64,000 nt of DNA from contig NZ_CP118631.1 of assembly GCF_028993635.1 (NCBI RefSeq), positions 1,736,001-1,800,000 of the forward strand, in the 5' to 3' direction. Under the pieces are notes generated by a model. The model was not told the origin of the DNA, searched no databases, and worked only from the letters and a program-made list of their open reading frames with translations. The translations under genes and the position numbers were made by a program. Positions within the stretch are counted from its first letter, which is position 1; each line of letters starts with the position of its first letter. Shown here piece after piece: positions 1 to 64,000 of the stretch. Origin of the DNA: Mucilaginibacter sp. SJ (GTDB lineage: Bacteria; Bacteroidota; Bacteroidia; Sphingobacteriales; Sphingobacteriaceae).

Positions 1-662
1 TGCTTGTCCCGGTCTTCTTTACTGTTAAAAGTGGTCATGTACATTAAATTAGGCATATGGCTGCCCGCAATAACTTCCGAATAAAAAACGGCATTAAACC
101 CGAGCCGTTTAAACAGGCCTATTTCATCGCCCACATTAAACATGGTTACCTTATTGACATTGTATTTTTCGGTAGGACTTTCGTAGCTGCGCAATTCATA
201 AACCCTATCGGCTTTGTTAGCGGTCAAATTCGGCACCGCTGTTGAAGGCATGCCCGGAAAAGCCTGCAGTATAATAGTTTCCAAACGGGTATAAGGCTGC
301 TCATTGTAAGCAGCGTCAATGTAATCCTTTCCATCGGCAAGGTATGCAGCATCGGCCTGTAACTTTTGATCGATCCCCATTAACTTATCCCATGATTGAA
401 ACGGCGTAAACACATATAGCAGCTTCGCGGTATCTACCTGGCTTATGGGTTTAAATACGCCTACATTTTTAATACCGGCGCGGTGCAGCGCAGGAATATA
501 GGCTTGTTGTAAATATTTTTCAATGGTACTTTCCTGTGCCTGGGTTTTGTAGTGATATATTTTAAGCTGATAATAGTTACGCGCGGGCGCATTTGCCAAT
601 GCCACTGCAGCGATAAATAAACAGGTAAAAAAAGCGATAGATGATTTAACAAAAGGGTTCAT
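1..662 (-). CDS. NIPSNAP family protein (partial, C-terminus outside window)
   Basis: The minus-strand frame opens with ATG at 662 and stays open to the left edge, giving about 220 residues of an incomplete protein. The N-terminus (MNPFVKSSIAFFTCLFIAAV, then ALANAPA) is a Sec signal peptide with an AxA-like cleavage site. The mature start NYYQLKIYHYKTQAQ and the later segment RVYELRSYESPTEKYNVNK are two copies of the ferredoxin-like pattern of NIPSNAP-domain proteins, as is VTMFNVGDEIGLFKRLG. Family members in Bacteroidota are small periplasmic proteins of unclear function, often near sugar-metabolism loci. It lies 33 bp downstream of the hybrid kinase, in the same direction, so cotranscription is possible. 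The family call is fairly firm; the function is unknown. Confidence 0.8.
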   Translation of the reverse strand, partial: MNPFVKSSIAFFTCLFIAAVALANAPARNYYQLKIYHYKTQAQESTIEKYLQQAYIPALHRAGIKNVGVFKPISQVDTAKLLYVFTPFQSWDKLMGIDQKLQADAAYLADGKDYIDAAYNEQPYTRLETIILQAFPGMPSTAVPNLTANKADRVYELRSYESPTEKYNVNKVTMFNVGDEIGLFKRLGFNAVFYSEVIAGSHMPNLMYMTTFNSKEDRDK

Positions 663-694
663 AATGGCCGGGTATTTTCGGAGTAAATATAATG

Positions 695-3600
695 TCAATT
701 CATTAAACTTGTATTATGTCCGTTTATATATTTACCCCATCTTTCAAGCATCTCCATTAGATCCGAAAGTTTCATGGGTTTGCTCAGGTAATCATTCATC
801 CCGGCGTCAATACATGCCTGCTTATCTTCGGGCATGGCGTTTGCGGTCATGGCAATAATTACCGGCTGGTCCTGCATGTTACTGCGGATAAAGCGCGTTG
901 CTTCCAAACCATCCATATCAGGCATTTGCACATCCATCAAAACAAGGTTGTAATGTTTTGTTACCATGGCATTTAACGCGGCATGGCCATTTTCGGCAAT
1001 ATCGGCGCTATAACCCATTTTACTTAACATATGCATAGCAAGTTTCTGATTTATTAAATTATCCTCGGCTATCAGAATGCTCATGGGGTAATTTTTAGCA
1101 AAATCTTTAGAAAACACTGTTTGCACTTGCTGGTACTCAGTTTTAATACCGCTACCGGCCTTTAACTGCTCAACTATATGCTTATGTAACAGATTATGCT
1201 TTGTAGGCTTGGTCAATACCGCGTTAAATACGTTATCTTCCCGTTTACTTTGTTCGCTGCCTATCGAGCTTAATAATACAATGGGCATTTCAGGAAATTT
1301 TTGCTTTACTTCTTTAGCCAGCTGCAGGCCATCCATTTCGGGCATGCTCATATCCGTTATCAGCAGGTCAACATGCTCATCCTGATCGTTAAGCACTTTC
1401 AATGCCTCGGTTGCCGATGCCACAACTACCGGGTCATATTTCCACTGCCTAAGCTGTGTATCAATAATATCGCGGTTGGTAGCATTGTCATCAACAAATA
1501 ATATGCGTTTATTTTCAAGCTCGGTAAGGTTAAGGTAAACGTAATTTCGCTTTACTTTTTGCCCCACTTTTGATTTTATGGTAAACGAGAAAGTAGTTCC
1601 CCTGCCTATTTCACTTTGTACGCTGATTTCGCCGCCCATCAGCTTAACCAGTTTTTCGCTTATAGCCAAACCCAAACCGGTGCCCCCATACTTACGTGTG
1701 GTACTTGAATCAACCTGCGAAAACGGCTTAAACAAACGCTCCAGTTTATCCTCGGCAATGCCGATGCCTGTATCCCTTATTTTAAAGATCAATTCCAGGT
1801 CGTCCTCTTTTTGTTCTTTTACCCCCACCAGTATAAAAACTTCGCCCTGGGTGGTGAATTTCACAGCATTGCCAACCAGGTTGATCAGGATCTGGCGAAG
1901 CCGTATCGAATCGGAAATAATTTGTACCGGCACATTATGCTCAACCTGGTAAACCAGGTCAAGATTTAACCGCGAAGCTTTCTCAGCAAAAACATCCAAA
2001 ACACCTTCTATACAATCGCGCAGGTCAAAATCTTCTTCATCAAGCTCCATATTGCCCGATTCAATTTTAGAGAAGTCAAGAATGTCATTGATAACGGTTA
2101 ACAGGGCATCGCCGCAATTTTTTATGGTTTCGGTATACTCCTCCTGCTCACTGGTAAGCCGGGTACTGGCCAGCAATGTTGCCATACCGATAACCCCGTT
2201 CATAGGCGTCCGGATCTCATGGCTCATGGTAGCCAGGAAAATACTCTTGGCTTTATTGGCGCTTTCGGCTTCTTCACGCGCTTTTTCTGATGCCTCGCGG
2301 GCCAGGCGTTCATTCGCTGTCATTTTCACCAGGCTTTCGGTACGTTCTTTTACCTGGCGTTCCAGTACGGTTTTCTGTGCTTTGAGAAATTTAATCCGGT
2401 ATTTAAAAATAAAGTATACCAAGGCAATTATGGTTACCGCGGCAATTAATTTAAACCACCAGGTTAACCAAAACGGCGGCACAATGGTAATTTTTAATCC
2501 CGCTGAAGGCGGCGACCATAACCCTGACGTATTCTGATATTTTAATTTAAAAGTATATTCGCCCGGTGGCAAATTGGTGTATGAAGCAGTATTCCGGCTT
2601 CCCACATTGTTCCAGTCTGTATCGAAGTTTTCGAGTATGTAACTGTAGTTCTTTTTATCAGATGAAGAATAGTCAAGCGCCGCGTACTGTAATGTAATTA
2701 CGGATTGGGTATAGGATAATTTGATTGATTTGGTATCACTTATATCTTGTTTTAAGGGAGATGGGTCATCCTTGCCGCGGGCAATTTTCACTGTTTTATT
2801 GAACAATTGAAAATTGGTGATAACCAGGGGCATAAAGGCCGATGGTTTTAAGATCTGTGCGGGTGTAAAGGAATTGAAACCATTAATCCCCCCAAAAAAG
2901 ATCCTGCCATCCTTAGTTTGCAGGGCCGAATGTGATTTAAACTCTTCATCCTGTAAACCATCTTCAATAGTATAGTTTTTAAAGGTGTGCTTAACCGGAT
3001 CGTAGTTGGATAAGCCATTATTGGTACTAACCCATATGGTGCCCAGCTTATCTTCGCGCACAGCATAAATAACATCGCTTGGTAAGCCATTTTTGGTTGT
3101 AAACGCCGTAAAATGTTTGGTAACAGGGTTAAATAGATTAAGCCCCGAAAGTGTACTGATCCAGATGCGGCCCTTACTATCCTCAAACAAATCGGGGACG
3201 CTGTTATTGCTGATGCTGTTACGCTTCTCGTCGTGCTGAAACCGGGTGAAGGTACCTGTTTTCCTATCCATCAAATTCAGGCCGGCATCAAAGGTGCCAA
3301 CCCAAAAGTTACCATTGCGATCCTCGAGCAGGGAATATATCCTATCGCTGCTGATACTTTTAGGATCATTAGGATCGTAATTAAAAGCCGAAAATGTACC
3401 CGATCTTTCGTCATACAGATCGAGACCGCCGTTATAGGTGCCTACCCAAATGCGGTTGTCGCGGGTTTGGGTAAGGGCATAAACATTATTATTGCTTAAG
3501 CTGCCGGGTTTTGCCATGTCATGTTTAAAGCCGGTAAACTTGCCTGTGCGGGGATTAAACCGGCACAAACCATCAGCCCAGGTACCTATCCAAAAATCTC

Positions 3601-4885
3601 CTTTAAAATCCTGGATGATGTTCAATACATAATTTCCTGCCAAACTATTGGCATTAGCCGGATCATTCATATAGTGTTCAACAGTACCATCCTTGTTAAA
3701 CACATTAACGCCGCCCCCGTCGGTACCTACCCAAATATTACTATCCTGATCTTCGTGCAAACAAAGTACAAAATTATTGGCCAGGCTATTTGGCGATGAG
3801 CTATGCCTGAAATGCGAAAAACTTTCGGTACTGCGCTTATACAGGTTAATGCCGCCGCTAAATGCCCCAAGCCACATATTCCCCATCCTATCCCGGCAAA
3901 TACTGTAAATGGAATTACCATTCATACTGCCCCTGTCAATATCATCATGCTTATAGGCTGTTATTTTTCCGGTTACAGGGTTCAGGATATTAACGCCATT
4001 ATTTTCGGTACCTACCCACAAATTACCGTTCAGGTCCATGTTTAATGCTAAAACACTATATCCTGAATTAGAGCCGGAATCTTTTTTACTCTCAAGGTAA
4101 TGTTTAAATGTGCCTTTTCCCGGGTCAAATAAATTGAGCCCGCCATCTTCCGTCCCTATCCATAACCTGCCCTCAATATCCTCGTATATAGTAATTACAT
4201 ACCCTCCTGAAATACTGGCGTTTATCCCCGGCTGGCTTTGATATCGTGTAAAAGTTTCCTTCTTTCTGTCAAAAAGGTTAAGGCCGTGGCTCAGGGTACC
4301 AACCCATAAACGGTGTTTGGAGTCTTCCTTTAACGCGGTTACATCATCGTCACTTAATGACGACAGGTCGGCCTCGTTGTGTTTATAATGGGTAAATTTA
4401 TTTTGATAGATATCAAACCGGTCGAGCCCGCCTTTTTGGCTGCCTATCCACAAAATGCCATCATGATCAAATATCAGCCTGTTTACAAAATTGCTTGAGA
4501 TGCTGTTTGAATTGGCGCTGTCATGAAAGTAATGTATAAACTTACCTGTTTTGCGGTCGAGCTTATTTAAGCCAAAAAGCGTGGCCAGCCATATGTTGCC
4601 CTCTTTATCTTCGGCAATGTCTGATATCAGGTTACTGCTTAATGAATTATCATCCTGGATACTGTGCTTATATATCACAAAGCTATACCCGTCATACCGG
4701 TTAAGGCCGTCGCGGGTACCTATCCACATAAAACCCCGGCTATCCTGAATTATGGTACTCACATTAATTTGTGATAAGCCCTCCCGGGTGCCGATATGCT
4801 CAAACTTAAGGTTCCTATCTTGCGCAAACCCGTTTCGGGTAATCAACAAGGCAACCACAACAAACAAATATTTATAGATATTCAA
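695..4885 (-). CDS. Hybrid sensor histidine kinase with two-component propeller and two receiver domains
   Basis: This 1396-residue protein starts at a TTG codon, giving a signal peptide ([26 protein letters not shown]). Residues about 25-740 are repeated propeller blades (recurring IWIGT, LWVGT and GLNLFD patterns). A Y_Y_Y domain follows (about 745-800) and then a membrane segment near 810-830. The HisKA H-box [13 protein letters not shown] has its His near residue 888. The HATPase has [11 protein letters not shown] and [12 protein letters not shown]. Two receivers follow, with phospho-acceptor Asp near 1177 ([13 protein letters not shown]) and 1316 ([13 protein letters not shown]). Unlike classical HTCS regulators there is no C-terminal AraC helix-turn-helix; it ends 40-odd residues after the second receiver. 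The propeller probably senses a periplasmic carbohydrate. It lies just downstream of the sugar-oxidation cluster but beyond that cluster's terminator, so a regulatory link is only inferred. Confidence 0.93.
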
Positions 4886-5127
4886 AATAACAGGCGGTGT
4901 TGAGTTTTAATTTTCGTGAAAATCCGTTCCTTAAAAAGAGAAACAGAATGGTTTATAGTTAACTTATACGGCTATAATATTTATAAGTTTAATGTAGACA
5001 AAAAAAAGCAATGATATAAAAACTGAAAGCGAAATACACAAAGACCAAAGCTAACAGACTGATTAGTAAATACACTATGTAAATAGCGACAGCGCTTAGC
5101 AACCGTAGATTTCGCCTTTAAATATCA
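4886..5127. other. AT-rich intergenic region upstream of hybrid kinase
   Basis: AT-rich spacer between the hybrid kinase start and the terminator of the DUF1080 gene. It presumably carries the kinase promoter on the minus strand, but I see no convincing match to the Bacteroidota promoter consensus. No ORF with coding character and no RNA gene was recognised. Confidence 0.5.
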
Positions 5128-5160
5128 TAAAAAAAGCCTCCCGGCATTACCGGGAGGCTT
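5128..5160 (-). terminator. Rho-independent terminator closing the sugar-oxidation cluster
   Basis: An 11-bp perfect stem (aagcctcccgg / ccgggaggctt) with a 5-nt loop is followed, on the minus strand, by a run of six or seven T. It lies 30 bp after the stop of the DUF1080 gene and so marks the 3' end of the minus-strand cluster. Confidence 0.88.
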
Positions 5161-5189
5161 ATCATATTTTCAAAAATTAGTAGCGCTGC

Positions 5190-5960
5190 TTACAGCTCTC
5201 TTACCCAAATATTGCGGAAGCTAAGCGGTTCGCTCTTATCGCCATGGGCCTGTAACTTAATTGGCGACGGGCCATGTTTTTTGCCTTCGTACGATGGTTT
5301 TCCGATGTATTGTGTAGGACCAAGCAGCGCAAAATTATTTTCAACCAGTACACCATTGAAAAATACGGTAGCCCTTGCTGCCGATTTCAATGAACCGTCT
5401 TCATTAAATACAGGGGCGGTCCAAATTACATCATAAACATTCCACTCGCCGGGTTTACGACCAGGGTTTGCCAGTGGGATCACTTGCTTATACAAGCTGC
5501 CTGCCATGCCGTTAACATAAGTTTTGTTTTCGTACGAATCTAAAACCTGTAGCTCATAGCCTGCGTCACCTTTACCTATCGAAGCTAAGAACACGCCGCT
5601 ATTGCCGCGGGCCTGTCCGCTGCCTGTAATGTTTGCAGGCACTTTCCACTCAATGTGCAGTTGGTAGTTGCCAAAACTTTTTTTAGTTTCGATGTTACCG
5701 GTAGCTTTATTTACGGTAAGTACATCACCTTTAACCAGCCATTTAGCCGGAGTTTTATCTTCAACAGAAACCCATTCGTCAAGGCCTTTACCGTTAAACA
5801 AAATAATTGCGTCTGAAGGGGCATCGCCTAAATTTTTGCCCGGTGTAACTACCTTAGGTACCGGCTCCCAAATCTCGGTGTCTTCCGGTTTGGCATTTTG
5901 CGCGTTTGCCATGAAGCAGCTGCCTGCTAAAAGGGCGGTTAGTATTAATGGATATTTCAT
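5190..5960 (-). CDS. DUF1080 protein (3-keto-disaccharide hydrolase family)
   Basis: 256 residues with a Sec signal peptide (MKYPLILTALLAGSCFMANA). The body is a concanavalin-like jelly-roll of the DUF1080 family: FNGKGLDEWVSVEDK near the start, NYQLHIEWKVP, a GNSGVFL motif, YELQVLDSYENKTY, and a closing SFRNIWVREL. Pfam names the family 3-keto-disaccharide hydrolase; members hydrolyse or eliminate across glycosidic bonds of C3-oxidised sugars. It is the last gene of the minus-strand cluster, 18 bp after a xylose-isomerase-like protein, which agrees with a keto-glycoside pathway. The family call is firm; the substrate is unknown. Confidence 0.92.
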   Translation of the reverse strand: MKYPLILTALLAGSCFMANAQNAKPEDTEIWEPVPKVVTPGKNLGDAPSDAIILFNGKGLDEWVSVEDKTPAKWLVKGDVLTVNKATGNIETKKSFGNYQLHIEWKVPANITGSGQARGNSGVFLASIGKGDAGYELQVLDSYENKTYVNGMAGSLYKQVIPLANPGRKPGEWNVYDVIWTAPVFNEDGSLKSAARATVFFNGVLVENNFALLGPTQYIGKPSYEGKKHGPSPIKLQAHGDKSEPLSFRNIWVREL

Positions 5961-5978
5961 CTCTCTAAAATAATTGGT

Positions 5979-6854
5979 TTAAACGTGAAGCGTATTTTTA
6001 AGGTATGAAGCACTTTTTGCAATGCTCACATACGGATCAATATTGGTATAGTTTTCCTGCTCAACAATAAAGTGCTTAATGCCCGCAAGTTTAGCTTTAC
6101 CCAATATGGTTTTGAAGTCGATATCACCGTTACCTATTTCTGTATTTAGTTCGGCATTGGTTTTATCCCTGTCTTTAACATGCACAAAAGCGAAACGGCC
6201 GGGGTGTTTTTCAAAAATCTCAACCGGGTTTTTACCGGCGCGTACTACCCAGTAAAGATCCATTTCCATGGCCACCAGTTTAGGGTCGGTGTTGTTAAGT
6301 ACTACATCGTAAAAAGTAGTATCACCGACAGGCGCCCACTCAAAGTTGTGGTTATGGTAACCTAATTTTAAGCCCGATGCTTTCAGGATCCCGGCAATCT
6401 TATTCATTTTCTCGGCAACGCCTTTGCAGTCGTCAACCGTTTTAATAAAGTTGTGGTTTAAAGAAGGGATAATAATATGTGACTGGCCAATGGTATTGGC
6501 AACCTCAATGTATGCGTTCAGGTCGTCAGTTTTACCAGAGCCAAAGTATTCGTCCAGTCCATAATGACCGCTTGGAGTTGTTAAGCCATTATCTTTTAAA
6601 AGCTGACTAAATTCTTTACCTTTTAATCCCCAATAACCGGTTTCTTTGTTAAAACCAAAGGTTTCAACTTCGTTATAACCGGCTTTTGCTACTTGTGCAA
6701 TAACACCTTTTACATCTTTGGGTAACTGATCGCGCAGGCTATACAATTGCAGGCCCACTTTATTTGAAGCTTTCGCCGATACCAATTTCGGCGCAAGCAT
6801 TGCGCCTGCGGCCATTAATCCGGCTTGTGCTAAAAATGTTCTTCTGGTTGTCAT
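5979..6854 (-). CDS. Tat-exported sugar phosphate isomerase/epimerase-like TIM barrel
   Basis: 291 residues. The N-terminus MTTRRTFLAQAGLMAAGAML is a twin-arginine signal (RRTFLAQ) ending in a VSAKA-type cleavage site. The body is an AP-endonuclease-2/xylose-isomerase-like TIM barrel: GLQLYSLRDQL, HIIIPSLNHNF, LGYHNHNFEW, AMEMDLYWVVRAG, FAFVHVKDRDK and HFIVEQENY supply the usual His, Glu and Asp metal ligands. Despite the name, relatives in keto-glycoside loci may act as lyases or epimerases of 3-keto-sugars. A putative 50-bp spacer separates it from the gene upstream; DUF1080 follows 18 bp downstream. The specific reaction cannot be read from sequence. Confidence 0.88.
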   Translation of the reverse strand: MTTRRTFLAQAGLMAAGAMLAPKLVSAKASNKVGLQLYSLRDQLPKDVKGVIAQVAKAGYNEVETFGFNKETGYWGLKGKEFSQLLKDNGLTTPSGHYGLDEYFGSGKTDDLNAYIEVANTIGQSHIIIPSLNHNFIKTVDDCKGVAEKMNKIAGILKASGLKLGYHNHNFEWAPVGDTTFYDVVLNNTDPKLVAMEMDLYWVVRAGKNPVEIFEKHPGRFAFVHVKDRDKTNAELNTEIGNGDIDFKTILGKAKLAGIKHFIVEQENYTNIDPYVSIAKSASYLKNTLHV

Positions 6855-6904
6855 GTATTTGTTTTATTAGTTTAGCTTTTTAGAGTGATAAGGTGATGTA
6901 AGGT

Positions 6905-7798
6905 TTAAACATCACAAATATGCACCGCCTTTTTAAGCGAAGCTATTTTGTCCTTCTGTTTTGGGATGAACTCCTGGGCTACAAAGCCTTTATGCCCTAC
7001 CTCCACAATGGCACGCATAATGGCCGGGTAGTAAAGTTCCTGGGTTTCATCAATCTCGTTACGGCCGGGAACACCGCCGGTATGGTAATGAGCGATGTAC
7101 TGATGATTAGCGCGGATATTGCGGATCACATCGCCTTCGTCAATCTGCATATGATAGATATCATACAGCAATTTAAAGTTTTCTGAACCAAGCCTGCGGC
7201 AAAGTTCGGCGCCCCACTCTACCCTGTCGCACTGGTAATCTTTGTGATCAATTTTGCTGTTCAGCAGTTCCATTACCAATATTACGTTGTGTTTTTCGGC
7301 AAGGGCAACCATAGGTTTCAAGCCTTCAACGCAATTATTCCAGCCTTCCTCATCGGTTTTACCGCGACGGCTGCCGCTAAAGCAGATCAGGTTTTTATAA
7401 CCCGCCTCTGCCACCAGCGGGATCATTTTGGTATAATTTTCATGCAGTTTGGCATGAAACTGTTTATCACCAAAACCATCGGTAAGGTTGATCTCGGCAC
7501 CATTGCACATAGATGAGAACAAGCCGTATTTTTTTAGTGTAGGCCAGTCTGAAGGGCCAACCAGATCGATCCCTTTTATGCCGATATCCTTAGCGGCGGC
7601 ACAAAGTTGATCTACCGTAAAATCGCCGTAACACCAGCGGCATACAGCATGGTTAATATTGCCTTTGAGCTTATCATCAGCCTGCATATGTTTTTCAGTT
7701 TCGGTGGTAAATGAAGATAATACACCCGACGCGCCAATTGCCGCCGTGCCCGCGATCATGCTTTTGATAGCCGACCGCCTGTTTTGATTTGATGCCAT
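6905..7798 (-). CDS. Tat-exported hydroxypyruvate-isomerase-like TIM barrel protein
   Basis: 297 residues with a twin-arginine leader (NRRSAIKSMIAGTAAIGASG). The body resembles the hydroxypyruvate isomerase branch of the xylose-isomerase-like superfamily: HAVCRWCYGDFTVDQLC at the start of the barrel, KGIDLVGPSDWPTLKKYGL, VILVMELLNSKIDHKDY with the catalytic Glu, LLYDIYHMQIDEGD, and IAHYHTGGVPGRNEID. Its export is unusual for a hydroxypyruvate isomerase and points to a periplasmic sugar substrate. It starts 2 bp after the stop of the nucleoside-symporter-like transporter, so the two are translationally close. Family call good, substrate unknown. Confidence 0.87.
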   Translation of the reverse strand: MASNQNRRSAIKSMIAGTAAIGASGVLSSFTTETEKHMQADDKLKGNINHAVCRWCYGDFTVDQLCAAAKDIGIKGIDLVGPSDWPTLKKYGLFSSMCNGAEINLTDGFGDKQFHAKLHENYTKMIPLVAEAGYKNLICFSGSRRGKTDEEGWNNCVEGLKPMVALAEKHNVILVMELLNSKIDHKDYQCDRVEWGAELCRRLGSENFKLLYDIYHMQIDEGDVIRNIRANHQYIAHYHTGGVPGRNEIDETQELYYPAIMRAIVEVGHKGFVAQEFIPKQKDKIASLKKAVHICDV

Positions 7799-7800
7799 AA

Positions 7801-9051
7801 TTATATTTCGGTTTGTGCTGATGGTTCCTGAATATCCAAACCTGGTTTTGTGGCCATGCTTGTTTTATCTTTAAATAAAGCGAGGAATAATATCAATACC
7901 ACAGCGGCAATACCTGCAGGTATAAGCCAAATGGTTTGCCAGTTATGTGATGTATCGGATACTTTCCAATGATCAACAATAGGGCCTGAAATGTACGAAC
8001 CTATAAGCATACCTACGCCATAAGTAGCTAAGGTAATAAAGCCCTGGGCCGCGCTTTTAAAACGCTCGCCCGCTAAATTATCGGTATAGATCTGCCCGGT
8101 TACAAAGAAGAAATCGTAACAGATACCATGCATTACTATACCCGCAATAAGCATCCAGTAGCTTGAACCTGCGTCGCCGTAGGCAAAGAATATATACCGC
8201 AGTACCCAGGCCAGCATACCGATAGCCAGCATTTTTTTTACACCGAACCGCACAAAAAACAAAGGCATCGCCGCCATGAACGCCAGCTCGGATACCTGCC
8301 CCATGGCCTGTACACCGGCAGCGGCTTTAACGCCCACTTCATTTAAAAAAGGGTTGGTAAAGTTGTAGTAAAACGCCAAGGGCACACATATGGCTACCGA
8401 CGCCAAAAAGAAAATTAAATACGACCTGTTTTTTAATAAGCTGATTGAATCTAAGCCAATGATATCGCCAAATGTGGTCTTCTGCCCTCTTTTTACCGGA
8501 GGGGTATCAGGCAATGTAAAGCTCAATAAACCCAATATGAGGGATGCTATTGATGCCATTTTGAAGGTGAGCACAAGCGTTCCGCTTTTTTCCCATCCTA
8601 ATAAGCCGATAACTATACCTGCAATGATCCACCCTGCTGTTCCGAATACCCTGATTAAAGGAAACTCTTTACTTGGGTTTTGCATCTGCTTAAATGAAAC
8701 CGAATTTACCAGTGCCAGTGTTGGCATGTAAATGATCATGTAAAACAGGATATTAGGATAAAACTTATCAAAATCAGCTATGGTAGTTGCATAATAAAGT
8801 GAGGCCGCGCCCAACAGGTGCAGTACACCCAGAATCCTTTGTGCCGAAAAATACTTATCAGCAATAAGTCCGATAACAAAAGGGGCTATAATAGCACCTA
8901 ACGATTGCGTTGCGTAAGCACCCGCATTTTGTGTGCCGGTAGCCTTTAACGTAACTGTTAAATAAGTGCCCATTGTTACAAACCACGCTCCCCAGATAAA
9001 GAACTCCAGGAACATCATTGTTGAAAGTTTTACCCTAATTCCGATATTCAT
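7801..9051 (-). CDS. MFS transporter, nucleoside:H+ symporter-like
   Basis: 416 residues with about 12 hydrophobic segments. The start MNIGIRVKLSTMMFLEFFIW followed by GAWFVTMGTYL is characteristic of the NHS/NupG-XapB branch of the major facilitator superfamily, as are SLGAIIAPFVIGLIADKYF and the later GICYDFFFVTGQIYTD. In Bacteroidota such proteins often sit in sugar-catabolic clusters and need not carry nucleosides. Here it lies between cytochrome c and the hydroxypyruvate-isomerase-like gene, so uptake of a processed sugar is a reasonable inference. Confidence 0.88.
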   Translation of the reverse strand: MNIGIRVKLSTMMFLEFFIWGAWFVTMGTYLTVTLKATGTQNAGAYATQSLGAIIAPFVIGLIADKYFSAQRILGVLHLLGAASLYYATTIADFDKFYPNILFYMIIYMPTLALVNSVSFKQMQNPSKEFPLIRVFGTAGWIIAGIVIGLLGWEKSGTLVLTFKMASIASLILGLLSFTLPDTPPVKRGQKTTFGDIIGLDSISLLKNRSYLIFFLASVAICVPLAFYYNFTNPFLNEVGVKAAAGVQAMGQVSELAFMAAMPLFFVRFGVKKMLAIGMLAWVLRYIFFAYGDAGSSYWMLIAGIVMHGICYDFFFVTGQIYTDNLAGERFKSAAQGFITLATYGVGMLIGSYISGPIVDHWKVSDTSHNWQTIWLIPAGIAAVVLILFLALFKDKTSMATKPGLDIQEPSAQTEI

Positions 9052-9088
9052 AATTATATTTTAAAGCCAGACTGACTTATCCTTCTCG

Positions 9089-9532
9089 TTATTTTTTTAA
9101 TGATAAAATATATTTAACGATTTCTTTGGCATCGCTTTCAGGCAATGAAGGGTGCGGGGTCATGGCTATGTTGCCCCAGTTGCCGCTACCGCCGGCGATG
9201 ATCTTTTTAGCCAACATTTCGATATTAGCATCTGAAGCTTCGTATTTACCTGCTATATCCTGAAATGCAGGGCCAATAACTTTGGTGTCAACTTTATGAC
9301 AGGTGCTGCAATCTAACGTTGCAATTAATTTTTCGCCGGCTGATGAACCTGCAGAACCACCTGCCGGCTCGGTACCTGTTTTTGCCACTACAGTATCGGC
9401 ATCAGAGTTGGCAGCTTTAGCTGATTGGTTTGCGCCGTTAGTGCTATCGCTACCGCCGGTGCTTTTTGATGAATTTCCGCCACAGGCAGCAAAAGCCGCG
9501 CTGATACAAAGAATAACGAATACTTTTTTCAT
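9089..9532 (-). CDS. Lipoprotein c-type cytochrome
   Basis: 147 residues. A lipoprotein signal peptide (MKKVFVILCISAAFAAC, lipobox FAAC) is followed by a Gly/Ser/Ala-rich linker of about 50 residues. A single-haem class I cytochrome c domain follows, with CSTCHK as the haem-attachment CxxCH and an axial-Met candidate in GNIAMTPHPSLPE. The C-terminus DAKEIVKYILSLKK matches the last helix of the family. As a membrane-anchored periplasmic electron carrier inside a cluster with two GMC dehydrogenases, it is the natural electron acceptor for their subunit-3 partners (inference). Confidence 0.93.
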   Translation of the reverse strand: MKKVFVILCISAAFAACGGNSSKSTGGSDSTNGANQSAKAANSDADTVVAKTGTEPAGGSAGSSAGEKLIATLDCSTCHKVDTKVIGPAFQDIAGKYEASDANIEMLAKKIIAGGSGNWGNIAMTPHPSLPESDAKEIVKYILSLKK

Positions 9533-9673
9533 AAGAGTTTAATTGTTGTTTTCGATGATAACCTAACAGAAAACCTGTTCATTAACAATGCCCTGCTGTT
9601 TTTCATCATGTAATTTTAATTGGGTTGGTTAATGAGGCGAAAATTACAACTTTTTATCATAATTAAAGCCTCA

Positions 9674-10981
9674 TTAAACCGATATAGCGCCTAATGAAGC
9701 GGTTTTTTTACGTGAGCGCATATAAATTACCAATCCTATAAATGCAACGATTAATGCAATCGGGATAATCAGGGTAGTATTTAATACTTCAGGACCTGCC
9801 GCCGACCGTGCTGCATCAAACGCCTTAGCCATATCCGAGCCCGCCGGCGCCGACCGGTAAGCATCCAGACTGGCGCCCGCCGGTAATTTCGAAGCCATGA
9901 TTTTATCGTAAAAACCACCCATGAACATCATATAAATAGATACCCCGAACATACCGGCACCGCCCATCAGGTTTAAACCTACGGCACCTGTACGCGGCAG
10001 GTTTTCGGCCACAAAGCCTATCATGCAAGGCCAGAAGAAAGCTACCCCCAAACCAAAAACTACTGCTGCAAAATAGATAGCATCACCATGCAGGTGTACC
10101 ATCAAATAAATGCCCAAAGCTGATAATATGGCCGAGATCAGCAGCACTCCCTGAGGCGCCAAACGATGAACTATCGGGCTTGCAAACGCGCGGCCCAATA
10201 CCTGTACCGAGGCAACAAAAGTTAAAATAAGGATGGCGTTGTCCGTAACTGTTTTGAATAAAACGTCAGTCCACTGGTTGGTGAATAATTCGGTAATAGC
10301 TGTTCCGAACATACAAATGATCATGAACAGGAACAAGGGGTTGATCAATGCCTTATACATATCCTCGGTACTTACACCGGCAGATACACGCTCGGTAACC
10401 GGGAAATCCAATTTCGAAAACAGGTACCCATAAGCAATGGTAGGGATCAGCATCAAAGCAATTTCAACCTGCGAGATCCAATATGGTTTGGGCGATACGC
10501 CATGGGCCAAAGTGGTATCCAGTCCGAACACGATGAGTGTACCGATCACGATGCCCGCCGGGAACCATAGATGAAAGTGATTAAGCTTTGTAGTTTTATT
10601 ATCTGTATATAGCGAAGCTACAAGCGGGTTACATGAAGCTTCAACCGTACCATTAGCAATACCAATCATTAAGGTAGAAAGAAACAGCGTCCAGTAGCCA
10701 TTGGCAAAAATGGTAAGCAGGATCCCCACCAGGTGAAACACGAAAGCTGACACCAGCAGCTTTTTCATACCGATGATATCGACAATAAAGCCGCCTACAA
10801 TGATAGCCAGCGGAAAGCCCCAGAAAGCAGTTGCTGCAATGGTGCCCAGTTGCGAAGCGTTCAAATGAAATCTTACGCCCTGGTCATTCAAAATCCCGGC
10901 ACGGATACCGAATGATAATGAGGTTACCAGCAACGACAGGCAGCTTGCCCTGAATAGCTGTGTACGGTTAATAGTTTGCAT
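9674..10981 (-). CDS. MFS sugar transporter
   Basis: 435 residues, about 12 membrane segments. It contains LSFGIRAGILNDQGVRF, GFPLAIIVGGFIVDIIGMKK (MFS loop 2-3 motif) and GIANGTVEASCNPLVASLYTD, and in the second half FFWPCMIGFVAENLPRTGAV. The overall arrangement is like FucP/GlcP-type sugar:proton symporters. It is placed between cytochrome c and the long repeat-filled intergenic region, facing the same way as the rest of the cluster. The substrate is probably a monosaccharide or oxidised sugar, which the sequence does not specify. Confidence 0.85.
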   Translation of the reverse strand: MQTINRTQLFRASCLSLLVTSLSFGIRAGILNDQGVRFHLNASQLGTIAATAFWGFPLAIIVGGFIVDIIGMKKLLVSAFVFHLVGILLTIFANGYWTLFLSTLMIGIANGTVEASCNPLVASLYTDNKTTKLNHFHLWFPAGIVIGTLIVFGLDTTLAHGVSPKPYWISQVEIALMLIPTIAYGYLFSKLDFPVTERVSAGVSTEDMYKALINPLFLFMIICMFGTAITELFTNQWTDVLFKTVTDNAILILTFVASVQVLGRAFASPIVHRLAPQGVLLISAILSALGIYLMVHLHGDAIYFAAVVFGLGVAFFWPCMIGFVAENLPRTGAVGLNLMGGAGMFGVSIYMMFMGGFYDKIMASKLPAGASLDAYRSAPAGSDMAKAFDAARSAAGPEVLNTTLIIPIALIVAFIGLVIYMRSRKKTASLGAISV

Positions 10982-11121
10982 TTTAAATTATTTAAGGTTA
11001 TTTGATAATTGGTTAATTGGCTGTATCAAAATGCTTTTACTGAATTGTTTCAGCAGTATTTTCCGGATGGTAAATCCCATCTTTACGGGCCGGATCATTA
11101 ATTACACCAAGGGCGCTGGCC

Positions 11122-11194
11122 TGTCACCCTGAGCTTGTCGAAGGGTCGCGCGCAGAGGCCTCTCCCACCATGCTTCGACAGGCTCAGCATGACA
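11122..11194. repeat. REP-like imperfect palindrome
   Basis: Two arms face each other: tgtcaccctgagcttgtcga followed by aggg (from 11122) and catgcttcgacaggctcagc followed by atgaca (to 11194). They pair imperfectly over about 24 bp. This CTGAGC-TTGTCGAAG style is recalled from intergenic regions of other Bacteroidota. A diverged second copy (catgctgaacttgcttcagc) follows at 11269-11290. Confidence 0.7.
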
Positions 11195-11225
11195 CCCGTT
11201 TTTGATCTGGCATTTGTAGATCCAT

Positions 11226-11254
11226 ACTTACGAGGTTTTAAAAACTTCGTAAGT
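11226..11254. repeat. 29-bp interspersed palindrome, copy 1
   Basis: The palindrome has arms acttacgaggtttt and aaaacttcgtaagt. It is a near-identical copy of the 29-bp units at 14435-14463 and 60230-60258, with one arm mismatch. Confidence 0.8.
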
Positions 11255-11390
11255 CTTAAATCATGTCGCCATGCTGAACTTGCTTCAGCATCCCACTTGC
11301 CAGGCAGCCATGCTAAGCACTCACATACCTATCTTATGGGGTGCCGAAACTAGTTCGGCATGACGTTTTTTTATTTTATGTTATAATAAA

Positions 11391-11424
11391 CCCGAAATCG
11401 AAAATCCGAATTCCGAAATCAAAA
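11391..11424 (-). repeat. 34-bp post-stop repeat, copy 1
   Basis: Read on the minus strand this begins ttttgatttcggaattcgga and ends ttttcgatttcggg, starting 2 bp after the stop codon of the isomerase gene. It matches 37008-37041 on the plus strand at all but about two positions, and that copy also begins directly after a stop codon. Confidence 0.75.
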
Positions 11425-11426
11425 AA

Positions 11427-12479
11427 TTATATCCCCAATGTTTTTCTGTTGAAAGCGTCATCAGAACCTGATGCGGCGAAATCATCAAAAGCACGTTCCG
11501 TTACACGGATAATATGATCTTTAATGAATTGGGCACCTTCCCTTGCACCGTCTTCAGGATGTTTGAGCGCACATTCCCATTCAAGCACAGCCCATCCTTT
11601 GTAATCATATTGTGTTAATTTACTGAATATCGATTTAAAATCAACCTGACCATCACCCAATGAGCGGAAACGGCCTGCGCGGTTAACCCAGTTCTGGTAA
11701 CCACCGTAAACACCCTGGCGACCTGTTGGATTAAACTCAGCATCTTTAACGTGGAACATTTTAATACGTTCATGATACAGATCGATATAATCTAAATAAT
11801 CAAGGCACTGTAATACAAAATGCGATGGATCGAACAGTAAGTTGGCCCGTTTGTGGCCTTTTACATGATCAAGGAACATTTCGTAAGTGATACCATCATG
11901 CAGGTCTTCGCCCGGGTGAATTTCATAGCAAAGGTCGATCCCGTTTTCTTCGTACACATCCAGTATCGGTGTCCAGCGTTTAGCAAGTTCACCAAAAGCA
12001 GTTTCAACAATCCCGGCAGGGCGTTGCGGCCATGGGTATACCATAGGCCAAAGCAGGGCACCGCTAAAGGTAACCGAAGCATTTAAACCTAAATTTTTTG
12101 AAGCCTGCGCAGCATATTTCAATTGCTGTACAGCCCATTTTTGCCTTTCGGCCGGGTTACCACGTAAATGCTCGGGTGCGAAACCGTCGAACAGATCGTC
12201 ATAAACCGGGTTTACCGCTACCAGCTGGCCTTGAAGGTGGGTTGATAGCTCAGTTATTTCTAACCCTGCGGCGTTAACTATACCTTTAATTTCATCAGCA
12301 TAAGTTTTGCTTTCGGCGGCTTTTTGCAGGTCGATAAAACGGGTATCGTTTGTTGGCAGCTGCACACCTTTGTAACCTAAACCCGCTGCCCACTGGCAAA
12401 TAGATTCAAGGCTGTTAAATGGTGCCGCGTCTCCTATAAACTGTGCTATAAATATGGCAGGTCCTTTTATAGTAGTCAT
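11427..12479 (-). CDS. Sugar phosphate isomerase/epimerase (cytoplasmic TIM barrel)
   Basis: 350 residues with no signal peptide (start MTTIKGPAIFIAQFIGD). It is a xylose-isomerase-like TIM barrel: GYKGVQLPTNDTRFIDL, ITELSTHLQGQLVAV, DLCYEIHPGEDLHDG with the metal-binding Glu and His, ANLLFDPSHFVLQCLDY, IKMFHVKDAEFNPTG and GWAVLEWECALKHPEDGA. It is longer than the Tat-exported relatives nearby and belongs to the group usually paired with a Gfo/Idh/MocA dehydrogenase, which is indeed its upstream neighbour (25 bp). It probably isomerises or epimerises the oxidised sugar after import. The substrate is undetermined. Confidence 0.88.
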   Translation of the reverse strand: MTTIKGPAIFIAQFIGDAAPFNSLESICQWAAGLGYKGVQLPTNDTRFIDLQKAAESKTYADEIKGIVNAAGLEITELSTHLQGQLVAVNPVYDDLFDGFAPEHLRGNPAERQKWAVQQLKYAAQASKNLGLNASVTFSGALLWPMVYPWPQRPAGIVETAFGELAKRWTPILDVYEENGIDLCYEIHPGEDLHDGITYEMFLDHVKGHKRANLLFDPSHFVLQCLDYLDYIDLYHERIKMFHVKDAEFNPTGRQGVYGGYQNWVNRAGRFRSLGDGQVDFKSIFSKLTQYDYKGWAVLEWECALKHPEDGAREGAQFIKDHIIRVTERAFDDFAASGSDDAFNRKTLGI

Positions 12480-12504
12480 GTCTTTTTTTTAAATAGATGG
12501 TGGA

Positions 12505-13656
12505 TTAAATAGTGAAATCAGTCCATTTGGCATCTGATTTACCTGATGCTATCACATTTTCAATAAAGGCCATTCCTCGAACGCCTTCTTCGATACCCGG
12601 AAAATCAAGTTCTTCGGGAGTGGCCTGCTTACCTTCCAAACCTGCTTTAACTGTCAAAGCAAAATTACGGTACAGGTTGGCAAATGCCTCCAGATAACCT
12701 TCGGGGTGACCGGCAGGCGTACGTGTATTATGCTGCGCGAATGAGCTGGTATACCCCCCGCCGGTGCGCCAGGTTTCGGCAGGCTTATCGGTATACATTA
12801 CAGTTAATGAGTTAGCATCGCTCTGGTGCCATTCCAAACCGCCTTTTTCACCATAAACCCTGATCTTCACATTATTTTCTTCGCCGGCTGCAATTTGGGT
12901 AGCCGTAAGCACGCCGCTTGCACCATTGTTAAATTTCAACAATGCCGCGCCATCATCATCAAGCTTGCGGCCTGCAACTACGATGTTGATATCGGCACAA
13001 ATTTTAGTAACCTGTAAGCCGGTAACGTATTCGGCAAGGTTAAAGGCGTGTGTACCTATATCGCCCATGGCACCGGCAATCCCGCTTTTACCCGGATCGG
13101 TACGCCAGGAGGCTTGCTTGTTATCTTCTCCTTCTAAAAAACTGCTCAACCATCCTTGCGGATACTCAACATAAACCTTCCGTACTGTACCTATTGCACC
13201 TGCTTTGATCAATTGCTTAGCTTCCTTAACCATGGGGTAGCCTGTGTAAGTATGCGTAAGGCAAAATAGTTTGCCCGATGCACTAACTACTTTTTCCAGT
13301 TCTTTAGCTTCCTCAAGCGAAAAAGTCATGGGTTTATCAAGCACCACATGAAAACCATTTTCAAGCGCCATTTTGGTTGGGGCAAAATGTACATGGTTAG
13401 GTGTTACAATGCTGATCACCTGCACACGTTCGTTCTCGGGCAGTTGTTTTTCTTTTTCGATAAGCTCCTGGTAAGAGCTATAAGAGCGGCTTGCCGGTAA
13501 ACCAAGCAAAACACCACTGGCCTGTGATTTTTCGGCATTACTGCTAAAAGCGCCGCAAACCAATTCATACTCACCATCAATACGGGCAGCTATGCGGTGT
13601 ACGGCACCAATAAAGGCACCTTGTCCGCCGCCTATCATTCCTAATCTTAATTTCAT
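12505..13656 (-). CDS. Gfo/Idh/MocA family oxidoreductase (cytoplasmic)
   Basis: 383 residues, no leader. The N-terminal Rossmann fold starts LRLGMIGGGQGAFIGAVH (GxGxxG-type NAD(P)-binding), with VISIVTPNHVHFAP and the family motif in the form VVLDKPMTFSLEEAKELE (DKP in place of EKP). The C-terminal substrate domain includes GDIGTHAFNLAEYVTGL with the expected His. Family members oxidise sugars or inositols with NAD(P). It is followed 25 bp downstream by its likely partner isomerase. The specific sugar is not apparent. Confidence 0.9.
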   Translation of the reverse strand: MKLRLGMIGGGQGAFIGAVHRIAARIDGEYELVCGAFSSNAEKSQASGVLLGLPASRSYSSYQELIEKEKQLPENERVQVISIVTPNHVHFAPTKMALENGFHVVLDKPMTFSLEEAKELEKVVSASGKLFCLTHTYTGYPMVKEAKQLIKAGAIGTVRKVYVEYPQGWLSSFLEGEDNKQASWRTDPGKSGIAGAMGDIGTHAFNLAEYVTGLQVTKICADINIVVAGRKLDDDGAALLKFNNGASGVLTATQIAAGEENNVKIRVYGEKGGLEWHQSDANSLTVMYTDKPAETWRTGGGYTSSFAQHNTRTPAGHPEGYLEAFANLYRNFALTVKAGLEGKQATPEELDFPGIEEGVRGMAFIENVIASGKSDAKWTDFTI

Positions 13657-13805
13657 TTGTTTTTGTTGGGGTTGATGTTTTTGATGATTAAACGCTTCTC
13701 AATCGATTGTATACATCAAAAACAGCATTATTACATAATGCTGTTTTTGATAGCAATTCAAATTTTGTAAAAATCAAAGGTATAATCAATTGATATTGCA
13801 ATTTT

Positions 13806-14372
13806 TTAGGTTGCCCAGGCTTTATCACCTTTTTTGTATGGCAGGTTGCCGTCATATTTACCAGGAACGGCAATATAACGCAATGCCTGTGTGGCACCCG
13901 GTTTTGAAGTGAAGAAACCCAGCAGGGTTAATTCCTTCAGCATCCTGAAGTAATGGTTAGGATCTTCCGGTTTTTTTGTTTTGGTATATGCTTTTTGTTC
14001 TTTGTCAAGCTCGGTTAACAGTTCTGTACGTTGCTCAGGTGTAGCCTCTAAAAACTTTTTACCAAATTTTTTGTCGCTTGCATCATTCAGGTCTTTAAGG
14101 CCTTTAGTGAAAATTTTCTGATCATCGGCAGTATAGCAATCCTGTACCATTACCGTCATAAATTTGCCAATTTCGGCAGCTTTAGCACCCGGGGTTGAGG
14201 TTGCAGGCAAAATGGTTTCGCCAATTTCATCCATCAGGGCCACATCATCCTGTGTAAAAAGGTCGTTTACTTTCGGCGAAGATGGTTTACATCCGGAGAT
14301 GAAGAACTCGGCGCCGATGATGGTACCGCCAAGGATCAAACCTACCCTGCCTATCGCTTCTCTTCTATTCAT
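13806..14372 (-). CDS. Gluconate 2-dehydrogenase subunit 3-like Tat lipoprotein
   Basis: 188 residues. The leader MNRREAIGRVGLILGGTIIG has a twin-arginine motif, and the hydrophobic stretch ends in FISGC, a lipobox, so the protein appears to be a Tat-exported lipoprotein. The body carries family features: LFTQDDVALMDEIGETILPA, TPGAKAAEIGKFMTVMVQDCY, and a Tyr/Phe-rich C-terminal region. These subunits bind GMC-type FAD dehydrogenases and carry them through the Tat system. The likely partner is the GMC protein at 15957-17636, two genes upstream. The C-terminus GNLPYKKGDKAWAT is typical. Confidence 0.9.
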   Translation of the reverse strand: MNRREAIGRVGLILGGTIIGAEFFISGCKPSSPKVNDLFTQDDVALMDEIGETILPATSTPGAKAAEIGKFMTVMVQDCYTADDQKIFTKGLKDLNDASDKKFGKKFLEATPEQRTELLTELDKEQKAYTKTKKPEDPNHYFRMLKELTLLGFFTSKPGATQALRYIAVPGKYDGNLPYKKGDKAWAT

Positions 14373-14434
14373 GTTTAATTATTGATTTAACGAATTAGTG
14401 AATTAGTTGGGGTTAGTGAATTAGTGTTTACCAA

Positions 14435-14463
14435 ACTTACGAAGTTTTAAAAACTTCGTAAGT
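14435..14463. repeat. 29-bp interspersed palindrome, copy 2
   Basis: Arms acttacgaagtttt and aaaacttcgtaagt form a near-perfect hairpin in the 120-bp gap between two cluster genes. The adjacent gaattagtgaattag stretches (14388-14426) are short direct repeats. See copies at 11226 and 60230. Confidence 0.85.
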
Positions 14464-14492
14464 CTTTTCCCAACTAATCACGTATTCCTAAA

Positions 14493-15920
14493 TTACGCTT
14501 TTAACACGAAACCTTCGCGGTAATCGCGTTTTATATATTGGTTAACAGCATCAAAGTTGGTAACTTTCATAGCCTGGTTATCCCAAACTAATTTTACCCT
14601 GCCGCCATTTAGCTCATGACCGCGAACCGCAAGGTTAGCCATCAATAAAGCCTCAGTAAGCGGACCAGCCTTATCAAACGATGAGCTTAGCTCTGTTTTA
14701 CCGTAACCGGCAATACAGCCTTCAACCCACTGTGCATAGTGGCCGTTAGCGCCGCCCGGTACACGTGCCCATTTCTGCGGAGCTTTAGCGCTTTTGGTAA
14801 GCGATTTCGGCAATAATGTTGCTGCATCAGAATAGGTGCTCGCATACATTTTACCTTTTGTACCGATAAACAATGTACCGTTACCTTCTTCACCGCCAAA
14901 ATCTTCGCTCGCTAATAATTCAGCAGGCCTTTCTGGTTGGATACCACCGTCCATCCAGTGCAGTGTAACATCACCTTTGGTTTTATCGGTTTTAGGGAAT
15001 GTTAAGGTAATGTGGCTTGACGGAGGGCAGCTTTCAGGGAAGTGTCCTTCTTTAAACTCATCTACATAAACACTGCCAACACTGGCCTGTACATCCTTAG
15101 CATACTGAATACCCAACACCCGGAAAGGAGCTTCAACCAGGTGACAGCCCATATCGCCAAGGGCACCGGTACCGTAATCCCACCAGCCGCGCCAGTTAAA
15201 TGGTACCAGTTTATCAACATAATCTTTTTTAGGTGCTGTACCCAGCCACAGGTCCCAATCCAGTTCTTTAGGAATGTTTGGTTGTGGCGGCGGCCATGCA
15301 ATGCCTTGCGGCCAAACGGGGCGGTTTGTCCAGCAGTAAACAGTGTGTACATCGCCAATCAGATCGGCATCATACCATTCCGACATTAGGCGCGTACCAT
15401 CATTTGATGCACCCTGGTTACCCATTTGTGTAACCACTTTATACTTTTTGGCAGCCTCTGTTAGCAAACGGGCTTCCCAGATATCATGCGTCAACGGTTT
15501 CTGAACATAAACGTGTTTGTTCAGCTGCATAGCATTATAGGTAATAATGGCGTGGTTATGATCGGGTGTTGAAACCGATACCGCGTCAAAATGCTTGTGT
15601 TCTTTGTCAAACATTTCGCGCCAGTCTTTATAATACTTTGCCTTAGGAAAATCGCTGCGTGACCTTGCCGCTCTGCGGTCGTCAACATCGCACAGGAAGG
15701 CGATCTCGGCTTTGCCGCTTTTGTAAAAATTAGCAATATCGCTTTGTCCTTTACCACCGGCACCTACGCCGGCAATCAATAACTTGTCGCTTGGAGCTAT
15801 AAAACCTTTACCGCCCAAAACATGGCGCGGAACTATCATAAAACCAGCGGCCGCTATAGCGCTGCTTTTAATAAATTGGCGTCTCGACGGGTTTGGGGTT
15901 TTGTCCTTTTCTTCAGTCAT
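14493..15920 (-). CDS. Tat-exported Gfo/Idh/MocA family oxidoreductase
   Basis: 475 residues. A Tat signal (SRRQFIKSSAIAAAGFMIVP) precedes a Rossmann domain (LIAGVGAGGKGQSDIANF, then AFLCDVDDRRAARSR). The motif VSVSTPDHNHAIITYNAMQL leads into HVYVQKPLTHDIWEAR, the EKP-type motif with Gln. Trp-rich stretches (WPQGIAWPPPQPNIPKELDW) and WDYGTGALGDMGCHLVEAPF mark the large Bacteroidota/Planctomycete subfamily. Exported members carry tightly bound cofactor and act on periplasmic sugars. It lies between GMC dehydrogenase and its subunit 3, suggesting a combined sugar-oxidising set. Confidence 0.92.
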   Translation of the reverse strand: MTEEKDKTPNPSRRQFIKSSAIAAAGFMIVPRHVLGGKGFIAPSDKLLIAGVGAGGKGQSDIANFYKSGKAEIAFLCDVDDRRAARSRSDFPKAKYYKDWREMFDKEHKHFDAVSVSTPDHNHAIITYNAMQLNKHVYVQKPLTHDIWEARLLTEAAKKYKVVTQMGNQGASNDGTRLMSEWYDADLIGDVHTVYCWTNRPVWPQGIAWPPPQPNIPKELDWDLWLGTAPKKDYVDKLVPFNWRGWWDYGTGALGDMGCHLVEAPFRVLGIQYAKDVQASVGSVYVDEFKEGHFPESCPPSSHITLTFPKTDKTKGDVTLHWMDGGIQPERPAELLASEDFGGEEGNGTLFIGTKGKMYASTYSDAATLLPKSLTKSAKAPQKWARVPGGANGHYAQWVEGCIAGYGKTELSSSFDKAGPLTEALLMANLAVRGHELNGGRVKLVWDNQAMKVTNFDAVNQYIKRDYREGFVLKA

Positions 15921-15956
15921 AGGTGTTTTTATTAGGTTGTTTTTATGTGATGCAGA

Positions 15957-17636
15957 TTAAATTTCGCCTTTTTTAAGGATCTCAACAGCATGGTTAGCAG
16001 CACGTGCGGTTAATGCCATATAAGTAAGCGACGGATTTTGGCAAGCTGCCGAAGTCATACATGAGCCATCGGTAACAAATACGTTCTTAGCATCCCAAAC
16101 CTGGTTCCACTCGTTCAATACTGAAGTTTTTGGATCACGGCCCATACGTGCGGTACCCATTTCGTGAATACCACGGCCAAGGAACGGATTAGTGCTTGAA
16201 GTTTGTACATCTTTAGCGCCAATAGCTTCCAGCATTTCTTTGCCGTCTTTTTCCATATCGATGCGCATTTTCAGTTCATTCGCTTTCAATTCGGCATCAA
16301 TAGCAACAACAGGCAAGCCCCATTTATCTTTTTTGGTTTTGTCGATGGTAACCTTGTTTTCGTGATAAGGCAATGTTTCGCCAAAAGCGCCCATACCTAT
16401 ATGCCATGAACCTGGTTCGGTCAATGCATCCTTAAACGCACCGCCAATGTTCAGTTCGGCAATATCACGGCTCCAGCCTTCGCGGCTTGCCGAACCCTGG
16501 TAACCGAAACCACGGATGTAATCACGCTTTTCGCCGTTAAGGTTACGGTAGCGCGGGATATAGAAACCATTTGCACGGCGGCCGAAATAATATTTATCCT
16601 CATAACCTTCAATCCGGCCATAAGCGCTAACATTAAGGTGGTGGTCCATCAGATTATGGCCAAGTTCGCCGCTGCTGCTGCCCAGGCCGCCTTCCCAAAC
16701 GTCGGTAGCTGAATTCATCAGGATCCAGGCCGAGTTAATGGTTGATGCGTTTACGAATACGATCTTAGCGAAGTATTCATAAGTTTTGTTGGTTTCAGCA
16801 TCCAATACCTCAACGCCTTTGGCTTTTTTGGTATCCTTATCGTACAATATTTTGGTAACGATAGACCACGGGCGTACGGTTAAATTACCTGTGGCCATAG
16901 CCGCAGGCAATGTAGCCGATTGTGTGCTGAAATAAGCGCCGAACGGACAGCCCAACCAGCATTTGTTACGGTACTGGCAGTTGGTACGGTTGTTATGCGG
17001 TACAGTGATATTAGCCGTACGACCGATGATCATGTGACGCGCTTCTTTATAAAATTCTTTCAAACGTTTTGAAACGTCTTTTTCGACCACGTTCATTTCC
17101 ATAGGCGGCATAAAATCGCCATCAGGAAGGATAGGTAAACCATCTTTATTACCGGAGATCCCGGCAAATTGCTCGGCGTAGCTATACCACGGAGCGATGT
17201 CCTTGTAACGGATAGGCCAGTCGACAGCGATGCCATCTTTTAAGTTGGCTTCAAAATCAACATCAGCCCAGCGGTACGATTGGCGTCCCCACATCAGTGA
17301 GCGGCCGCCTACATGGTAACCACGGAACCAGTCGAAACGTTTAATTTCTGTATAAGGACTATCTTTATCACTTGCCCAATAGTCAAGGTTGGTTTCATTT
17401 AACGGATAGTCGCGTTTAAGAACCGGGTAATCATCAATCATTTTCTGGGTACGGCCGCCTCTGTGCGGAAATTCCCATGGGTCTTTGGTTGCGTTTACGT
17501 AATCTTTAATGTGCTCGATATTACGGCCACGCTCAAGCATGATGGTTTTCAAACCCTTTTGTGTAAGTTCCTTGGCAGCCCACCCGCCTGAAATTCCTGA
17601 GCCAATGACTATTGCGTCATAAGTGTTTGCAGACAT
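15957..17636 (-). CDS. GMC family oxidoreductase (FAD sugar dehydrogenase), copy A
   Basis: 559 residues. FAD-binding start YDAIVIGSGISGGWAAKEL (GxGxxGG), then LERGRNIEHIKDY, and VGGRSLMWGRQSYRW. A cysteine cluster CQYRNKCWLGCPFGAYF (C-x5-C-x3-C) is conserved in the gluconate/2-keto-gluconate dehydrogenase large-subunit group. The C-terminal catalytic region has GRGIHEMGTARMGRDPKTS with the conserved His, and CQNPSLTYMALTARAA. It lacks its own signal peptide, so export probably depends on a subunit-3 partner. It is 44% or so similar by eye to copy B at 17908-19623, indicating duplication. The substrate is probably an aldose or glycoside. Confidence 0.93.
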   Translation of the reverse strand: MSANTYDAIVIGSGISGGWAAKELTQKGLKTIMLERGRNIEHIKDYVNATKDPWEFPHRGGRTQKMIDDYPVLKRDYPLNETNLDYWASDKDSPYTEIKRFDWFRGYHVGGRSLMWGRQSYRWADVDFEANLKDGIAVDWPIRYKDIAPWYSYAEQFAGISGNKDGLPILPDGDFMPPMEMNVVEKDVSKRLKEFYKEARHMIIGRTANITVPHNNRTNCQYRNKCWLGCPFGAYFSTQSATLPAAMATGNLTVRPWSIVTKILYDKDTKKAKGVEVLDAETNKTYEYFAKIVFVNASTINSAWILMNSATDVWEGGLGSSSGELGHNLMDHHLNVSAYGRIEGYEDKYYFGRRANGFYIPRYRNLNGEKRDYIRGFGYQGSASREGWSRDIAELNIGGAFKDALTEPGSWHIGMGAFGETLPYHENKVTIDKTKKDKWGLPVVAIDAELKANELKMRIDMEKDGKEMLEAIGAKDVQTSSTNPFLGRGIHEMGTARMGRDPKTSVLNEWNQVWDAKNVFVTDGSCMTSAACQNPSLTYMALTARAANHAVEILKKGEI

Positions 17637-17907
17637 ACGAATAATATGATTAGTTTAATTTGTTTACTACTTGGTTATCTCGTTAAATGTATGAATAAAA
17701 TTCATTTTCCAAATATTACATTGTGTTTTTTTTACACGAAGCCTTTAGTTGCAGTAGCACCGGCAGTAAGTTTTAGTAGCAGTAGCACTGGCAGTTGCAG
17801 TTAGTTTCCCCTACATATTTGCTGTTTTTCTACAACTTTTATTTTTAAATAACTGCTACTTTTCACTGCAACTGCTACTATTTAAATAACCGCCACTCAA
17901 AACTACA
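17637..17907. other. Intergenic region with short inverted repeats
   Basis: This gap between the two GMC genes holds repeats of gtagcagtagca/gcagttgcagt type around 17747-17800 and their complements around 17849-17880 (aactgctact, actgcaactgctacta). They form a long imperfect inverted repeat. No ORF was found. Confidence 0.55.
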
Positions 17908-19623
17908 CTATATATTCCCCTTCTTCATCTCGCTCATGGCATAATCGGCGGCCCTTGCCGTAAAGGCCATATAAGTTAATGACGGATTTTGGCACGAGGT
18001 TGATGTCATGCTGGCGCCGTCGGTAACAAATACGTTTTTAACGCTGTGCACCTGGTTCCATTTGTTCAAAATCGATGTTTTGGGATCATTCCCCATGCGG
18101 GCACCGCCCATTTCATGAATATCAAGCCCCGGTGCCCGTTTATCGGTACTGGCTTTAATGTTAGTAAAGCCCGCGCTGGTGAACATCTCGGTTAACTGCT
18201 CCACATAATCCTTCTTCATCTTCTCATCGTTATCGTCGTAATCAATGTTCATCTTTAATAATGGTACGCCCCAGGCATCTTTTTGCTTATCATCAAGGCT
18301 TACAAAATTGCTTTCCTTCGGGATGGTTTCGCCCATCATATGTGAGCCTACACGCCATGGGCCGAGCTCTTTATTAGCCAGGTTGTCTTTCAGACTGCTG
18401 CCTACGCCGTCCCAACTACGCTGCGGGAAACGGTATGCGCTAAAACCCGAAGCATAGCCACGCAAAAAGTCGGTTTCTTGTTTGTACACATTCCTGAACC
18501 TTGGAATATACCCCCCACCGGCAGGATTACGCCCATCAGTTGTCCATTCTTTAGCGCCATCATACTCGGCGCCAATATGGGCCGAATAATTATGGAAAGC
18601 TACATATTTACCCAGCACGCCGCTATCATTGCCCAAACCATTAGGGAAACGGTGCGATTTGGAATTAAGCAATATCAGGTTGGTATTTAACGCCGCGGCA
18701 TTGACGAATATTACTTTGGCATAATAGTCGATAGCTTCTTTGGTATTGGTATCAATAACCCGCACACCGGTAGCTTTGCCCAGTTTATCATCATATATAA
18801 TAGATTCCACTACCGAAAACGGCCTTAATGCTGCATGACCGGATTTTAAAGCCCAGGGAATAGTAGTAGCGTTAGCGCTGAAATAGCCTCCAAACGGGCA
18901 GCCACGCTCACAGATCGTTCTCCTTTGGCATTGTACCCTGCCCTGATCCAGATGGATTTGGTTAGGGGTTGACAGGTGGGCGCAACGAGCGCTGATCACG
19001 TAACGGTTTTTATAATTACTTTTTACGTGCTTGCTAAAATATTCTTCAACAGTATTTAACGGGAATGCGGGTAAAAACTCACCATCGGGCAATTCGGGAA
19101 TACCATCACGGTTGCCGGAGATCCCTGCAAACTTCTCTACATAACTATACCATGGCGCAATATCTTTATAACGGATAGGCCAGTCCACCGCGAAACCATC
19201 ACGGGCGGGACCTTCAAAATCAAAATCGCTCCAGCGCTGGGTTTGACGTGCCCAAAGCAGGGATTTACCGCCCACCTGGTAGCCGCGGATCCAATCGAAG
19301 GGTTTATCCTGTATGTAGGGGTGTTCGGCATCTTTAACAAAAAAATGCGCGGCGCTTTCTCCAAAAGCATAACAGCGATTTACAATAGGATTGGCTTCTT
19401 GTACAGCCATCGGCAATTCGCCCCGGTGTTCAAACTCCCAGGGGTACATATTGGTAGTAGGGTAATCCTTAATATGCTTCACATCGCGGCCACGCTCCAA
19501 TATCAGCGTTTTGAGTCCTTTGTCCGCAAACTCTTTAGCAGCCCATCCCCCACTCATACCCGAGCCAATTACTATCGCGTCGAAAGTGCGTTCCTTAACG
19601 CTGTCGATATTTAAATTAGCCAT
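17908..19623 (-). CDS. GMC family oxidoreductase (FAD sugar dehydrogenase), copy B
   Basis: 571 residues. FAD-binding FDAIVIGSGMSGGWAAKEF, LERGRDVKHIKDY, VGGKSLLWARQTQRW, the cysteine cluster CQRRTICERGCPFGGYF, and C-terminal DIHEMGGARMGNDPKTS with CQNPSLTYMAFTARAA. The order of motifs is the same as in copy A. It has no signal peptide. The gene begins 3 bp after the stop of the subunit-3 gene at 19627-20238, so the two are almost certainly cotranslated and form a complex: FAD subunit plus Tat-carrying subunit, passing electrons to a cytochrome c. The substrate is not visible. Confidence 0.93.
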   Translation of the reverse strand: MANLNIDSVKERTFDAIVIGSGMSGGWAAKEFADKGLKTLILERGRDVKHIKDYPTTNMYPWEFEHRGELPMAVQEANPIVNRCYAFGESAAHFFVKDAEHPYIQDKPFDWIRGYQVGGKSLLWARQTQRWSDFDFEGPARDGFAVDWPIRYKDIAPWYSYVEKFAGISGNRDGIPELPDGEFLPAFPLNTVEEYFSKHVKSNYKNRYVISARCAHLSTPNQIHLDQGRVQCQRRTICERGCPFGGYFSANATTIPWALKSGHAALRPFSVVESIIYDDKLGKATGVRVIDTNTKEAIDYYAKVIFVNAAALNTNLILLNSKSHRFPNGLGNDSGVLGKYVAFHNYSAHIGAEYDGAKEWTTDGRNPAGGGYIPRFRNVYKQETDFLRGYASGFSAYRFPQRSWDGVGSSLKDNLANKELGPWRVGSHMMGETIPKESNFVSLDDKQKDAWGVPLLKMNIDYDDNDEKMKKDYVEQLTEMFTSAGFTNIKASTDKRAPGLDIHEMGGARMGNDPKTSILNKWNQVHSVKNVFVTDGASMTSTSCQNPSLTYMAFTARAADYAMSEMKKGNI

Positions 19624-19626
19624 TAC

Positions 19627-20238
19627 TTATACTGCTTGCTTTGGTTTATAAGGAAAATGCGCGTTGTACCTGCCCGGCACAAGCTCATAAACCACTATGT
19701 TGGTCATGAAATATTTTGAATTGGTGTAACCGTTTATGGTTTGCCTTTTTACCATACCGTAAAACTTCTTAAGCTCGGGCGAATATTTGCCGACAGAAGG
19801 TGTGGCAGGTGCAGCATCTTTTTTATCACTGTTTTTCCTGGCCACCTCTTCTTCCGCTTTACCTTCTTTTTCTATATCCAGCAAAAACGCTTCACGGGTT
19901 TTAACATCGAGCTGATTAAACGTTTTACTATATAATTTCTGAGAATGATCTGCGAAATGACCCATGCCGGTTACAAACTCCTGCTGATCTTCCTTTTTAT
20001 AGCAGTCATCCACCATTTTCAATACAAATAAATGGAGCAGCAGGTCTTTCGCACCCGGCGTTGTTGTTTTGGGGGTGATTGCTTCGGCAACGTCACCTAT
20101 CAGCTGCTCCTGTTCGGCACTGATATCGATATTCTTAAGTGCAACTTTTGATTTTGCTTTATCCTGCGAACAGGCCGGGAGCAATGCAGCCCCCCCTATT
20201 ATTAAAGCCAGGTTTTTAATGACGGTACGCCGGTCCAT
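19627..20238 (-). CDS. Gluconate 2-dehydrogenase subunit 3-like Tat lipoprotein
   Basis: 203 residues. MDRRTVIKNLALIIGGAALL has a twin-arginine, and LPACSQDK is a lipobox, so it is a Tat lipoprotein. Family motifs: EQEQLIGDVAEAITPKTTTP, GAKDLLLHLFVLKMVDDCY, and the closing ELVPGRYNAHFPYK. A Lys/Glu/Asp-rich insert (about residues 120-150, EKEGKAEEEVARKNSDKKDA) separates the helices and is absent from the shorter copy at 13806. It pairs with the GMC gene directly downstream (3-bp gap). Confidence 0.9.
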   Translation of the reverse strand: MDRRTVIKNLALIIGGAALLPACSQDKAKSKVALKNIDISAEQEQLIGDVAEAITPKTTTPGAKDLLLHLFVLKMVDDCYKKEDQQEFVTGMGHFADHSQKLYSKTFNQLDVKTREAFLLDIEKEGKAEEEVARKNSDKKDAAPATPSVGKYSPELKKFYGMVKRQTINGYTNSKYFMTNIVVYELVPGRYNAHFPYKPKQAV

Positions 20239-20417
20239 TGTTTAAACTAAATTGTTTTAGCGAAGCCCATTTATCTGCCACAAAACTTTTAGCTTATTGA
20301 ACAGGTAACGAGAAAGGCTTAATATGATTTATAACGTGCTCCCAAACTTAATAATTACAATTCAAAATCAAAGGCTGTAAAAATTAATTTCACGGGGTGT
20401 AAGTTAGTCTTATACTA

Positions 20418-21332
20418 TTAATAGCCCCATTTTTTCATGATTTGTAAATTAATTTTTACACAATCGATTGGGTCTTTGCCCTGGTATGCTTCCTGCTCAA
20501 TAATGAACAAGGAGGTGCCGCCTTTTTTTGCCCCGGCCTTTACAATATCTCTAACCGGCAGGATCCCCGCGCCTAAAATAGTGCTTTCGGTATCATCGCC
20601 ATTATGGGGCGGTACTTTAATTTCGTCCTTTACGTGCATGGACTGGAACCGGCCGGGATATTTATTGATAAACTCCAACGCTCTGCCACCGGTAGTGTAC
20701 ATGTTGCCGATGTCTATTTGCTGGGCCACCAAAGCCGGATCGGTATTTTGGATGATATAATCATAAAGGGTGATATCGCCCACTTTGGTACTGATCTCAA
20801 AGTTATGGTTATGGTAGCCAAACATCATTGACGATTGCTTGCAAAGCTCACCACACTTGTTAAACTGCTCCATGGTGCGTTTCAGGGCATCGGTATCTGT
20901 ACGTACCTTTTCATCAAGCCAAGGGCTTATTACAAACTTTTGCCCCATGGTGGCCGCGTCTTCAACGGTATATTTCCACGCATCGGTAAAATCATTTTTG
21001 GCTGCATCCCAGTGCTGAGGTGTCATTACGGTATGGCCGCTTGGCATTTTAAGGTCAAGGTCGGCCAGGATCTTTTTAAATTCTTTAGCGGTATAGCCGT
21101 AAAATTTCCGGTCGATATAGTTAGCATGCTCCACATGGGCGTAACCAGCATCAGCAATTTTTTTCAACGTCCCCTGCGGATCGGCCTTCATGGCATCGCG
21201 TACGCTGTAAAGCTGCACCCCTACCCGTTTAAGCTTATTATCCGTAGCGGCAAATAAACTATCAGGAAGTAGCGCCGCCCCGGCAACTGCGAGCGCGCCG
21301 GTTTTTAAAAATGATCTGCGTGATGTATACAT
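20418..21332 (-). CDS. Tat-exported sugar phosphate isomerase/epimerase-like TIM barrel
   Basis: 304 residues, Tat leader (SRRSFLKTGALAVAGAALLP). The TIM barrel shows VGVQLYSVRDAMKADPQGTL, KFVISPWLDEKVRTD, MMFGYHNHNFEIST, VAQQIDIGNMYTTGG, FQSMHVKDEIKVPPHNG and LFIIEQEAYQGKDPI. It is clearly paralogous to 5979-6854 (same HNHNFE and HVKD motifs). Placed 17 bp downstream of the TolB-like gene. Likely periplasmic and acting on an oxidised sugar, by context. Confidence 0.88.
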   Translation of the reverse strand: MYTSRRSFLKTGALAVAGAALLPDSLFAATDNKLKRVGVQLYSVRDAMKADPQGTLKKIADAGYAHVEHANYIDRKFYGYTAKEFKKILADLDLKMPSGHTVMTPQHWDAAKNDFTDAWKYTVEDAATMGQKFVISPWLDEKVRTDTDALKRTMEQFNKCGELCKQSSMMFGYHNHNFEISTKVGDITLYDYIIQNTDPALVAQQIDIGNMYTTGGRALEFINKYPGRFQSMHVKDEIKVPPHNGDDTESTILGAGILPVRDIVKAGAKKGGTSLFIIEQEAYQGKDPIDCVKINLQIMKKWGY

Positions 21333-21348
21333 GGTTATATGTTTAAGG

Positions 21349-22878
21349 TTATTTTGCTATAGGAAATACAGGGAACAATAAATCAGAATTACTTACAAAT
21401 GCCAGGTGCTTGCTATCCGGCGCCCATGAAGGGGTGTTGATAGTACCCTGACCGCCGTATAAATAGGCAACCACTTTTGACGGGCCTCCCCCTACCGGCA
21501 TCAGCCTTAAATATACATGCTTATAAAATGGATGGTCGTTAGGGGCCACTTCGCTTTTGAGGAAGGTAATATATACGATCCATTTACCATCGGGCGAGAT
21601 ATGCGGAAACCAGTTGTTATAATCATCGTTAGTTAATTGCGTTTGTTCACTGCCGTCGGCTTTCATACGCCAGATCTGCATCAGGCCGCTGCGTACCGAG
21701 TTAAAGTAGATGTATTTTCCATCGGGCGAATATTCGGGACCATCATCCAAACCGGGCGTAGTGGTAAGCCTTTCTTCAGGCCCGCCTCCTGCCGGGATCC
21801 GGTACACATCATACTCTTTGTTACGCTCTCCGCAAAAAACGAGGTATTTATTATCAGGCGACCAGCCATGCATATAACTTGGCCCATGCCCTGTTTGTGT
21901 TACCCGGGTAGCTTCGCCACCTGCCGATGACACGGTGTAACCAATAGAAGGCCCGCCATCCCCGCTGCTGATGACCAGCATTTTACCATCAAACGAAAGC
22001 ACATGATCATTATTATTGTTTTTAGCGATGCCTGTATTCAGCAACTTTGGTGTATGCGATTTCAGATCGAATTTAAAAAGCGAACCTTCGCTGTTATAAA
22101 TGAGTGATTTGCCATCAACCGTCCAGTTTGGGGCCTGGAGTGATTTAGGCGATTGATAAACCACTGTTGCGTTCTGGCTTTCGAGATCAAGCAACTCAAT
22201 GGCGCTGCCTAAGTATTGTTTATAAGGAATCAATGAGGCCGGCGCGGGTGTAACTATACGTACGTTATTGAATACCGCTTTTTCGGTAACATCTGCATTA
22301 TGTGAGCAAATGAAGATGCCTGCATAAACATCGTCACCCAGGTCAAGACCGGTTACCTCCTCGCTCACAAAGAGATCGCCTTTGCGGGCTACGGACATAG
22401 TGTAGGTATTACCTTTACGTTCCAGTTGGATCACGTCGGCGGCTGTGATGGGTGCTTTCTTTTCTTCAGTGATGCCGCTTACCGTTTTACGGTATTGCAG
22501 CGAGGTTAAGCCATCGCCATGAACAACAGCATTAATATGTTTTGAATTTGAATCGAGCGTAGTGCGAACCATTAGTCCAACCTTGCGGTGTGCTTCAACA
22601 CCTTTACCTATAAAAGCAGCGTTGGTGCGCAAAATGAAATCGCCTTTCATTTTCTTCCACACAAAGTGAAAATCATCATGCGTAGCCCAGATATTCTGGC
22701 CCGAACCGGTAAGCGTATATTGCTGTAGTTTAGCATCATATACACCGCTGCCCTGATGCTTGACCGTACCAACATCGGTTTGGCCTTCAAAAACCCCGGG
22801 ATTTTGTGCGTCTGCATTAAAAACAGACAAGGAAAGACACGTGAAGCTTACAATAACACTGAATATTTTACTGCGCAT
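21349..22878 (-). CDS. Exported TolB/PD40 beta-propeller protein with N-terminal lectin-like domain
   Basis: 509 residues with a signal peptide ending SVFNADA. Residues about 30-210 form a beta-sandwich resembling DUF1349/concanavalin-like domains (GDFILRTNAAFIGKG, KVGLMVRTTLDSNSKHINAV, AGIFICSHNADVTEKAVFNN). Residues about 230-505 are PD40/TolB-like blades with recurring patterns such as WSPDNKYLVFCGER, YSPDGKYIYFNSVRSGLMQI, ISPDGKWIVYITF and WAPDSKHLAFVSN. This combination is known in Bacteroidota as a biopolymer-transporter-like or sugar-binding exported protein with no proven function. It is the first gene of the minus-strand cluster. Confidence 0.85.
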   Translation of the reverse strand: MRSKIFSVIVSFTCLSLSVFNADAQNPGVFEGQTDVGTVKHQGSGVYDAKLQQYTLTGSGQNIWATHDDFHFVWKKMKGDFILRTNAAFIGKGVEAHRKVGLMVRTTLDSNSKHINAVVHGDGLTSLQYRKTVSGITEEKKAPITAADVIQLERKGNTYTMSVARKGDLFVSEEVTGLDLGDDVYAGIFICSHNADVTEKAVFNNVRIVTPAPASLIPYKQYLGSAIELLDLESQNATVVYQSPKSLQAPNWTVDGKSLIYNSEGSLFKFDLKSHTPKLLNTGIAKNNNNDHVLSFDGKMLVISSGDGGPSIGYTVSSAGGEATRVTQTGHGPSYMHGWSPDNKYLVFCGERNKEYDVYRIPAGGGPEERLTTTPGLDDGPEYSPDGKYIYFNSVRSGLMQIWRMKADGSEQTQLTNDDYNNWFPHISPDGKWIVYITFLKSEVAPNDHPFYKHVYLRLMPVGGGPSKVVAYLYGGQGTINTPSWAPDSKHLAFVSNSDLLFPVFPIAK

Positions 22879-23160
22879 TGGTTTTAAGGCATTTAGTGTT
22901 GTACGATAATCGGTTCACTAAAGGTATATAATCAATTTACAATTAAGATAGTACTATTTTAACTTTTCTCCACTTTTTTAACATATAACCAGATTTTTAC
23001 AAAGTGTAATTTTAACACGGAGCGAAACTCGTTGTTGGTGTTGTTACACCGCATACTACGATGACGGGTTAACAAAGGTCAACATAAATTCGAATGATTT
23101 TAATGCAAATAATTAATAATCAACAACTTAATTAAAACAAGAATAACTCATACCATTGTT
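22879..23160. other. Intergenic leader of the sugar-oxidation cluster
   Basis: AT-rich region that should hold the minus-strand promoter of the cluster. No good consensus match was found. A palindromic fragment, gttggtgttgttacacc (23034-23050), resembles the ends of the element beginning at 23161. Confidence 0.5.
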
Positions 23161-23655
23161 GGTCTTGTCACCATAGGTGTTCGGAAGAAATAAGAAAAGC
23201 GTTGGATAGTGCGATTCCCTACTAAGGGAGAGTCAAGGGCGGGTTTCATCGCCTTACCTATTCTGTTTTAATAGCGGATCCCCCCTTCCTGCCGCTATGT
23301 ATTCTTGCCACACTCTTTCCAAAGGTTTAAATTTACCCACAAAACTTGTCGCTTAAACAGCAAGGCGTCGTGTTTGGCCCTCTGGGGCAAAGGATATTCT
23401 ATAACTTTACGAGCTACAACCCATTTGCACCCCTGGTGCACCTGTCCATCAGCAATTAATATATGTTTATTAAATTGTAAAAATCCCCCGGAGGGGGAAA
23501 AGGTTTGCAGAAATAACGTCACACCCCCTTATCCGAACCCCAGAGGGGTTCAACTTATAAAGATTACCCAATTTGGCTATCGCTTTTGTCGGTTAACTTA
23601 AACCCAAGGGTAGGGAATTAAAAAATCCTCCTAACACCTATGGTCTTGTCACCAT
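23161..23655. mobile_element. Putative small non-autonomous element with inverted ends and flanking direct repeats
   Basis: The 14-mer ggtcttgtcaccat occurs at 23161-23174 and again at 23642-23655. Between them the ends are inverted: taggtgttcggaaga at the left and the complement of tcctcctaacaccta at the right, giving about 13 of 15 matching bases including a perfect 8-bp core. The interior holds small GC-rich hairpins (cccccggaggggg near 23485; accccagaggggt near 23540) and no convincing protein. This looks like a MITE or a structured RNA-bearing element rather than a gene. Family unknown. Confidence 0.5.
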
Positions 23656-23694
23656 CAACAGCAGCAAACGTTGTAAATACAGGCCTCCTCGTTA

Positions 23695-23730
23695 ATAAAA
23701 AAGCCACAGCAATCATCTCACTGCGGCTTT
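23695..23730 (-). terminator. Rho-independent terminator of the desaturase gene
   Basis: On the minus strand aagccgcag pairs with ctgtggctt (one G-T wobble) around a 10-nt loop, followed by a run of T. It lies about 20 bp after the desaturase stop codon. Confidence 0.8.
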
Positions 23731-23750
23731 CGATATCTCAAAAGAGCAAC

Positions 23751-24821
23751 TTATTCTCCCGCTACCAATATTTCAGTAACCGGTATAGCTACCGGTACAC
23801 CAACCGGAACAGGCGTACAATATTCCTTCAAAAAATCAGCTTTAGAGTCGCGGTATGAGCTTACAGCTCCCAGTATGCTCATCATTTTAATGTAACACCA
23901 GGCCAAATCAAACTGATATGGTTTAAAGCCGGAACGTGCACTTTTAGGATACAAGTGGTGGTTATTATGCCACTCTCCGGCAACATAGCCCGGCCATAAT
24001 TGATTAATGGACATATCCTCGCGGTTATGGTCAATACCTTCGCGGCGCATATCTTTTCCTTTGCCGTGACCTTCGTAATTAAATGTACGTACACCAACTG
24101 CCCAGATGCCGGCAGAGCCAAATACAGCACAGGCCAATGCCGGTCCGCCTAAAAGATAAAAAGCTGTAAACCAAAAACCCCAGTTTAAAATGATACTAAC
24201 TATAGTGCGGGTTGGATTAGCCAGGGTGCCCCATTTTTGATACTGCCTGTACGTATTTGTAGTTACCCCGGTGTGTTTCATCAGGTTAACGCATTTTTTA
24301 TAATGCACCTCGTCCATATCGCGGGCTATAGGCTGGTGGTTAACATCGGCCAAAAAGCAATACATAAAACCGCCCTGGGCATTGTAAGGGTCGCCCGGCT
24401 GATCAGATAAAGCATGATGTACATGATGTGATACCGCATAGATCTCTTCGGGAATGATTTTAAGCGTAAGGTTTTGCGTAAAAAATCTCCAGAAGTTATT
24501 TTTAAAGCTATAAGCCCCATGTGTACAATACCGGTGATGCCAGATAGTGCCGTGAGTGCCCATAATGATCATTCCATACACAAAGGCAACAATAAGGCCT
24601 GTAATACTGAAATATTTAAAGATGAACAGGCCTAAAAACGGAACTAAAGCCAGCACCAGCGACCAGCTTAAAAACGAAAGCCAATTCTTTTTATCCCTGA
24701 ATACGTTCAGACGTTTAAAAAATTCTTTTACAATTTGTTTGTTAGTGGGTTTTGAGAGGTTGCCAAGTTCATCTGTCCAACCATATGCAGGTGGTTCGAG
24801 CACAGTGTTTAAAAATGCCAT
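23751..24821 (-). CDS. Membrane fatty acid desaturase (acyl-CoA desaturase type)
   Basis: 356 residues. Three histidine boxes are visible: HHRYCTHG (about residue 95), HHVHH (about 132) and WHNNHH (about 287), the di-iron ligands of delta-9-type desaturases. Four or so membrane segments include FLSWSLVLALVPFLGLFIF and the stretch ending in FVYGMIIMGTHGTIW. It introduces a double bond into fatty acyl chains and so adjusts membrane fluidity. It is a single gene with its own terminator and a 258-bp AT-rich upstream region. No reductase partner lies nearby. The chain specificity is not evident. Confidence 0.93.
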   Translation of the reverse strand: MAFLNTVLEPPAYGWTDELGNLSKPTNKQIVKEFFKRLNVFRDKKNWLSFLSWSLVLALVPFLGLFIFKYFSITGLIVAFVYGMIIMGTHGTIWHHRYCTHGAYSFKNNFWRFFTQNLTLKIIPEEIYAVSHHVHHALSDQPGDPYNAQGGFMYCFLADVNHQPIARDMDEVHYKKCVNLMKHTGVTTNTYRQYQKWGTLANPTRTIVSIILNWGFWFTAFYLLGGPALACAVFGSAGIWAVGVRTFNYEGHGKGKDMRREGIDHNREDMSINQLWPGYVAGEWHNNHHLYPKSARSGFKPYQFDLAWCYIKMMSILGAVSSYRDSKADFLKEYCTPVPVGVPVAIPVTEILVAGE

Positions 24822-25079
24822 TAAGTGTTTGGGAGATTAGTTTAAAGAGTGGGGAATATTTGTCTATTTTGTCACAATATAGTAAAAAGTACTTACTGCT
24901 TATACGTAACAACGGGATAAATAGATTTAAATTACCCAACAAATGATTAAAAATTTTTCAAAATAATTAAATTTCTTTATAGGAAATTATAAAAGTTAAT
25001 ATCAGCCATATATTACTTAATAAGCATTAAACGGATAAAAAAACACTGATTTTAAACAGGAATAATTTTTGAGGAAAGT

Positions 25080-26984
25080 TTAATCTGTTACCAAAGGAAG
25101 GCTAAAACTGAAGGTGCTGCCCCTGTTTATTTCTGAATGTACCCAAAGCCTGCCGCCGTTAAACTCAATAAGCTCCTTGCATAAAAACAAACCTATGCCG
25201 GTGCCTTTCTCGCCGGAAGTGCCTGTGGCTGTGTATTTCGTATTAAGGTTAAATAACTTGCCAAGTTTTTCTGCAGGAATCCCGTTGCCTGTATCGTTAA
25301 CACTGATCACCAACATGCCTTCATCAACGGTGCTCAATAAACTAACAATACCGTAATTGCCCGTAAACTTAATAGCGTTGCTAACCAGGTTACTCAAAAC
25401 CACTTTTACATGTCGTTCATCAGCCTGTACGCACATCCCGGGTAAAGCCATGTTTTCAAACCTGATATTTTTTTGTTGAAAAAGGTAACTAAAGATCCTC
25501 CCGATTTCAATGCCAATTAAATAAATGTCGACTGCCGATGCCTCAAGATTAACGCCTTTGATCTGGCTGCCTGCCCATTCAAGCAGGTTTGAAAGGGTTA
25601 ATTCGGCACCCTGTACTACCGGCTCTATTTCCTTCATCAGGTCCTGAACTTCATTATCGCTTAAAACACGGGTATTGTATAAACGTAATATGGAATTCAG
25701 ATTAGCAAGCGGTGTACGCAAATCATGCCCTATTACAGCCAGTAACTTATCTTTAAGATTATTAATATTTGCCAGGTTCACCGATTGTTCTTCTATCAGT
25801 TCTTTTTGAATTAACAGGGCTTTATGCTGCTTACGCATCCGGTTATTTAAAACCCGTTTTTGTTTATAAAGGTAATAGGTAACCGACAAAGCCAATATTA
25901 CAACCAGCAATGAAATAAGGAGTGTAATAATTATAACCTTTTGCAAATGAATTTTTTCTCGGTATTGCCCTGCCTTTTGCTCAATAGCGGCAATGGCATT
26001 AAGACGGCTGTTGAGCTCAAAATAACCCTGTATAAGCTCGGTACTTTTACGCTTATTGGCAGCACTAAGACTATCAAGCGCCTGGGTAAATTTTTTTTGA
26101 TAGGCTAACGACTGCACCATATCATGCTTTTGCTCAAAGCTGTAGGCTATGGTTTTATAAGCCGACGAGATGCCATCCATAACACCAATGCTATCGGATA
26201 AAGCAGCACCTTTTTTTGCAAGGTTAATGGCTTTGTCAAACTGGCTTAACGAATTGTAAATAACAGCACGTTCAATAAATGAGATAGCCCTTAAACGCTT
26301 ATTATTAACAACATAACTCATTTGCAGGGCAGTGTCTGAATAAGCGACGGCCTGTTGATATTGTCCCTTTAAACGATAAGCGTTAGCCAGCCGGCTGTAT
26401 AATATACATATCGCGGGCTGGTCATTTACCGTACGGCTAAGCTGCATGGCAAGTTTGGCAAGCGCAATGCCTTTATCATATTGTTTAAGCCTGGCGTAAA
26501 CAAATGAACGTTCGTTATAAACTTCGGCAAGCATTTTTGGATCATGGCCTGCAAAGCGGGTGGCTATGTCTAAATTTTTTATGGCCTTGCTATAGTTTTG
26601 CAAATCTGTATAAGCCCTGCCCATGGAGCTATAACAGTGGGCCAGTAACAGCGGCTTGTTTTTGGGCAGATAATTTAAAGCCGAATTAAAATAAAACAAA
26701 CTGATAGGATAGTATGACTGCGACCAGTAAACATGCCCTAAATTTAAAAAAGCGGCGCCCGTACCTTCATTATATTTCATTTTTTCCGAAAGCAGTAGGG
26801 CATGCTCAGCTCTTATCCTTGCCTCGTAGGGGGCACCAACATAGGTTTCCTCAACAAGTTTGTTAAGGCTGTCGATGGTTTTGATTAGTGACGGCGATTT
26901 TTTCGGCTCAATTCCGCTTGCTTTTTGCGCATAAACAGTACTATGCATCAATAACAGCAATAATAAACCAAAGGGCCTTGTCAT
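25080..26984 (-). CDS. TPR-containing sensor histidine kinase
   Basis: 634 residues. A signal peptide (MTRPFGLLLLLLMHSTVYA) is followed by TPR repeats (about 60-330; for example AAFLNLGHVYWSQSYYPISL and AHCYSSMGRAYTDLQNYSKA), a membrane segment (VIIITLLISLLVVILALSV, about 350-370), a coiled linker, and a HisKA domain with H-box VIGHDLRTPLANLNS (His near 420). A HATPase domain follows, with NLVSNAIKFTG, VNDTGNGIPAEKLGKLF and GTGIGLFLCKELIEFNGG. The protein ends without a receiver. No response regulator is adjacent; the lone receiver at 37360 is 10 kb away. The TPR part would lie in the periplasm and sense a protein or peptide (inference). Confidence 0.92.
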   Translation of the reverse strand: MTRPFGLLLLLLMHSTVYAQKASGIEPKKSPSLIKTIDSLNKLVEETYVGAPYEARIRAEHALLLSEKMKYNEGTGAAFLNLGHVYWSQSYYPISLFYFNSALNYLPKNKPLLLAHCYSSMGRAYTDLQNYSKAIKNLDIATRFAGHDPKMLAEVYNERSFVYARLKQYDKGIALAKLAMQLSRTVNDQPAICILYSRLANAYRLKGQYQQAVAYSDTALQMSYVVNNKRLRAISFIERAVIYNSLSQFDKAINLAKKGAALSDSIGVMDGISSAYKTIAYSFEQKHDMVQSLAYQKKFTQALDSLSAANKRKSTELIQGYFELNSRLNAIAAIEQKAGQYREKIHLQKVIIITLLISLLVVILALSVTYYLYKQKRVLNNRMRKQHKALLIQKELIEEQSVNLANINNLKDKLLAVIGHDLRTPLANLNSILRLYNTRVLSDNEVQDLMKEIEPVVQGAELTLSNLLEWAGSQIKGVNLEASAVDIYLIGIEIGRIFSYLFQQKNIRFENMALPGMCVQADERHVKVVLSNLVSNAIKFTGNYGIVSLLSTVDEGMLVISVNDTGNGIPAEKLGKLFNLNTKYTATGTSGEKGTGIGLFLCKELIEFNGGRLWVHSEINRGSTFSFSLPLVTD

Positions 26985-27036
26985 TCGCTAACAGTTTCAG
27001 ACTGCAATCTAATAATAAACTTAATATAGGCAATAG

Positions 27037-27603
27037 CTATCCGGCAACAATGCACCGCTCGCCCTGCAGCAGTTCAATACAATTCTCGTAGTTATCGGGC
27101 ATTTGAATCTGTTCAACCTCTTTCATATAACTCTGCTTAATCTCCTTACGGCGGCGGGCTTCAATAAAGCGCCTTACCTGCTCCCTGTTTTCCAGAACCA
27201 GGCCGGGTACTTTGGCAGGCTTGTTAAATTCATCTTTGGCTACCATGGTGAAATAGCTGGTATTGGTATGTTTTACCGAATGGTTTTTGATATTTTCAGA
27301 TATCACCCGGATACCAACCACCAGCGAAGTATTGCCTACATAGTTTACCGATGCCATAAGCGATACCAGTTCCCCAACTTCTACAGGTTGCAAAAAATCT
27401 ACTGTATCAATAGATGCGGTTACGCAATAGTTACCCGCATGCTTGGCGGCACATACATAGGCTACCTTGTCCATAAGCGAAAGCAAGATCCCCCCATGAA
27501 TTTTTCCGCCAAAATTGGAATACGAAGGGATCATCAGTTCGGTAATAGTAGCCTGCGAAAATGCCACGCTTTTATAGCCGTCTATATCGGGTAAGGGGTT
27601 CAT
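27037..27603 (-). CDS. Acyl-CoA thioesterase (hotdog fold)
   Basis: 188 residues. Hotdog-fold motifs of the YciA/ACOT group: MIPSYSNFGGKIHGGILLSL, with the catalytic region followed by MDKVAYVCAAKHAGNYCVTA, SIDTVDFLQPVEVGELVSL and NYVGNTSLVVGIRVISENI. Cytoplasmic; hydrolyses acyl-CoAs to free fatty acids and CoA. A C-terminal helical tail (about 150-188) extends beyond the core. It lies 52 bp downstream of... the divergent region with the outer-membrane gene at 27732 and 52 bp upstream of the histidine kinase. The chain-length preference is unknown. Confidence 0.92.
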   Translation of the reverse strand: MNPLPDIDGYKSVAFSQATITELMIPSYSNFGGKIHGGILLSLMDKVAYVCAAKHAGNYCVTASIDTVDFLQPVEVGELVSLMASVNYVGNTSLVVGIRVISENIKNHSVKHTNTSYFTMVAKDEFNKPAKVPGLVLENREQVRRFIEARRRKEIKQSYMKEVEQIQMPDNYENCIELLQGERCIVAG

Positions 27604-27731
27604 AATATATGGTAATATAGTATAAGGTTAAGCACTAAAATACAATATATGCAACATTAGTATTACATAGGGTTAAATAGTTAAACCTTCGTTACACTTT
27701 AATGGTCAATAACCTAAATTGACCCTAAACT

Positions 27732-30521
27732 ATGAAAAAACACTTACTGCTCGCGTTTATTAGTATTCTTTTTTTATCAACTGCCTATGCCCAGCAAGCC
27801 CGTGAGGTGCGCGGCACGGTAGTTGACAGCGTGGGCTCCGTACCCGGAATTACAGTAAAACTGATATCCGATAAAGACAGTGTAGTAGTAGCAACAAACA
27901 CTGCCGGGGCATTTTATTTCCCCGCTGTCATTTCCAAAAACTTTAAACTCAGTATAAGCGGAATCGGTTACCAGCCCTTTACCCGCCGTTATGTAATGGA
28001 TAACGATACTAAACCCATTAACCTCGATCCCATCAAAGTAAAGGTGCAAACCAATATGCTAAATACGGTGGTTGTTTCGGCAGTGATCCCTATCACGATT
28101 AAGGAGGATACCGTAGAATATAAAGCCAGCGCCTATAAAGTACGGGAAGGGTCACCGGTGGAAGATCTGCTCAAAAAGCTGCCCGGCGTAAGCGTTGATA
28201 AAGACGGCAATGTAACCGCACATGGCAAACAGGTTACCAAAGTACGGGTTAATGGTAAAGATTATTTTACCGGCGATGTGCAAACCGCCACTCAGAACCT
28301 GCCTGCCGATATTGTGGAAAACATACAGGTGATTGACGATTACGGCGACCAGGCCAACCTTACCGGCATCAAAACCGGCGACCCGGACAAGATCCTGAAC
28401 ATCACCATACAAAAGGGAAAAAGCAAAGGTAATTTTGGCCAGGGCAGCGTTGGCGTTGGTAATGACGACCGGTACCAGGCCCGTCTTTCGGCCAATTCAT
28501 TTTATGATGCCAGGCAGCTGGCAGTTATAGGCACCTGGAATAACAATAACACCAATAGTTTCAACCTTGGCAGCAGCGGTGGCGGCGGCGGTCGGGCCGG
28601 GCGTGGAGGTGGCGGAGGCGGAAGCAGTGCCGGCGGGGTAAGTACAGCGAATGGCATTACTACCAACCGTTCCATAGGTACCAATTACCGCGATGACTGG
28701 GGCAAAAAAGTTACGGTATATGGCAGCTATAGTTTTGCCGATAAAGACAGGGATATCAACATCACAACCTTGCAGCAAAACCTTTATCAATCAGGTAATA
28801 TCATCAATATGGATAACAGCACTAACCATAACCATGGTATCAACCACCGTTTTGATTTCAATATCGAGTACAAAATAGATACATCTAACTATATCAAAAT
28901 AAACCCGGGTTTTTCATATGCCACTGCCGAAAACATGAGTACCGATACCTTCAGCAATACCCGTAACCAAAGTTTAGTTACAGGTAATGAGCTGGCACTC
29001 ACCAATAACTCATCACAAACAGGCAGCCTTAATGTGCTTTATAACCACAAGTTCCATAAAAAAGGACGGAACTTCAGTGTTAATGCCAATATAAGCTATT
29101 CTAAAAACGACCAGGAACTGAACGATAAATACACCACCCGGCAGGATACCGTGGTAACGCCATTGTTTCAGCAGATCAACTCTGATAATCAATCGCAAAG
29201 GGTAAGCCTGCATTTTTCATATATCGAACCTATTGGCAAAACAACTTACCTGGAAAGCAATTACAGTTATAATTATTCGAACACCGATAATAATCGCTAC
29301 AACTACCGGGTTGATCCTGTAACAGGCAATCAAACCTACGTTGATTCATTGAGTACGTTGTATAACTACCAGTTCATCACCAACCGCATCGGGTTAAACC
29401 TTCGAGGGATACAACCTAAATATAATTATACGCTGGGCCTGGCTGTTCAGCCTTCAAAGCTTGACGGGGAATCGCACAATTTTCATACCTCCACATCTAC
29501 CTTTAATATTATCCCTACGGCCAGGTTTATCTATAACTTTTCAAAAAACCATTCCTTTTCGTTTAATTATAGCGGCTCCAATGCACAGCCATCATTTAGC
29601 CAGCTGCAGCTTCAGCCCGATTATTCAAACCCTCAAAACAGGGTTTATGGCAACCCTGACCTGAAACCTGAATTTACCAACAGCTTTAATGTGCGTTATA
29701 ACCAGTTTGATATTGCCAGCGGCAATTCACTGTTCGCCAGTTTATCATTTGCCGAAACCCAGGATAAAATAGTTACCAATTCGGCCCCTGTTACCGATAG
29801 CACCCAAAGCACAAAAGGCAACAATACCATACAGGCAACCCGCTATATTAACACCAATGGTTTTTATAATGTAAACGGCAACTATTCCTTTTCAAAACCA
29901 TTTGCCGAACGCAAGTACACCGTATCCTTAAACGGCGGTGCAAGCTACAACAACAATATTTCATATATTGAAAATCAGCGCAATGAGGGTAGAAACTGGG
30001 TGCTTAACCAGGGCGTTAAACTTAGGGTTGACCTTGACAGCATTATGGACAGCGAGATCAGCGCTAATTACAGCATTAATACTACCCGTTACAGCCTGCC
30101 ATCTTCATTAAATACCGATGCCCAAACCTGGACATTAGGGCTCGACGGCCGTAATTACTTTTTTTACAGTTGGGTGCTTGGTTACAGTTTAACTCAAACC
30201 ATCAATCACGGTTTCAGCAGTACCGTAAAAGCCAACCCTACCCTGCTGAGCAGCTATCTGGAATATCAGTTTTTAAACAAGCATATAGCCTCGCTTAGGT
30301 TCCAGGCTTTTGATATTTTTGACCAGAACAAAGGCATTACCCGTACCGCCGTAGGCAACCAGATCATTGATACGCGTACCAACCGGCTGGGCAGGTATTT
30401 TATGCTCAGCTTTACCATCCGGCTTCAAAAATTTACGGGCAGCCGTCCGCAGGGCGGGCGTAACGGCGGCGGACGTGGATTTGGCGGAGGTGGCGGTGGT
30501 CGCCGCGGAGGCAGGGGATAA
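27732..30521 (+). CDS. Outer-membrane beta-barrel protein with carboxypeptidase-regulatory and plug-like domains
   Basis: 929 residues. Signal peptide MKKHLLLAFISILFLSTAYA; a carboxypeptidase-D-regulatory-like domain (about 25-105, VRGTVVDSVGSVPGITVKLI); a TonB-plug-like region (about 115-230, SPVEDLLKKLPGVSVDKDGN and ADIVENIQVIDDYGDQANLT); then a long beta-barrel of alternating aromatic strands, including NPDLKPEFTNSFNVRY. Gly-rich insertions occur at about 280-306 and at the C-terminus (GGRGFGGGGGGRRGGRG), so the usual terminal aromatic residue of the barrel is followed by a basic Gly tail. It resembles the OMP_b-brl family rather than a full SusC. A role in uptake or secretion cannot be assigned. 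Confidence 0.88.
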   Translation: MKKHLLLAFISILFLSTAYAQQAREVRGTVVDSVGSVPGITVKLISDKDSVVVATNTAGAFYFPAVISKNFKLSISGIGYQPFTRRYVMDNDTKPINLDPIKVKVQTNMLNTVVVSAVIPITIKEDTVEYKASAYKVREGSPVEDLLKKLPGVSVDKDGNVTAHGKQVTKVRVNGKDYFTGDVQTATQNLPADIVENIQVIDDYGDQANLTGIKTGDPDKILNITIQKGKSKGNFGQGSVGVGNDDRYQARLSANSFYDARQLAVIGTWNNNNTNSFNLGSSGGGGGRAGRGGGGGGSSAGGVSTANGITTNRSIGTNYRDDWGKKVTVYGSYSFADKDRDINITTLQQNLYQSGNIINMDNSTNHNHGINHRFDFNIEYKIDTSNYIKINPGFSYATAENMSTDTFSNTRNQSLVTGNELALTNNSSQTGSLNVLYNHKFHKKGRNFSVNANISYSKNDQELNDKYTTRQDTVVTPLFQQINSDNQSQRVSLHFSYIEPIGKTTYLESNYSYNYSNTDNNRYNYRVDPVTGNQTYVDSLSTLYNYQFITNRIGLNLRGIQPKYNYTLGLAVQPSKLDGESHNFHTSTSTFNIIPTARFIYNFSKNHSFSFNYSGSNAQPSFSQLQLQPDYSNPQNRVYGNPDLKPEFTNSFNVRYNQFDIASGNSLFASLSFAETQDKIVTNSAPVTDSTQSTKGNNTIQATRYINTNGFYNVNGNYSFSKPFAERKYTVSLNGGASYNNNISYIENQRNEGRNWVLNQGVKLRVDLDSIMDSEISANYSINTTRYSLPSSLNTDAQTWTLGLDGRNYFFYSWVLGYSLTQTINHGFSSTVKANPTLLSSYLEYQFLNKHIASLRFQAFDIFDQNKGITRTAVGNQIIDTRTNRLGRYFMLSFTIRLQKFTGSRPQGGRNGGGRGFGGGGGGRRGGRG

Positions 30522-30590
30522 TTTGTATCCTGCTTTTTTTTGAAAAACGTTAAGCGCTGTTATATATTTACAACAATCTATATCCCTGCA

Positions 30591-31310
30591 TTGAGAAAAT
30601 TTATTTTAACCTTTATATCGATATTGGCTATCGGCAACACTTTTGCACAAACCAAGGATGCTGCCGCTGCAAAAACTACCCCGGAAACTGTTGTAGTAAA
30701 ACGTCGCCTCACCGATTCGGTAGTTGAGCGGTTTAACGTGCTAAAAACTAACAGAGGCATCAGGCAGGGGCTATACCAGGCCCTGTATCAAAAAAACTAT
30801 GCGCTGGCCAGTGGTTATTACGATAATGATAAACGAACCGGCGTTTGGCACTTTTTTGACAACCGCGGGCACCTGGTACAAAATTTTGATTACAGGACCA
30901 ACCAGATCACCTATGAGGCTCCTGAAGACAGCACATCAAACCTGCAGTATTTTGTTGATGTAAAACTTAATGATACAGCTAAAACAACCAAACCACTTAA
31001 AGTAGGCGGCAGATTTTTTGGGTACCTCCCCTATCTCAACCTCTTTAAGCTTCCCCCCGAGTTAATGAACCTTAACCCTAATGTATCATTTGGAGCGGTA
31101 GAGCTGTTGATTAGTCCGTTGGGAAGGCTTGCATCATTCAAGGTGCATGTGTACAGCGGGTCGTATGAAAAAACTTTTAATATGAGCATCGACGTGCCCG
31201 ACCCGGCCGATAAGATCTTTGTACCGGCTACCGTAAACGGCGAAGGTGTTAGCTGCCGGGTGCTTATCAAATGTGCTTTCAGGAATGATGGGGGATTAGA
31301 ATTTTATTAA
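30591..31310 (+). CDS. Exported hypothetical protein with MORN-like motif
   Basis: There is no in-frame ATG near the front. The TTG at 30591 gives a clean signal peptide (LRKFILTFISILAIGNTFAQ) and 239 residues; an earlier TTG at 30540 would add 17 residues. The mature part contains one MORN/YwqK-like stretch (ASGYYDNDKRTGVWHFFDNR, then GHLVQNFDYRTNQITYE), and the last 100 residues resemble a periplasmic domain of the TonB C-terminal kind (AVELLISPLGRLASFKVHVY, FVPATVNGEGVSCRVLIKCA). It lies 18-69 bp after the beta-barrel gene and probably shares its transcript. Function unknown. Confidence 0.75.
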   Translation: MRKFILTFISILAIGNTFAQTKDAAAAKTTPETVVVKRRLTDSVVERFNVLKTNRGIRQGLYQALYQKNYALASGYYDNDKRTGVWHFFDNRGHLVQNFDYRTNQITYEAPEDSTSNLQYFVDVKLNDTAKTTKPLKVGGRFFGYLPYLNLFKLPPELMNLNPNVSFGAVELLISPLGRLASFKVHVYSGSYEKTFNMSIDVPDPADKIFVPATVNGEGVSCRVLIKCAFRNDGGLEFY

Positions 31311-31336
31311 TCGTCCCTACTCTTCCTAAACTAAAA

Positions 31337-31420
31337 GCGTCATTGCGAGGTACGAAGCAATCCCAAACTACACAGGGCGAACCTGCTAATTGGAGATTGC
31401 TTCGTACCTCGCAATGACGC
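31337..31420. repeat. 84-bp interspersed inverted repeat, copy 1
   Basis: Perfect 26-bp arms (gcgtcattgcgaggtacgaa followed by gcaatc, and its complement ending at 31420) enclose 32 bp. It sits between two convergent genes and could also terminate both. A related copy lies at 63599-63692. Confidence 0.88.
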
Positions 31421-31451
31421 TTAATTATATAGCTAAGCTATTAGTAGCCTA

Positions 31452-31955
31452 TTAATGGTGATGATGACCATCCGGACCATGTGCGTGGCCGTGTGATAAC
31501 TCTTCGGCTGTTGCAGGGCGTACGTTAAGGATATTACCTTTAAAGTGCAGTTCCTGGCCGGCCATAGGGTGATTAAGATCAACAATAACGGCATCTTCGG
31601 CAATTGAAACTACCATAGCCTGGAAACGGTGGCCCTGGTTATCCTGTAAAGGCAAAATGCTGCCAACTTCAGGAATTTCAGTACCCTGAAACATTTCTTT
31701 AGGCAGGTTGGCTACTGCTTCTTCATCATATACGCCATAAGCATCTTCGGGAGATAAGCGAAACTCGTAGGCATCACCTGTTGAAAGTGTGCTTAGGTTA
31801 TCCTCAAATTTAGGCAGCATCTGTCCTGCACCAAATAAAAAGGTAAGCGGCTGTTCCTGGGTGGTACTTTCTACCAACGTTTCGGTACCTGTGTTTTCGC
31901 GGTCTACGTACAAATCGTAGGTTAATGATACTACGTGCTGAGGTGCAATCTTCAT
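31452..31955 (-). CDS. FKBP-type peptidyl-prolyl isomerase, SlyD-like
   Basis: 167 residues, no signal peptide. FKBP core: VVSLTYDLYVDRENTGTETL, LTFLFGAGQMLPKFEDNL, then the insert-in-flap domain RLSPEDAYGVYDEEAVANLP and VDLNHPMAGQELHFKGNILN. These are the diagnostic SlyD motifs. The His-rich C-terminus (HGHAHGPDGHHHH) would bind Ni or other metals as in SlyD. It catalyses proline cis-trans isomerisation and acts as a chaperone. It starts 12 bp after the thioredoxin-domain gene in the same direction. Confidence 0.93.
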   Translation of the reverse strand: MKIAPQHVVSLTYDLYVDRENTGTETLVESTTQEQPLTFLFGAGQMLPKFEDNLSTLSTGDAYEFRLSPEDAYGVYDEEAVANLPKEMFQGTEIPEVGSILPLQDNQGHRFQAMVVSIAEDAVIVDLNHPMAGQELHFKGNILNVRPATAEELSHGHAHGPDGHHHH

Positions 31956-31967
31956 TGTAAATTGTTT

Positions 31968-33989
31968 TTAGTTGTAAAATCTGGCTTCAACCTCTTTTAT
32001 GGCATCGGCCGGGTTATGAGCAGGTAATCCGCAGGTTTTATCTTTACAAATGAAAATTTGCGTTGATGCACCAAACTTATCCTGCAGCAAAGGTAAACTT
32101 CCTGTATTACCGCCCAACATAATTTTATTGGGGATGTAATTATTTTCCATTTCCTTTCTGAAAGTTTCCGCTCCGGCACCAGTTATCGCAATTTCGTTTA
32201 TTCCAAACACCTCATCCAGCAAAAGCATCACCCAGTTTGAATAGGCCGAACCATACTTTGCCAGCTGCGGCATTACATTACGTAACAACTGTGCCGAAAC
32301 CTCAATGTAACTTTCGTTATCAAAAAGCAAGCCTAACTTTTTAAGTACCCGTGCCATAACCGAATTGGAGGCAGGGATCACCCCATCCATAATTTCAGAT
32401 TTGCGGGCGATCAGTTGCTCATCATCATCGGCAGTGAAAAAGAAAATGCCCTTTGCTTCATCGTAATAGTGGGCTATGGCCGTATCGGTAAGGCTTTTGG
32501 CCTGCTGCAGCCAGTGCTCGTTGAAGGTAACTTCATACAAAGCAATGAGCCCGTCAATGATATTGGCATAATCATCTAAAAATGCTACCGGCGTATCCGG
32601 TGACGATGTGGCGCTGTAAACCCGTGATAACCTGCCATTTTGGCCAAGCAGGTTATTTAAAATAAACCCGGCATTGTTCAGCGCAAGCTCAAGGTACTCC
32701 GGTTTATTAAACGCACGGTAAGCATCGCTCAAACCTTTCAGCATAAGGCCATTCCACGATGCCAGGATCTTGTTATCCAATCCCGGCCGTACGCGTACAC
32801 TGCGGGCTTCAAATACCTTTTGACGGGATGCAGCTATTTTGGCAAGCAATTCATCACCAGGCAAACCTAATTTTGCGGCCAGGCCTTCATCGCTGTCCTT
32901 CCGGAACAATACGTTCGATTCCTCCTCTTCCCAGCTGCCTTCCTCCGTAATATTATAGTAGATACAGAACAAACCGGCTTCATCGCCTAAAATCTCTTCA
33001 ATCTCATCCTTGATAAAAATATAGAACTTGCCTTCCTTTCCTTCACTATCCGCGTCAAGCGCCGAATAAAAGCCATACCCGGGCGACATCAGCTCATGGG
33101 TGCTGAAAGTGATGATCTCATCAACTACCTGTTTGTACAATTCATCCGGATGCCAGGTGTAAGCTTCGGCATACAGGCTAATAAGCTGGGCGTTATCATA
33201 CAGCATTTTTTCAAAATGTGGTACATGCCAGCGACCGTCAACCGAATAGCGTGCAAATCCACCGCCAACATGATCATAAATTCCCCCGAAAGCCATTTTA
33301 TGCAAAGTAAGTTTCACTTGCTCCGCTACTTCATCATCTTTCATTAAATAGCCATAGCGCATTAAAGCCTGCCAGTTATTTGGCATCGGGAATTTGGGCG
33401 CGTTGCCGGTGCCCCCCTCCTGCTTATCAAAATATCGTTTCCAATTGTTTACGATGGCTTGCAGATCGTCCCGCGTATGTTTTGCCTGTGCCACTACAAA
33501 TTCTATCGACTCATATTTTTGAATCCCCTCAGTAAGGCGAACAGCATAATCTTCGGCCTCTTCTGGCTTTTGCTTGTAAAAATCGGCCAGGTTAAAGAGC
33601 AACGACGTCCAGTCGTTTTTGCGGAAGTAAGTGCCGCCGTAAATAGGCCTTTGATCGGGCAGGCAAATGCAGTTAAGTGGCCAACCACCACGGCCACTCA
33701 TCAGTTGCACGGCACTCATATAAATCTGGTCAACATCGGGGCGCTCTTCCCTATCCACCTTAATACAAACAAAATATTCATTCATTACAGCGGCCACAGC
33801 TTCATCCTCGAAGCTTTCGTGCTCCATAACATGGCACCAATGACAGGCCGAGTAGCCGATGCTTACCAGGATGAGCTTATTTTCGGCTTTGGCTTTATCA
33901 AGGGCTTCTTTGCCCCAGGGGTACCAGTTTACCGGGTTATTGGCATGTTGTAATAAATAGGGCGATGTGGAGTTGGCCAGGCGATTCAT
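31968..33989 (-). CDS. Thioredoxin domain-containing protein (DUF255/YyaL family)
   Basis: The ATG at 33989 gives 673 residues; a TTG 21 bp upstream is also possible. The start [20 protein letters not shown] followed by NWYPWG is the signature of the spermatogenesis-associated-protein-20/YyaL family. The thioredoxin-like part carries [20 protein letters not shown], with CxxC-type CHWC, and [20 protein letters not shown]. The remainder is an (alpha/alpha)6-like domain: [54 protein letters not shown]. Cytoplasmic; biochemical role not settled in the literature. It probably forms a two-gene unit with slyD. Confidence 0.93.
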
Positions 33990-34076
33990 ATAGCTGTGTG
34001 TTTGCTGCAAAAATGCAGATATAATTGCACCTGTAAGTTAAATGGAATTTATTTAGAAAAGTTTTAGGGGTGATAG

Positions 34077-34615
34077 CTATTCTGCCAAATCAGCAAACAA
34101 ATCTTCAAACATTTTCCGTGCAGCATTCTTTACTTCATTAACCGCATCAACTTTATTGTTCACCATCAAATATGCACTATGGCTGGCATCTGCATAATGG
34201 GTAAAAGTTTCTGTGCCCAAAAGTGCATACATAGCCAACCTGTAAATCCTAAAACGCTTGGTTAGCTCCTTTGCTTCTGTATATATGAATTTTGAGGATC
34301 AACTGTATTGGCACCAATGAAGCCGAAACTTGCCCGTGGATTCCGTCCGTATATATGCAACATGATGCGAATGCAAGTAGATATGACTTTTGAGCCTTTG
34401 TTTTCGTTAGTGAGTAAATGATATTTAAGTGGGTTACGTTTATCTTTCTTTAAATAAAACTTTACAATATAAATATCATGAACATATACTTCTACCTCAA
34501 CCAGATAGTAATTATACTTTGATCTAAAACTAAAAATGAGTATTTCCTTTAGATATCTTTTATTATGCGCTTTCTCAACCCCAACCTGCGAAAACTTATA
34601 ATACGAGTCGAACAT
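34077..34615 (-). pseudogene. Frameshifted hypothetical gene (two reading frames of one protein)
   Basis: From ATG at 34615 the frame encodes 117 residues (MFDSYYKFSQVGVEKAHNKR, VEVEVYVHDIYIVKFYLKKD, IMLHIYGRNPRASFGFIGAN) and stops at 34262. The next frame continues without a gap from about 34300 as FIYTEAKELTKRFRIYRLAM, then YALLGTETFTHYADASHSAY, to TAG at 34077-34079. Joining them requires one extra base in the A/T run at 34290-34293, so this is a single-base deletion or a sequencing error. The joined protein, about 178 residues, looks like a Bacteroidota-wide hypothetical family (possibly DUF6169; not certain). Confidence 0.6.
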
Positions 34616-34774
34616 TTATGGAAGTAAGTATTTATAAACAGAAGGGCGTGCAAGATCAATCTCCTCTTTTGTAATTTTTACCAGCTGAGATTCGTTTTTT
34701 TTTGTGGGTTTGATACCCACTGTGTTTTTCCCTTTACCAATACCCTTATTCATGAGGGAATGATTAGTTTCCAT
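34616..34774 (-). CDS. Small hypothetical protein abutting the frameshifted gene
   Basis: 52 codons from ATG 34774 (or 45 from an in-frame ATG at 34753), too short for most gene lists. The product is basic (MNKGIGKGKNTVGIKPTKKN) and ends in LARPSVYKYLLP. Its TAA stop directly abuts the ATG of the next gene (TAAATG), which indicates translational coupling. It forms a two-gene module with the frameshifted protein. No function recognised. Confidence 0.6.
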   Translation of the reverse strand: METNHSLMNKGIGKGKNTVGIKPTKKNESQLVKITKEEIDLARPSVYKYLLP

Positions 34775-35042
34775 TGTAGTGCTCCGTTTATACAAATATA
34801 CGTTTTGTTAAATAATCGTTCATCAGTATTTTTAAACTTCGGCAGTAGCATCATTTCCCAATATGGAGGCGCCCCATGCTCCCATAGGTAATATATCATA
34901 TCATTATTTGGCTCTTAATCATCAGAAAAGCAGCGGCTCGTAAATATGCTTAAATTACTAATATATATGTTACACAGCACCCAAATTATCAAACTCACAA
35001 ATTATTTCCCTTTATTTGCCCCCTTGTTATCAAAAATTTAAG

Positions 35043-37007
35043 ATGAACTGTTTAAAACTGAATTATTTATTATGCGCCGTGGCGCTGATGCCGTTTACGC
35101 GACCGGCATCGGCCCAAACTACCGACACCACAAAATACAATCACCAGGACCTTTTTGGCCCAATTACCTGGCCCGTTACCAGTGACGGTACACGCTCGGC
35201 TGCAGGCAAGCCCTCACCAAATTACTGGCAAAACCGCGCTGATTACCAAATCAAAGCTGCTCTTAATGAAGGCAAGGATACTACCATAACCGGCGAAGTA
35301 ACCATTACCTACACCAATAACAGCCCTGATAAGTTGGATTATCTGTGGCTGCAACTGGATCAAAACCTGTTTAAACCAGATTCGCGCGGAGCGGCGGTAA
35401 CGCCATACACCGGCGACAGGTTTGACGTTCGTGGATTTAGTCGCGGTGGTTATCATATCGCTTCTGTTGAGATTACCTATAAAGGCGAAACCTACAAGGT
35501 TGATCCTATCATTACGGATGCACGGATGCAGTTACGCCTTAATGCCCCAATGGATGGCAAAGGCGAAAAAATAGAGATCAAGGTTAATTATGATTTTGCA
35601 ATCCCCTTTTATGGCGCCGACCGTATGGGCCGTAAAAAGTTTAAACAGGGCTATATTTACGAAATTGCCCAATGGTACCCACGCATGTGCGTTTATGACG
35701 ATGTGGAAGGCTGGAACACCCTGCCCTACATGGGTTTAGGCGAGTTTTATTGCGAATATGGTGATTTTGACTATTATATCACCGCTCCTGCCAACAAAAT
35801 AGTAGTTGGCTCGGGCGATTTGCAAAACCCCGAAGAAGTACTTACCCCGGCACAACAAAAAAGGCTGGCAGAAGCCCGCAACAGCGATAAAACGGTAACT
35901 ATCATTAGCGCGGGCGAAGTTGGCAAAGGCTCAACCCGGCCGTTTAAAGGTACGCTTACCTGGCATTTTAAAATGCAGAATACCCGCGATATTGCCTGGG
36001 GAGCTTCTGACGCTTTTATCTGGGACGCGGCGAGGGTTAATTTCCCGTCGGGCCGCAAGGGTATTGCCATGTCGGCCTATCCTGTTGAAAGTTCGGGCAA
36101 TGACGGCTGGGGCCGCTCAACCGAATACCTGAAAAACAGCATGGAGATCTATTCAAACCTATATTTTGAATATCCCTGGAATTCGGCAGTTAACGTATCG
36201 GGAGTGGCATTAGGCATGGAATATCCGGGTGCTATCTTTTGCCTCAGCAACCTGAAAAAAGGACAGCTTTGGGGTGATGTTACCCATGAGATAGGCCATA
36301 ACTGGTTCCCGATGATAGTAGGCTCAAACGAGCGCAAATACATGTGGCAGGACGAAGGTTTTAACACCTTTATTAATGAGTATGCTACCGAACAATTTAA
36401 TAAGGGCGAATATGTTGAGAAAAGTGGTTCGGCGCAAAATGTACTGGCCGGCTACCGCAACAGCAAAGACCCGCTCATGACCGCTCCTGAAGCCATTGGT
36501 CTCAATGATTACGGTCAGTATTATACCAAAACCGCGTTAGGTTTGGATATATTGCGCAACGTAGTGCTTGGCCCCGAGCGCTTTGACTATGCTTTCCGCG
36601 AGTATGTTAAGAACTGGGCGTTTAAGCACCCGCTTCCGTACGATCTTTTCAGGGCTATGAATGATGCCAGCGGCGAGGACCTGAACTGGTTCTGGAAATC
36701 ATGGTTCTTCACCACCTGGAAGCTTGACCAGGCCATTACTTCGGTAAGCTACATCAAAGGCAACCCGGCCGAAGGCGCGCTGATCACACTTACCAATAAT
36801 GAAAAAATGGCTTTGCCTGTTGATCTTAAAATTGTTCAGGCTAACGGCAAAACCGAAACAATCCACCTGCCGGTAAACATCTGGCAGCGCGACGGCGTTT
36901 GGAAATTTAAATACCCCTCAACAACGGCTATCAAAAGCATGGAAATAGACCCTGATCGTCAACTACCTGATGTTGACCTGAAAAACAACATTTACAGGGG
37001 AGAGTAG
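35043..37007 (+). CDS. M1 family metallopeptidase
   Basis: 654 residues from ATG 35043; a TTG at 35016 is less likely because the ATG gives a clean signal peptide ([20 protein letters not shown], then PASAQ). N-terminal beta domain: [20 protein letters not shown]. Catalytic domain: exopeptidase-like GMEYPGAIF, and zinc motif [18 protein letters not shown] with the third ligand in [14 protein letters not shown] (HExxH-x18-E). The end is a helical domain ([20 protein letters not shown]). A periplasmic aminopeptidase that trims peptides. A plus-strand terminator follows at 37089. Confidence 0.94.
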
Positions 37008-37041
37008 TTTTGATTTCGGAATTTGGATTTTCGATTTCGGA
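37008..37041 (+). repeat. 34-bp post-stop repeat, copy 2
   Basis: Begins with the base after the TAG of the M1 peptidase: ttttgatttcggaatttgga, then ttttcgatttcgga. It matches the copy at 11391-11424 (opposite strand). A diverged version lies at 37851-37884 in inverted orientation. Confidence 0.75.
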
Positions 37042-37048
37042 TTTGTGA

Positions 37049-37080
37049 AGAGATTAGAGATTAGAGATTAGAGATTAGAG
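37049..37080 (+). repeat. 7-bp tandem repeat (agagatt)
   Basis: About four and a half copies of agagatt in a row, just before the terminator. A short microsatellite, probably of slippage origin. Confidence 0.85.
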
Positions 37081-37088
37081 GGAACTTC

Positions 37089-37125
37089 AAAAAGCGATGG
37101 GCGTTTGGGCTCATCGCTTTTTTTT
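37089..37125 (+). terminator. Rho-independent terminator after M1 peptidase
   Basis: Stem aaaaagcgatg / catcgcttttt (11 bp) with a 12-nt loop and a continuing run of T on the plus strand. Confidence 0.88.
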
Positions 37126-37359
37126 CGATGATTCTGTTAGCTTAACTGTGAGTTTTTTTATCGCGGTCAGTGTAAAATTATGCACCCTTTAAAAAACCAT
37201 AAAATATCCTTAAAAAAACACTATATCCAACTGTTAATAAGCAATATACCCACTAATACAAACCTATATCGACTTCAATTAAACACTGGAAAATATTTTT
37301 AATTATAAAACATTTTGTTTATTTTTAATATTAAAGGCTAATAGCAAATTACAATTAGC
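37126..37359. other. AT-rich intergenic region before response regulator
   Basis: Very AT-rich spacer that should carry the promoter of the receiver gene. No clear consensus element and no ORF were recognised. Confidence 0.4.
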
Positions 37360-37728
37360 ATGTTAACTATGGCAAGAAATATACTCATAATTGAAGATGA
37401 CGCTGAAATTTTGCGGGTACTTGAAACAGTGCTCACCTTTCATGATTTTGAGGTTACCGGTCTTGACCGTACTGATGATATTATTGGTGCTGTAAAAGCG
37501 TACAACCCCGATCTGGTATTAACCGATTATATGCTGCCCGGCCTCAACGGCGGCCGCATTTGCCAGCTTATTAAAGGCAACGAAGATACCCGGCACATCC
37601 CGGTGATCCTGATCTCGGCTTACCATGAACAGGCTATTGCCCTGGTTAATTTTGGATATGATGCCTTTGTACCCAAGCCTTTTGATATAAATAAGCTGGT
37701 AAAAACCATTAACAGGTTTTTGAATTGA
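37360..37728 (+). CDS. Single-domain response regulator
   Basis: 122 residues, or 119 if translation begins at the second ATG (37369), which fits the usual family start MARNILIIEDDAEILRVLE better. A complete receiver domain: acidic pair EDD near the start, phospho-acceptor Asp in LVLTDYMLPGLNGG (about residue 53), and the conserved Lys in VPKPFDINKLVK. No output domain, so it is a CheY/Spo0F-like relay or a partner of an orphan kinase. The kinases at 25080 and 695 are candidates but not neighbours. Confidence 0.93.
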   Translation: MLTMARNILIIEDDAEILRVLETVLTFHDFEVTGLDRTDDIIGAVKAYNPDLVLTDYMLPGLNGGRICQLIKGNEDTRHIPVILISAYHEQAIALVNFGYDAFVPKPFDINKLVKTINRFLN

Positions 37729-37850
37729 TGAATAACTCAATTATTTAAAACTATCTTTTTCCAAAGGCGATACAATCGCAGTGTGAAAATTTTTAATTTA
37801 TCGTTTTTCAATCCGCATGTGGTTAAAGGCGATTGCCTGATTTCTCTATA

Positions 37851-37884
37851 CAAATCCGAAATCTCAAATTCGACATCCGAAATC
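37851..37884. repeat. Diverged copy of the gatttcgg repeat
   Basis: caaatccgaaatctcaaatt followed by cgacatccgaaatc: two ccgaaatc cores in the same spacing as in the repeats at 11391 and 37008, in inverted orientation. It lies 58 bp upstream of the helicase start. Confidence 0.5.
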
Positions 37885-37941
37885 CTTTCCCCTTTCGCCC
37901 CAAAACCTTAATTTCGCTGCTCAAGAAAAGAGGAAAAGATT

Positions 37942-40227
37942 TTGGATTACTTACAGGGATTAAACCCCGAACAAAGGGCAGCAGTTGAACAAATTGAAGG
38001 GCCGGTGATGATCATTGCCGGTGCGGGATCGGGCAAAACACGTGTTATTACCTATCGCGTAGCGCATTTGATACGCAAGGGTGTTGATTCGTTTAACATA
38101 CTGGTACTTACCTTTACCAACAAGGCCGCCCGCGAAATGCGCGAGCGTATCACCCATGTAGTTGGCGCCGAAGCTAAAAACATATGGATGGGAACCTTCC
38201 ACTCGGTATTTGCCAAAATTTTGCGGGTTGAGGCCGAAAAAATTGGCTATCCCAGCAACTTTACCATTTACGATACCGACGATAGCAAAAGTGTTTTAAG
38301 GGCCATTTTAAAAGAAATGAACCTTGACGATAAGCTGTACAATGTAAACTTTGTACTTAACCGCATTTCGGCATCAAAAAATAACCTGATCTCGTGGCAG
38401 GAATATAACAAGAACGAGCAGATCCAGGCCGACGACTTTTCGAGCGGCCGCGGGCAAATGGGCAAGATCTATGAGATGTATGCCACCCGTTGTTACCGTG
38501 CCGGCGCCATGGATTTTGACGATTTGCTTTACAAAACCAACGAACTGCTGAAACTGCATCCCGATGTGCTCAATAAATACCAGCACAAGTTTAAATACCT
38601 TATGGTTGATGAGTATCAGGATACCAACTTTTCGCAATACCTGATTGTTAAAAAGCTTGCTGCTGTTAACGAAAACCTGTGCGTAGTAGGTGATGACGCC
38701 CAAAGTATCTATGCTTTCCGCGGTGCCAACATTCAGAATATCTTAAACTTTGAAAAGGATTATCCCGATCTGAAAGTGTTTAAGCTGGAGCAAAACTACC
38801 GCTCAACCCAAAATATTGTGAATGTAGCCAACAGCATCATCCGCAATAATAAAGACCAGCTTAAAAAGAATGTGTTCTCCGAAAAAGAATCGGGCGATAA
38901 GATCAAAGTGATGCGGGCCTTCAGCGATAACGAGGAAGGCAAAATAGTAGCCGAAGCTATTATGCAGGACCGCAGCTCAAACGGGCTTAAATGGTCGGCG
39001 TTTGCTATCCTTTACCGCACCAATGCGCAATCTCGTTCTATGGAGGAGGCCTTACGCAAACTGGGTATCCCATATAAAATATATGGCGGGCTTTCGTTTT
39101 ATCAGCGCAAGGAAATTAAGGACCTGATAGCTTATTTCAGGCTCACCTTTAACCCTAATGATGAAGAAGCTTTAAAACGCGTTATCAATTACCCTAAACG
39201 GGGTATTGGCGATACCTCGGTTGATAAGATCATTGTAGCAGCCGATCAGCATGGTATAACGCCCTGGGAAGTTATTGTTGAGCCGGGCAAGTACCTCGAG
39301 GGCAAAATATCGGGGGCAGTATCCACTTTTGCTACCATGATCCAAAGCTTCCAGGTGCTGACCAAAACCAAATCGGCCTATGAGTCGGCTTTATATATCG
39401 CGCAGCATTCGGGTTTATTGAAGGACCTTTATGAAGATAAATCGGTAGAGGGGCTTAACCGTTACGAAAATATCCAGGAGCTTTTAAACGGGATCAAAGA
39501 GTTTTCGGAGCGGGAGGATATTGAAGAAAAAGGCCTTGATGTTTTCATGCAGGATGTAGCCCTGTTAACTAACGATGATAATGACAAAAATAAAGATGCC
39601 GATACGGTATCGCTCATGACCATCCACTCGTCAAAAGGGCTTGAGTTTCCGCAGGTTTATGTTGTAGGGCTGGAAGAGAACCTTTTCCCTTCGCAGATGT
39701 CGCTTAACTCACGCAGCGATCTGGAAGAAGAGCGCCGCTTGTTTTATGTAGCTGTTACCCGTGCCGAAAGCAAGCTCCATATCAGTTACGCCACCTCGCG
39801 TTTTAAGTTTGGAACATTGATTAATTGCGAGCCAAGCCGTTTTTTGGATGAAATTGATGCAAAATATCTTGAGCTCGACTATACCGCCAAACCTACTTCG
39901 GGCAATAATCCATTTTTTGATGATGAACGTAAAGCATGGAGCAGGGATAAACAGCCCGACACATTTTCGCGACCAAAACCGGCAGCTGCAGCACCGGTAA
40001 AAACCACTTCGATACTGGCCAAGGCGCATGTACCTTCAGCCAATTTCAAACCTTCTGATACATCCGGTTTACAAGTGGGCATGGAGGTTGAACACGAACG
40101 TTTTGGCTTCGGTAAAGTACTCGCTCTTGAGGGTAATAAGCCTGATATAAAAGCCACAATCTTCTTTAAGGAGATTGGTCAAAAGCAGTTGCTGTTAAAA
40201 TTTGCGAAACTTTACATAGTTCAATAA
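37942..40227 (+). CDS. UvrD/PcrA-type superfamily 1 DNA helicase
   Basis: 761 residues. The start is a TTG at 37942, giving the normal family N-terminus MDYLQGLNPEQRAAVEQ; there is no better in-frame ATG. Motif I AGAGSGKTRVITYRV (Walker A), motif Ia LTFTNKAAREMRERI, motif II KYLMVDEYQDTN, motif III VVGDDAQSIYAFRGA, motif IV QNYRSTQNIVNVAN, motif V TIHSSKGLEFPQVYVVGLEE, and motif VI FYVAVTRAESKLHISYA. A C-terminal PcrA-type tail ends VEHERFGFGKVLALEGNKPD, a Tudor-like fold contacting RNA polymerase in relatives. Roles: 3'-5' DNA unwinding, repair and replication restart. Confidence 0.95.
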   Translation: MDYLQGLNPEQRAAVEQIEGPVMIIAGAGSGKTRVITYRVAHLIRKGVDSFNILVLTFTNKAAREMRERITHVVGAEAKNIWMGTFHSVFAKILRVEAEKIGYPSNFTIYDTDDSKSVLRAILKEMNLDDKLYNVNFVLNRISASKNNLISWQEYNKNEQIQADDFSSGRGQMGKIYEMYATRCYRAGAMDFDDLLYKTNELLKLHPDVLNKYQHKFKYLMVDEYQDTNFSQYLIVKKLAAVNENLCVVGDDAQSIYAFRGANIQNILNFEKDYPDLKVFKLEQNYRSTQNIVNVANSIIRNNKDQLKKNVFSEKESGDKIKVMRAFSDNEEGKIVAEAIMQDRSSNGLKWSAFAILYRTNAQSRSMEEALRKLGIPYKIYGGLSFYQRKEIKDLIAYFRLTFNPNDEEALKRVINYPKRGIGDTSVDKIIVAADQHGITPWEVIVEPGKYLEGKISGAVSTFATMIQSFQVLTKTKSAYESALYIAQHSGLLKDLYEDKSVEGLNRYENIQELLNGIKEFSEREDIEEKGLDVFMQDVALLTNDDNDKNKDADTVSLMTIHSSKGLEFPQVYVVGLEENLFPSQMSLNSRSDLEEERRLFYVAVTRAESKLHISYATSRFKFGTLINCEPSRFLDEIDAKYLELDYTAKPTSGNNPFFDDERKAWSRDKQPDTFSRPKPAAAAPVKTTSILAKAHVPSANFKPSDTSGLQVGMEVEHERFGFGKVLALEGNKPDIKATIFFKEIGQKQLLLKFAKLYIVQ

Positions 40228-40288
40228 ACATAAACCAAGAGTTAAAATCCCTACTTTGAGGAATTGATTCCCCAAGCCTCACCACAGT

Positions 40289-40339
40289 CCATCATTAAAT
40301 CGCCTTAATAACACTAATTTAAAGGTAATTTAATGATGG
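40289..40339. repeat. Inverted repeat upstream of the XRE regulator
   Basis: Perfect 12-bp arms ccatcattaaat (40289-40300) and atttaatgatgg (40328-40339), 27 bp apart, lie between the helicase and the XRE gene. They could be an operator for the following HTH protein or a transcript hairpin after the helicase. Confidence 0.6.
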
Positions 40340-40394
40340 CATACCATTTGGATTGCATAAGTATCCCCTTTTCCTTAATTAATATTTAATTGAT

Positions 40395-40763
40395 ATGAGC
40401 GATACTATTAAAAAGAAAACAAACAAATCCGTTGGTAAAAACATCCGGGCATTACGCCATCAGCATGGATGGAGCCAGGAAGATGTGGCTAACCGTTTGG
40501 GCATCTCTATCCCCGCATTTTCAAAAATTGAAACAGGAGTAACCGATATAAACCTGTCGCGTCTTGAACAAATAGCCAATATTTTTGATGTAAACGTGGT
40601 GAATATACTGGCCCTCGATAATGAAGAAGCTGATATGAGACCGTCGAGTTTAAGCGTTGCACAGAAAAAACTGATAGATCGCGAATCAGAAATCGCCAGT
40701 TTACAGCGTAAGGTAATATTGCTTTATGAGGAGTTGCGCAATAAAGCCAGTGTAGCTATCTAA
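40395..40763 (+). CDS. XRE-family HTH transcriptional regulator
   Basis: 122 residues. A lambda-repressor-like HTH spans about residues 13-68: NIRALRHQHGWSQEDVANRL, GISIPAFSKIETGVTDI, NLSRLEQIANIFDVNVVNIL. The C-terminal 50 residues form a short coiled-coil (KKLIDRESEIASLQRKVILL), likely for dimerisation. Cytoplasmic DNA-binding protein. The upstream inverted repeat at 40289 may be its operator. No adjacent target is proven; the next genes are a small hypothetical and a convergent TPR protein. Confidence 0.92.
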   Translation: MSDTIKKKTNKSVGKNIRALRHQHGWSQEDVANRLGISIPAFSKIETGVTDINLSRLEQIANIFDVNVVNILALDNEEADMRPSSLSVAQKKLIDRESEIASLQRKVILLYEELRNKASVAI

Positions 40764-40983
40764 AAGTGTGCAGTAAACATTACAATTTACCGATAGTGTA
40801 CATTGTTTGCTTCGCATCAGTGTCCTGTTTCATCCGCTACATTAAATAGTAGTTAACAATATTTAACAAAAGGAAATTCAGATAAAAAAGCCTCCCATTG
40901 TATTGGCTAATTTATCCATAATGAGCGCTTTATACCGATTTTGGAGTAATAATTGTGGCATGCAGGTTACTAAAGCAAATTGT

Positions 40984-41283
40984 ATGTCAAATTATCTTAT
41001 TTCCATATCAAAAAACGAAACCTCGAGCGACGGTATCATCCATGATCCTAAAAGTAAGCTAAAAGTTAAGGCGTTTGATTTGCTGCGGGCACGTTTTAAA
41101 CCGAGTAAAGGCGAAGTAAGGTTTTTCGTAACTGCCGGCGATGAAACAACACTGGCTTTTGAAACACAGGGCTATAACAAACACAGACAGCTGCTGGTTT
41201 TACAAATGATATCGTGGTATTGTATTTACCTGGGGCTTATAGAAGCACAGATCCACTCCAGCCTGCCTGTACACTTTAGTTAA
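40984..41283 (+). CDS. Small hypothetical protein
   Basis: The frame opens at a TTG at 40903 (126 residues), with ATGs at 40921, 40960 and 40984. I choose 40984 (99 residues, MSNYLISISKNETSSDG) because the earlier residues look less protein-like, but this is uncertain. The product has no signal peptide or membrane segment; it contains KVKAFDLLRARFKPSKGEVR and LLVLQMISWYCIYLGLIEAQ. It is convergent with the TPR gene, 25 bp apart. Family not recognised. Confidence 0.5.
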   Translation: MSNYLISISKNETSSDGIIHDPKSKLKVKAFDLLRARFKPSKGEVRFFVTAGDETTLAFETQGYNKHRQLLVLQMISWYCIYLGLIEAQIHSSLPVHFS

Positions 41284-41308
41284 ACCGGGAGGAGAACCTG
41301 GCGCAGAG

Positions 41309-42739
41309 TTAAACTCTCGGCGGGTTATGCAGCATGTCGCTCATCTCGATGATCTTTTCATCAATTTCAGATACGCATTTATCCATCATATCCAAACATT
41401 CGGCCTGGTCAACCAGGCCTTCTTTTTCAAGGTTGATCAAACCGCGCAATGTAGCTATAGGCCCCCTGATTTGATGCGACAGATATGACGAATGCTCAGA
41501 AAGCTTTTTATTTTTTAACTGCAGATCCTTTGTACGTTCATCAATGATCTCCTCAAGATGATGATTTATCCTATCAAGATTATCTTTTTGCCGGGATACC
41601 TCACCATTTAGCAGTGTAAGCTGTGCATTGGTTTTGGCTTTACGTTTTACATTGCTGATCAGCAAACCAATTACTACAAGCATCAAACCCGCAACTACAG
41701 TTACTGCCCAAAATTTCGACCGGTCGTAAGCCTGGCGCTCTGCAATTCTTTCGTTCTCTTTCAGTTGTTCTTCCTGCCTGCGTTTGGCCTCAACCAGGTT
41801 CATTTGCGCCGATACGTTGGTTTTGTAAGTAACACTATCCTGGGTATATATTTCCCTTAACAAATTTACCGCCCGGGCGAAGTTCTTTTTGTTATATTCC
41901 AGTTCGTATGTAGTGTATTTATAATCGTAGTCAAGCTTAGGGTCCTTTACCAACTGTGTATAGGCGGTCCCCTCCTGCACCATCTTTTCCGCATTTTTAA
42001 AATCACCTTTTGTCATGTAAAGCGCTGCCAGCGTAAGGTCAACACTGGCTACCGACTCGTTCAGGTCACGTGCTTTTGCACCGGCATTAGCCTCCAACAG
42101 TAAACCCAGGGCCTTATCATAGTCCTTAAGTTTAAAATAAATAACACCACGGTTTTGCAAACATTGGATCAGATTTACTGAGTCGCTCAGTTTCTGAAAT
42201 ATGGGAAAACTTTTGTCATAAAACTTAAGCGCCATATACAGGTTATTTTTACGCGTGTAAACGTTGCCTATATTTAAATACAATGAGCCTACCAATTTGG
42301 TATCATTAATTTTTTGTGCTATCTCCAGCGATCGGTTAAGATACGTAAGTGAGCGTTCGTAGTCGTGGTCACGAAACAGGATGCCGATATTATTATAAAC
42401 CTTGGCCTCGCCCCTCAGGTTATTGTTGCGGGTAAAAGATGAAAGGGAGTTCAGATAGTTTTCAATAGCCTTTTCAGGCTGATCAAGATAGTATTTACCA
42501 ATACCTATAACACGGTAAGCTTCTGCAATACCATCAATATAATTGAGTTTGGTAGATAGCTTCAGCGCCTTGGTGGCATCTTCAACGGTTTGCTCCGGAT
42601 TTGTCAGCCTGTTTGAATAAGCGCTGGTATTTAGGCTTATTACCTCATTAGTATCTTTCGCAGCAACATCAATTATATCATTCGCGTATACCGACAGCGA
42701 TAATAAAAAGAATAATATGAATGTGCCGATTTTTTTCAT
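41309..42739 (-). CDS. TPR membrane protein with HisKA-like segment but no ATPase domain
   Basis: 476 residues. Signal peptide MKKIGTFILFFLLSLSVYA; periplasmic TPR repeats (about 50-330; AKVYNNIGILFRDHDYERSL, GSLYLNIGNVYTRKNNLYMA); one membrane segment (FWAVTVVAGLMLVVIGLLIS, about 350); a coiled-coil; then a dimerisation-helix segment with SHQIRGPIATLRGLINLEKE, which aligns with a HisKA H-box (His near 419). The protein ends about 55 residues later, with no HATPase domain. It therefore cannot autophosphorylate by itself. It could be a phosphotransfer protein or a receptor relaying to another kinase. It lies head-to-head with the DLGSAD peptide genes (569-bp gap). Confidence 0.85.
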   Translation of the reverse strand: MKKIGTFILFFLLSLSVYANDIIDVAAKDTNEVISLNTSAYSNRLTNPEQTVEDATKALKLSTKLNYIDGIAEAYRVIGIGKYYLDQPEKAIENYLNSLSSFTRNNNLRGEAKVYNNIGILFRDHDYERSLTYLNRSLEIAQKINDTKLVGSLYLNIGNVYTRKNNLYMALKFYDKSFPIFQKLSDSVNLIQCLQNRGVIYFKLKDYDKALGLLLEANAGAKARDLNESVASVDLTLAALYMTKGDFKNAEKMVQEGTAYTQLVKDPKLDYDYKYTTYELEYNKKNFARAVNLLREIYTQDSVTYKTNVSAQMNLVEAKRRQEEQLKENERIAERQAYDRSKFWAVTVVAGLMLVVIGLLISNVKRKAKTNAQLTLLNGEVSRQKDNLDRINHHLEEIIDERTKDLQLKNKKLSEHSSYLSHQIRGPIATLRGLINLEKEGLVDQAECLDMMDKCVSEIDEKIIEMSDMLHNPPRV

Positions 42740-43308
42740 TAAAACACTTCTACGTTCTGTTGGGGTGAAAGTTATAAAATAATGCTGAATTATATTTAAT
42801 GTTAAGAATAAAAAACGTTGTGGAAAATTATTTTCATATGTTTTTTCCTCCTATTAAAAACATATCTATATTTGCATTGTTAAATATCTGAAATACAATA
42901 TATTAAATACAAAAACATCCTATACAATATCACTCCAAACAAGAATGCAAGCAAATACAATAATATTGCAACATATATCTTGAGATTTACAATATAATTA
43001 TAGTTTGTATATCAAATAAATGAAATAATGTGAAAATCGTGCAATAAATTGTATACCATACAAGCGAGTAATCCGGATGATATTACATTTAAAATTAGTA
43101 ATTTAACGCCATAATTAACAGTGTAAAAATACGAAACAGAGAATCTTTTTTAAAATTTAAAACAAAACAGAGTTTTTAAAAAACAGAGAGTAAAATCAGA
43201 CTTTTAAAATATTTGTGATAAGCTTTAAATAAGCTTGACGGATTTTAATAAATATCAAATATCGTATTAATTTAAAAAATAGAATATTAAATACAATAAT
43301 TAATCAAT
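42740..43308. promoter_or_regulatory. Long AT-rich intergenic region between TPR sensor and peptide genes
   Basis: 569 bp, mostly A and T, with no ORF. A perfect TAnnTTTG box (tatatttg, 42867-42874) points toward the peptide genes, but no TTG is at the right distance. An operator-like AAGCTT-taaat-AAGCTT (43220-43236) lies 73 bp before the first peptide gene. Both divergent promoters must be here. A long untranslated leader is possible. Confidence 0.4.
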
Positions 43309-43470
43309 ATGAAAAAAGCAGTGTTTTTTGTACTCCTTACCATAGGCGCCGGAGTGCTCTCATCGTCATCAGTTTTGTCATCATCGGCAAAAAAAGACGT
43401 ACAGCCAACAGCTGTCAATTTCAACAAAACGCCGGCAGGTTTTAAACGCGACCTGGGAAGCGCCGACTGA
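43309..43470 (+). CDS. DLGSAD-tail exported small protein 1
   Basis: 53 residues, not on usual gene-length cut-offs. ATG at 43309. Signal peptide MKKAVFFVLLTIGAGVLSSS, then a Ser-rich stretch and a short linker (KKDVQPTAVNFNK), ending PAGFKRDLGSAD before TGA. The tail KRDLGSAD is identical to those of the next two genes and to every unit of the repeat protein at 43926. It is the first gene of a tandem set spaced 35-72 bp apart and likely cotranscribed. I do not recognise a described family; a peptide precursor is the best inference. Confidence 0.8.
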   Translation: MKKAVFFVLLTIGAGVLSSSSVLSSSAKKDVQPTAVNFNKTPAGFKRDLGSAD

Positions 43471-43521
43471 AATCCAATTAAATCATACAGAAAAATTCAA
43501 CATCGATAATATAACACGATC

Positions 43522-43665
43522 ATGAAAAAAATAATCACCATCGCTTTAGCAGTTCTGTTCACCGGGGCCATTTCATCCTGTAAAAAGGAAAGCCCAAAAG
43601 TTGAGTTTGCTAACCTTCACTTATTCACAACCGGTTACAAAAGAGACCTGGGAAGTGCTGACTGA
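43522..43665 (+). CDS. DLGSAD-tail small lipoprotein 2
   Basis: 47 residues. ATG at 43522. The leader MKKIITIALAVLFTGAISSC ends in a lipobox-like ISSC, so the mature form may be lipid-anchored through Cys. Linker KKESPKVEFANLHLF; tail TTGYKRDLGSAD, then TGA. Conserved tail shared with its neighbours; the linker is not. Follows gene 1 by 51 bp. Confidence 0.8.
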   Translation: MKKIITIALAVLFTGAISSCKKESPKVEFANLHLFTTGYKRDLGSAD

Positions 43666-43700
43666 TTTATCTATTCAAGATCAATAAAACATAAAACAAC

Positions 43701-43853
43701 ATGAAAAAATTCATCCTCATAACAACAGTAGTACTTAGTGCAGGTGCATTATCATCAGCTACAAACAAAAATGAAAACAAACCGAAAATGGTGGTTGCAC
43801 CAGTGAACTCGTTGACAACCGGTTTTAAAAGAGACTTAGGCAGCGCCGACTAA
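43701..43853 (+). CDS. DLGSAD-tail exported small protein 3
   Basis: 50 residues. ATG at 43701. Signal peptide MKKFILITTVVLSAGALSSA; Lys/Asn-rich linker (TNKNENKPKMVVAPVN); tail LTTGFKRDLGSAD, then TAA. The TTG-aromatic-KR context is shared with protein 2. Codons for the tail differ from those of proteins 1 and 2 (for example gacttaggcagc against gacctgggaagc), so the identity is held at protein level. Confidence 0.8.
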   Translation: MKKFILITTVVLSAGALSSATNKNENKPKMVVAPVNSLTTGFKRDLGSAD

Positions 43854-43925
43854 AAAACAGACAATAACAAACAAGAGATTTAATAAACAAAAAATATTTA
43901 CGTACCCCCCACATTAAAAAACATC

Positions 43926-44879
43926 ATGAAAAATTTAACACTAATAGCAACTTTAGCATTAAGCGCCATATTATCGACCGCCACATTAGCAAATGCCGCT
44001 AACGGCCCTCAACCAAAACGTGATTTAGGTTCTGCTGATGCTCGCGGTCCTCAACCAAAACGTGATCTTGGTTCCGCTGATTTTGCTCGTGGCCCTCAAC
44101 CAAAACGAGATCTTGGTTCCGCTGACTTCGCTCGTGGTCCTCAACCAAAAAGAGATTTAGGTTCTGCTGATTTTGCCCGTGGCCCTCAACCAAAACGTGA
44201 CTTAGGTTCTGCTGACTTCGCTCGTGGTCCTCAACCAAAAAGAGATTTAGGTTCTGCTGATTTCGCTTTCGGTCCTCAGCCAAAACGTGACTTAGGTTCT
44301 GCTGACTTCGCTTTCGGTCCTCAGCCAAAACGCGACTTAGGTTCTGCTGATTTCGCTTTCGGTCCTCAGCCAAAACGCGACTTAGGTTCTGCTGATTTCG
44401 CTTTCGGTCCTCAGCCAAAACGCGACTTAGGTTCTGCTGATTTCGCTTTCGGTCCTCAGCCAAAACGCGACCTTGGTTCTGCTGACTTCGCTTTCGGTCC
44501 TCAGCCAAAACGTGATCTTGGCTCTGCTGATTTCGCTATGTCTGGTCCTGGTCCGAAACGCGATTTGGGTTCTGCCGACTTCGCTATGTCTGGTCCTGGT
44601 CCGAAACGCGATTTAGGCTCTGCTGATTTCGCTATGTCTGGTCCTGGTCCAAAAAGAGATTTAGGCTCTGCTGATTTCGCTATGTCTGGCCCTGGTCCAA
44701 AAAGAGATTTAGGTTCTGCTGATTTCGCTATGTCTGGTCCTGGTCCAAAAAGAGATTTAGGTTCTGCTGATTTCGCAATGTCTGGTCCTGGTCCAAAAAG
44801 AGATTTAGGCTCTGCTGATTTCGCGATGTCTGGTCCTGGCCCAAAAAGAGATTTAGGTTCTGCTGATTTTATGGCATAA
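43926..44879 (+). CDS. Exported protein of 19 tandem PKRDLGSAD units
   Basis: 317 residues. Signal peptide MKNLTLIATLALSAILSTAT followed by LANAAN (AxA cleavage), then nothing but repeats. There are 12 units of GPQPKRDLGSAD with spacers AR, FAR, FAF or FAMS, and 7 of GPGPKRDLGSAD with spacer FAMS, the last ending FMA. Units are 14-16 residues; the core KRDLGSAD is invariant in all 19. It looks like a multicopy precursor with a dibasic KR before each copy, as in fungal pheromone precursors, but a repetitive surface or adhesive protein is also possible. No transmembrane segment, anchor or sorting domain is present at the C-terminus. Antisense frames here are artefacts of the repeat. Confidence 0.9.
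   Translation: MKNLTLIATLALSAILSTATLANAANGPQPKRDLGSADARGPQPKRDLGSADFARGPQPKRDLGSADFARGPQPKRDLGSADFARGPQPKRDLGSADFARGPQPKRDLGSADFAFGPQPKRDLGSADFAFGPQPKRDLGSADFAFGPQPKRDLGSADFAFGPQPKRDLGSADFAFGPQPKRDLGSADFAFGPQPKRDLGSADFAMSGPGPKRDLGSADFAMSGPGPKRDLGSADFAMSGPGPKRDLGSADFAMSGPGPKRDLGSADFAMSGPGPKRDLGSADFAMSGPGPKRDLGSADFAMSGPGPKRDLGSADFMA
44004..44876 (+). repeat. Tandem coding repeat: 42-, 45- and 48-bp units
   Basis: One 42-bp unit, ten 45-bp units (44046-44495), seven 48-bp units (44496-44831) and a final 45-bp unit. Three consecutive 45-bp units (the 8th-10th) are identical in DNA, while the first five differ at several third positions. This suggests recent local expansion under strong protein conservation. 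Confidence 0.92.
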
Positions 44880-44938
44880 TCACCAACTCTCCATTATAAA
44901 ATCATATGTTATAAACTAAAATTTGAATAGTTAACAAC

Positions 44939-45106
44939 ATGAAAAAATTCATCATTGCGGCAGCGGTTTTAATAGCTACAGGCCTTACCGCTGTATCATT
45001 AACTCATAGAGCGCCTAAACAGGAGGGTAAAATAAAAGTCGAGAAAGTTGAGTTCGCCACTAAGGCTGTTAATTCACCAAAATCAGATCTGGGCTCAGCA
45101 GATTGA
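44939..45106 (+). CDS. DLGSAD-tail exported small protein 4 (fifth gene of the set)
   Basis: 55 residues. ATG at 44939. Signal peptide MKKFIIAAAVLIATGLTAVS; basic linker (APKQEGKIKVEKVEFATK); tail NSPKSDLGSAD, then TGA. It is the only member in which the KR dibasic is replaced by KS, so it would not be cut by a Lys-Arg-specific protease after Arg. Follows the repeat gene by 59 bp. Confidence 0.78.
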   Translation: MKKFIIAAAVLIATGLTAVSLTHRAPKQEGKIKVEKVEFATKAVNSPKSDLGSAD

Positions 45107-45228
45107 TAACCAATTAGGGAATTATTGAATTGGTGAATTACTGGTTTTTGCGGTTAATTTCATTCACCAATAAACTAATGAACGAGTGAACCAATGAACT
45201 AACTATATTTGCTGCAAACAATAATATT

Positions 45229-46599
45229 ATGCAGCACATAAAGCAATATGTTGAGCAAAACAAGCAGCGTTTACTTGATGAGTTATTTGACCTGTTACGT
45301 TTGGCATCGGTTAGTGCCGATCCAAAATACAAACCTGAAGTATTAAAAACTGCCGATTACGTAGCAGCAAAGCTCCGCGATGCCGGGGCCGATAATGTTG
45401 AAATATGCCAAACCGCCGGCTACCCTATTGTATACGGCGAAAAGATCATAGATGCTTCCAAACCTACAGTATTGGTTTATGGGCACTACGACGTACAACC
45501 GCCAGATCCGTTGGAACTGTGGAAAACACCTCCCTTCGAACCAACTGTTAGGGATGGAAAAATATATGCCCGCGGTGCCTGCGATGATAAAGGGCAATTT
45601 TACATGCATGTAAAAGCCTTTGAGCTGCTGATGCAAACCGATACCCTTCCATGTAATATTAAGTTTATGATTGAGGGCGAAGAAGAGGTTGGCTCATCGA
45701 ACCTGGGCATCTTTGTGAAAGCCAATAAAGAAAAGCTGAAAGCCGATGTGGTGTTGATCTCCGATACCTCGATGATCAGCATGGAGCACCCTTCGCTTGA
45801 AACCGGCTTACGTGGCCTCTCTTACCTCGAAGTTGAAGTAACCGGCCCAAACCGCGACCTGCATTCGGGCGTTTACGGCGGCGCCGTGGCTAACCCTATC
45901 ACCATACTGGCCCAAATGATCGCCAGCCTGCATGATGAAAATAATCATATTACCATCCCAGGCTTTTATAATGATGTAGTGCCGCTTAGCGAAGCAGAAC
46001 GCAATGCTTTGAACAGTGCACCTTATGATGAAGCCGGGTACAAACAAGACCTTGATGTAGCCGAGCTTTGGGGCGAAAAGGGCTACAGTACTTTCGAGCG
46101 CACAGGCACCCGCCCTACCCTTGAGCTAAACGGTATTTGGGGCGGCTATATCGGCGAAGGCGCCAAAACGGTGCTGCCTTCAAAAGCCAATGCCAAAATC
46201 TCTATGCGTTTAGTACCCAACCAAACGTCAGATGCTATAACCAAACTGTTTACCGACCATTTTTTAAGTATTGCGCCTCCCTATGTTAAGGTTAAGGTAA
46301 CTCCACATCATGGCGGTGAACCGGCTGTAACCCCAACCGACAGCGTGGCTTACCGTGCCGCACAAAAAGCCATCGCCGAATCATTTGGTAAAGAGCCTAT
46401 CCCAACCCGGGGTGGGGGCAGTATCCCTATTGTTGCTTTGTTTGAAGCCGAGCTTGGTTTAAAAACTGTATTGATGGGTTTCGGGCTTGATAGCGATGCC
46501 CTGCACTCGCCTAATGAGAAGTATGATATTTACAATTATTATAAAGGCATAGAAACCATTCCGTTGTTTCACAAATACTTTGCGGAGTTATCAAACTAA
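45229..46599 (+). CDS. M20 family dipeptidase/metallopeptidase
   Basis: 456 residues, cytoplasmic (no leader). Metal-binding motifs of the M20 family: VLVYGHYDVQPPDPLELWKT, GKIYARGACDDKGQFYMHV, MIEGEEEVGSSNLGIF with the catalytic Glu pair, DTSMISMEHPSLETGLRGL, and C-terminal TRGGGSIPIVALFEAELGL and DALHSPNEKYDIYNY. The dimerisation domain is in the middle (LEVEVTGPNRDLHSGVYGGA). Members cleave dipeptides or beta-alanyl peptides. It lies 122 bp downstream of the DLGSAD genes, same strand; a degradative role toward peptide products is speculation. Confidence 0.92.
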   Translation: MQHIKQYVEQNKQRLLDELFDLLRLASVSADPKYKPEVLKTADYVAAKLRDAGADNVEICQTAGYPIVYGEKIIDASKPTVLVYGHYDVQPPDPLELWKTPPFEPTVRDGKIYARGACDDKGQFYMHVKAFELLMQTDTLPCNIKFMIEGEEEVGSSNLGIFVKANKEKLKADVVLISDTSMISMEHPSLETGLRGLSYLEVEVTGPNRDLHSGVYGGAVANPITILAQMIASLHDENNHITIPGFYNDVVPLSEAERNALNSAPYDEAGYKQDLDVAELWGEKGYSTFERTGTRPTLELNGIWGGYIGEGAKTVLPSKANAKISMRLVPNQTSDAITKLFTDHFLSIAPPYVKVKVTPHHGGEPAVTPTDSVAYRAAQKAIAESFGKEPIPTRGGGSIPIVALFEAELGLKTVLMGFGLDSDALHSPNEKYDIYNYYKGIETIPLFHKYFAELSN

Positions 46600-46702
46600 T
46601 GTCATGAAGCTTTAATTTGCTCGATAACGGCAGTTATTTTTTGATTTAGGCAAAACAAATAATATATTTATGATATTATCTAACTATACAAAAATCAAAA
46701 AC

Positions 46703-46840
46703 ATGGCAACTAAAGAATTGGACAAAGAAAAGACCGATGCATCTAAGCAGTTGCGCGATCTCAAATCATCAAAACAGGAAAAAACAAAAACAGCTAAAGC
46801 CTTAAGCGAAAATAAAATGAAGCGAAAGCCTCTGTTATAA
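46703..46840 (+). CDS. Small charged hypothetical protein
   Basis: 45 residues (MATKELDKEKTDASKQLRDL, then KSSKQEKTKTAKALSENK), very rich in Lys and Glu, no leader, and predicted to be a single helix. It has its own ATG after an A-rich stretch and a terminator directly after it, which supports a real gene. Function unknown. Confidence 0.55.
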   Translation: MATKELDKEKTDASKQLRDLKSSKQEKTKTAKALSENKMKRKPLL

Positions 46841-46860
46841 AATATGTATAACACCCCCAC

Positions 46861-46893
46861 GAGCCGGCAAGGGAAACTTACCGGCTCGTTTTA
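46861..46893 (+). terminator. Rho-independent terminator
   Basis: gagccggcaag / cttaccggctc with a 5-nt loop (one internal mismatch), followed by gttttat on the plus strand, 21 bp after the small charged protein's stop codon. It may also stop the convergent GNAT transcript. Confidence 0.75.
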
Positions 46894-46903
46894 TATAATT
46901 CCA

Positions 46904-47359
46904 TTACAGTCTCATCCGCATTTCGATCATACGTTTTTTAAATCCTGCCTTTTCATAGGCTTTAATGGCTCCAATATTATCATTATATACCTCGAGCCTT
47001 ATTTCGGTCAAGCCCTGCTCAACCGCCCATTTCTTCAATTCTTCTATTATGGCCTGGTTTACTCCCATACCCCGGTATGCAGGCAGCACATACATAAAAC
47101 CCAGGTAAGCATAGTTTTCAAAGTCGTAATAATTTTCCGGGGTCTTTTTAATACGGGCATATCCGCTGCCTGCTATCTCTCCGTCAATTTCGGCTACTAA
47201 AACCTGCACATCTGCTGAGGTTATGAATCCCTTCAAATCATAATAACTGATAGGATCGGGTTTGAGTGTGCTATCAAAAGGGCGTTCGGCAGTAATTATA
47301 CCCTGCTCAAATTGAAGCAATACGGGCAGGTCTTCAATGGTAGCTTTTCTGATCAGCAT
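46904..47359 (-). CDS. GNAT family N-acetyltransferase
   Basis: 151 residues from ATG 47359 (a longer frame begins at a TTG at 47386 and would overlap the upstream gene). GNAT fold: MLIRKATIEDLPVLLQFEQG, VAEIDGEIAGSGYARI, and the acetyl-CoA-binding loop YVLPAYRGMGVNQAIIEEL (R/Q-x-x-G-x-G/A type), then LEVYNDNIGAIKAYEKAGFK. It starts 6 bp after the stop of the dipeptide-epimerase-like gene, indicating one transcript. Substrate unknown; an amino acid or peptide is plausible from context. Confidence 0.9.
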   Translation of the reverse strand: MLIRKATIEDLPVLLQFEQGIITAERPFDSTLKPDPISYYDLKGFITSADVQVLVAEIDGEIAGSGYARIKKTPENYYDFENYAYLGFMYVLPAYRGMGVNQAIIEELKKWAVEQGLTEIRLEVYNDNIGAIKAYEKAGFKKRMIEMRMRL

Positions 47360-47364
47360 ATTCG

Positions 47365-48477
47365 TTAAATAGTAAATCGTTCGCAATCGGTCAGGAATGC
47401 TTCATCGGCATCGGCGCCGATGCCTGGCGCGTTGTCGATGGTTAAATGATATCCATCATATATAGCGCCGCCAACGCACGGGTCAACCAAATGCCCCAAT
47501 TTACAGGTATCCATATCATAAAACCGGATATTTGGACTGGCATATACAAAGTGTAATTTGGCGCTTAATGCTATCCGGCTTTCCAGCATCCCTCCCATCA
47601 TACAAGGTATCCCGTATGAAGCAGCAACGTCATGAATCTTTTTAGCTTCATAAATACCGCCCGACTTGGCCATTTTAATATTGATATAATGGCAAGCCCC
47701 GGCGTTGATCTGTTTGCGGGCATCATGATGATTATATACACTTTCGTCGGCCATGATCTTAACCGGCGATTGCTGCATCAATTCGGGTAACCGGTCGTCA
47801 TACCAGGTACGCATAGGCTGCTCGCAAAATTCAATATCATATTGCGCAATTGACTGCAAGGCGAAAACGGCTTCGTTAAAAGTCCAGCCCTGGTTGGCAT
47901 CAATACGGATCTTCATACCCGGGCCAACAGCTTCACGGATCTGTTTGATGCGCTCTACATCTTCCACTACATTTTTGCCCAGCTTCACCTTTAATATATT
48001 TGCACCGGAGGCCTTAAAATCAAGCGCTTTTAAAGCCATGGTATGATGCCCGGCGATACCTATTGTAATATCTGATTCAACAACACGTTTTTCGCCACCC
48101 AAAAACTGGTATAATGGCAGGCCCGCGTTTTTAGCAGCGATATCAAACAGTGCATTATCAAAGGCGCTTTTTATGGTGGTATTACCGGCAGTAAAACTGT
48201 GCAGTTCGCCAAGCCGGGCTTCGATATCAAGCGCATCTTTGCCTTTCCATAAGCGGGCGAACTCACGTGCCATAATCAGGCAGGTATCCTGTGTTTCGCC
48301 AACAATCATCGGGAAAGCCGAGCATTCTCCCACACCGTAAAAACCGGCATCGGTATGTACACGGATAAAAACATTTTGGGCGTGAGATAAAGTTCCGGTG
48401 GCAATGGTAAACGGCTCCATCGGGATGCTGAAGCGGTAGATCTCTGTATGCGTGATGGTAATTTGCTGATTTTCCAA
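47365..48477 (-). CDS. Enolase-superfamily dipeptide epimerase-like protein
   Basis: 370 residues, with TTG as the start. N-terminal capping domain FSIPMEPFTIATGTLSHAQN; barrel with the K-x-K motif ILKVKLGKN (general base Lys), metal ligands in RIDANQGWTFNEAV, FCEQPM and MADESVYN, and the second Lys in NIKMAKSGGIYEA. These match the muconate-lactonising/L-Ala-D/L-Glu-epimerase branch. It epimerises the alpha-carbon of dipeptides, as in murein peptide recycling. It lies near an M20 dipeptidase, which agrees with dipeptide metabolism. Exact dipeptide not determined. Confidence 0.87.
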   Translation of the reverse strand: MENQQITITHTEIYRFSIPMEPFTIATGTLSHAQNVFIRVHTDAGFYGVGECSAFPMIVGETQDTCLIMAREFARLWKGKDALDIEARLGELHSFTAGNTTIKSAFDNALFDIAAKNAGLPLYQFLGGEKRVVESDITIGIAGHHTMALKALDFKASGANILKVKLGKNVVEDVERIKQIREAVGPGMKIRIDANQGWTFNEAVFALQSIAQYDIEFCEQPMRTWYDDRLPELMQQSPVKIMADESVYNHHDARKQINAGACHYINIKMAKSGGIYEAKKIHDVAASYGIPCMMGGMLESRIALSAKLHFVYASPNIRFYDMDTCKLGHLVDPCVGGAIYDGYHLTIDNAPGIGADADEAFLTDCERFTI

Positions 48478-48536
48478 ATTGTAGATGTTTAAAAGCTAAA
48501 ATAAAACAAATAATTGCAACAATTAACCAACGTAAT

Positions 48537-48566
48537 TTGCGTATTATAAGTATTAGTTTATATTTG
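48537..48566 (+). promoter_or_regulatory. Bacteroidota-type promoter for DUF4290-murA
   Basis: TTG at 48537-48539, a 19-bp spacer and tatatttg (TAnnTTTG) at 48559-48566. This matches the established housekeeping promoter of Bacteroidota exactly. Transcription would begin around 48573, giving a leader of about 95 nt to the DUF4290 gene. Confidence 0.75.
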
Positions 48567-48668
48567 CACTACTTCAATACAAGTAACAATTCAATTTTAG
48601 CCTCTTTTGCCCTTCCAATCAGGGAAATTTGCCTGGCTAACTTTCAACTTTCTTAAAAAACTATTACC

Positions 48669-49409
48669 ATGGCTAAAGAAAACACGCCTGCAAATTTTGA
48701 TTATAACTCAACCAGGAATAAACTGATCCTGTCTGAATATGGCCGTAACGTACAAAATATGGTTAAATATATTGTAGCGCTGCCAACCAAAGAAGAACGC
48801 AACCGGTACGCACAGGTAGTTATTGACCTGATGGGTTTCCTTAATCCCCACCTGCGCGATGTAGCCGATTTTAAACACAAACTGTGGGACCACCTGCACA
48901 TCATATCTGATTACCAGATTGATGTGGATTCACCTTATCCCAAACCATCACCGGATGCCGTACATATTAAGCCCGCGCCATTAAATTACCCTCATCAGCG
49001 TATCAAATACAAACACTATGGCAAAACCATTGAGCTGATGATTGAAAAGGCCAAAGCCATAGAGGAGCCGGAACGCAAACGCCACATGATCCAGGCCATA
49101 GCCAATTTCATGAAAATGGCTTATGTGCAATGGAACAAAGACTCGGTGAGCGACGAAAGCATCCTGTCAGATCTATATGCTTTATCGGGCGGTACATTGA
49201 AACTGGAAGAGAACATCAACCTTAACCGTGTTGATTTCCGCCCCAATAACTTTCAGCAAAACAATACCAATAATAACAACCGCGGCCGCAACAATAATCA
49301 AAACAATCAAAATCGCGGCGGTGGTAGTGGCGGCAGGCAAAACAATAACCAAAACCGTAACAACAACCAAAACCGCAACCGTAACAACGGCGGCGCAAAA
49401 AAATATTAA
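48669..49409 (+). CDS. DUF4290 domain-containing protein
   Basis: 246 residues. Residues about 10-180 match the DUF4290 domain by eye (NFDYNSTRNKLILSEYGRNV, YAQVVIDLMGFLNPHLRDVA, DFKHKLWDHLHIISDYQIDV, HMIQAIANFMKMAYVQWNKD). The tail of about 55 residues is low-complexity Asn/Gly/Arg (repeated NNQN and GGGSGG), likely disordered. It is always found next to murA in Bacteroidota from memory, as here (204 bp upstream). No leader. Function unknown; a cell-wall-linked role is suggested by synteny only. Confidence 0.92.
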   Translation: MAKENTPANFDYNSTRNKLILSEYGRNVQNMVKYIVALPTKEERNRYAQVVIDLMGFLNPHLRDVADFKHKLWDHLHIISDYQIDVDSPYPKPSPDAVHIKPAPLNYPHQRIKYKHYGKTIELMIEKAKAIEEPERKRHMIQAIANFMKMAYVQWNKDSVSDESILSDLYALSGGTLKLEENINLNRVDFRPNNFQQNNTNNNNRGRNNNQNNQNRGGGSGGRQNNNQNRNNNQNRNRNNGGAKKY

Positions 49410-49613
49410 CCCCACCCAACCCTCCCCTTCAGGGGAGGGCTTTTGCTTTTCTTCTGCTTTCCCTCTTTCATAAAAGTATCTTTTGGTACAGGATATTTAG
49501 CAAGGTTTTTCCATTAATTTTCTAATCTTTGCCGCATATAAATTATTTGACAAAACCGATCATAGCTTTTACAGTTTATCATTGGTGATCTTATCAATTA
49601 TCCGAAATTCCGC

Positions 49614-50921
49614 ATGACTAACGCATTTGTAATAAATGGCGGCAAACCGCTAAAAGGTGAAATAACCCCTCAGGGTGCAAAAAACGAGGCTTTACAGGTT
49701 ATATCTGCTGTATTGCTTACCGAAGAAAAAGTAACCATCAGTAACATCCCCGATATTAAGGATGTAAACAAACTGATAGAGCTGCTTGGCGATATGGGCG
49801 TTATTGTTGAACGTATTAACGAGCATACTTACACCTTTGAGGCCAAAGACATCAACCAGGATTTTTTCTTGTCTGAAACTTTTAAATCAAAGGGTGGCGG
49901 CTTACGTGGTTCTATCATGATAGTTGGCCCCTTGCTGGCTCGCTTTGGTAAGGCATCCATTCCTAAGCCAGGTGGAGACAAAATCGGTCGCCGCAGGTTG
50001 GATACCCACTTCCTGGGTTTTGAAAAACTCGGCGCACAGTTTAACTACAATCCCGAAAATGGTTTCTTTAATGTAGATGCCTCCAACCTGCAAGGTACTT
50101 ATATCCTGCTGGACGAAGCTTCTGTAACAGGAACGGCCAACGTGGTAATGGCCGCGGTATTAGCCAAAGGCACTACTACTATTTACAACGCCGCCTGCGA
50201 GCCTTACCTGCAGCAGCTTTGTAAAATGCTGAGCCGTATGGGTGCTAAGATCAGCGGTATTGGCTCAAACCTGTTAACTATTGAAGGTGTTGAAAAATTA
50301 GGCGGTACAGAGCACCGTTTATTGCCCGATATGATTGAGATTGGTTCATTTATCGGCCTTGCAGCCATGACAGGCTCCGAGATTACCATTAAAGATGTTC
50401 AATACAAAGAATTGGGCATGATCCCCGACGTTTTCAGGCGTTTGGGCATTAAACTGGAGCTTAGAGGTGATGATATTTTTATTCCTGCCCAAGAACATTA
50501 CGAAATAGAAACTTTTATCGACGGCAGTATCATGACCATTGCCGATGCACCCTGGCCCGGCTTCACCCCCGACTTATTAAGTATAGTGCTGGTTGTAGCT
50601 ATCCAGGCCAAAGGCTCGGTACTGATCCATCAAAAAATGTTTGAAAGCCGCTTATTCTTTGTAGATAAACTGTTGGATATGGGTGCGCAGATCATCCTTT
50701 GTGATCCGCACCGTGCTACGGTTATCGGTTTGGATAACCAGGTTAAATTGCGTGGCATTTCCATGACCTCGCCAGATATCCGCGCCGGGGTTTCCTTATT
50801 GATCGCAGCACTATCTGCGCAAGGCCAGTCAACCATTTACAATATTGAACAAATTGAACGCGGCTATCAGCACATCGATACCAGGCTTAAAGCTTTGGGG
50901 GCGGATATAACCCGTATTTAA
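49614..50921 (+). CDS. murA: UDP-N-acetylglucosamine 1-carboxyvinyltransferase (MurA)
   Basis: 435 residues, typical length. Start AFVINGGKPLKGEITPQGAK and NEALQVISAVLLTEEKVTIS contain the conserved Lys-Asn pair. The catalytic loop sits where many homologues have a Cys-bearing RPGGCxIG; here it reads SIPKPGGDKIGRRRLDTHFL, so the usual Cys is replaced by Asp as in fosfomycin-resistant MurA. Later motifs: VTGTANVVMAAVLAKGTTTI, DMIEIGSFIGLAAMTGSEIT, TDLLSIVLVV-like region. It adds enolpyruvate from PEP to UDP-GlcNAc in the first committed step of peptidoglycan synthesis. Confidence 0.95.
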   Translation: MTNAFVINGGKPLKGEITPQGAKNEALQVISAVLLTEEKVTISNIPDIKDVNKLIELLGDMGVIVERINEHTYTFEAKDINQDFFLSETFKSKGGGLRGSIMIVGPLLARFGKASIPKPGGDKIGRRRLDTHFLGFEKLGAQFNYNPENGFFNVDASNLQGTYILLDEASVTGTANVVMAAVLAKGTTTIYNAACEPYLQQLCKMLSRMGAKISGIGSNLLTIEGVEKLGGTEHRLLPDMIEIGSFIGLAAMTGSEITIKDVQYKELGMIPDVFRRLGIKLELRGDDIFIPAQEHYEIETFIDGSIMTIADAPWPGFTPDLLSIVLVVAIQAKGSVLIHQKMFESRLFFVDKLLDMGAQIILCDPHRATVIGLDNQVKLRGISMTSPDIRAGVSLLIAALSAQGQSTIYNIEQIERGYQHIDTRLKALGADITRI

Positions 50922-51130
50922 GCTGAAAGCCGAAGGCCGAAAGTTTAAGGCGTAAGGCTCAAAGCATAAAGCCGAAGCTTATTAAAAGCTCAAAACATAA
51001 GGACAAGCAAAAGCTTTCGGCCTTATGCTTTGAGCTTTTAGCTTAATGGGGCTTTGAGCTTTCTGCTTTATAAATATATTTTTATAGCTTTATGCTTTCA
51101 GCCTTCAGCTCAAAACCCATTATATAAACA
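50922..51130. repeat. Intergenic long imperfect inverted repeat
   Basis: Left part aagccgaaggccgaaag and ctcaaagcataaagccgaag, right part ctttcggccttatgctttga then gctttttagctt-like. The two halves (50930-51000 and 51005-51110) are largely complementary and based on repeats of aagct/ctttcggcc. No ORF; it may form a hairpin after murA. Confidence 0.6.
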
Positions 51131-52693
51131 ATGCCTTACAAAAACCGGAAATCTACCTACGTTTATTTTGTACTGATATTTGTATTTATTAAAGTTGTTC
51201 TTAATCTTTTCGCGATATCGCATTTTGGTTTTCACAGGGATGAGTTTTTGCACCTTGTGCTGGCCGACCACCTGGATTGGGGATACAAGGAAGTACCGCC
51301 GTTTATAGCCATATTGGCAAAAATTTCTATAACTTGTTTTGGCAACTCGGTTTTTGCGGCGCGATTATTCCCTACCCTGTTTGGTGGGCTCATTGTGCTG
51401 CTTACCGGCCTCATCGTCATTGAATTTGGCGGAAAGAAGTTTGCCATAACTCTTGCCTGTTTATCGCTCATTTTTGCGCCTGCCTTTGCAGCAAGTGACT
51501 ATCTTTTTCAGCCTGTAGTATTCGATCAGTTTTGGTGGGTATTAACGGTTTGGCTGCTCGTAAAATACCTCAACACTACCGATGTAAGGTACCTGTACTG
51601 GCTTGGCGCAGCCGTCGGCTTTGGCGTACTTACTAAGTACACTATGCTGTTTTTCGCCGCCTCGTTGGTTATCGGTATCCTTATCAGCAAACAACGTAAA
51701 TTACTGTTCAATAAGCATATTCTCGGCGCTGCCTTGATAACAATAGTTATCGTACTGCCTAACCTCATCTGGCAAATAACGCACCACATGCCTGTATTTA
51801 CGCATATGAAAGCTCTGCGCGAGCAGCAGTTGGATTACATTACCCCAACCGACTTTATTAAACAGCAATTACTGGTCAACGGCGTAGCGTTATTTGTATG
51901 GCTTAACGGACTGGCGTTCCTGATATTTTCATTCAGGCTGCGTAATTTCCAGTTTCTGGCATTGGCTTATGCGCTCATCTTCTTTTTTTTATTGATGATG
52001 GATGGCAAAAGCTATTATATATTTGGCGCCTACCCCATGCTGTTTGCGGCAGGCGCCTTTGGTTTTGAGCGTTTATTAAAAACCACCGGCTATGTTTTGC
52101 GTACTGCCCTGGTAATATTGTTTACGTTGCCCAATGCTTTGTTACTGCCAATTTTATTGCCCATTTTACCAATGGACCAAACCCTGGCATTTTTTCGGTT
52201 TGCCGATAAACACCTCCCAGCTGCCCGTTTTTCGATGACCTGGGAAGATGGAAAGAAGCACGCTACCACACAGGATTATGCCGACATGCTTGGATGGGAT
52301 GATATGGCGGCATTGGTTGATAAAGCTTACAAAAGCTTAAACCCTGAAGATCAAAAACAGACTATGGTTTATGCCGATAACTACGGTGAAGCCGGTGCAA
52401 TCCACCATTACCGCAAGCAATACGGCTATCCCGATGTAATATCACTGAACAGCAGCTTTACCCTTTGGGCACCAGATAGCCTCAAAAGCAAATACCTGAT
52501 TTATGTAGATGAAAACGGCGGAAAAAATATTAAGGAATTTGTGGAAGGGAAAATGATAGGCAGTTTTACGAAAGTAGGCGAAGTAACTAATCCGCTTGCG
52601 CGCGAAAAAGGCACGGCTGTGTTTATTATCACGCCAAATTATCGGTTAAATGAACGGTATTCTCCTGAGTTAGCGAAGAAGAGGTTGGAGTAA
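51131..52693 (+). CDS. Glycosyltransferase family 39-type membrane protein
   Basis: 520 residues with about ten membrane segments in the first 350 residues and a soluble C-terminal part. Near the N-terminus HFGFHRDEFLHLVLADHLDW has the acidic pair of the ArnT/PMT (GT-C) fold, followed by GYKEVPPFIAILAKISITCF, the expected loop pattern. The later segment TPTDFIKQQLLVNGVALFVW is typical. It would transfer a sugar from a polyprenyl-phosphate donor outside the membrane. Acceptor unknown. Not part of an obvious polysaccharide cluster. Confidence 0.85.
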   Translation: MPYKNRKSTYVYFVLIFVFIKVVLNLFAISHFGFHRDEFLHLVLADHLDWGYKEVPPFIAILAKISITCFGNSVFAARLFPTLFGGLIVLLTGLIVIEFGGKKFAITLACLSLIFAPAFAASDYLFQPVVFDQFWWVLTVWLLVKYLNTTDVRYLYWLGAAVGFGVLTKYTMLFFAASLVIGILISKQRKLLFNKHILGAALITIVIVLPNLIWQITHHMPVFTHMKALREQQLDYITPTDFIKQQLLVNGVALFVWLNGLAFLIFSFRLRNFQFLALAYALIFFFLLMMDGKSYYIFGAYPMLFAAGAFGFERLLKTTGYVLRTALVILFTLPNALLLPILLPILPMDQTLAFFRFADKHLPAARFSMTWEDGKKHATTQDYADMLGWDDMAALVDKAYKSLNPEDQKQTMVYADNYGEAGAIHHYRKQYGYPDVISLNSSFTLWAPDSLKSKYLIYVDENGGKNIKEFVEGKMIGSFTKVGEVTNPLAREKGTAVFIITPNYRLNERYSPELAKKRLE

Positions 52694-52696
52694 TTT

Positions 52697-52793
52697 GAGG
52701 TGAAAGGCGAAAGGTTTTTAAAAGAAAAAGGTTAAAGAACACCGCAAATTGCGGCTACCTTTAACCTTTCGCCTTTATCCTTTCGCCTTAAAA
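52697..52793. repeat. Inverted repeat between convergent genes
   Basis: ggtgaaaggcgaaaggtttt and aaaaaggttaaag on the left, ctttaacctttcgcctttat and cctttcgcct on the right form a long hairpin between the convergent glycosyltransferase and cystathionine synthase genes. It could terminate both. Confidence 0.65.
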
Positions 52794-54155
52794 TCAGGCC
52801 GAAATGGCGTTTATAATATCATACTGGGTAATGATCTCAATTTTACCCTGCCCGTCTTCAACCAATACAGCAATGTTGTCTTTATTGATCATGGCCGAGA
52901 TCCTGTCTATCGAAGTATTCAGATCAACAAAGGGGAACGGAGCTGTGGTAATGTTCTTGATCGGCTGCGATTTGATGGATGGGTTTTCGATTAGTGAATC
53001 AAGAATATCGCTTTCGGTGATCTTACCAATTACCATACCTTTTTGTGTAACCGGGATCTGTGAAATATTGAGCGATTTAATGGTGTTGATGGCTTCTAAT
53101 ACGCTCTTTTCGCAATCAATAGTGATGATCTCCTGTACATCTTTTTTGCTGATGATATCGCGGGCGGTAAGTTTCTCGTCTTTCAGGAAACCGCGGTCGC
53201 GCAGCCAGTCGTCGTTGTACATTTTACCAAGATAGCGGGTACCATGGTCCGGGAAGATGATCACTACAACATCGCCCTCTTTAAACTTATCCTTCATCTG
53301 CAGCAAGCCCGCCACGGCTGAGCCGGTTGAGTTGCCGGAGAAGATGCCTTCCTTACGGGCAATTTCGCGGGTCATGAGGGCAGCGTCCTTATCTGTCACC
53401 TTCTCAAAATGATCTATCAGGCTAAAATCAACGTTTTGCGGTAGGAAATCTTCGCCGATACCTTCGGTGATATATGGATAGATCTCGTTTTTATCAAAAA
53501 CACCTGTCTCTTTGTATTTTTTAAATACAGACCCGTAAGTGTCAATACCCAAAACCTGGATAGCAGGGTTCTTCTCTTTCAGATAACGGGCGATGCCCGA
53601 GATAGTACCACCGGTGCCAACACCTGCAATAAGGTGCGTGATCTTGCCCTCAGTTTGCTCCCAAATTTCGGGACCAGTGCTTTCATAGTGCGCCTGCGAG
53701 TTGCTCAGGTTATCATACTGATTGGGCTTCCATGAGTTAGGGACTTCCCGCTCAAGCCGTGATGATACCGAATAGTACGAACGCGGGTCTTCTGGTTCTA
53801 CATTGGTTGGACAAACAATTACCTCGGCACCAAAGGCGCGCAATGCATCAAATTTTTCTTTTGATTGTTTATCGGTGCTGGTAAAAATACACTTGTAGCC
53901 TTTTATCACAGCTGCAATTGCCAGGCCCATACCGGTATTGCCCGATGTGCCTTCAATAATGGTTCCGCCGGGCTTTAGTTTGCCGCTTTTTTCGGCGTCC
54001 TCAATCATTTTAAGGGCCATACGGTCTTTTATGGAGTTGCCGGGGTTGGTTGTCTCTATCTTGGCTAAAACGGTAGCAGGGATGTCCTTTGCTACTTTAT
54101 TCAGTTTTACCAGCGGCGTATTGCCAATGGTATCGAGTATGTTGTTGTACCACAT
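52794..54155 (-). CDS. Cystathionine beta-synthase
   Basis: 453 residues. PLP-dependent fold-II core: NTPLVKLNKVAKDIPATVLA, the PLP Lys in TTNPGNSIKDRMALKMIEDA, phosphate loop GTSGNTGMGLAIAAVIKGYK, GVGTGGTISGIARYLK, and GIFSGNSTGSAVAGLLQM. A linker leads into two CBS domains (about 335-453, VQEIITIDCEKSVLEAINTI and PFVDLNTSIDRISAMINKDN). This organisation separates it from cysteine synthase. It condenses serine and homocysteine to cystathionine in transsulfuration. The CBS pair suggests allosteric control by an adenosyl ligand. No haem domain. Diverges from the macroglobulin-like gene. Confidence 0.92.
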   Translation of the reverse strand: MWYNNILDTIGNTPLVKLNKVAKDIPATVLAKIETTNPGNSIKDRMALKMIEDAEKSGKLKPGGTIIEGTSGNTGMGLAIAAVIKGYKCIFTSTDKQSKEKFDALRAFGAEVIVCPTNVEPEDPRSYYSVSSRLEREVPNSWKPNQYDNLSNSQAHYESTGPEIWEQTEGKITHLIAGVGTGGTISGIARYLKEKNPAIQVLGIDTYGSVFKKYKETGVFDKNEIYPYITEGIGEDFLPQNVDFSLIDHFEKVTDKDAALMTREIARKEGIFSGNSTGSAVAGLLQMKDKFKEGDVVVIIFPDHGTRYLGKMYNDDWLRDRGFLKDEKLTARDIISKKDVQEIITIDCEKSVLEAINTIKSLNISQIPVTQKGMVIGKITESDILDSLIENPSIKSQPIKNITTAPFPFVDLNTSIDRISAMINKDNIAVLVEDGQGKIEIITQYDIINAISA

Positions 54156-54325
54156 AATTTAAATCTCTACTAACCCGGTATATAAAGCAGGGTTACGCCT
54201 CAAAAATAAGTTTCTTAAATGATATTTCTTTTATGGAAAAGTAAATAGATCTGCATCCTATAAACATACATACATAAATGTAATAAATTTAAACCGGTGA
54301 CAATTACCAAAAAATATACCTAAAC

Positions 54326-57300
54326 ATGCAGGCACCAATAAAAAAATCATTATTATTTTTCAGTTTCTTAAGTTTTTGTATAACTGCCGCATTTGGGCAA
54401 AAGCCGCTTACCCCAAGCCGGCAAAGCAGCTATTATACCTACATATATAAAATAACGGATGGTGATGTGTTTAAATTTTACCGCTACCCACGTAAAAAAC
54501 CTGATGAGCAAATATTACATAACCCCATTGATTCGTTTAAAACAAACGATAAATGGAACAACACACTCCCTCCCGGCAACTATTTGAAAGTAGTTGCCAA
54601 AAAGAATTTACTAAGCTATTCGCTTATCGAAAACCGCTCGGCCAATTTAAAACTGCTGGCCAATAACTATGACCTCCGCTTTATTTTGGTTGATCGGGCA
54701 GGCAAAGCTATTAACAACGCTTTAATGCAGTTTAACAATCATACCGTTACTTATGATTCAAAAGCCGGCTTGTATATAGCTAATCCTTCAAAAAGGGATA
54801 CCATACTAAAAGTTGATTACGCGGGCGTAACCAATTACTACGCTATAAAAAAACAGCAGCGCTCATCTTATTATCATTACAACCCGTATCGGCATATGAG
54901 CTTTTTTAAGGCTGCCTGGAAACGCTTTAAAAACCTGTTTAAGGGGCACGACAAATATTACGGCCGCCAACCCGCAGATAAATACGAAGGCTTCATGGTA
55001 TTTAATAAGGCCATTTATAAACCACATGATACTGTAAAGTTTAAGGCTTTCGTCTTAAATAAAAAATCAAAACAACCTATAACCGCAGCTCAGCTTTTAG
55101 TGCGACTCAAAGAACGCAATGATGAAGACGGTAAGATCATCGGCAAAGTAAACAGTTACCGCTATGGAGCTTATGAATATAGTTTCGCGCTTACTGATAG
55201 CCTCGACCTTTCGCTTGATGAAGATTATACCATCTCGCTCGAAGATCCGTCGAGCGAAAAATATAAACTTGATGATTATGACGGCGATGACGATCAGGGC
55301 TTTTTAGCCAAACGCAAGGTTTTTCTGACAGGCCGGTTTAAATATGAAGAATACGAGCTTAAATCAATTACCTTCAGCACCAGGGTTGATAAAGAAGAAC
55401 ACGGGCCCGGAAATCCGGCTACATTATATTTAAAAGCAGTTGACGAAAATAACCTGCCGGTTACAGATGGCAGGGTTACTGTTACATTCAATACCCGTGG
55501 CACCGGTACGCGCACGCAAAACTACACTTTTGTGCCCGACCAGCTTTGGACACACCGGTTACAGCTCGACCCGGTTGGTGAAACCAGGCTAATTATCCCT
55601 GATTCTATCTTTCCGAAAGCGGATATCACTTATACCATTAATTCGGAGTTTCTGAACACCAATAACGAACAGCAATCGGCCAATAACGATATGAGGTACC
55701 GGTACAGCAGGTTTAGTGTATCTGCCAAATTAAACGGGGATACACTGATCAGTAACGCCTTTGACAATGGCAAGGCCATACAAACTGCGGCCACCATTAG
55801 CGCCCTTAACGCAAAGTATGATACCATATCCAGGATCAGGGTAATGCTCCCGTCAAAAACTATCATTAACCCTTATGCCGATAGCTACGATATTGAAACA
55901 GACAGCGCCTATGCCGACCTCGACCTGAAAGATAATAACGCCGGCATCTCGCTATCGGGCTATCGCACCGCCGATTCAGTGTTTGTAAAGGTTGAAAACC
56001 CGCGGCACCTGCATTTCTGGTATTCGGTATTTGGCGGCAACAAATTAATTGATGCAGGGCAGGCCAATAACCTGTTTTATACACGTGCTTACAATGGTCA
56101 AAACCTCGTAAACTTCCAGGTGCATTATATCTGGGCAGGTGAAAGCAAAACCGAAGCCACCGATATCACGTACCGCGATAAGCTGCTGACCATCAACGTT
56201 CGTCAGCCGATATCCGTTTATCCCGGGCAGCAAGCTAAAACCGACATCGTGGTTACCGATGCTAAAGGTCAGCCTGTAGCCAACGCTGATTTAACGGCCT
56301 GGTCAATGACGAGTAAGTTTGCCGACTACAAGGCGCCGTATGTGCCATACCTTGGCAAAGGTTTTACTTATCGCAAGCAAAAAATGGGTTTTAATACCGG
56401 CAATATAAATGGCGATGGGTCATTACAGCTCAACTGGAAGCGCTGGAGTAAGGAAATGGGGCTTGACAGTATTGCTTACTACCAGTTTACTCACCCTAAC
56501 AAAATTTACCGGGTTGAAGAAGACGCCAAAGACTCGCTAACTCAGGTGGCGCCCTTTGTGATTAAAAACGGCGATGTACTGCCCGTACATATCCTTTATA
56601 TTGATGACCGGCCGGTGTACTTCGACCAAACACAGCAGCTTAAACGCTACAGCTTCGCGGTATCGCCGGGCAGGCACATGTTCCGGTTCAGGACCAGCCA
56701 TCAAAACGTTTGGGTAGATAGTGTGGATGTACAAAAATCGAAAAAACTGATCTTCAGCATTAATGCGGATAATGCGCACTCAACAAAGGTTTTGGATACA
56801 TTGAGTACCTATGAATGCGATCTCATCAACCGTTACCTGATTACCGTTATCAATAATTTTGGCTGGAAGATGGCCCTCCTTACCCAAAACGAAAAGGTAT
56901 TCATGATCAATCCCGACCCGAACTATGGTTACCGGAACAACAGCGTACTCATAGGTCCGTCGGCCGAAAACTTTGCCAATTTAGATTTACAAGGCAGCGG
57001 ATCACGACGTTTTGTTGCCGAACCAGGTTATTCATTTCAGTTTGAGCCCGGCCTTATTAAACAAAAAAGTATCCCCACTACTTATCCCTTCAACCCCATA
57101 CTATCGTCATACCAGGGCCCGGCCGATGATTATACACAACAGGTACTTACCCAACCCGAGGCCGAAAGTATCTGGCAGCAATATCTTGACCTGCGCAGCA
57201 ACACGCAATCGCTTTTTGTAAACCCTACCATCACCGGCGAAACAGGTAAACTAAGTATGAGCATCGATCAACCTAAAGGCAAAAAACTGTTGGTTAAAAA

Positions 57301-60208
57301 CCTGATCGTTTATAAATATGATGACCCGGACTTTTTATTGATCTATCCCGGCAATACCACATACATTAATAACCTTAACGCCGGCAGCTACAGGCTTTTA
57401 TTTTTGCTTAAGGGCGATAGTTATGATATTAAAGAAAATGTAACCATAAAAACAGGTGGTACTAATTTTTACAATTTTACGGTGTTGCCCACGCATGGCA
57501 AAGATTCGGTAGGTGTGCGGATCAGCAACATTATCAATAACAGGACGGGCGGCTATAATCACGGTGACCGGGAAATAGAAAACGATGCCCTGAAAATAAA
57601 AGAAGCGTTTAATGATAAATACCTTGATACCGGCAACTTCGGCGATATGATGAGCGGAATAGTTACCGCCAGCGATGATAAATTGGTTGTACCCGGCGTA
57701 ACCATAAGGGTAAAGGGTTCATCAACAGGTACGCAAACTGACATAGCAGGGCGCTTTAAATTAAAAGTACCCAAAACCGGCAAACTCATTGTAAGCTTTA
57801 TAGGGTACGAAACACAGGAGTTAAGCATACAACCCGGTGCAACTATCAAGGTAGTCTTAAAACCCAGCTCAAAATCCTTGCAGGAAGTAGTGGTTATTGG
57901 GTATGGCGTGCAACGAAAAGCGGAAATGACCGGATCGATAGCAACCGTATCTTCCTTAGAAGGCGGGCTTGCTGGCCTGACAGTAGGTAACGAAGCCAAT
58001 ATCATGATCAGGGGCATTAATTCATCACCGTCGGCCCAGCCGCTGATTGTGGTGGATGGCGAAATTGTTGATAAGCTATCTGACGTAAATAAAGATGACA
58101 TTGCAGAAATTAATGTATTGAAAGACGCCGCTGCAACCGCTATATATGGTGCACGCGGTGCAAAAGGCGTCATCGTGATCAGAACTAAAGCTAAACCCGG
58201 TTTGGCTGGAGGCCAAAGGGCCGACAGTACACAAACCGGCAGTTCGCAAACCATGCGTAAAAACTTTTCTGACTATGCCTACTGGCAACCTAAGCTCACT
58301 ACCGATGAACACGGGAAGGCCAGCTTCATGGTTACCTACCCCGATGATATCACCAACTGGCGAACATTTATCATCGGCATAACGGGCAACAGGCAAACCG
58401 GCTTTACCGAAAGCAGTATCAAATCATATAAATCATTAAGCGCAAATTTTATCGCACCGCAATTTGCCATAGCCGGCGATGAAATGAACCTGATTGGTAA
58501 AGTGATGAACTACAACAATACCTCCGCAAAGCTTACCCGTATTTTTAAATACAACGGCCAGACTTTGAAACAAGACGAGCTGGAAGTTAAAAACTCTAAA
58601 ATTGACACACTTACTATTACTGCTACTGCTGCTGCTTCTACCAATCCTACCGACAGCCTCACTTTTGAATACACCATTAAACGGGATAACGGCTATTTTG
58701 ACGGCGAGCAACGCAGGATCCCGGTAATGCCGCAGGGTGTTAAAGAAACCAAAGGGGTTTTTGAGGCACTTGACCGCGATACCACAGTGAACATGAAATT
58801 TGATCCGGCTTTGGGACCAGTCACTTTCCGGGCAGAGGCTTCTGTATTGCCTGCGTTGACTGAAGAAACCCGCAAGCTGAGAGAATATAAATACTTATGC
58901 AATGAGCAGCTGGCTTCAAAATTGAAAGGCCTGCTCATGGAACGACACATTAAAAAGTTTTTGGGCGAAGAGTTTAAGTACGAAAGAAATATAAAAGAGG
59001 TGATTAAAAAACTACAGGAAAACCGCAAAAGTAACGGTACCTGGGGCTGGTGGAAGGATAGTAACGAAGAACTCTGGATTAGCCTGCATGTGGTAGAAGC
59101 ATTGATAGATGCACAAAAAGAGGGTTATGCTGTTGAACTGGATAAACAAAAATTAACCGACTATCTCGTCTTTCCGCTTGAAAGTTACAAAGGCAGGGAC
59201 AAAATACTTTGCCTTGAGTTACTTCATAAACTGGGAGCGAAAGTTGATTACCAGAAGTATGTAACAGGCATTGAAAAAGAGCAGGTTAAGGAACAAAAAA
59301 ACTTCGACTATAAGTTGTCGGGTTATGATAAGTTAAGAATGATGTTATTGCGGCAGGAATCTGCCCTATCCATAAAAATGGACAGTTTAATCAACACAAG
59401 TAAACATACTATGTTTGGTAACCTATATTGGGGCGAAGACGGTTATCGCTTTTTTGATAATTCGGTACAGTTGAGTGTATTAGCCTACCGCATTATCAAA
59501 AACGAAGGCAGGCATCCCGAGCTATTAACCAAGATCCGCGGCTACTTCCTTGAACAACGCCGTCTTGGAGATTGGCGTAATACTTATGAATCGGCGCTGA
59601 TACTGGAAACTATTCTGCCAGATCTGTTGACAGAAAATAAACAGGTTCAACCATCGCAGATCAGGCTTACAGGCACCGATACAAAAACGATCGACAAATT
59701 CCCTTATTCGGCAACGCTAACTGATAAAACAATCAGTATCAGTAAAACAGGCAGCCTGCCTGTATACATTACCGGCTATCAGCAGTTTTGGAACAACAAG
59801 CCCGAAAAAGTAAGTAAAGATTTTACAGTAAATACCTGGTTTGAGCGCAAGGAAAAAACAATAACCACCCTGAAAGGCGGTGAACCTGTATTATTAAAAG
59901 CAGAAGTAACAGCCCGCGGCGATGCTGATTTTGTGATGATAGAGATCCCGATACCTGCCGGATGCTCGTACGAGAGTAAGGAGCAGCAATGGGACAACAA
60001 TGAAGTACACCGCGAATATTTTAAAGAGAAAGTAAGCATATTTTGCCGAAGCCTTAAACAGGGCAAATATACATTCACCGTAAATCTCATCCCCCGTTAC
60101 AACGGTAAATACACCCTAAATCCGGCCAAAGCCGAAATGATGTATTTTCCGGTATTTTACGGCAGAGAGGGGATGAAACAAGTGGTCATTGGGGCATCAG
60201 GTCATTAA
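54326..60208 (+). CDS. Giant alpha-2-macroglobulin-like protein with inserted SusC-type plug module
   Basis: 1960 residues. Signal peptide SLLFFSFLSFCITAAFG; MG-type beta domains, with an MG2-like MVFNKAIYKPHDTVKFKAFV (about 225-245). A carboxypeptidase-regulatory-like domain (about 1110-1190, VVPGVTIRVKGSSTGTQTDI) and TonB-plug (VVVIGYGVQRKAEMTGSIAT, IMIRGINSSPSAQPLIVVDG, AAATAIYGARGAKGVIVIRT; about 1188-1290) follow. Then a C-terminal A2M domain (YWQPKLTTDEHGKASFMVTY, about 1318) and a helical thioester-type domain with CNEQ (Cys near 1525), the CxEQ motif. Probably outer-membrane or periplasmic, trapping proteases or building the surface. No barrel follows the plug, so it is not a receptor. 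The fusion is unusual. Confidence 0.85.
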   Translation: MQAPIKKSLLFFSFLSFCITAAFGQKPLTPSRQSSYYTYIYKITDGDVFKFYRYPRKKPDEQILHNPIDSFKTNDKWNNTLPPGNYLKVVAKKNLLSYSLIENRSANLKLLANNYDLRFILVDRAGKAINNALMQFNNHTVTYDSKAGLYIANPSKRDTILKVDYAGVTNYYAIKKQQRSSYYHYNPYRHMSFFKAAWKRFKNLFKGHDKYYGRQPADKYEGFMVFNKAIYKPHDTVKFKAFVLNKKSKQPITAAQLLVRLKERNDEDGKIIGKVNSYRYGAYEYSFALTDSLDLSLDEDYTISLEDPSSEKYKLDDYDGDDDQGFLAKRKVFLTGRFKYEEYELKSITFSTRVDKEEHGPGNPATLYLKAVDENNLPVTDGRVTVTFNTRGTGTRTQNYTFVPDQLWTHRLQLDPVGETRLIIPDSIFPKADITYTINSEFLNTNNEQQSANNDMRYRYSRFSVSAKLNGDTLISNAFDNGKAIQTAATISALNAKYDTISRIRVMLPSKTIINPYADSYDIETDSAYADLDLKDNNAGISLSGYRTADSVFVKVENPRHLHFWYSVFGGNKLIDAGQANNLFYTRAYNGQNLVNFQVHYIWAGESKTEATDITYRDKLLTINVRQPISVYPGQQAKTDIVVTDAKGQPVANADLTAWSMTSKFADYKAPYVPYLGKGFTYRKQKMGFNTGNINGDGSLQLNWKRWSKEMGLDSIAYYQFTHPNKIYRVEEDAKDSLTQVAPFVIKNGDVLPVHILYIDDRPVYFDQTQQLKRYSFAVSPGRHMFRFRTSHQNVWVDSVDVQKSKKLIFSINADNAHSTKVLDTLSTYECDLINRYLITVINNFGWKMALLTQNEKVFMINPDPNYGYRNNSVLIGPSAENFANLDLQGSGSRRFVAEPGYSFQFEPGLIKQKSIPTTYPFNPILSSYQGPADDYTQQVLTQPEAESIWQQYLDLRSNTQSLFVNPTITGETGKLSMSIDQPKGKKLLVKNLIVYKYDDPDFLLIYPGNTTYINNLNAGSYRLLFLLKGDSYDIKENVTIKTGGTNFYNFTVLPTHGKDSVGVRISNIINNRTGGYNHGDREIENDALKIKEAFNDKYLDTGNFGDMMSGIVTASDDKLVVPGVTIRVKGSSTGTQTDIAGRFKLKVPKTGKLIVSFIGYETQELSIQPGATIKVVLKPSSKSLQEVVVIGYGVQRKAEMTGSIATVSSLEGGLAGLTVGNEANIMIRGINSSPSAQPLIVVDGEIVDKLSDVNKDDIAEINVLKDAAATAIYGARGAKGVIVIRTKAKPGLAGGQRADSTQTGSSQTMRKNFSDYAYWQPKLTTDEHGKASFMVTYPDDITNWRTFIIGITGNRQTGFTESSIKSYKSLSANFIAPQFAIAGDEMNLIGKVMNYNNTSAKLTRIFKYNGQTLKQDELEVKNSKIDTLTITATAAASTNPTDSLTFEYTIKRDNGYFDGEQRRIPVMPQGVKETKGVFEALDRDTTVNMKFDPALGPVTFRAEASVLPALTEETRKLREYKYLCNEQLASKLKGLLMERHIKKFLGEEFKYERNIKEVIKKLQENRKSNGTWGWWKDSNEELWISLHVVEALIDAQKEGYAVELDKQKLTDYLVFPLESYKGRDKILCLELLHKLGAKVDYQKYVTGIEKEQVKEQKNFDYKLSGYDKLRMMLLRQESALSIKMDSLINTSKHTMFGNLYWGEDGYRFFDNSVQLSVLAYRIIKNEGRHPELLTKIRGYFLEQRRLGDWRNTYESALILETILPDLLTENKQVQPSQIRLTGTDTKTIDKFPYSATLTDKTISISKTGSLPVYITGYQQFWNNKPEKVSKDFTVNTWFERKEKTITTLKGGEPVLLKAEVTARGDADFVMIEIPIPAGCSYESKEQQWDNNEVHREYFKEKVSIFCRSLKQGKYTFTVNLIPRYNGKYTLNPAKAEMMYFPVFYGREGMKQVVIGASGH

Positions 60209-60229
60209 GTCATTTTTGCATTTTGTCAG

Positions 60230-60258
60230 ACTTACGAAGTTTCAAAAACTTCGTAAGT
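60230..60258. repeat. 29-bp interspersed palindrome, copy 3 (acts as terminator)
   Basis: acttacgaagttt / aaacttcgtaagt around a tc-a loop, followed by cttttatt. With the T-run it reads as a plus-strand terminator, 22 bp after the stop of the giant gene. Copies at 11226 and 14435. Confidence 0.85.
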
Positions 60259-60321
60259 CTTTTATTCATTAAGCTATTAAAAAAATGACCTAATGACAAA
60301 ATGACTCAATGAATAAAATGA

Positions 60322-61179
60322 CTAAAATTTAAGATGCTTAACCGTTAACCCGTTATTGATCAACTGCTTTAACGATTCGATACCTATGTGCAGGTGTGTT
60401 TCAACAAACTGCTCTGTTACTGACGAATCGCTTTCGGCGGTTTTTACACCTTCAGGAATCATCGGCTGATCTGACACTAACAGCAACGCACCTGTAGGAA
60501 TCTTGTTGGCAAAACCGGTGGTAAAAATAGTAGCTGTTTCCATATCAACGGCCATGGCACGCAGATCTTTCAGGTATTTTTTGAAAACTTTATCATGCTC
60601 CCAAACGCGGCGGTTAGTGGTGTAGCAGGTACCGGTCCAGTAATCACGTGAATAATCACGGATGGTAGTTGAGATAGCCTTTTGCAACGCGAATGACGGC
60701 AATGCAGGTACTTCGGGAGGTAAATAATCGTTGGATGTACCTTCGCCACGAATGGCGGCTATCGGCAGGATCAGGTCGCCTACGTTGTTTTTCTTCTTAA
60801 GGCCGCCGCATTTACCTAAAAATATTACCGCTTTGGGGTGAATGGCTGTGAGCAGGTCCATAACAGTAGCCGCAACCGAACTTCCCATACCAAAGTTAAT
60901 AATGGTAATACCGTTAGCAGTAACGCTTTGCATTGGTTTTTCAAGCCCCATAATAGGCGCGTTATCATTCCATTGCGAAAACAGCTGGATATACTTTGAA
61001 AAATTGGTAAGGATAATATACTCACCAAATGCTTCAAGTGGCCGGCCGGTATAACGCGGTAACCAGTTAGCAACAATTGCTTCTTTTGTTTTTAATCCTG
61101 ATTTTACGGGCGATTGCACTTCTTTCACCGGCGGTGGTAAGGCTTCTCCGTCCTTTTTAATGTTTAATTCTTCGTTCAT
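60322..61179 (-). CDS. AMP nucleosidase
   Basis: 285 residues. Purine-nucleoside-phosphorylase-like fold: ITIINFGMGSSVAATVMDLL, AVIFLGKCGGLKKKNNVGDL, GEGTSNDYLPPEVPALPSFA, and the catalytic acid region AMAVDMETATIFTTGFANK and LLVSDQPMIPEGVKTAESD. This is the short Bacteroidota AMP nucleosidase type, without the N-terminal regulatory domain of E. coli Amn (484 residues). It cleaves AMP to adenine and ribose 5-phosphate. Single gene; clpX follows 91 bp upstream in the coordinates but is a separate unit. Confidence 0.88.
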   Translation of the reverse strand: MNEELNIKKDGEALPPPVKEVQSPVKSGLKTKEAIVANWLPRYTGRPLEAFGEYIILTNFSKYIQLFSQWNDNAPIMGLEKPMQSVTANGITIINFGMGSSVAATVMDLLTAIHPKAVIFLGKCGGLKKKNNVGDLILPIAAIRGEGTSNDYLPPEVPALPSFALQKAISTTIRDYSRDYWTGTCYTTNRRVWEHDKVFKKYLKDLRAMAVDMETATIFTTGFANKIPTGALLLVSDQPMIPEGVKTAESDSSVTEQFVETHLHIGIESLKQLINNGLTVKHLKF

Positions 61180-61270
61180 ATGATTTCTTTTTATACAGCA
61201 AACCCCGGTATAAGAACCAGGGCGCGCTTTATTTTTTAATAAATATAAGTGTTTGCTTATATACTGTGCG

Positions 61271-62509
61271 TTAAGCTACTTTTAACTTTTTCAGATCAGA
61301 TTTTTCAAACTTCTCGCGTGCGTAATCCAATGTTACGTTCAACCGTTTCACATCTTTTTTGGATGGGAACTCAAACATAGCATCGATCATGATAGCTTCG
61401 CATATTGAGCGTAATCCCCTCGCACCAAGTTTAAATTCCATTGCTTTATCAACAATAAACTCCAGTACTTCGTCTTCAAAATCAAGCTTTACACCTTCAT
61501 ATTCAAACAGTTTTTTGTACTGTTTCAATAATGAGTTTTTAGGCTCGGTTAAGATATTGTGCAATGCTTCCCTATCAAGCGGGTTGAGGTAGGTAAGCAC
61601 CGGCAAACGGCCTATCAACTCAGGGATTAAACCAAATGATTTCAAATCCTGCGGTGTAATATACTTATAGAAGTTTTTAGTATCGATATCGCCCTCATCG
61701 TGCTTAAACTTGTAACCAACAGTTTGGGTACGCAGTCGATTGGCGATCTTCCTTTCAATACCATCAAAGGCCCCTCCGCAAATGAAAAGGATGTTACTGG
61801 TATTTACCGTGATCATTTTCTGATCCGGGTGTTTACGGCCACCTTGTGGTGGTACGTTAACCATGGTACCTTCTAATATCTTCAATAGTGCTTGTTGTAC
61901 ACCTTCTCCGGATACGTCGCGGGTGATAGAAGCATTATCGCTTTTACGGGCTATTTTATCAACCTCATCAATGTAAACAATACCTTTTTCGGCAAGGGTT
62001 ACATCATAATCGGCCGATTGCAGTAAGCGGGTCAGGATGCTTTCAACGTCCTCCCCTACATAACCGGCTTCGGTTAGCACAGTAGCGTCGCAAATGCAAA
62101 ACGGAACGTTAAGTACTTTGGCGAGTGTTTTAGCAAGCAGGGTTTTGCCCGTACCTGTTTCACCTACCATGATGATGTTCGATTTTTCAATCTCAACCTC
62201 ATCTTTATCAATACGCTGATTTAAGCGTTTATAATGATTATATACAGCTACCGAAAGTATCTTTTTGGCATCATCCTGCCCAATAACATACTGATCAAGA
62301 TGTGCCTTCATCTCTGATGGCTTAAGCAAGGCCGGCGCCAGAGGCGATGACTTCACTTTACGTACCTTCAACTCCTCAGCCAATATTTCATTGGCCTGGT
62401 TCACACATTTATCACAAATATGTGCATCAAGTCCTGCTATTAACATCAGGGAATCCTGTTTACCGGCACCGCAAAATGAACACCTGATCTCTTTGCTGTT
62501 TTTATTCAT
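61271..62509 (-). CDS. clpX: ATP-dependent Clp protease ATP-binding subunit ClpX
   Basis: The ATG at 62509 gives 412 residues; the frame continues upstream but lacks family character there. Zinc-binding domain [20 protein letters not shown] and [14 protein letters not shown] (four Cys); AAA+ core with Walker [21 protein letters not shown], Walker [32 protein letters not shown] and sensor 2 [19 protein letters not shown]. The IGF-loop for ClpP binding is not obvious as such. It unfolds tagged proteins and feeds ClpP, encoded just upstream (158-bp gap). Confidence 0.96.
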
Positions 62510-62561
62510 CTGATTTGTCTTCTTACTCAAAGTTAAAAAATTAGTGGTAAAAAACAAAGTA

Positions 62562-62657
62562 TTGTCCGTAAGTCGGGAAGTCTGTAAAGTCCGAAAGCAA
62601 CAATACCTTCTGATTTTAACATGCTTACTTCCGGACTTCCCGACCTATCGGACTTAT
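62562..62657. repeat. Inverted repeat between clpP and clpX
   Basis: gtccgtaagtcgggaagtct and cttccggacttcccgaccta then tcggac form a long imperfect hairpin in the 158-bp clpP-clpX gap. It could act as an attenuator or RNA-processing site separating the two cistrons. Confidence 0.65.
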
Positions 62658-62667
62658 GGACTCAAGA

Positions 62668-63396
62668 TTACTTTCCTTTATTACCTCTTAAAATCTCGTC
62701 AACCATACCAAATTCTTTGGCTTCCTCTGCAATCATCCAGTAGTCACGGTCAGATGCATCCCAAACTTTTTGGTAAGGTGCACCGCTGTGATCGGCAATG
62801 ATCTGGTACAGTTCTTTTTTCAATTTAGTGATCTCCTGATAAGTGATCTCTATATCCGACTGCTGGCCCTGAGCACCGCCTGATGGCTGGTGGATCATCA
62901 CCCTTGCATGCGGAAGCGCTGCCCTTTTACCTTCAGTACCGGCTACCAACAATACTGCAGCCATTGAAGCGGCCATACCTGTACAAATAGTGGCCACGTC
63001 ATTTGATATAAATTGCATGGTATCATAGATACCTAAACCTGCATAAACCGAACCACCTGGTGAGTTGATGTAGATCTGGATATCGCGTTTAGCATCAGCC
63101 GATTGTAAGAATAGCAACTGAGCCTGGATAATGTTTGCAATATTATCATAAATAGCATCGCCCAGGAAAATGATACGGTCCATCATCAAACGCGAAAACA
63201 CGTCCATGGCCTGTACATTAAGCTGGCGTTCTTCAAGAATGTATGGTGTCATGCCGGTTGGTACGGTAGTGATACCACCTGTTGGCATATTGCCTCTTTC
63301 AACACCTGCAATATATTTGTCTACATAAAGGCTGTTAATACGGTGATGCTTAACAGCATATTTTCTGAATTCGTTTTTATCGATATTACTGCTCAT
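62668..63396 (-). CDS. clpP: ATP-dependent Clp protease proteolytic subunit ClpP
   Basis: 242 residues, slightly long because of an N-terminal extension of about 30 residues (MSSNIDKNEFRKYAVKHHRI). Core: IFLGDAIYDNIANIIQAQLL, INSPGGSVYAGLGIYDTMQF, the catalytic Ser in TICTGMAASMAAVLLVAG, the catalytic His in HARVMIHQPSGGAQGQQSDI, and the Asp-bearing DRDYWMIAEEAKEFGMVDEI. It forms the barrel protease partner of ClpX, which follows it on the minus strand. No signal peptide. Confidence 0.96.
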   Translation of the reverse strand: MSSNIDKNEFRKYAVKHHRINSLYVDKYIAGVERGNMPTGGITTVPTGMTPYILEERQLNVQAMDVFSRLMMDRIIFLGDAIYDNIANIIQAQLLFLQSADAKRDIQIYINSPGGSVYAGLGIYDTMQFISNDVATICTGMAASMAAVLLVAGTEGKRAALPHARVMIHQPSGGAQGQQSDIEITYQEITKLKKELYQIIADHSGAPYQKVWDASDRDYWMIAEEAKEFGMVDEILRGNKGK

Positions 63397-63598
63397 GGTT
63401 TTTGTTTGTTGTTCGTTAGGAAATGCGGGCGTCTTACCCGCGATAAATATAGTTTTTAGTTCAATAGATTTTTTGCAAGATAGTTTTTATTACGTAATTT
63501 TTTGATGAGGCCTACGTGACTAAACCTGTTTTTTTGGTCAAAACTAACGGTAGAGCTTGCAGGGAAGATGTTGGTAACAACATCAGCTGCTCTGCTTC

Positions 63599-63692
63599 CG
63601 TCATTGCGAGGCACGAAGCAATCCCAAACTTTACAGGTCGGCTTGCATATCCACTCTGCTAATCGGGGATTGCTTCGTACCTTATAATGACG
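63599..63692. repeat. Interspersed inverted repeat, copy 2
   Basis: cgtcattgcgaggcacgaag then caatc at the left and gattgcttcgtaccttataa then tgacg at the right. Imperfect relative of the perfect 84-bp element at 31337-31420. Confidence 0.8.
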
Positions 63693-63744
63693 TGATCGTA
63701 AGTTGTTGATTATTAAGTGTATTTTTTCGATCAGTTTTATAATA

Positions 63745-63870
63745 TGGGCGTTGCCTGCGGCCGGGCTTTCCGTTGCAAGTCCTCGCTTTTCCTGCCCACA
63801 ATCCTAACGCGCGCTCCGGGCTTTACACTGCAATCCCTAACGCGGCCCCCGCGCACCATCGCTAAAGTAT
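63745..63870. repeat. GC-rich block, probable Bacteroidota interspersed repeat
   Basis: Contains gggctttccgttgcaagtcc, then cctaacgcgcgctccgggct, ttacactgcaatccctaacg and cg. The repeated gggcttt...gcaa(t)cc...taacgcg phrases and much higher GC than the flanks set it apart. I recall similar stretches between genes of other Bacteroidota; unverified. Confidence 0.5.
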
Positions 63871-63953
63871 ATTTTACATGTCATCACGGTTTTTTCACGG
63901 CCTCCCTGATGGTTACTCGCAATGACGTTGGGTTTTGAGCTAAGGTTATAAAA

Positions 63954-63986
63954 CACCAAAAGCAACCTTGTGAGTTGCTTTTGGTG
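63954..63986 (-). terminator. Possible terminator of an unseen minus-strand gene
   Basis: Perfect 13-bp stem (caccaaaagcaac / gttgcttttggtg) with a 7-nt loop, followed on the minus strand by tttt. It would end a gene lying beyond the right edge, possibly trigger factor if synteny holds. Confidence 0.6.
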
Positions 63987-64000
63987 AATATGCTATAAAA

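Follow-up and report, generated by a model that had tools for sequence, protein, structure and literature searches.

Receptors of the RRNPPA group (Rap-Phr, NprR-NprX, PlcR-PapR, AimR) carry N-terminal HTH or Rap three-helix effector domains. The tandem propeptides Phr3T and Phr105 have a low copy number, and the yeast alpha-factor precursor is composed of a signal sequence, tandem peptide copies, spacers and basic sites, with Kex2-type cleavage and a GPCR receptor. TPR-containing membrane sensors are common in Bacteroidota and include FimS, which is laid out as signal peptide, TPR, transmembrane helix and HisKA; we know of no ligand for any of these sensors. According to PMC9765709, RRNPPA receptors are cytoplasmic; some systems have more than one precursor, or a precursor with multiple copies of the peptide ('chatterers'), with up to six copies per propeptide, and some receptors have no peptide gene ('eavesdroppers'). 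For Phr3T and Phr105 of Bacillus phages, PMC11343458 describes how a single exported precursor yields more than one mature pheromone. Word searches of the open-licence literature found neither described peptide-based signalling in Bacteroidota nor the string DLGSAD; both absences are weak, as subscription papers and preprints lie mostly outside that literature.

The window analysed here, a stretch of 64,000 nucleotides from Mucilaginibacter sp. SJ, contained a five-gene locus encoding exported-type precursors with a shared tail, and we give a probability of roughly two in three that these tails are ligands read by the neighbouring predicted TPR membrane sensor. This reading rests on three lines of sequence evidence: tail copies in unlike precursor bodies, family-wide linkage to one gene, and covariation of tail and sensor. 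The best reading is of a peptide-receptor signalling system in Bacteroidota that would follow the logic of RRNPPA quorum sensing while standing outside that group. It resembles RRNPPA systems in having short precursors, judged from their sequences to be exported, adjacent to a TPR receptor, and differs in the predicted membrane-bound receptor, the predicted periplasmic position of the TPR, the C-terminal HisKA, the Bacteroidota host and the 19 copies in one precursor. Membership fails because RRNPPA receptors are cytoplasmic and have other effector domains. Phr3T and Phr105 likewise have multiple peptides per exported precursor but are found in Bacillus phages with a Rap receptor. The yeast alpha-factor precursor shares the signal sequence and tandem copies but is eukaryotic and of Kex2 type, whereas KR is not conserved in the relatives of this locus. 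FimS has a similar domain order to the window sensor; unlike FimS-type kinases, however, the latter has no ATPase domain and has a peptide array attached. Two-component histidine kinases combine HisKA with HATPase, and Pfam found no HATPase domain in the window sensor.

Five plus-strand ORFs (43309-45106) held 23 tail copies in total. Three short precursors came first, at 43309..43470 (53 aa; tail KRDLGSAD at 43444-43467), 43522..43665 (47 aa; KRDLGSAD at 43639-43662, with a lipobox-like ISSC-KKE recognised from sequence) and 43701..43853 (50 aa; KRDLGSAD at 43827-43850). The repeat precursor (43926..44879, 317 aa) consisted of a signal peptide and 19 KRDLGSAD copies (44016-44867) in units of 14-16 residues, with G/P-rich low-complexity repeats; as it ended in a short -FMA (..SADFMA), the tail was internal in this ORF. 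The last precursor (44939..45106, 55 aa) had a body unlike the others and the tail KSDLGSAD (45080-45103). In all four short ORFs (47-55 aa) DLGSAD stood directly before the stop codon. Signal peptides were called from a basic start followed by a hydrophobic stretch, and were Sec-like. An antisense frame of 169 aa was open across the repeat ORF (43999-44508, minus strand) and is likely a by-product of repeat composition.

The 19 copies in the repeat precursor were encoded by 11 DNA versions, and the serine codon of the window tails was AGY in three and TCN in 20. As AGY and TCN are more than one synonymous step apart, this was counted as protein-level selection on the tail, in agreement with the original prediction. 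Across the genome of 6.82 Mb, the pattern D-[LF]-G-x-A-D had 25 matches, all but one of them on the same strand; 23 of these matches were at this locus and the remaining two were in frames of 12 and 48 codons. The reversed pattern, used as a control, matched once. None of the five peptides matched Pfam or NCBIfam above any curated cut-off. The NCBIfam Phr and PhrK models scored 14.4 bits (cut-off 25) and 16.9 bits (cut-off 35), over residues 1 to 19-25 only. There were no Rfam matches at the gathering threshold and no tRNAs. A search with the third short precursor found 13 other proteins, 11 of which ended in GFKRDLGSAD and two of which (P0013 and P0014) had no tail; with the repeat ORF as query, 0 of 7,995 scored candidates reached E <= 0.001. 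Those close protein matches that had an organism name came from Mucilaginibacter, of the family Sphingobacteriaceae.

Comparison of 77 Mucilaginibacter loci revealed 44 versions of the commonest D-ended octapeptide, of the type K-x-x-[LVIT]-[GSA]-x-[AGS]-D. K occupied position -8 in 72/77 loci, whereas L/V/T/I at -5, G/S/A at -4 and A/G/S at -2 were found in 77/77, and D at -1 was present by construction. The 15 loci from other genera ended mostly in W/Y/M-D, the -2 residue being W in nine and otherwise M, Y, C or G. Cores were set by hand from the sequences in 13/77 Mucilaginibacter loci and 1/15 other-genus loci; L194, L199 and L207, from other genera, had peptides not ending in D and were dropped because they had no suitable D-ended core, and two further other-genus loci were cut. 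The six-residue core, described in the original prediction as invariant, was therefore constant in this genome and its near relatives but not beyond them. The dibasic KR site did not survive as a general feature, since relatives had the tails KHNTGSSD, KNNLATAD, KGTVGGAD and KTVTGTGD; fungal-style KR cleavage thus stays putative, and the recurrent feature is the K eight residues from the core end. The idea of a released or displayed peptide, one option for which is a signal, fared better and has the best support, although the details of DLGSAD and KR do not generalise.

Within a locus the tail was largely shared. For pairs of precursors with unlike bodies from the same locus (603 pairs, 59 loci), mean identity was 0.76 over the last eight residues and 0.17 over the preceding eight, against 0.51 and 0.11 for pairs from different loci, and the tail was the more alike part in 59/59 loci. 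Agreement between the first and last precursors of the same locus was 0.686 (59 loci) compared to 0.532 +- 0.016 when shuffled. Among the other genera, lipoprotein-type and non-lipoprotein precursors within a locus shared their last two residues in L193 (WD) and L204 (YD); in L192 the two precursor types differed at the penultimate residue (SGMD versus ASWD). Array size varied freely between species, reaching about 37 tail copies by a loose pattern that gives 24 for the window, where the true count is 23. This freedom of length, together with the G/P-rich low-complexity repeats, would suit secreted structural or adhesive material, with the tail serving for interaction or sorting and the role of the TPR protein limited to regulating or handling that material. 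We consider that quite improbable, because the tail is kept across short precursors whose bodies are unlike, though the residues before it differ, and because the tail follows the sensor domain, as described below.

Most precursors carried the tail at the C-terminus: of 456 ORFs counted, 325 were closed, at least 40 aa long and ended in the D-tail, both counts being approximate because the filter admits chance ORFs (such as single ones in L061, L107 and L135). A C-terminal position is what would be expected if the tail marked proteins for degradation or processing by a periplasmic protease, with the link to the sensor incidental; this is extremely improbable given the 19 internal copies in one protein and the linkage to, and covariation with, one gene. 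The tail does not fit T9SS or sortase-type sorting signals either. These comprise a C-terminal sorting domain or a C-terminal hydrophobic helix, whereas the C-terminal residues of the tail were hydrophilic and no helix or domain was seen in the sequence beyond it. In Mucilaginibacter loci with divergent sensors, residues followed the D (GK, GNPNLN, DGGVERPGKP), as in the internal copies of the window, so that a free C-terminal carboxylate could not be essential unless the peptide is trimmed.

The predicted receptor gene (41309..42739, minus strand), a divergently oriented TPR-HisKA gene, is the key partner of the array and lay just outside the region covered by the original prediction. It encodes a signal peptide and a TPR region spanning about residues 26-338, which is predicted to be periplasmic; a single transmembrane stretch (about 341-363) is followed by a coiled coil and HisKA, and the protein ends at residue 476. 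The topology (signal peptide, transmembrane stretch, HisKA after it) was read from the sequence and the alignment, and residue numbers in the alignment, model and structural comparison count from the second residue. Pfam recognised only TPR families and, just below the cut-off of 26.9 bits, HisKA at 26.4 bits. Between the signal peptide and the first TPR match there was a short helix, with no HTH or Rap effector domain. The match to FimS was also sub-threshold (residues 85-379, 66.8 bits, cut-off 600). The 97 sensors collected, including that of the window, were 463-518 aa long and all too short for an ATPase domain, and 30 aligned sensors stopped just past HisKA. His 421 (numbered without the first Met) was invariant in the 30 sequences, the H-box being HQIR. 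Given this H-box and no catalytic kinase domain, phosphotransfer by the sensor is only putative.

An AlphaFold2 model of the sensor built from 92 sequences had a mean pLDDT of 86 and a pTM of 0.60. Foldseek placed the LGN and kinesin light chain TPRs best and Rap3T with its pheromone at ranks 48-49; LGN, KLC, APPBP2, TSK, Rap, NprR and other TPRs filled the list of fold matches. VIA-align gave the highest score to LGN (25.8), followed by RapF with an inhibitory peptide (23.9), RapJ with CSF (23.5), NprR apo (22.7) and NprR-NprX (22.6), then the APC/C and Tom71 TPRs (about 20-21) and MalT, PilF and OGT (about 19-19.5). Many of the top structural matches were TPRs solved with a peptide bound. 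The modelled sensor domain thus resembles peptide-binding TPRs, including those of Rap-Phr and NprR-NprX; the match is generic, and the fold alone shows no function. Arg75 and Asn116 were invariant in 30 sensors, and Asn115, Asn155 and Asn195 nearly so. A carboxylate clamp, in which the TPR groove would grip the C-terminal Asp, was considered and set aside despite the conserved Arg75 and Asn116, because Asn at the clamp-like place is frequent in TPRs generally and many of the tails are internal. In Rap, a conserved Asn holds the peptide backbone, as described in PMC3601965.

A sensor match was found in 138/149 genomes of the genus (116/117 among the good-quality ones) and in 105/251 genomes of the family, representing 11/25 genera. 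Three of the 53 matched other-genus genomes (G233, G243 and G279) had only longer frames of 608-621 aa and were not counted as short-sensor carriers. The flanks were read in 105 sensor-bearing genomes, made up of 85/138 from the genus and 20/53 from ten other genera. The array adjoined the sensor in 101 of these 105, confirming the five tandem exported-type genes with a shared tail as part of something larger than was first stated; two genomes had no recognisable peptides and two were cut by contig ends. Array-bearing genomes belonged to Mucilaginibacter and nine other genera of the family (the cut L188 being left out). In the first batch, small exported-type ORFs lay beside the sensor in 95/97 loci (94 by filter and L128 by eye) and the remaining two loci ended 336 bases and 583 bases past the sensor, L188 showing a lipoprotein-like ORF start. 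In the second batch of eight genus genomes, six had peptides and two did not (G038, and G134 with three sensors). The sensor loci with no recognisable array, L338 and L339 (G134) and L342 (G038), look as 'eavesdropper' receptors would; like the mismatch in L192 and the three other-genus loci whose peptides do not end in D, they weigh against the ligand reading. G056 had a second, partial sensor match (a 399-aa frame, L340), where neither an H-box nor peptides were seen. The array followed the start of a divergent sensor homologue in the 16 array loci read first; an M20 peptidase gene was on its other side in 14, and the contigs of L058 and L059 ended within the array.

Related genomes also carried homologues with the tail itself, whose absence the original prediction had named as evidence against it: the narrow KRDLGSAD-like pattern matched in 18/149 genus genomes (one of them, G045, L070, being an off-locus chance match; reversed control 0 in all of them), and the variable form occurred in far more. 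For comparison, 20 genomes in which the sensor had no match were chosen from the 11 such genomes of the genus and the 146 of the family sample; they were G137 and 19 from other genera. By eye, no array ORFs were found in the 1.44-1.5 kb upstream of M20 in these 20 genomes. In G137 (L327, contig 136), the end of an XRE gene was fused to KKDIGNGDFQVA, giving an ORF ending in ..MAKRDKKDIGNGDFQVA directly upstream of M20; this is apparently a remnant left by a deletion or a misassembly across repeats. Contig ends lay in or next to the array in L058, L059, L112, L117, L123, L129, L144, L188 and L195, as did runs of N in L060, L063, L064 and L072. Assemblies seem to break at the repeats, which probably leaves arrays under-reported and their small genes often unannotated.

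Lipobox-like short precursors made up 50/56 of those in other genera, where a whole array can be one to eight near-identical lipoprotein-type ORFs, and 104/370 of those in Mucilaginibacter. The first two observations, along with a sensor predicted to face the periplasm, raise the possibility of envelope surveillance, in which small lipoproteins report on Sec/lipoprotein traffic and the sensor detects tails only on periplasmic accumulation, comparable to NlpE/Cpx and RcsF/Rcs. The low Mucilaginibacter proportion speaks against this, and such high copy numbers and species-specific tails would be unexpected for a housekeeping reporter; we regard it as unlikely. Mucilaginibacter loci with divergent sensors (L160, L162, L343-L347) had arrays of one or two precursors, and reduced arrays typically had a lipoprotein-like precursor, with SSCTKE.. 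or a similar stretch, in which a motif of the kind LGTGDGGVERPGKP was internal. From these sequences, the tandem amplification may be a later development.

Support for tails as ligands of the sensor came from their covariation. Mean pairwise divergence across the 77 Mucilaginibacter loci was 0.48 in the predicted periplasmic part of the sensor and 0.15 in the cytoplasmic part. Across aligned loci, tail distance is correlated with the sensor's predicted periplasmic domain and not with the flanking M20 gene: the partial r was 0.53 for the domain given M20 (55 loci, permutation p 0.001) and 0.015 for M20 given the domain (55 loci), with the caveat that the sensor domain evolves faster than M20. 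Thinning to 42 loci gave 0.42 and -0.006 respectively, and adding other genera (70 loci) gave 0.42 for the domain and 0.16 for M20 (p 0.06); as Mantel-type permutations do not preserve phylogeny, these p-values are optimistic and weight was placed on the contrast between domain and clock. When the clock was the last precursor's body, which changes fast, the domain gave 0.74 and the clock 0.05 (25 loci picked by pattern from the 77), or 0.71 and 0.08 when thinned to 12 loci. The cytoplasmic part also correlated with the tail given M20 (0.24, p 0.02, 55 loci; 0.16, p 0.06, thinned), so the periplasmic domain shares some of the signal with the rest of the sensor. An earlier run with auto-picked cores, partly wrong (L071, L104-L108, L156, L160-L162, L199), pointed in the same direction, with a partial r of 0.42 given the cytoplasmic part in 77 loci and 0.37 in 94. 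Because the outer part of the sensor varies in step with the tail across species, the tail is likely a signal for the sensor. Candidate ligand and receptor lie side by side, and dozens of species with differing tails and matching receptor domains offer a natural experiment.

In the proposed mechanism, precursors would be exported by Sec, some of them lipidated, and a segment of about eight residues with an acidic end would be freed by proteolysis or displayed by anchoring. This segment would be bound in the concave groove formed by the periplasmic TPR superhelix, and binding would change the coiled coil and, across the inner membrane, the HisKA dimer. As the sensor has no ATPase domain, its output would depend on a kinase or response regulator whose gene lies elsewhere. 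Tails that differ between species would make the signalling private, in the manner of pherotypes, and tandem copies would raise the dose. The peptide would either leave the cell (quorum sensing) or stay in the envelope (autocrine); quorum sensing proper needs release from the cell. We tentatively propose, at a little under even odds, a new class of cell-cell communication in which Sphingobacteriaceae use private pheromones, released from tandem precursors that can hold dozens of copies, and sense them at the inner membrane with a periplasmic TPR receptor that has no kinase domain, ligand and receptor co-diversifying fast. If true, RRNPPA quorum sensing would have a transmembrane counterpart in Gram-negative bacteria.

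The divergent intergenic region between the sensor start and the first peptide gene (42740..43308) was 569 bp long with 22% G+C, and measured 520-578 bp across 14 loci. Windows of 20 bases with >85% conservation in these 14 loci were found only in the sensor-proximal part (42740-42899), and a scan of 42740-43308 with a Bacteroidota promoter consensus gave no match. Conserved neighbours included a helicase, an XRE regulator and the M20 peptidase. The M20 peptidase (45229..46599, plus strand) is a conserved flank and is not claimed as part of the system: it was kept in 20/20 genomes without a sensor match, and the tail did not follow it once the sensor domain was allowed for. The XRE regulator (40395-40763), near the sensor in Mucilaginibacter loci, was rejected as a general output partner: in the 18 sensor-bearing genomes searched from other genera, its best match was either on a different contig or separated from the sensor by about 88 kb or more. 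Inspection by eye of the neighbouring ORFs in the window, some of which were also scanned against family libraries, recognised neither an ABC transporter for export nor a maturation enzyme of the kind linked to RiPP precursors. Toxic or antimicrobial peptides against kin, with the TPR protein providing immunity or control, would also be predicted to be exported, species-specific and multicopy with a linked partner gene, but this is very improbable, as the short, hydrophilic tails have an acidic end that is conserved, the partner carries a HisKA domain, and such transport or maturation genes were not recognised by eye among the neighbours.

In the wider class, 38/395 genomes matched at E <= 1e-40, 30 of them from outside the family and mostly with frames >560 aa. 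Of the frames matched in other families, six were 498-525 aa long; the four that were read (L216, L217, L219 and L223) encoded TPR proteins too short for an ATPase domain, with a different H-box of the NAHxLRAPxAxxLGL type, and no peptide array was found in the flanks covered. Kinase-less TPR-HisKA proteins may, judging from these, be a wider Bacteroidota type. The window itself encodes a second TPR-transmembrane sensor protein (25080-26984, minus strand; 634 aa), in which a full kinase domain was recognised by eye.
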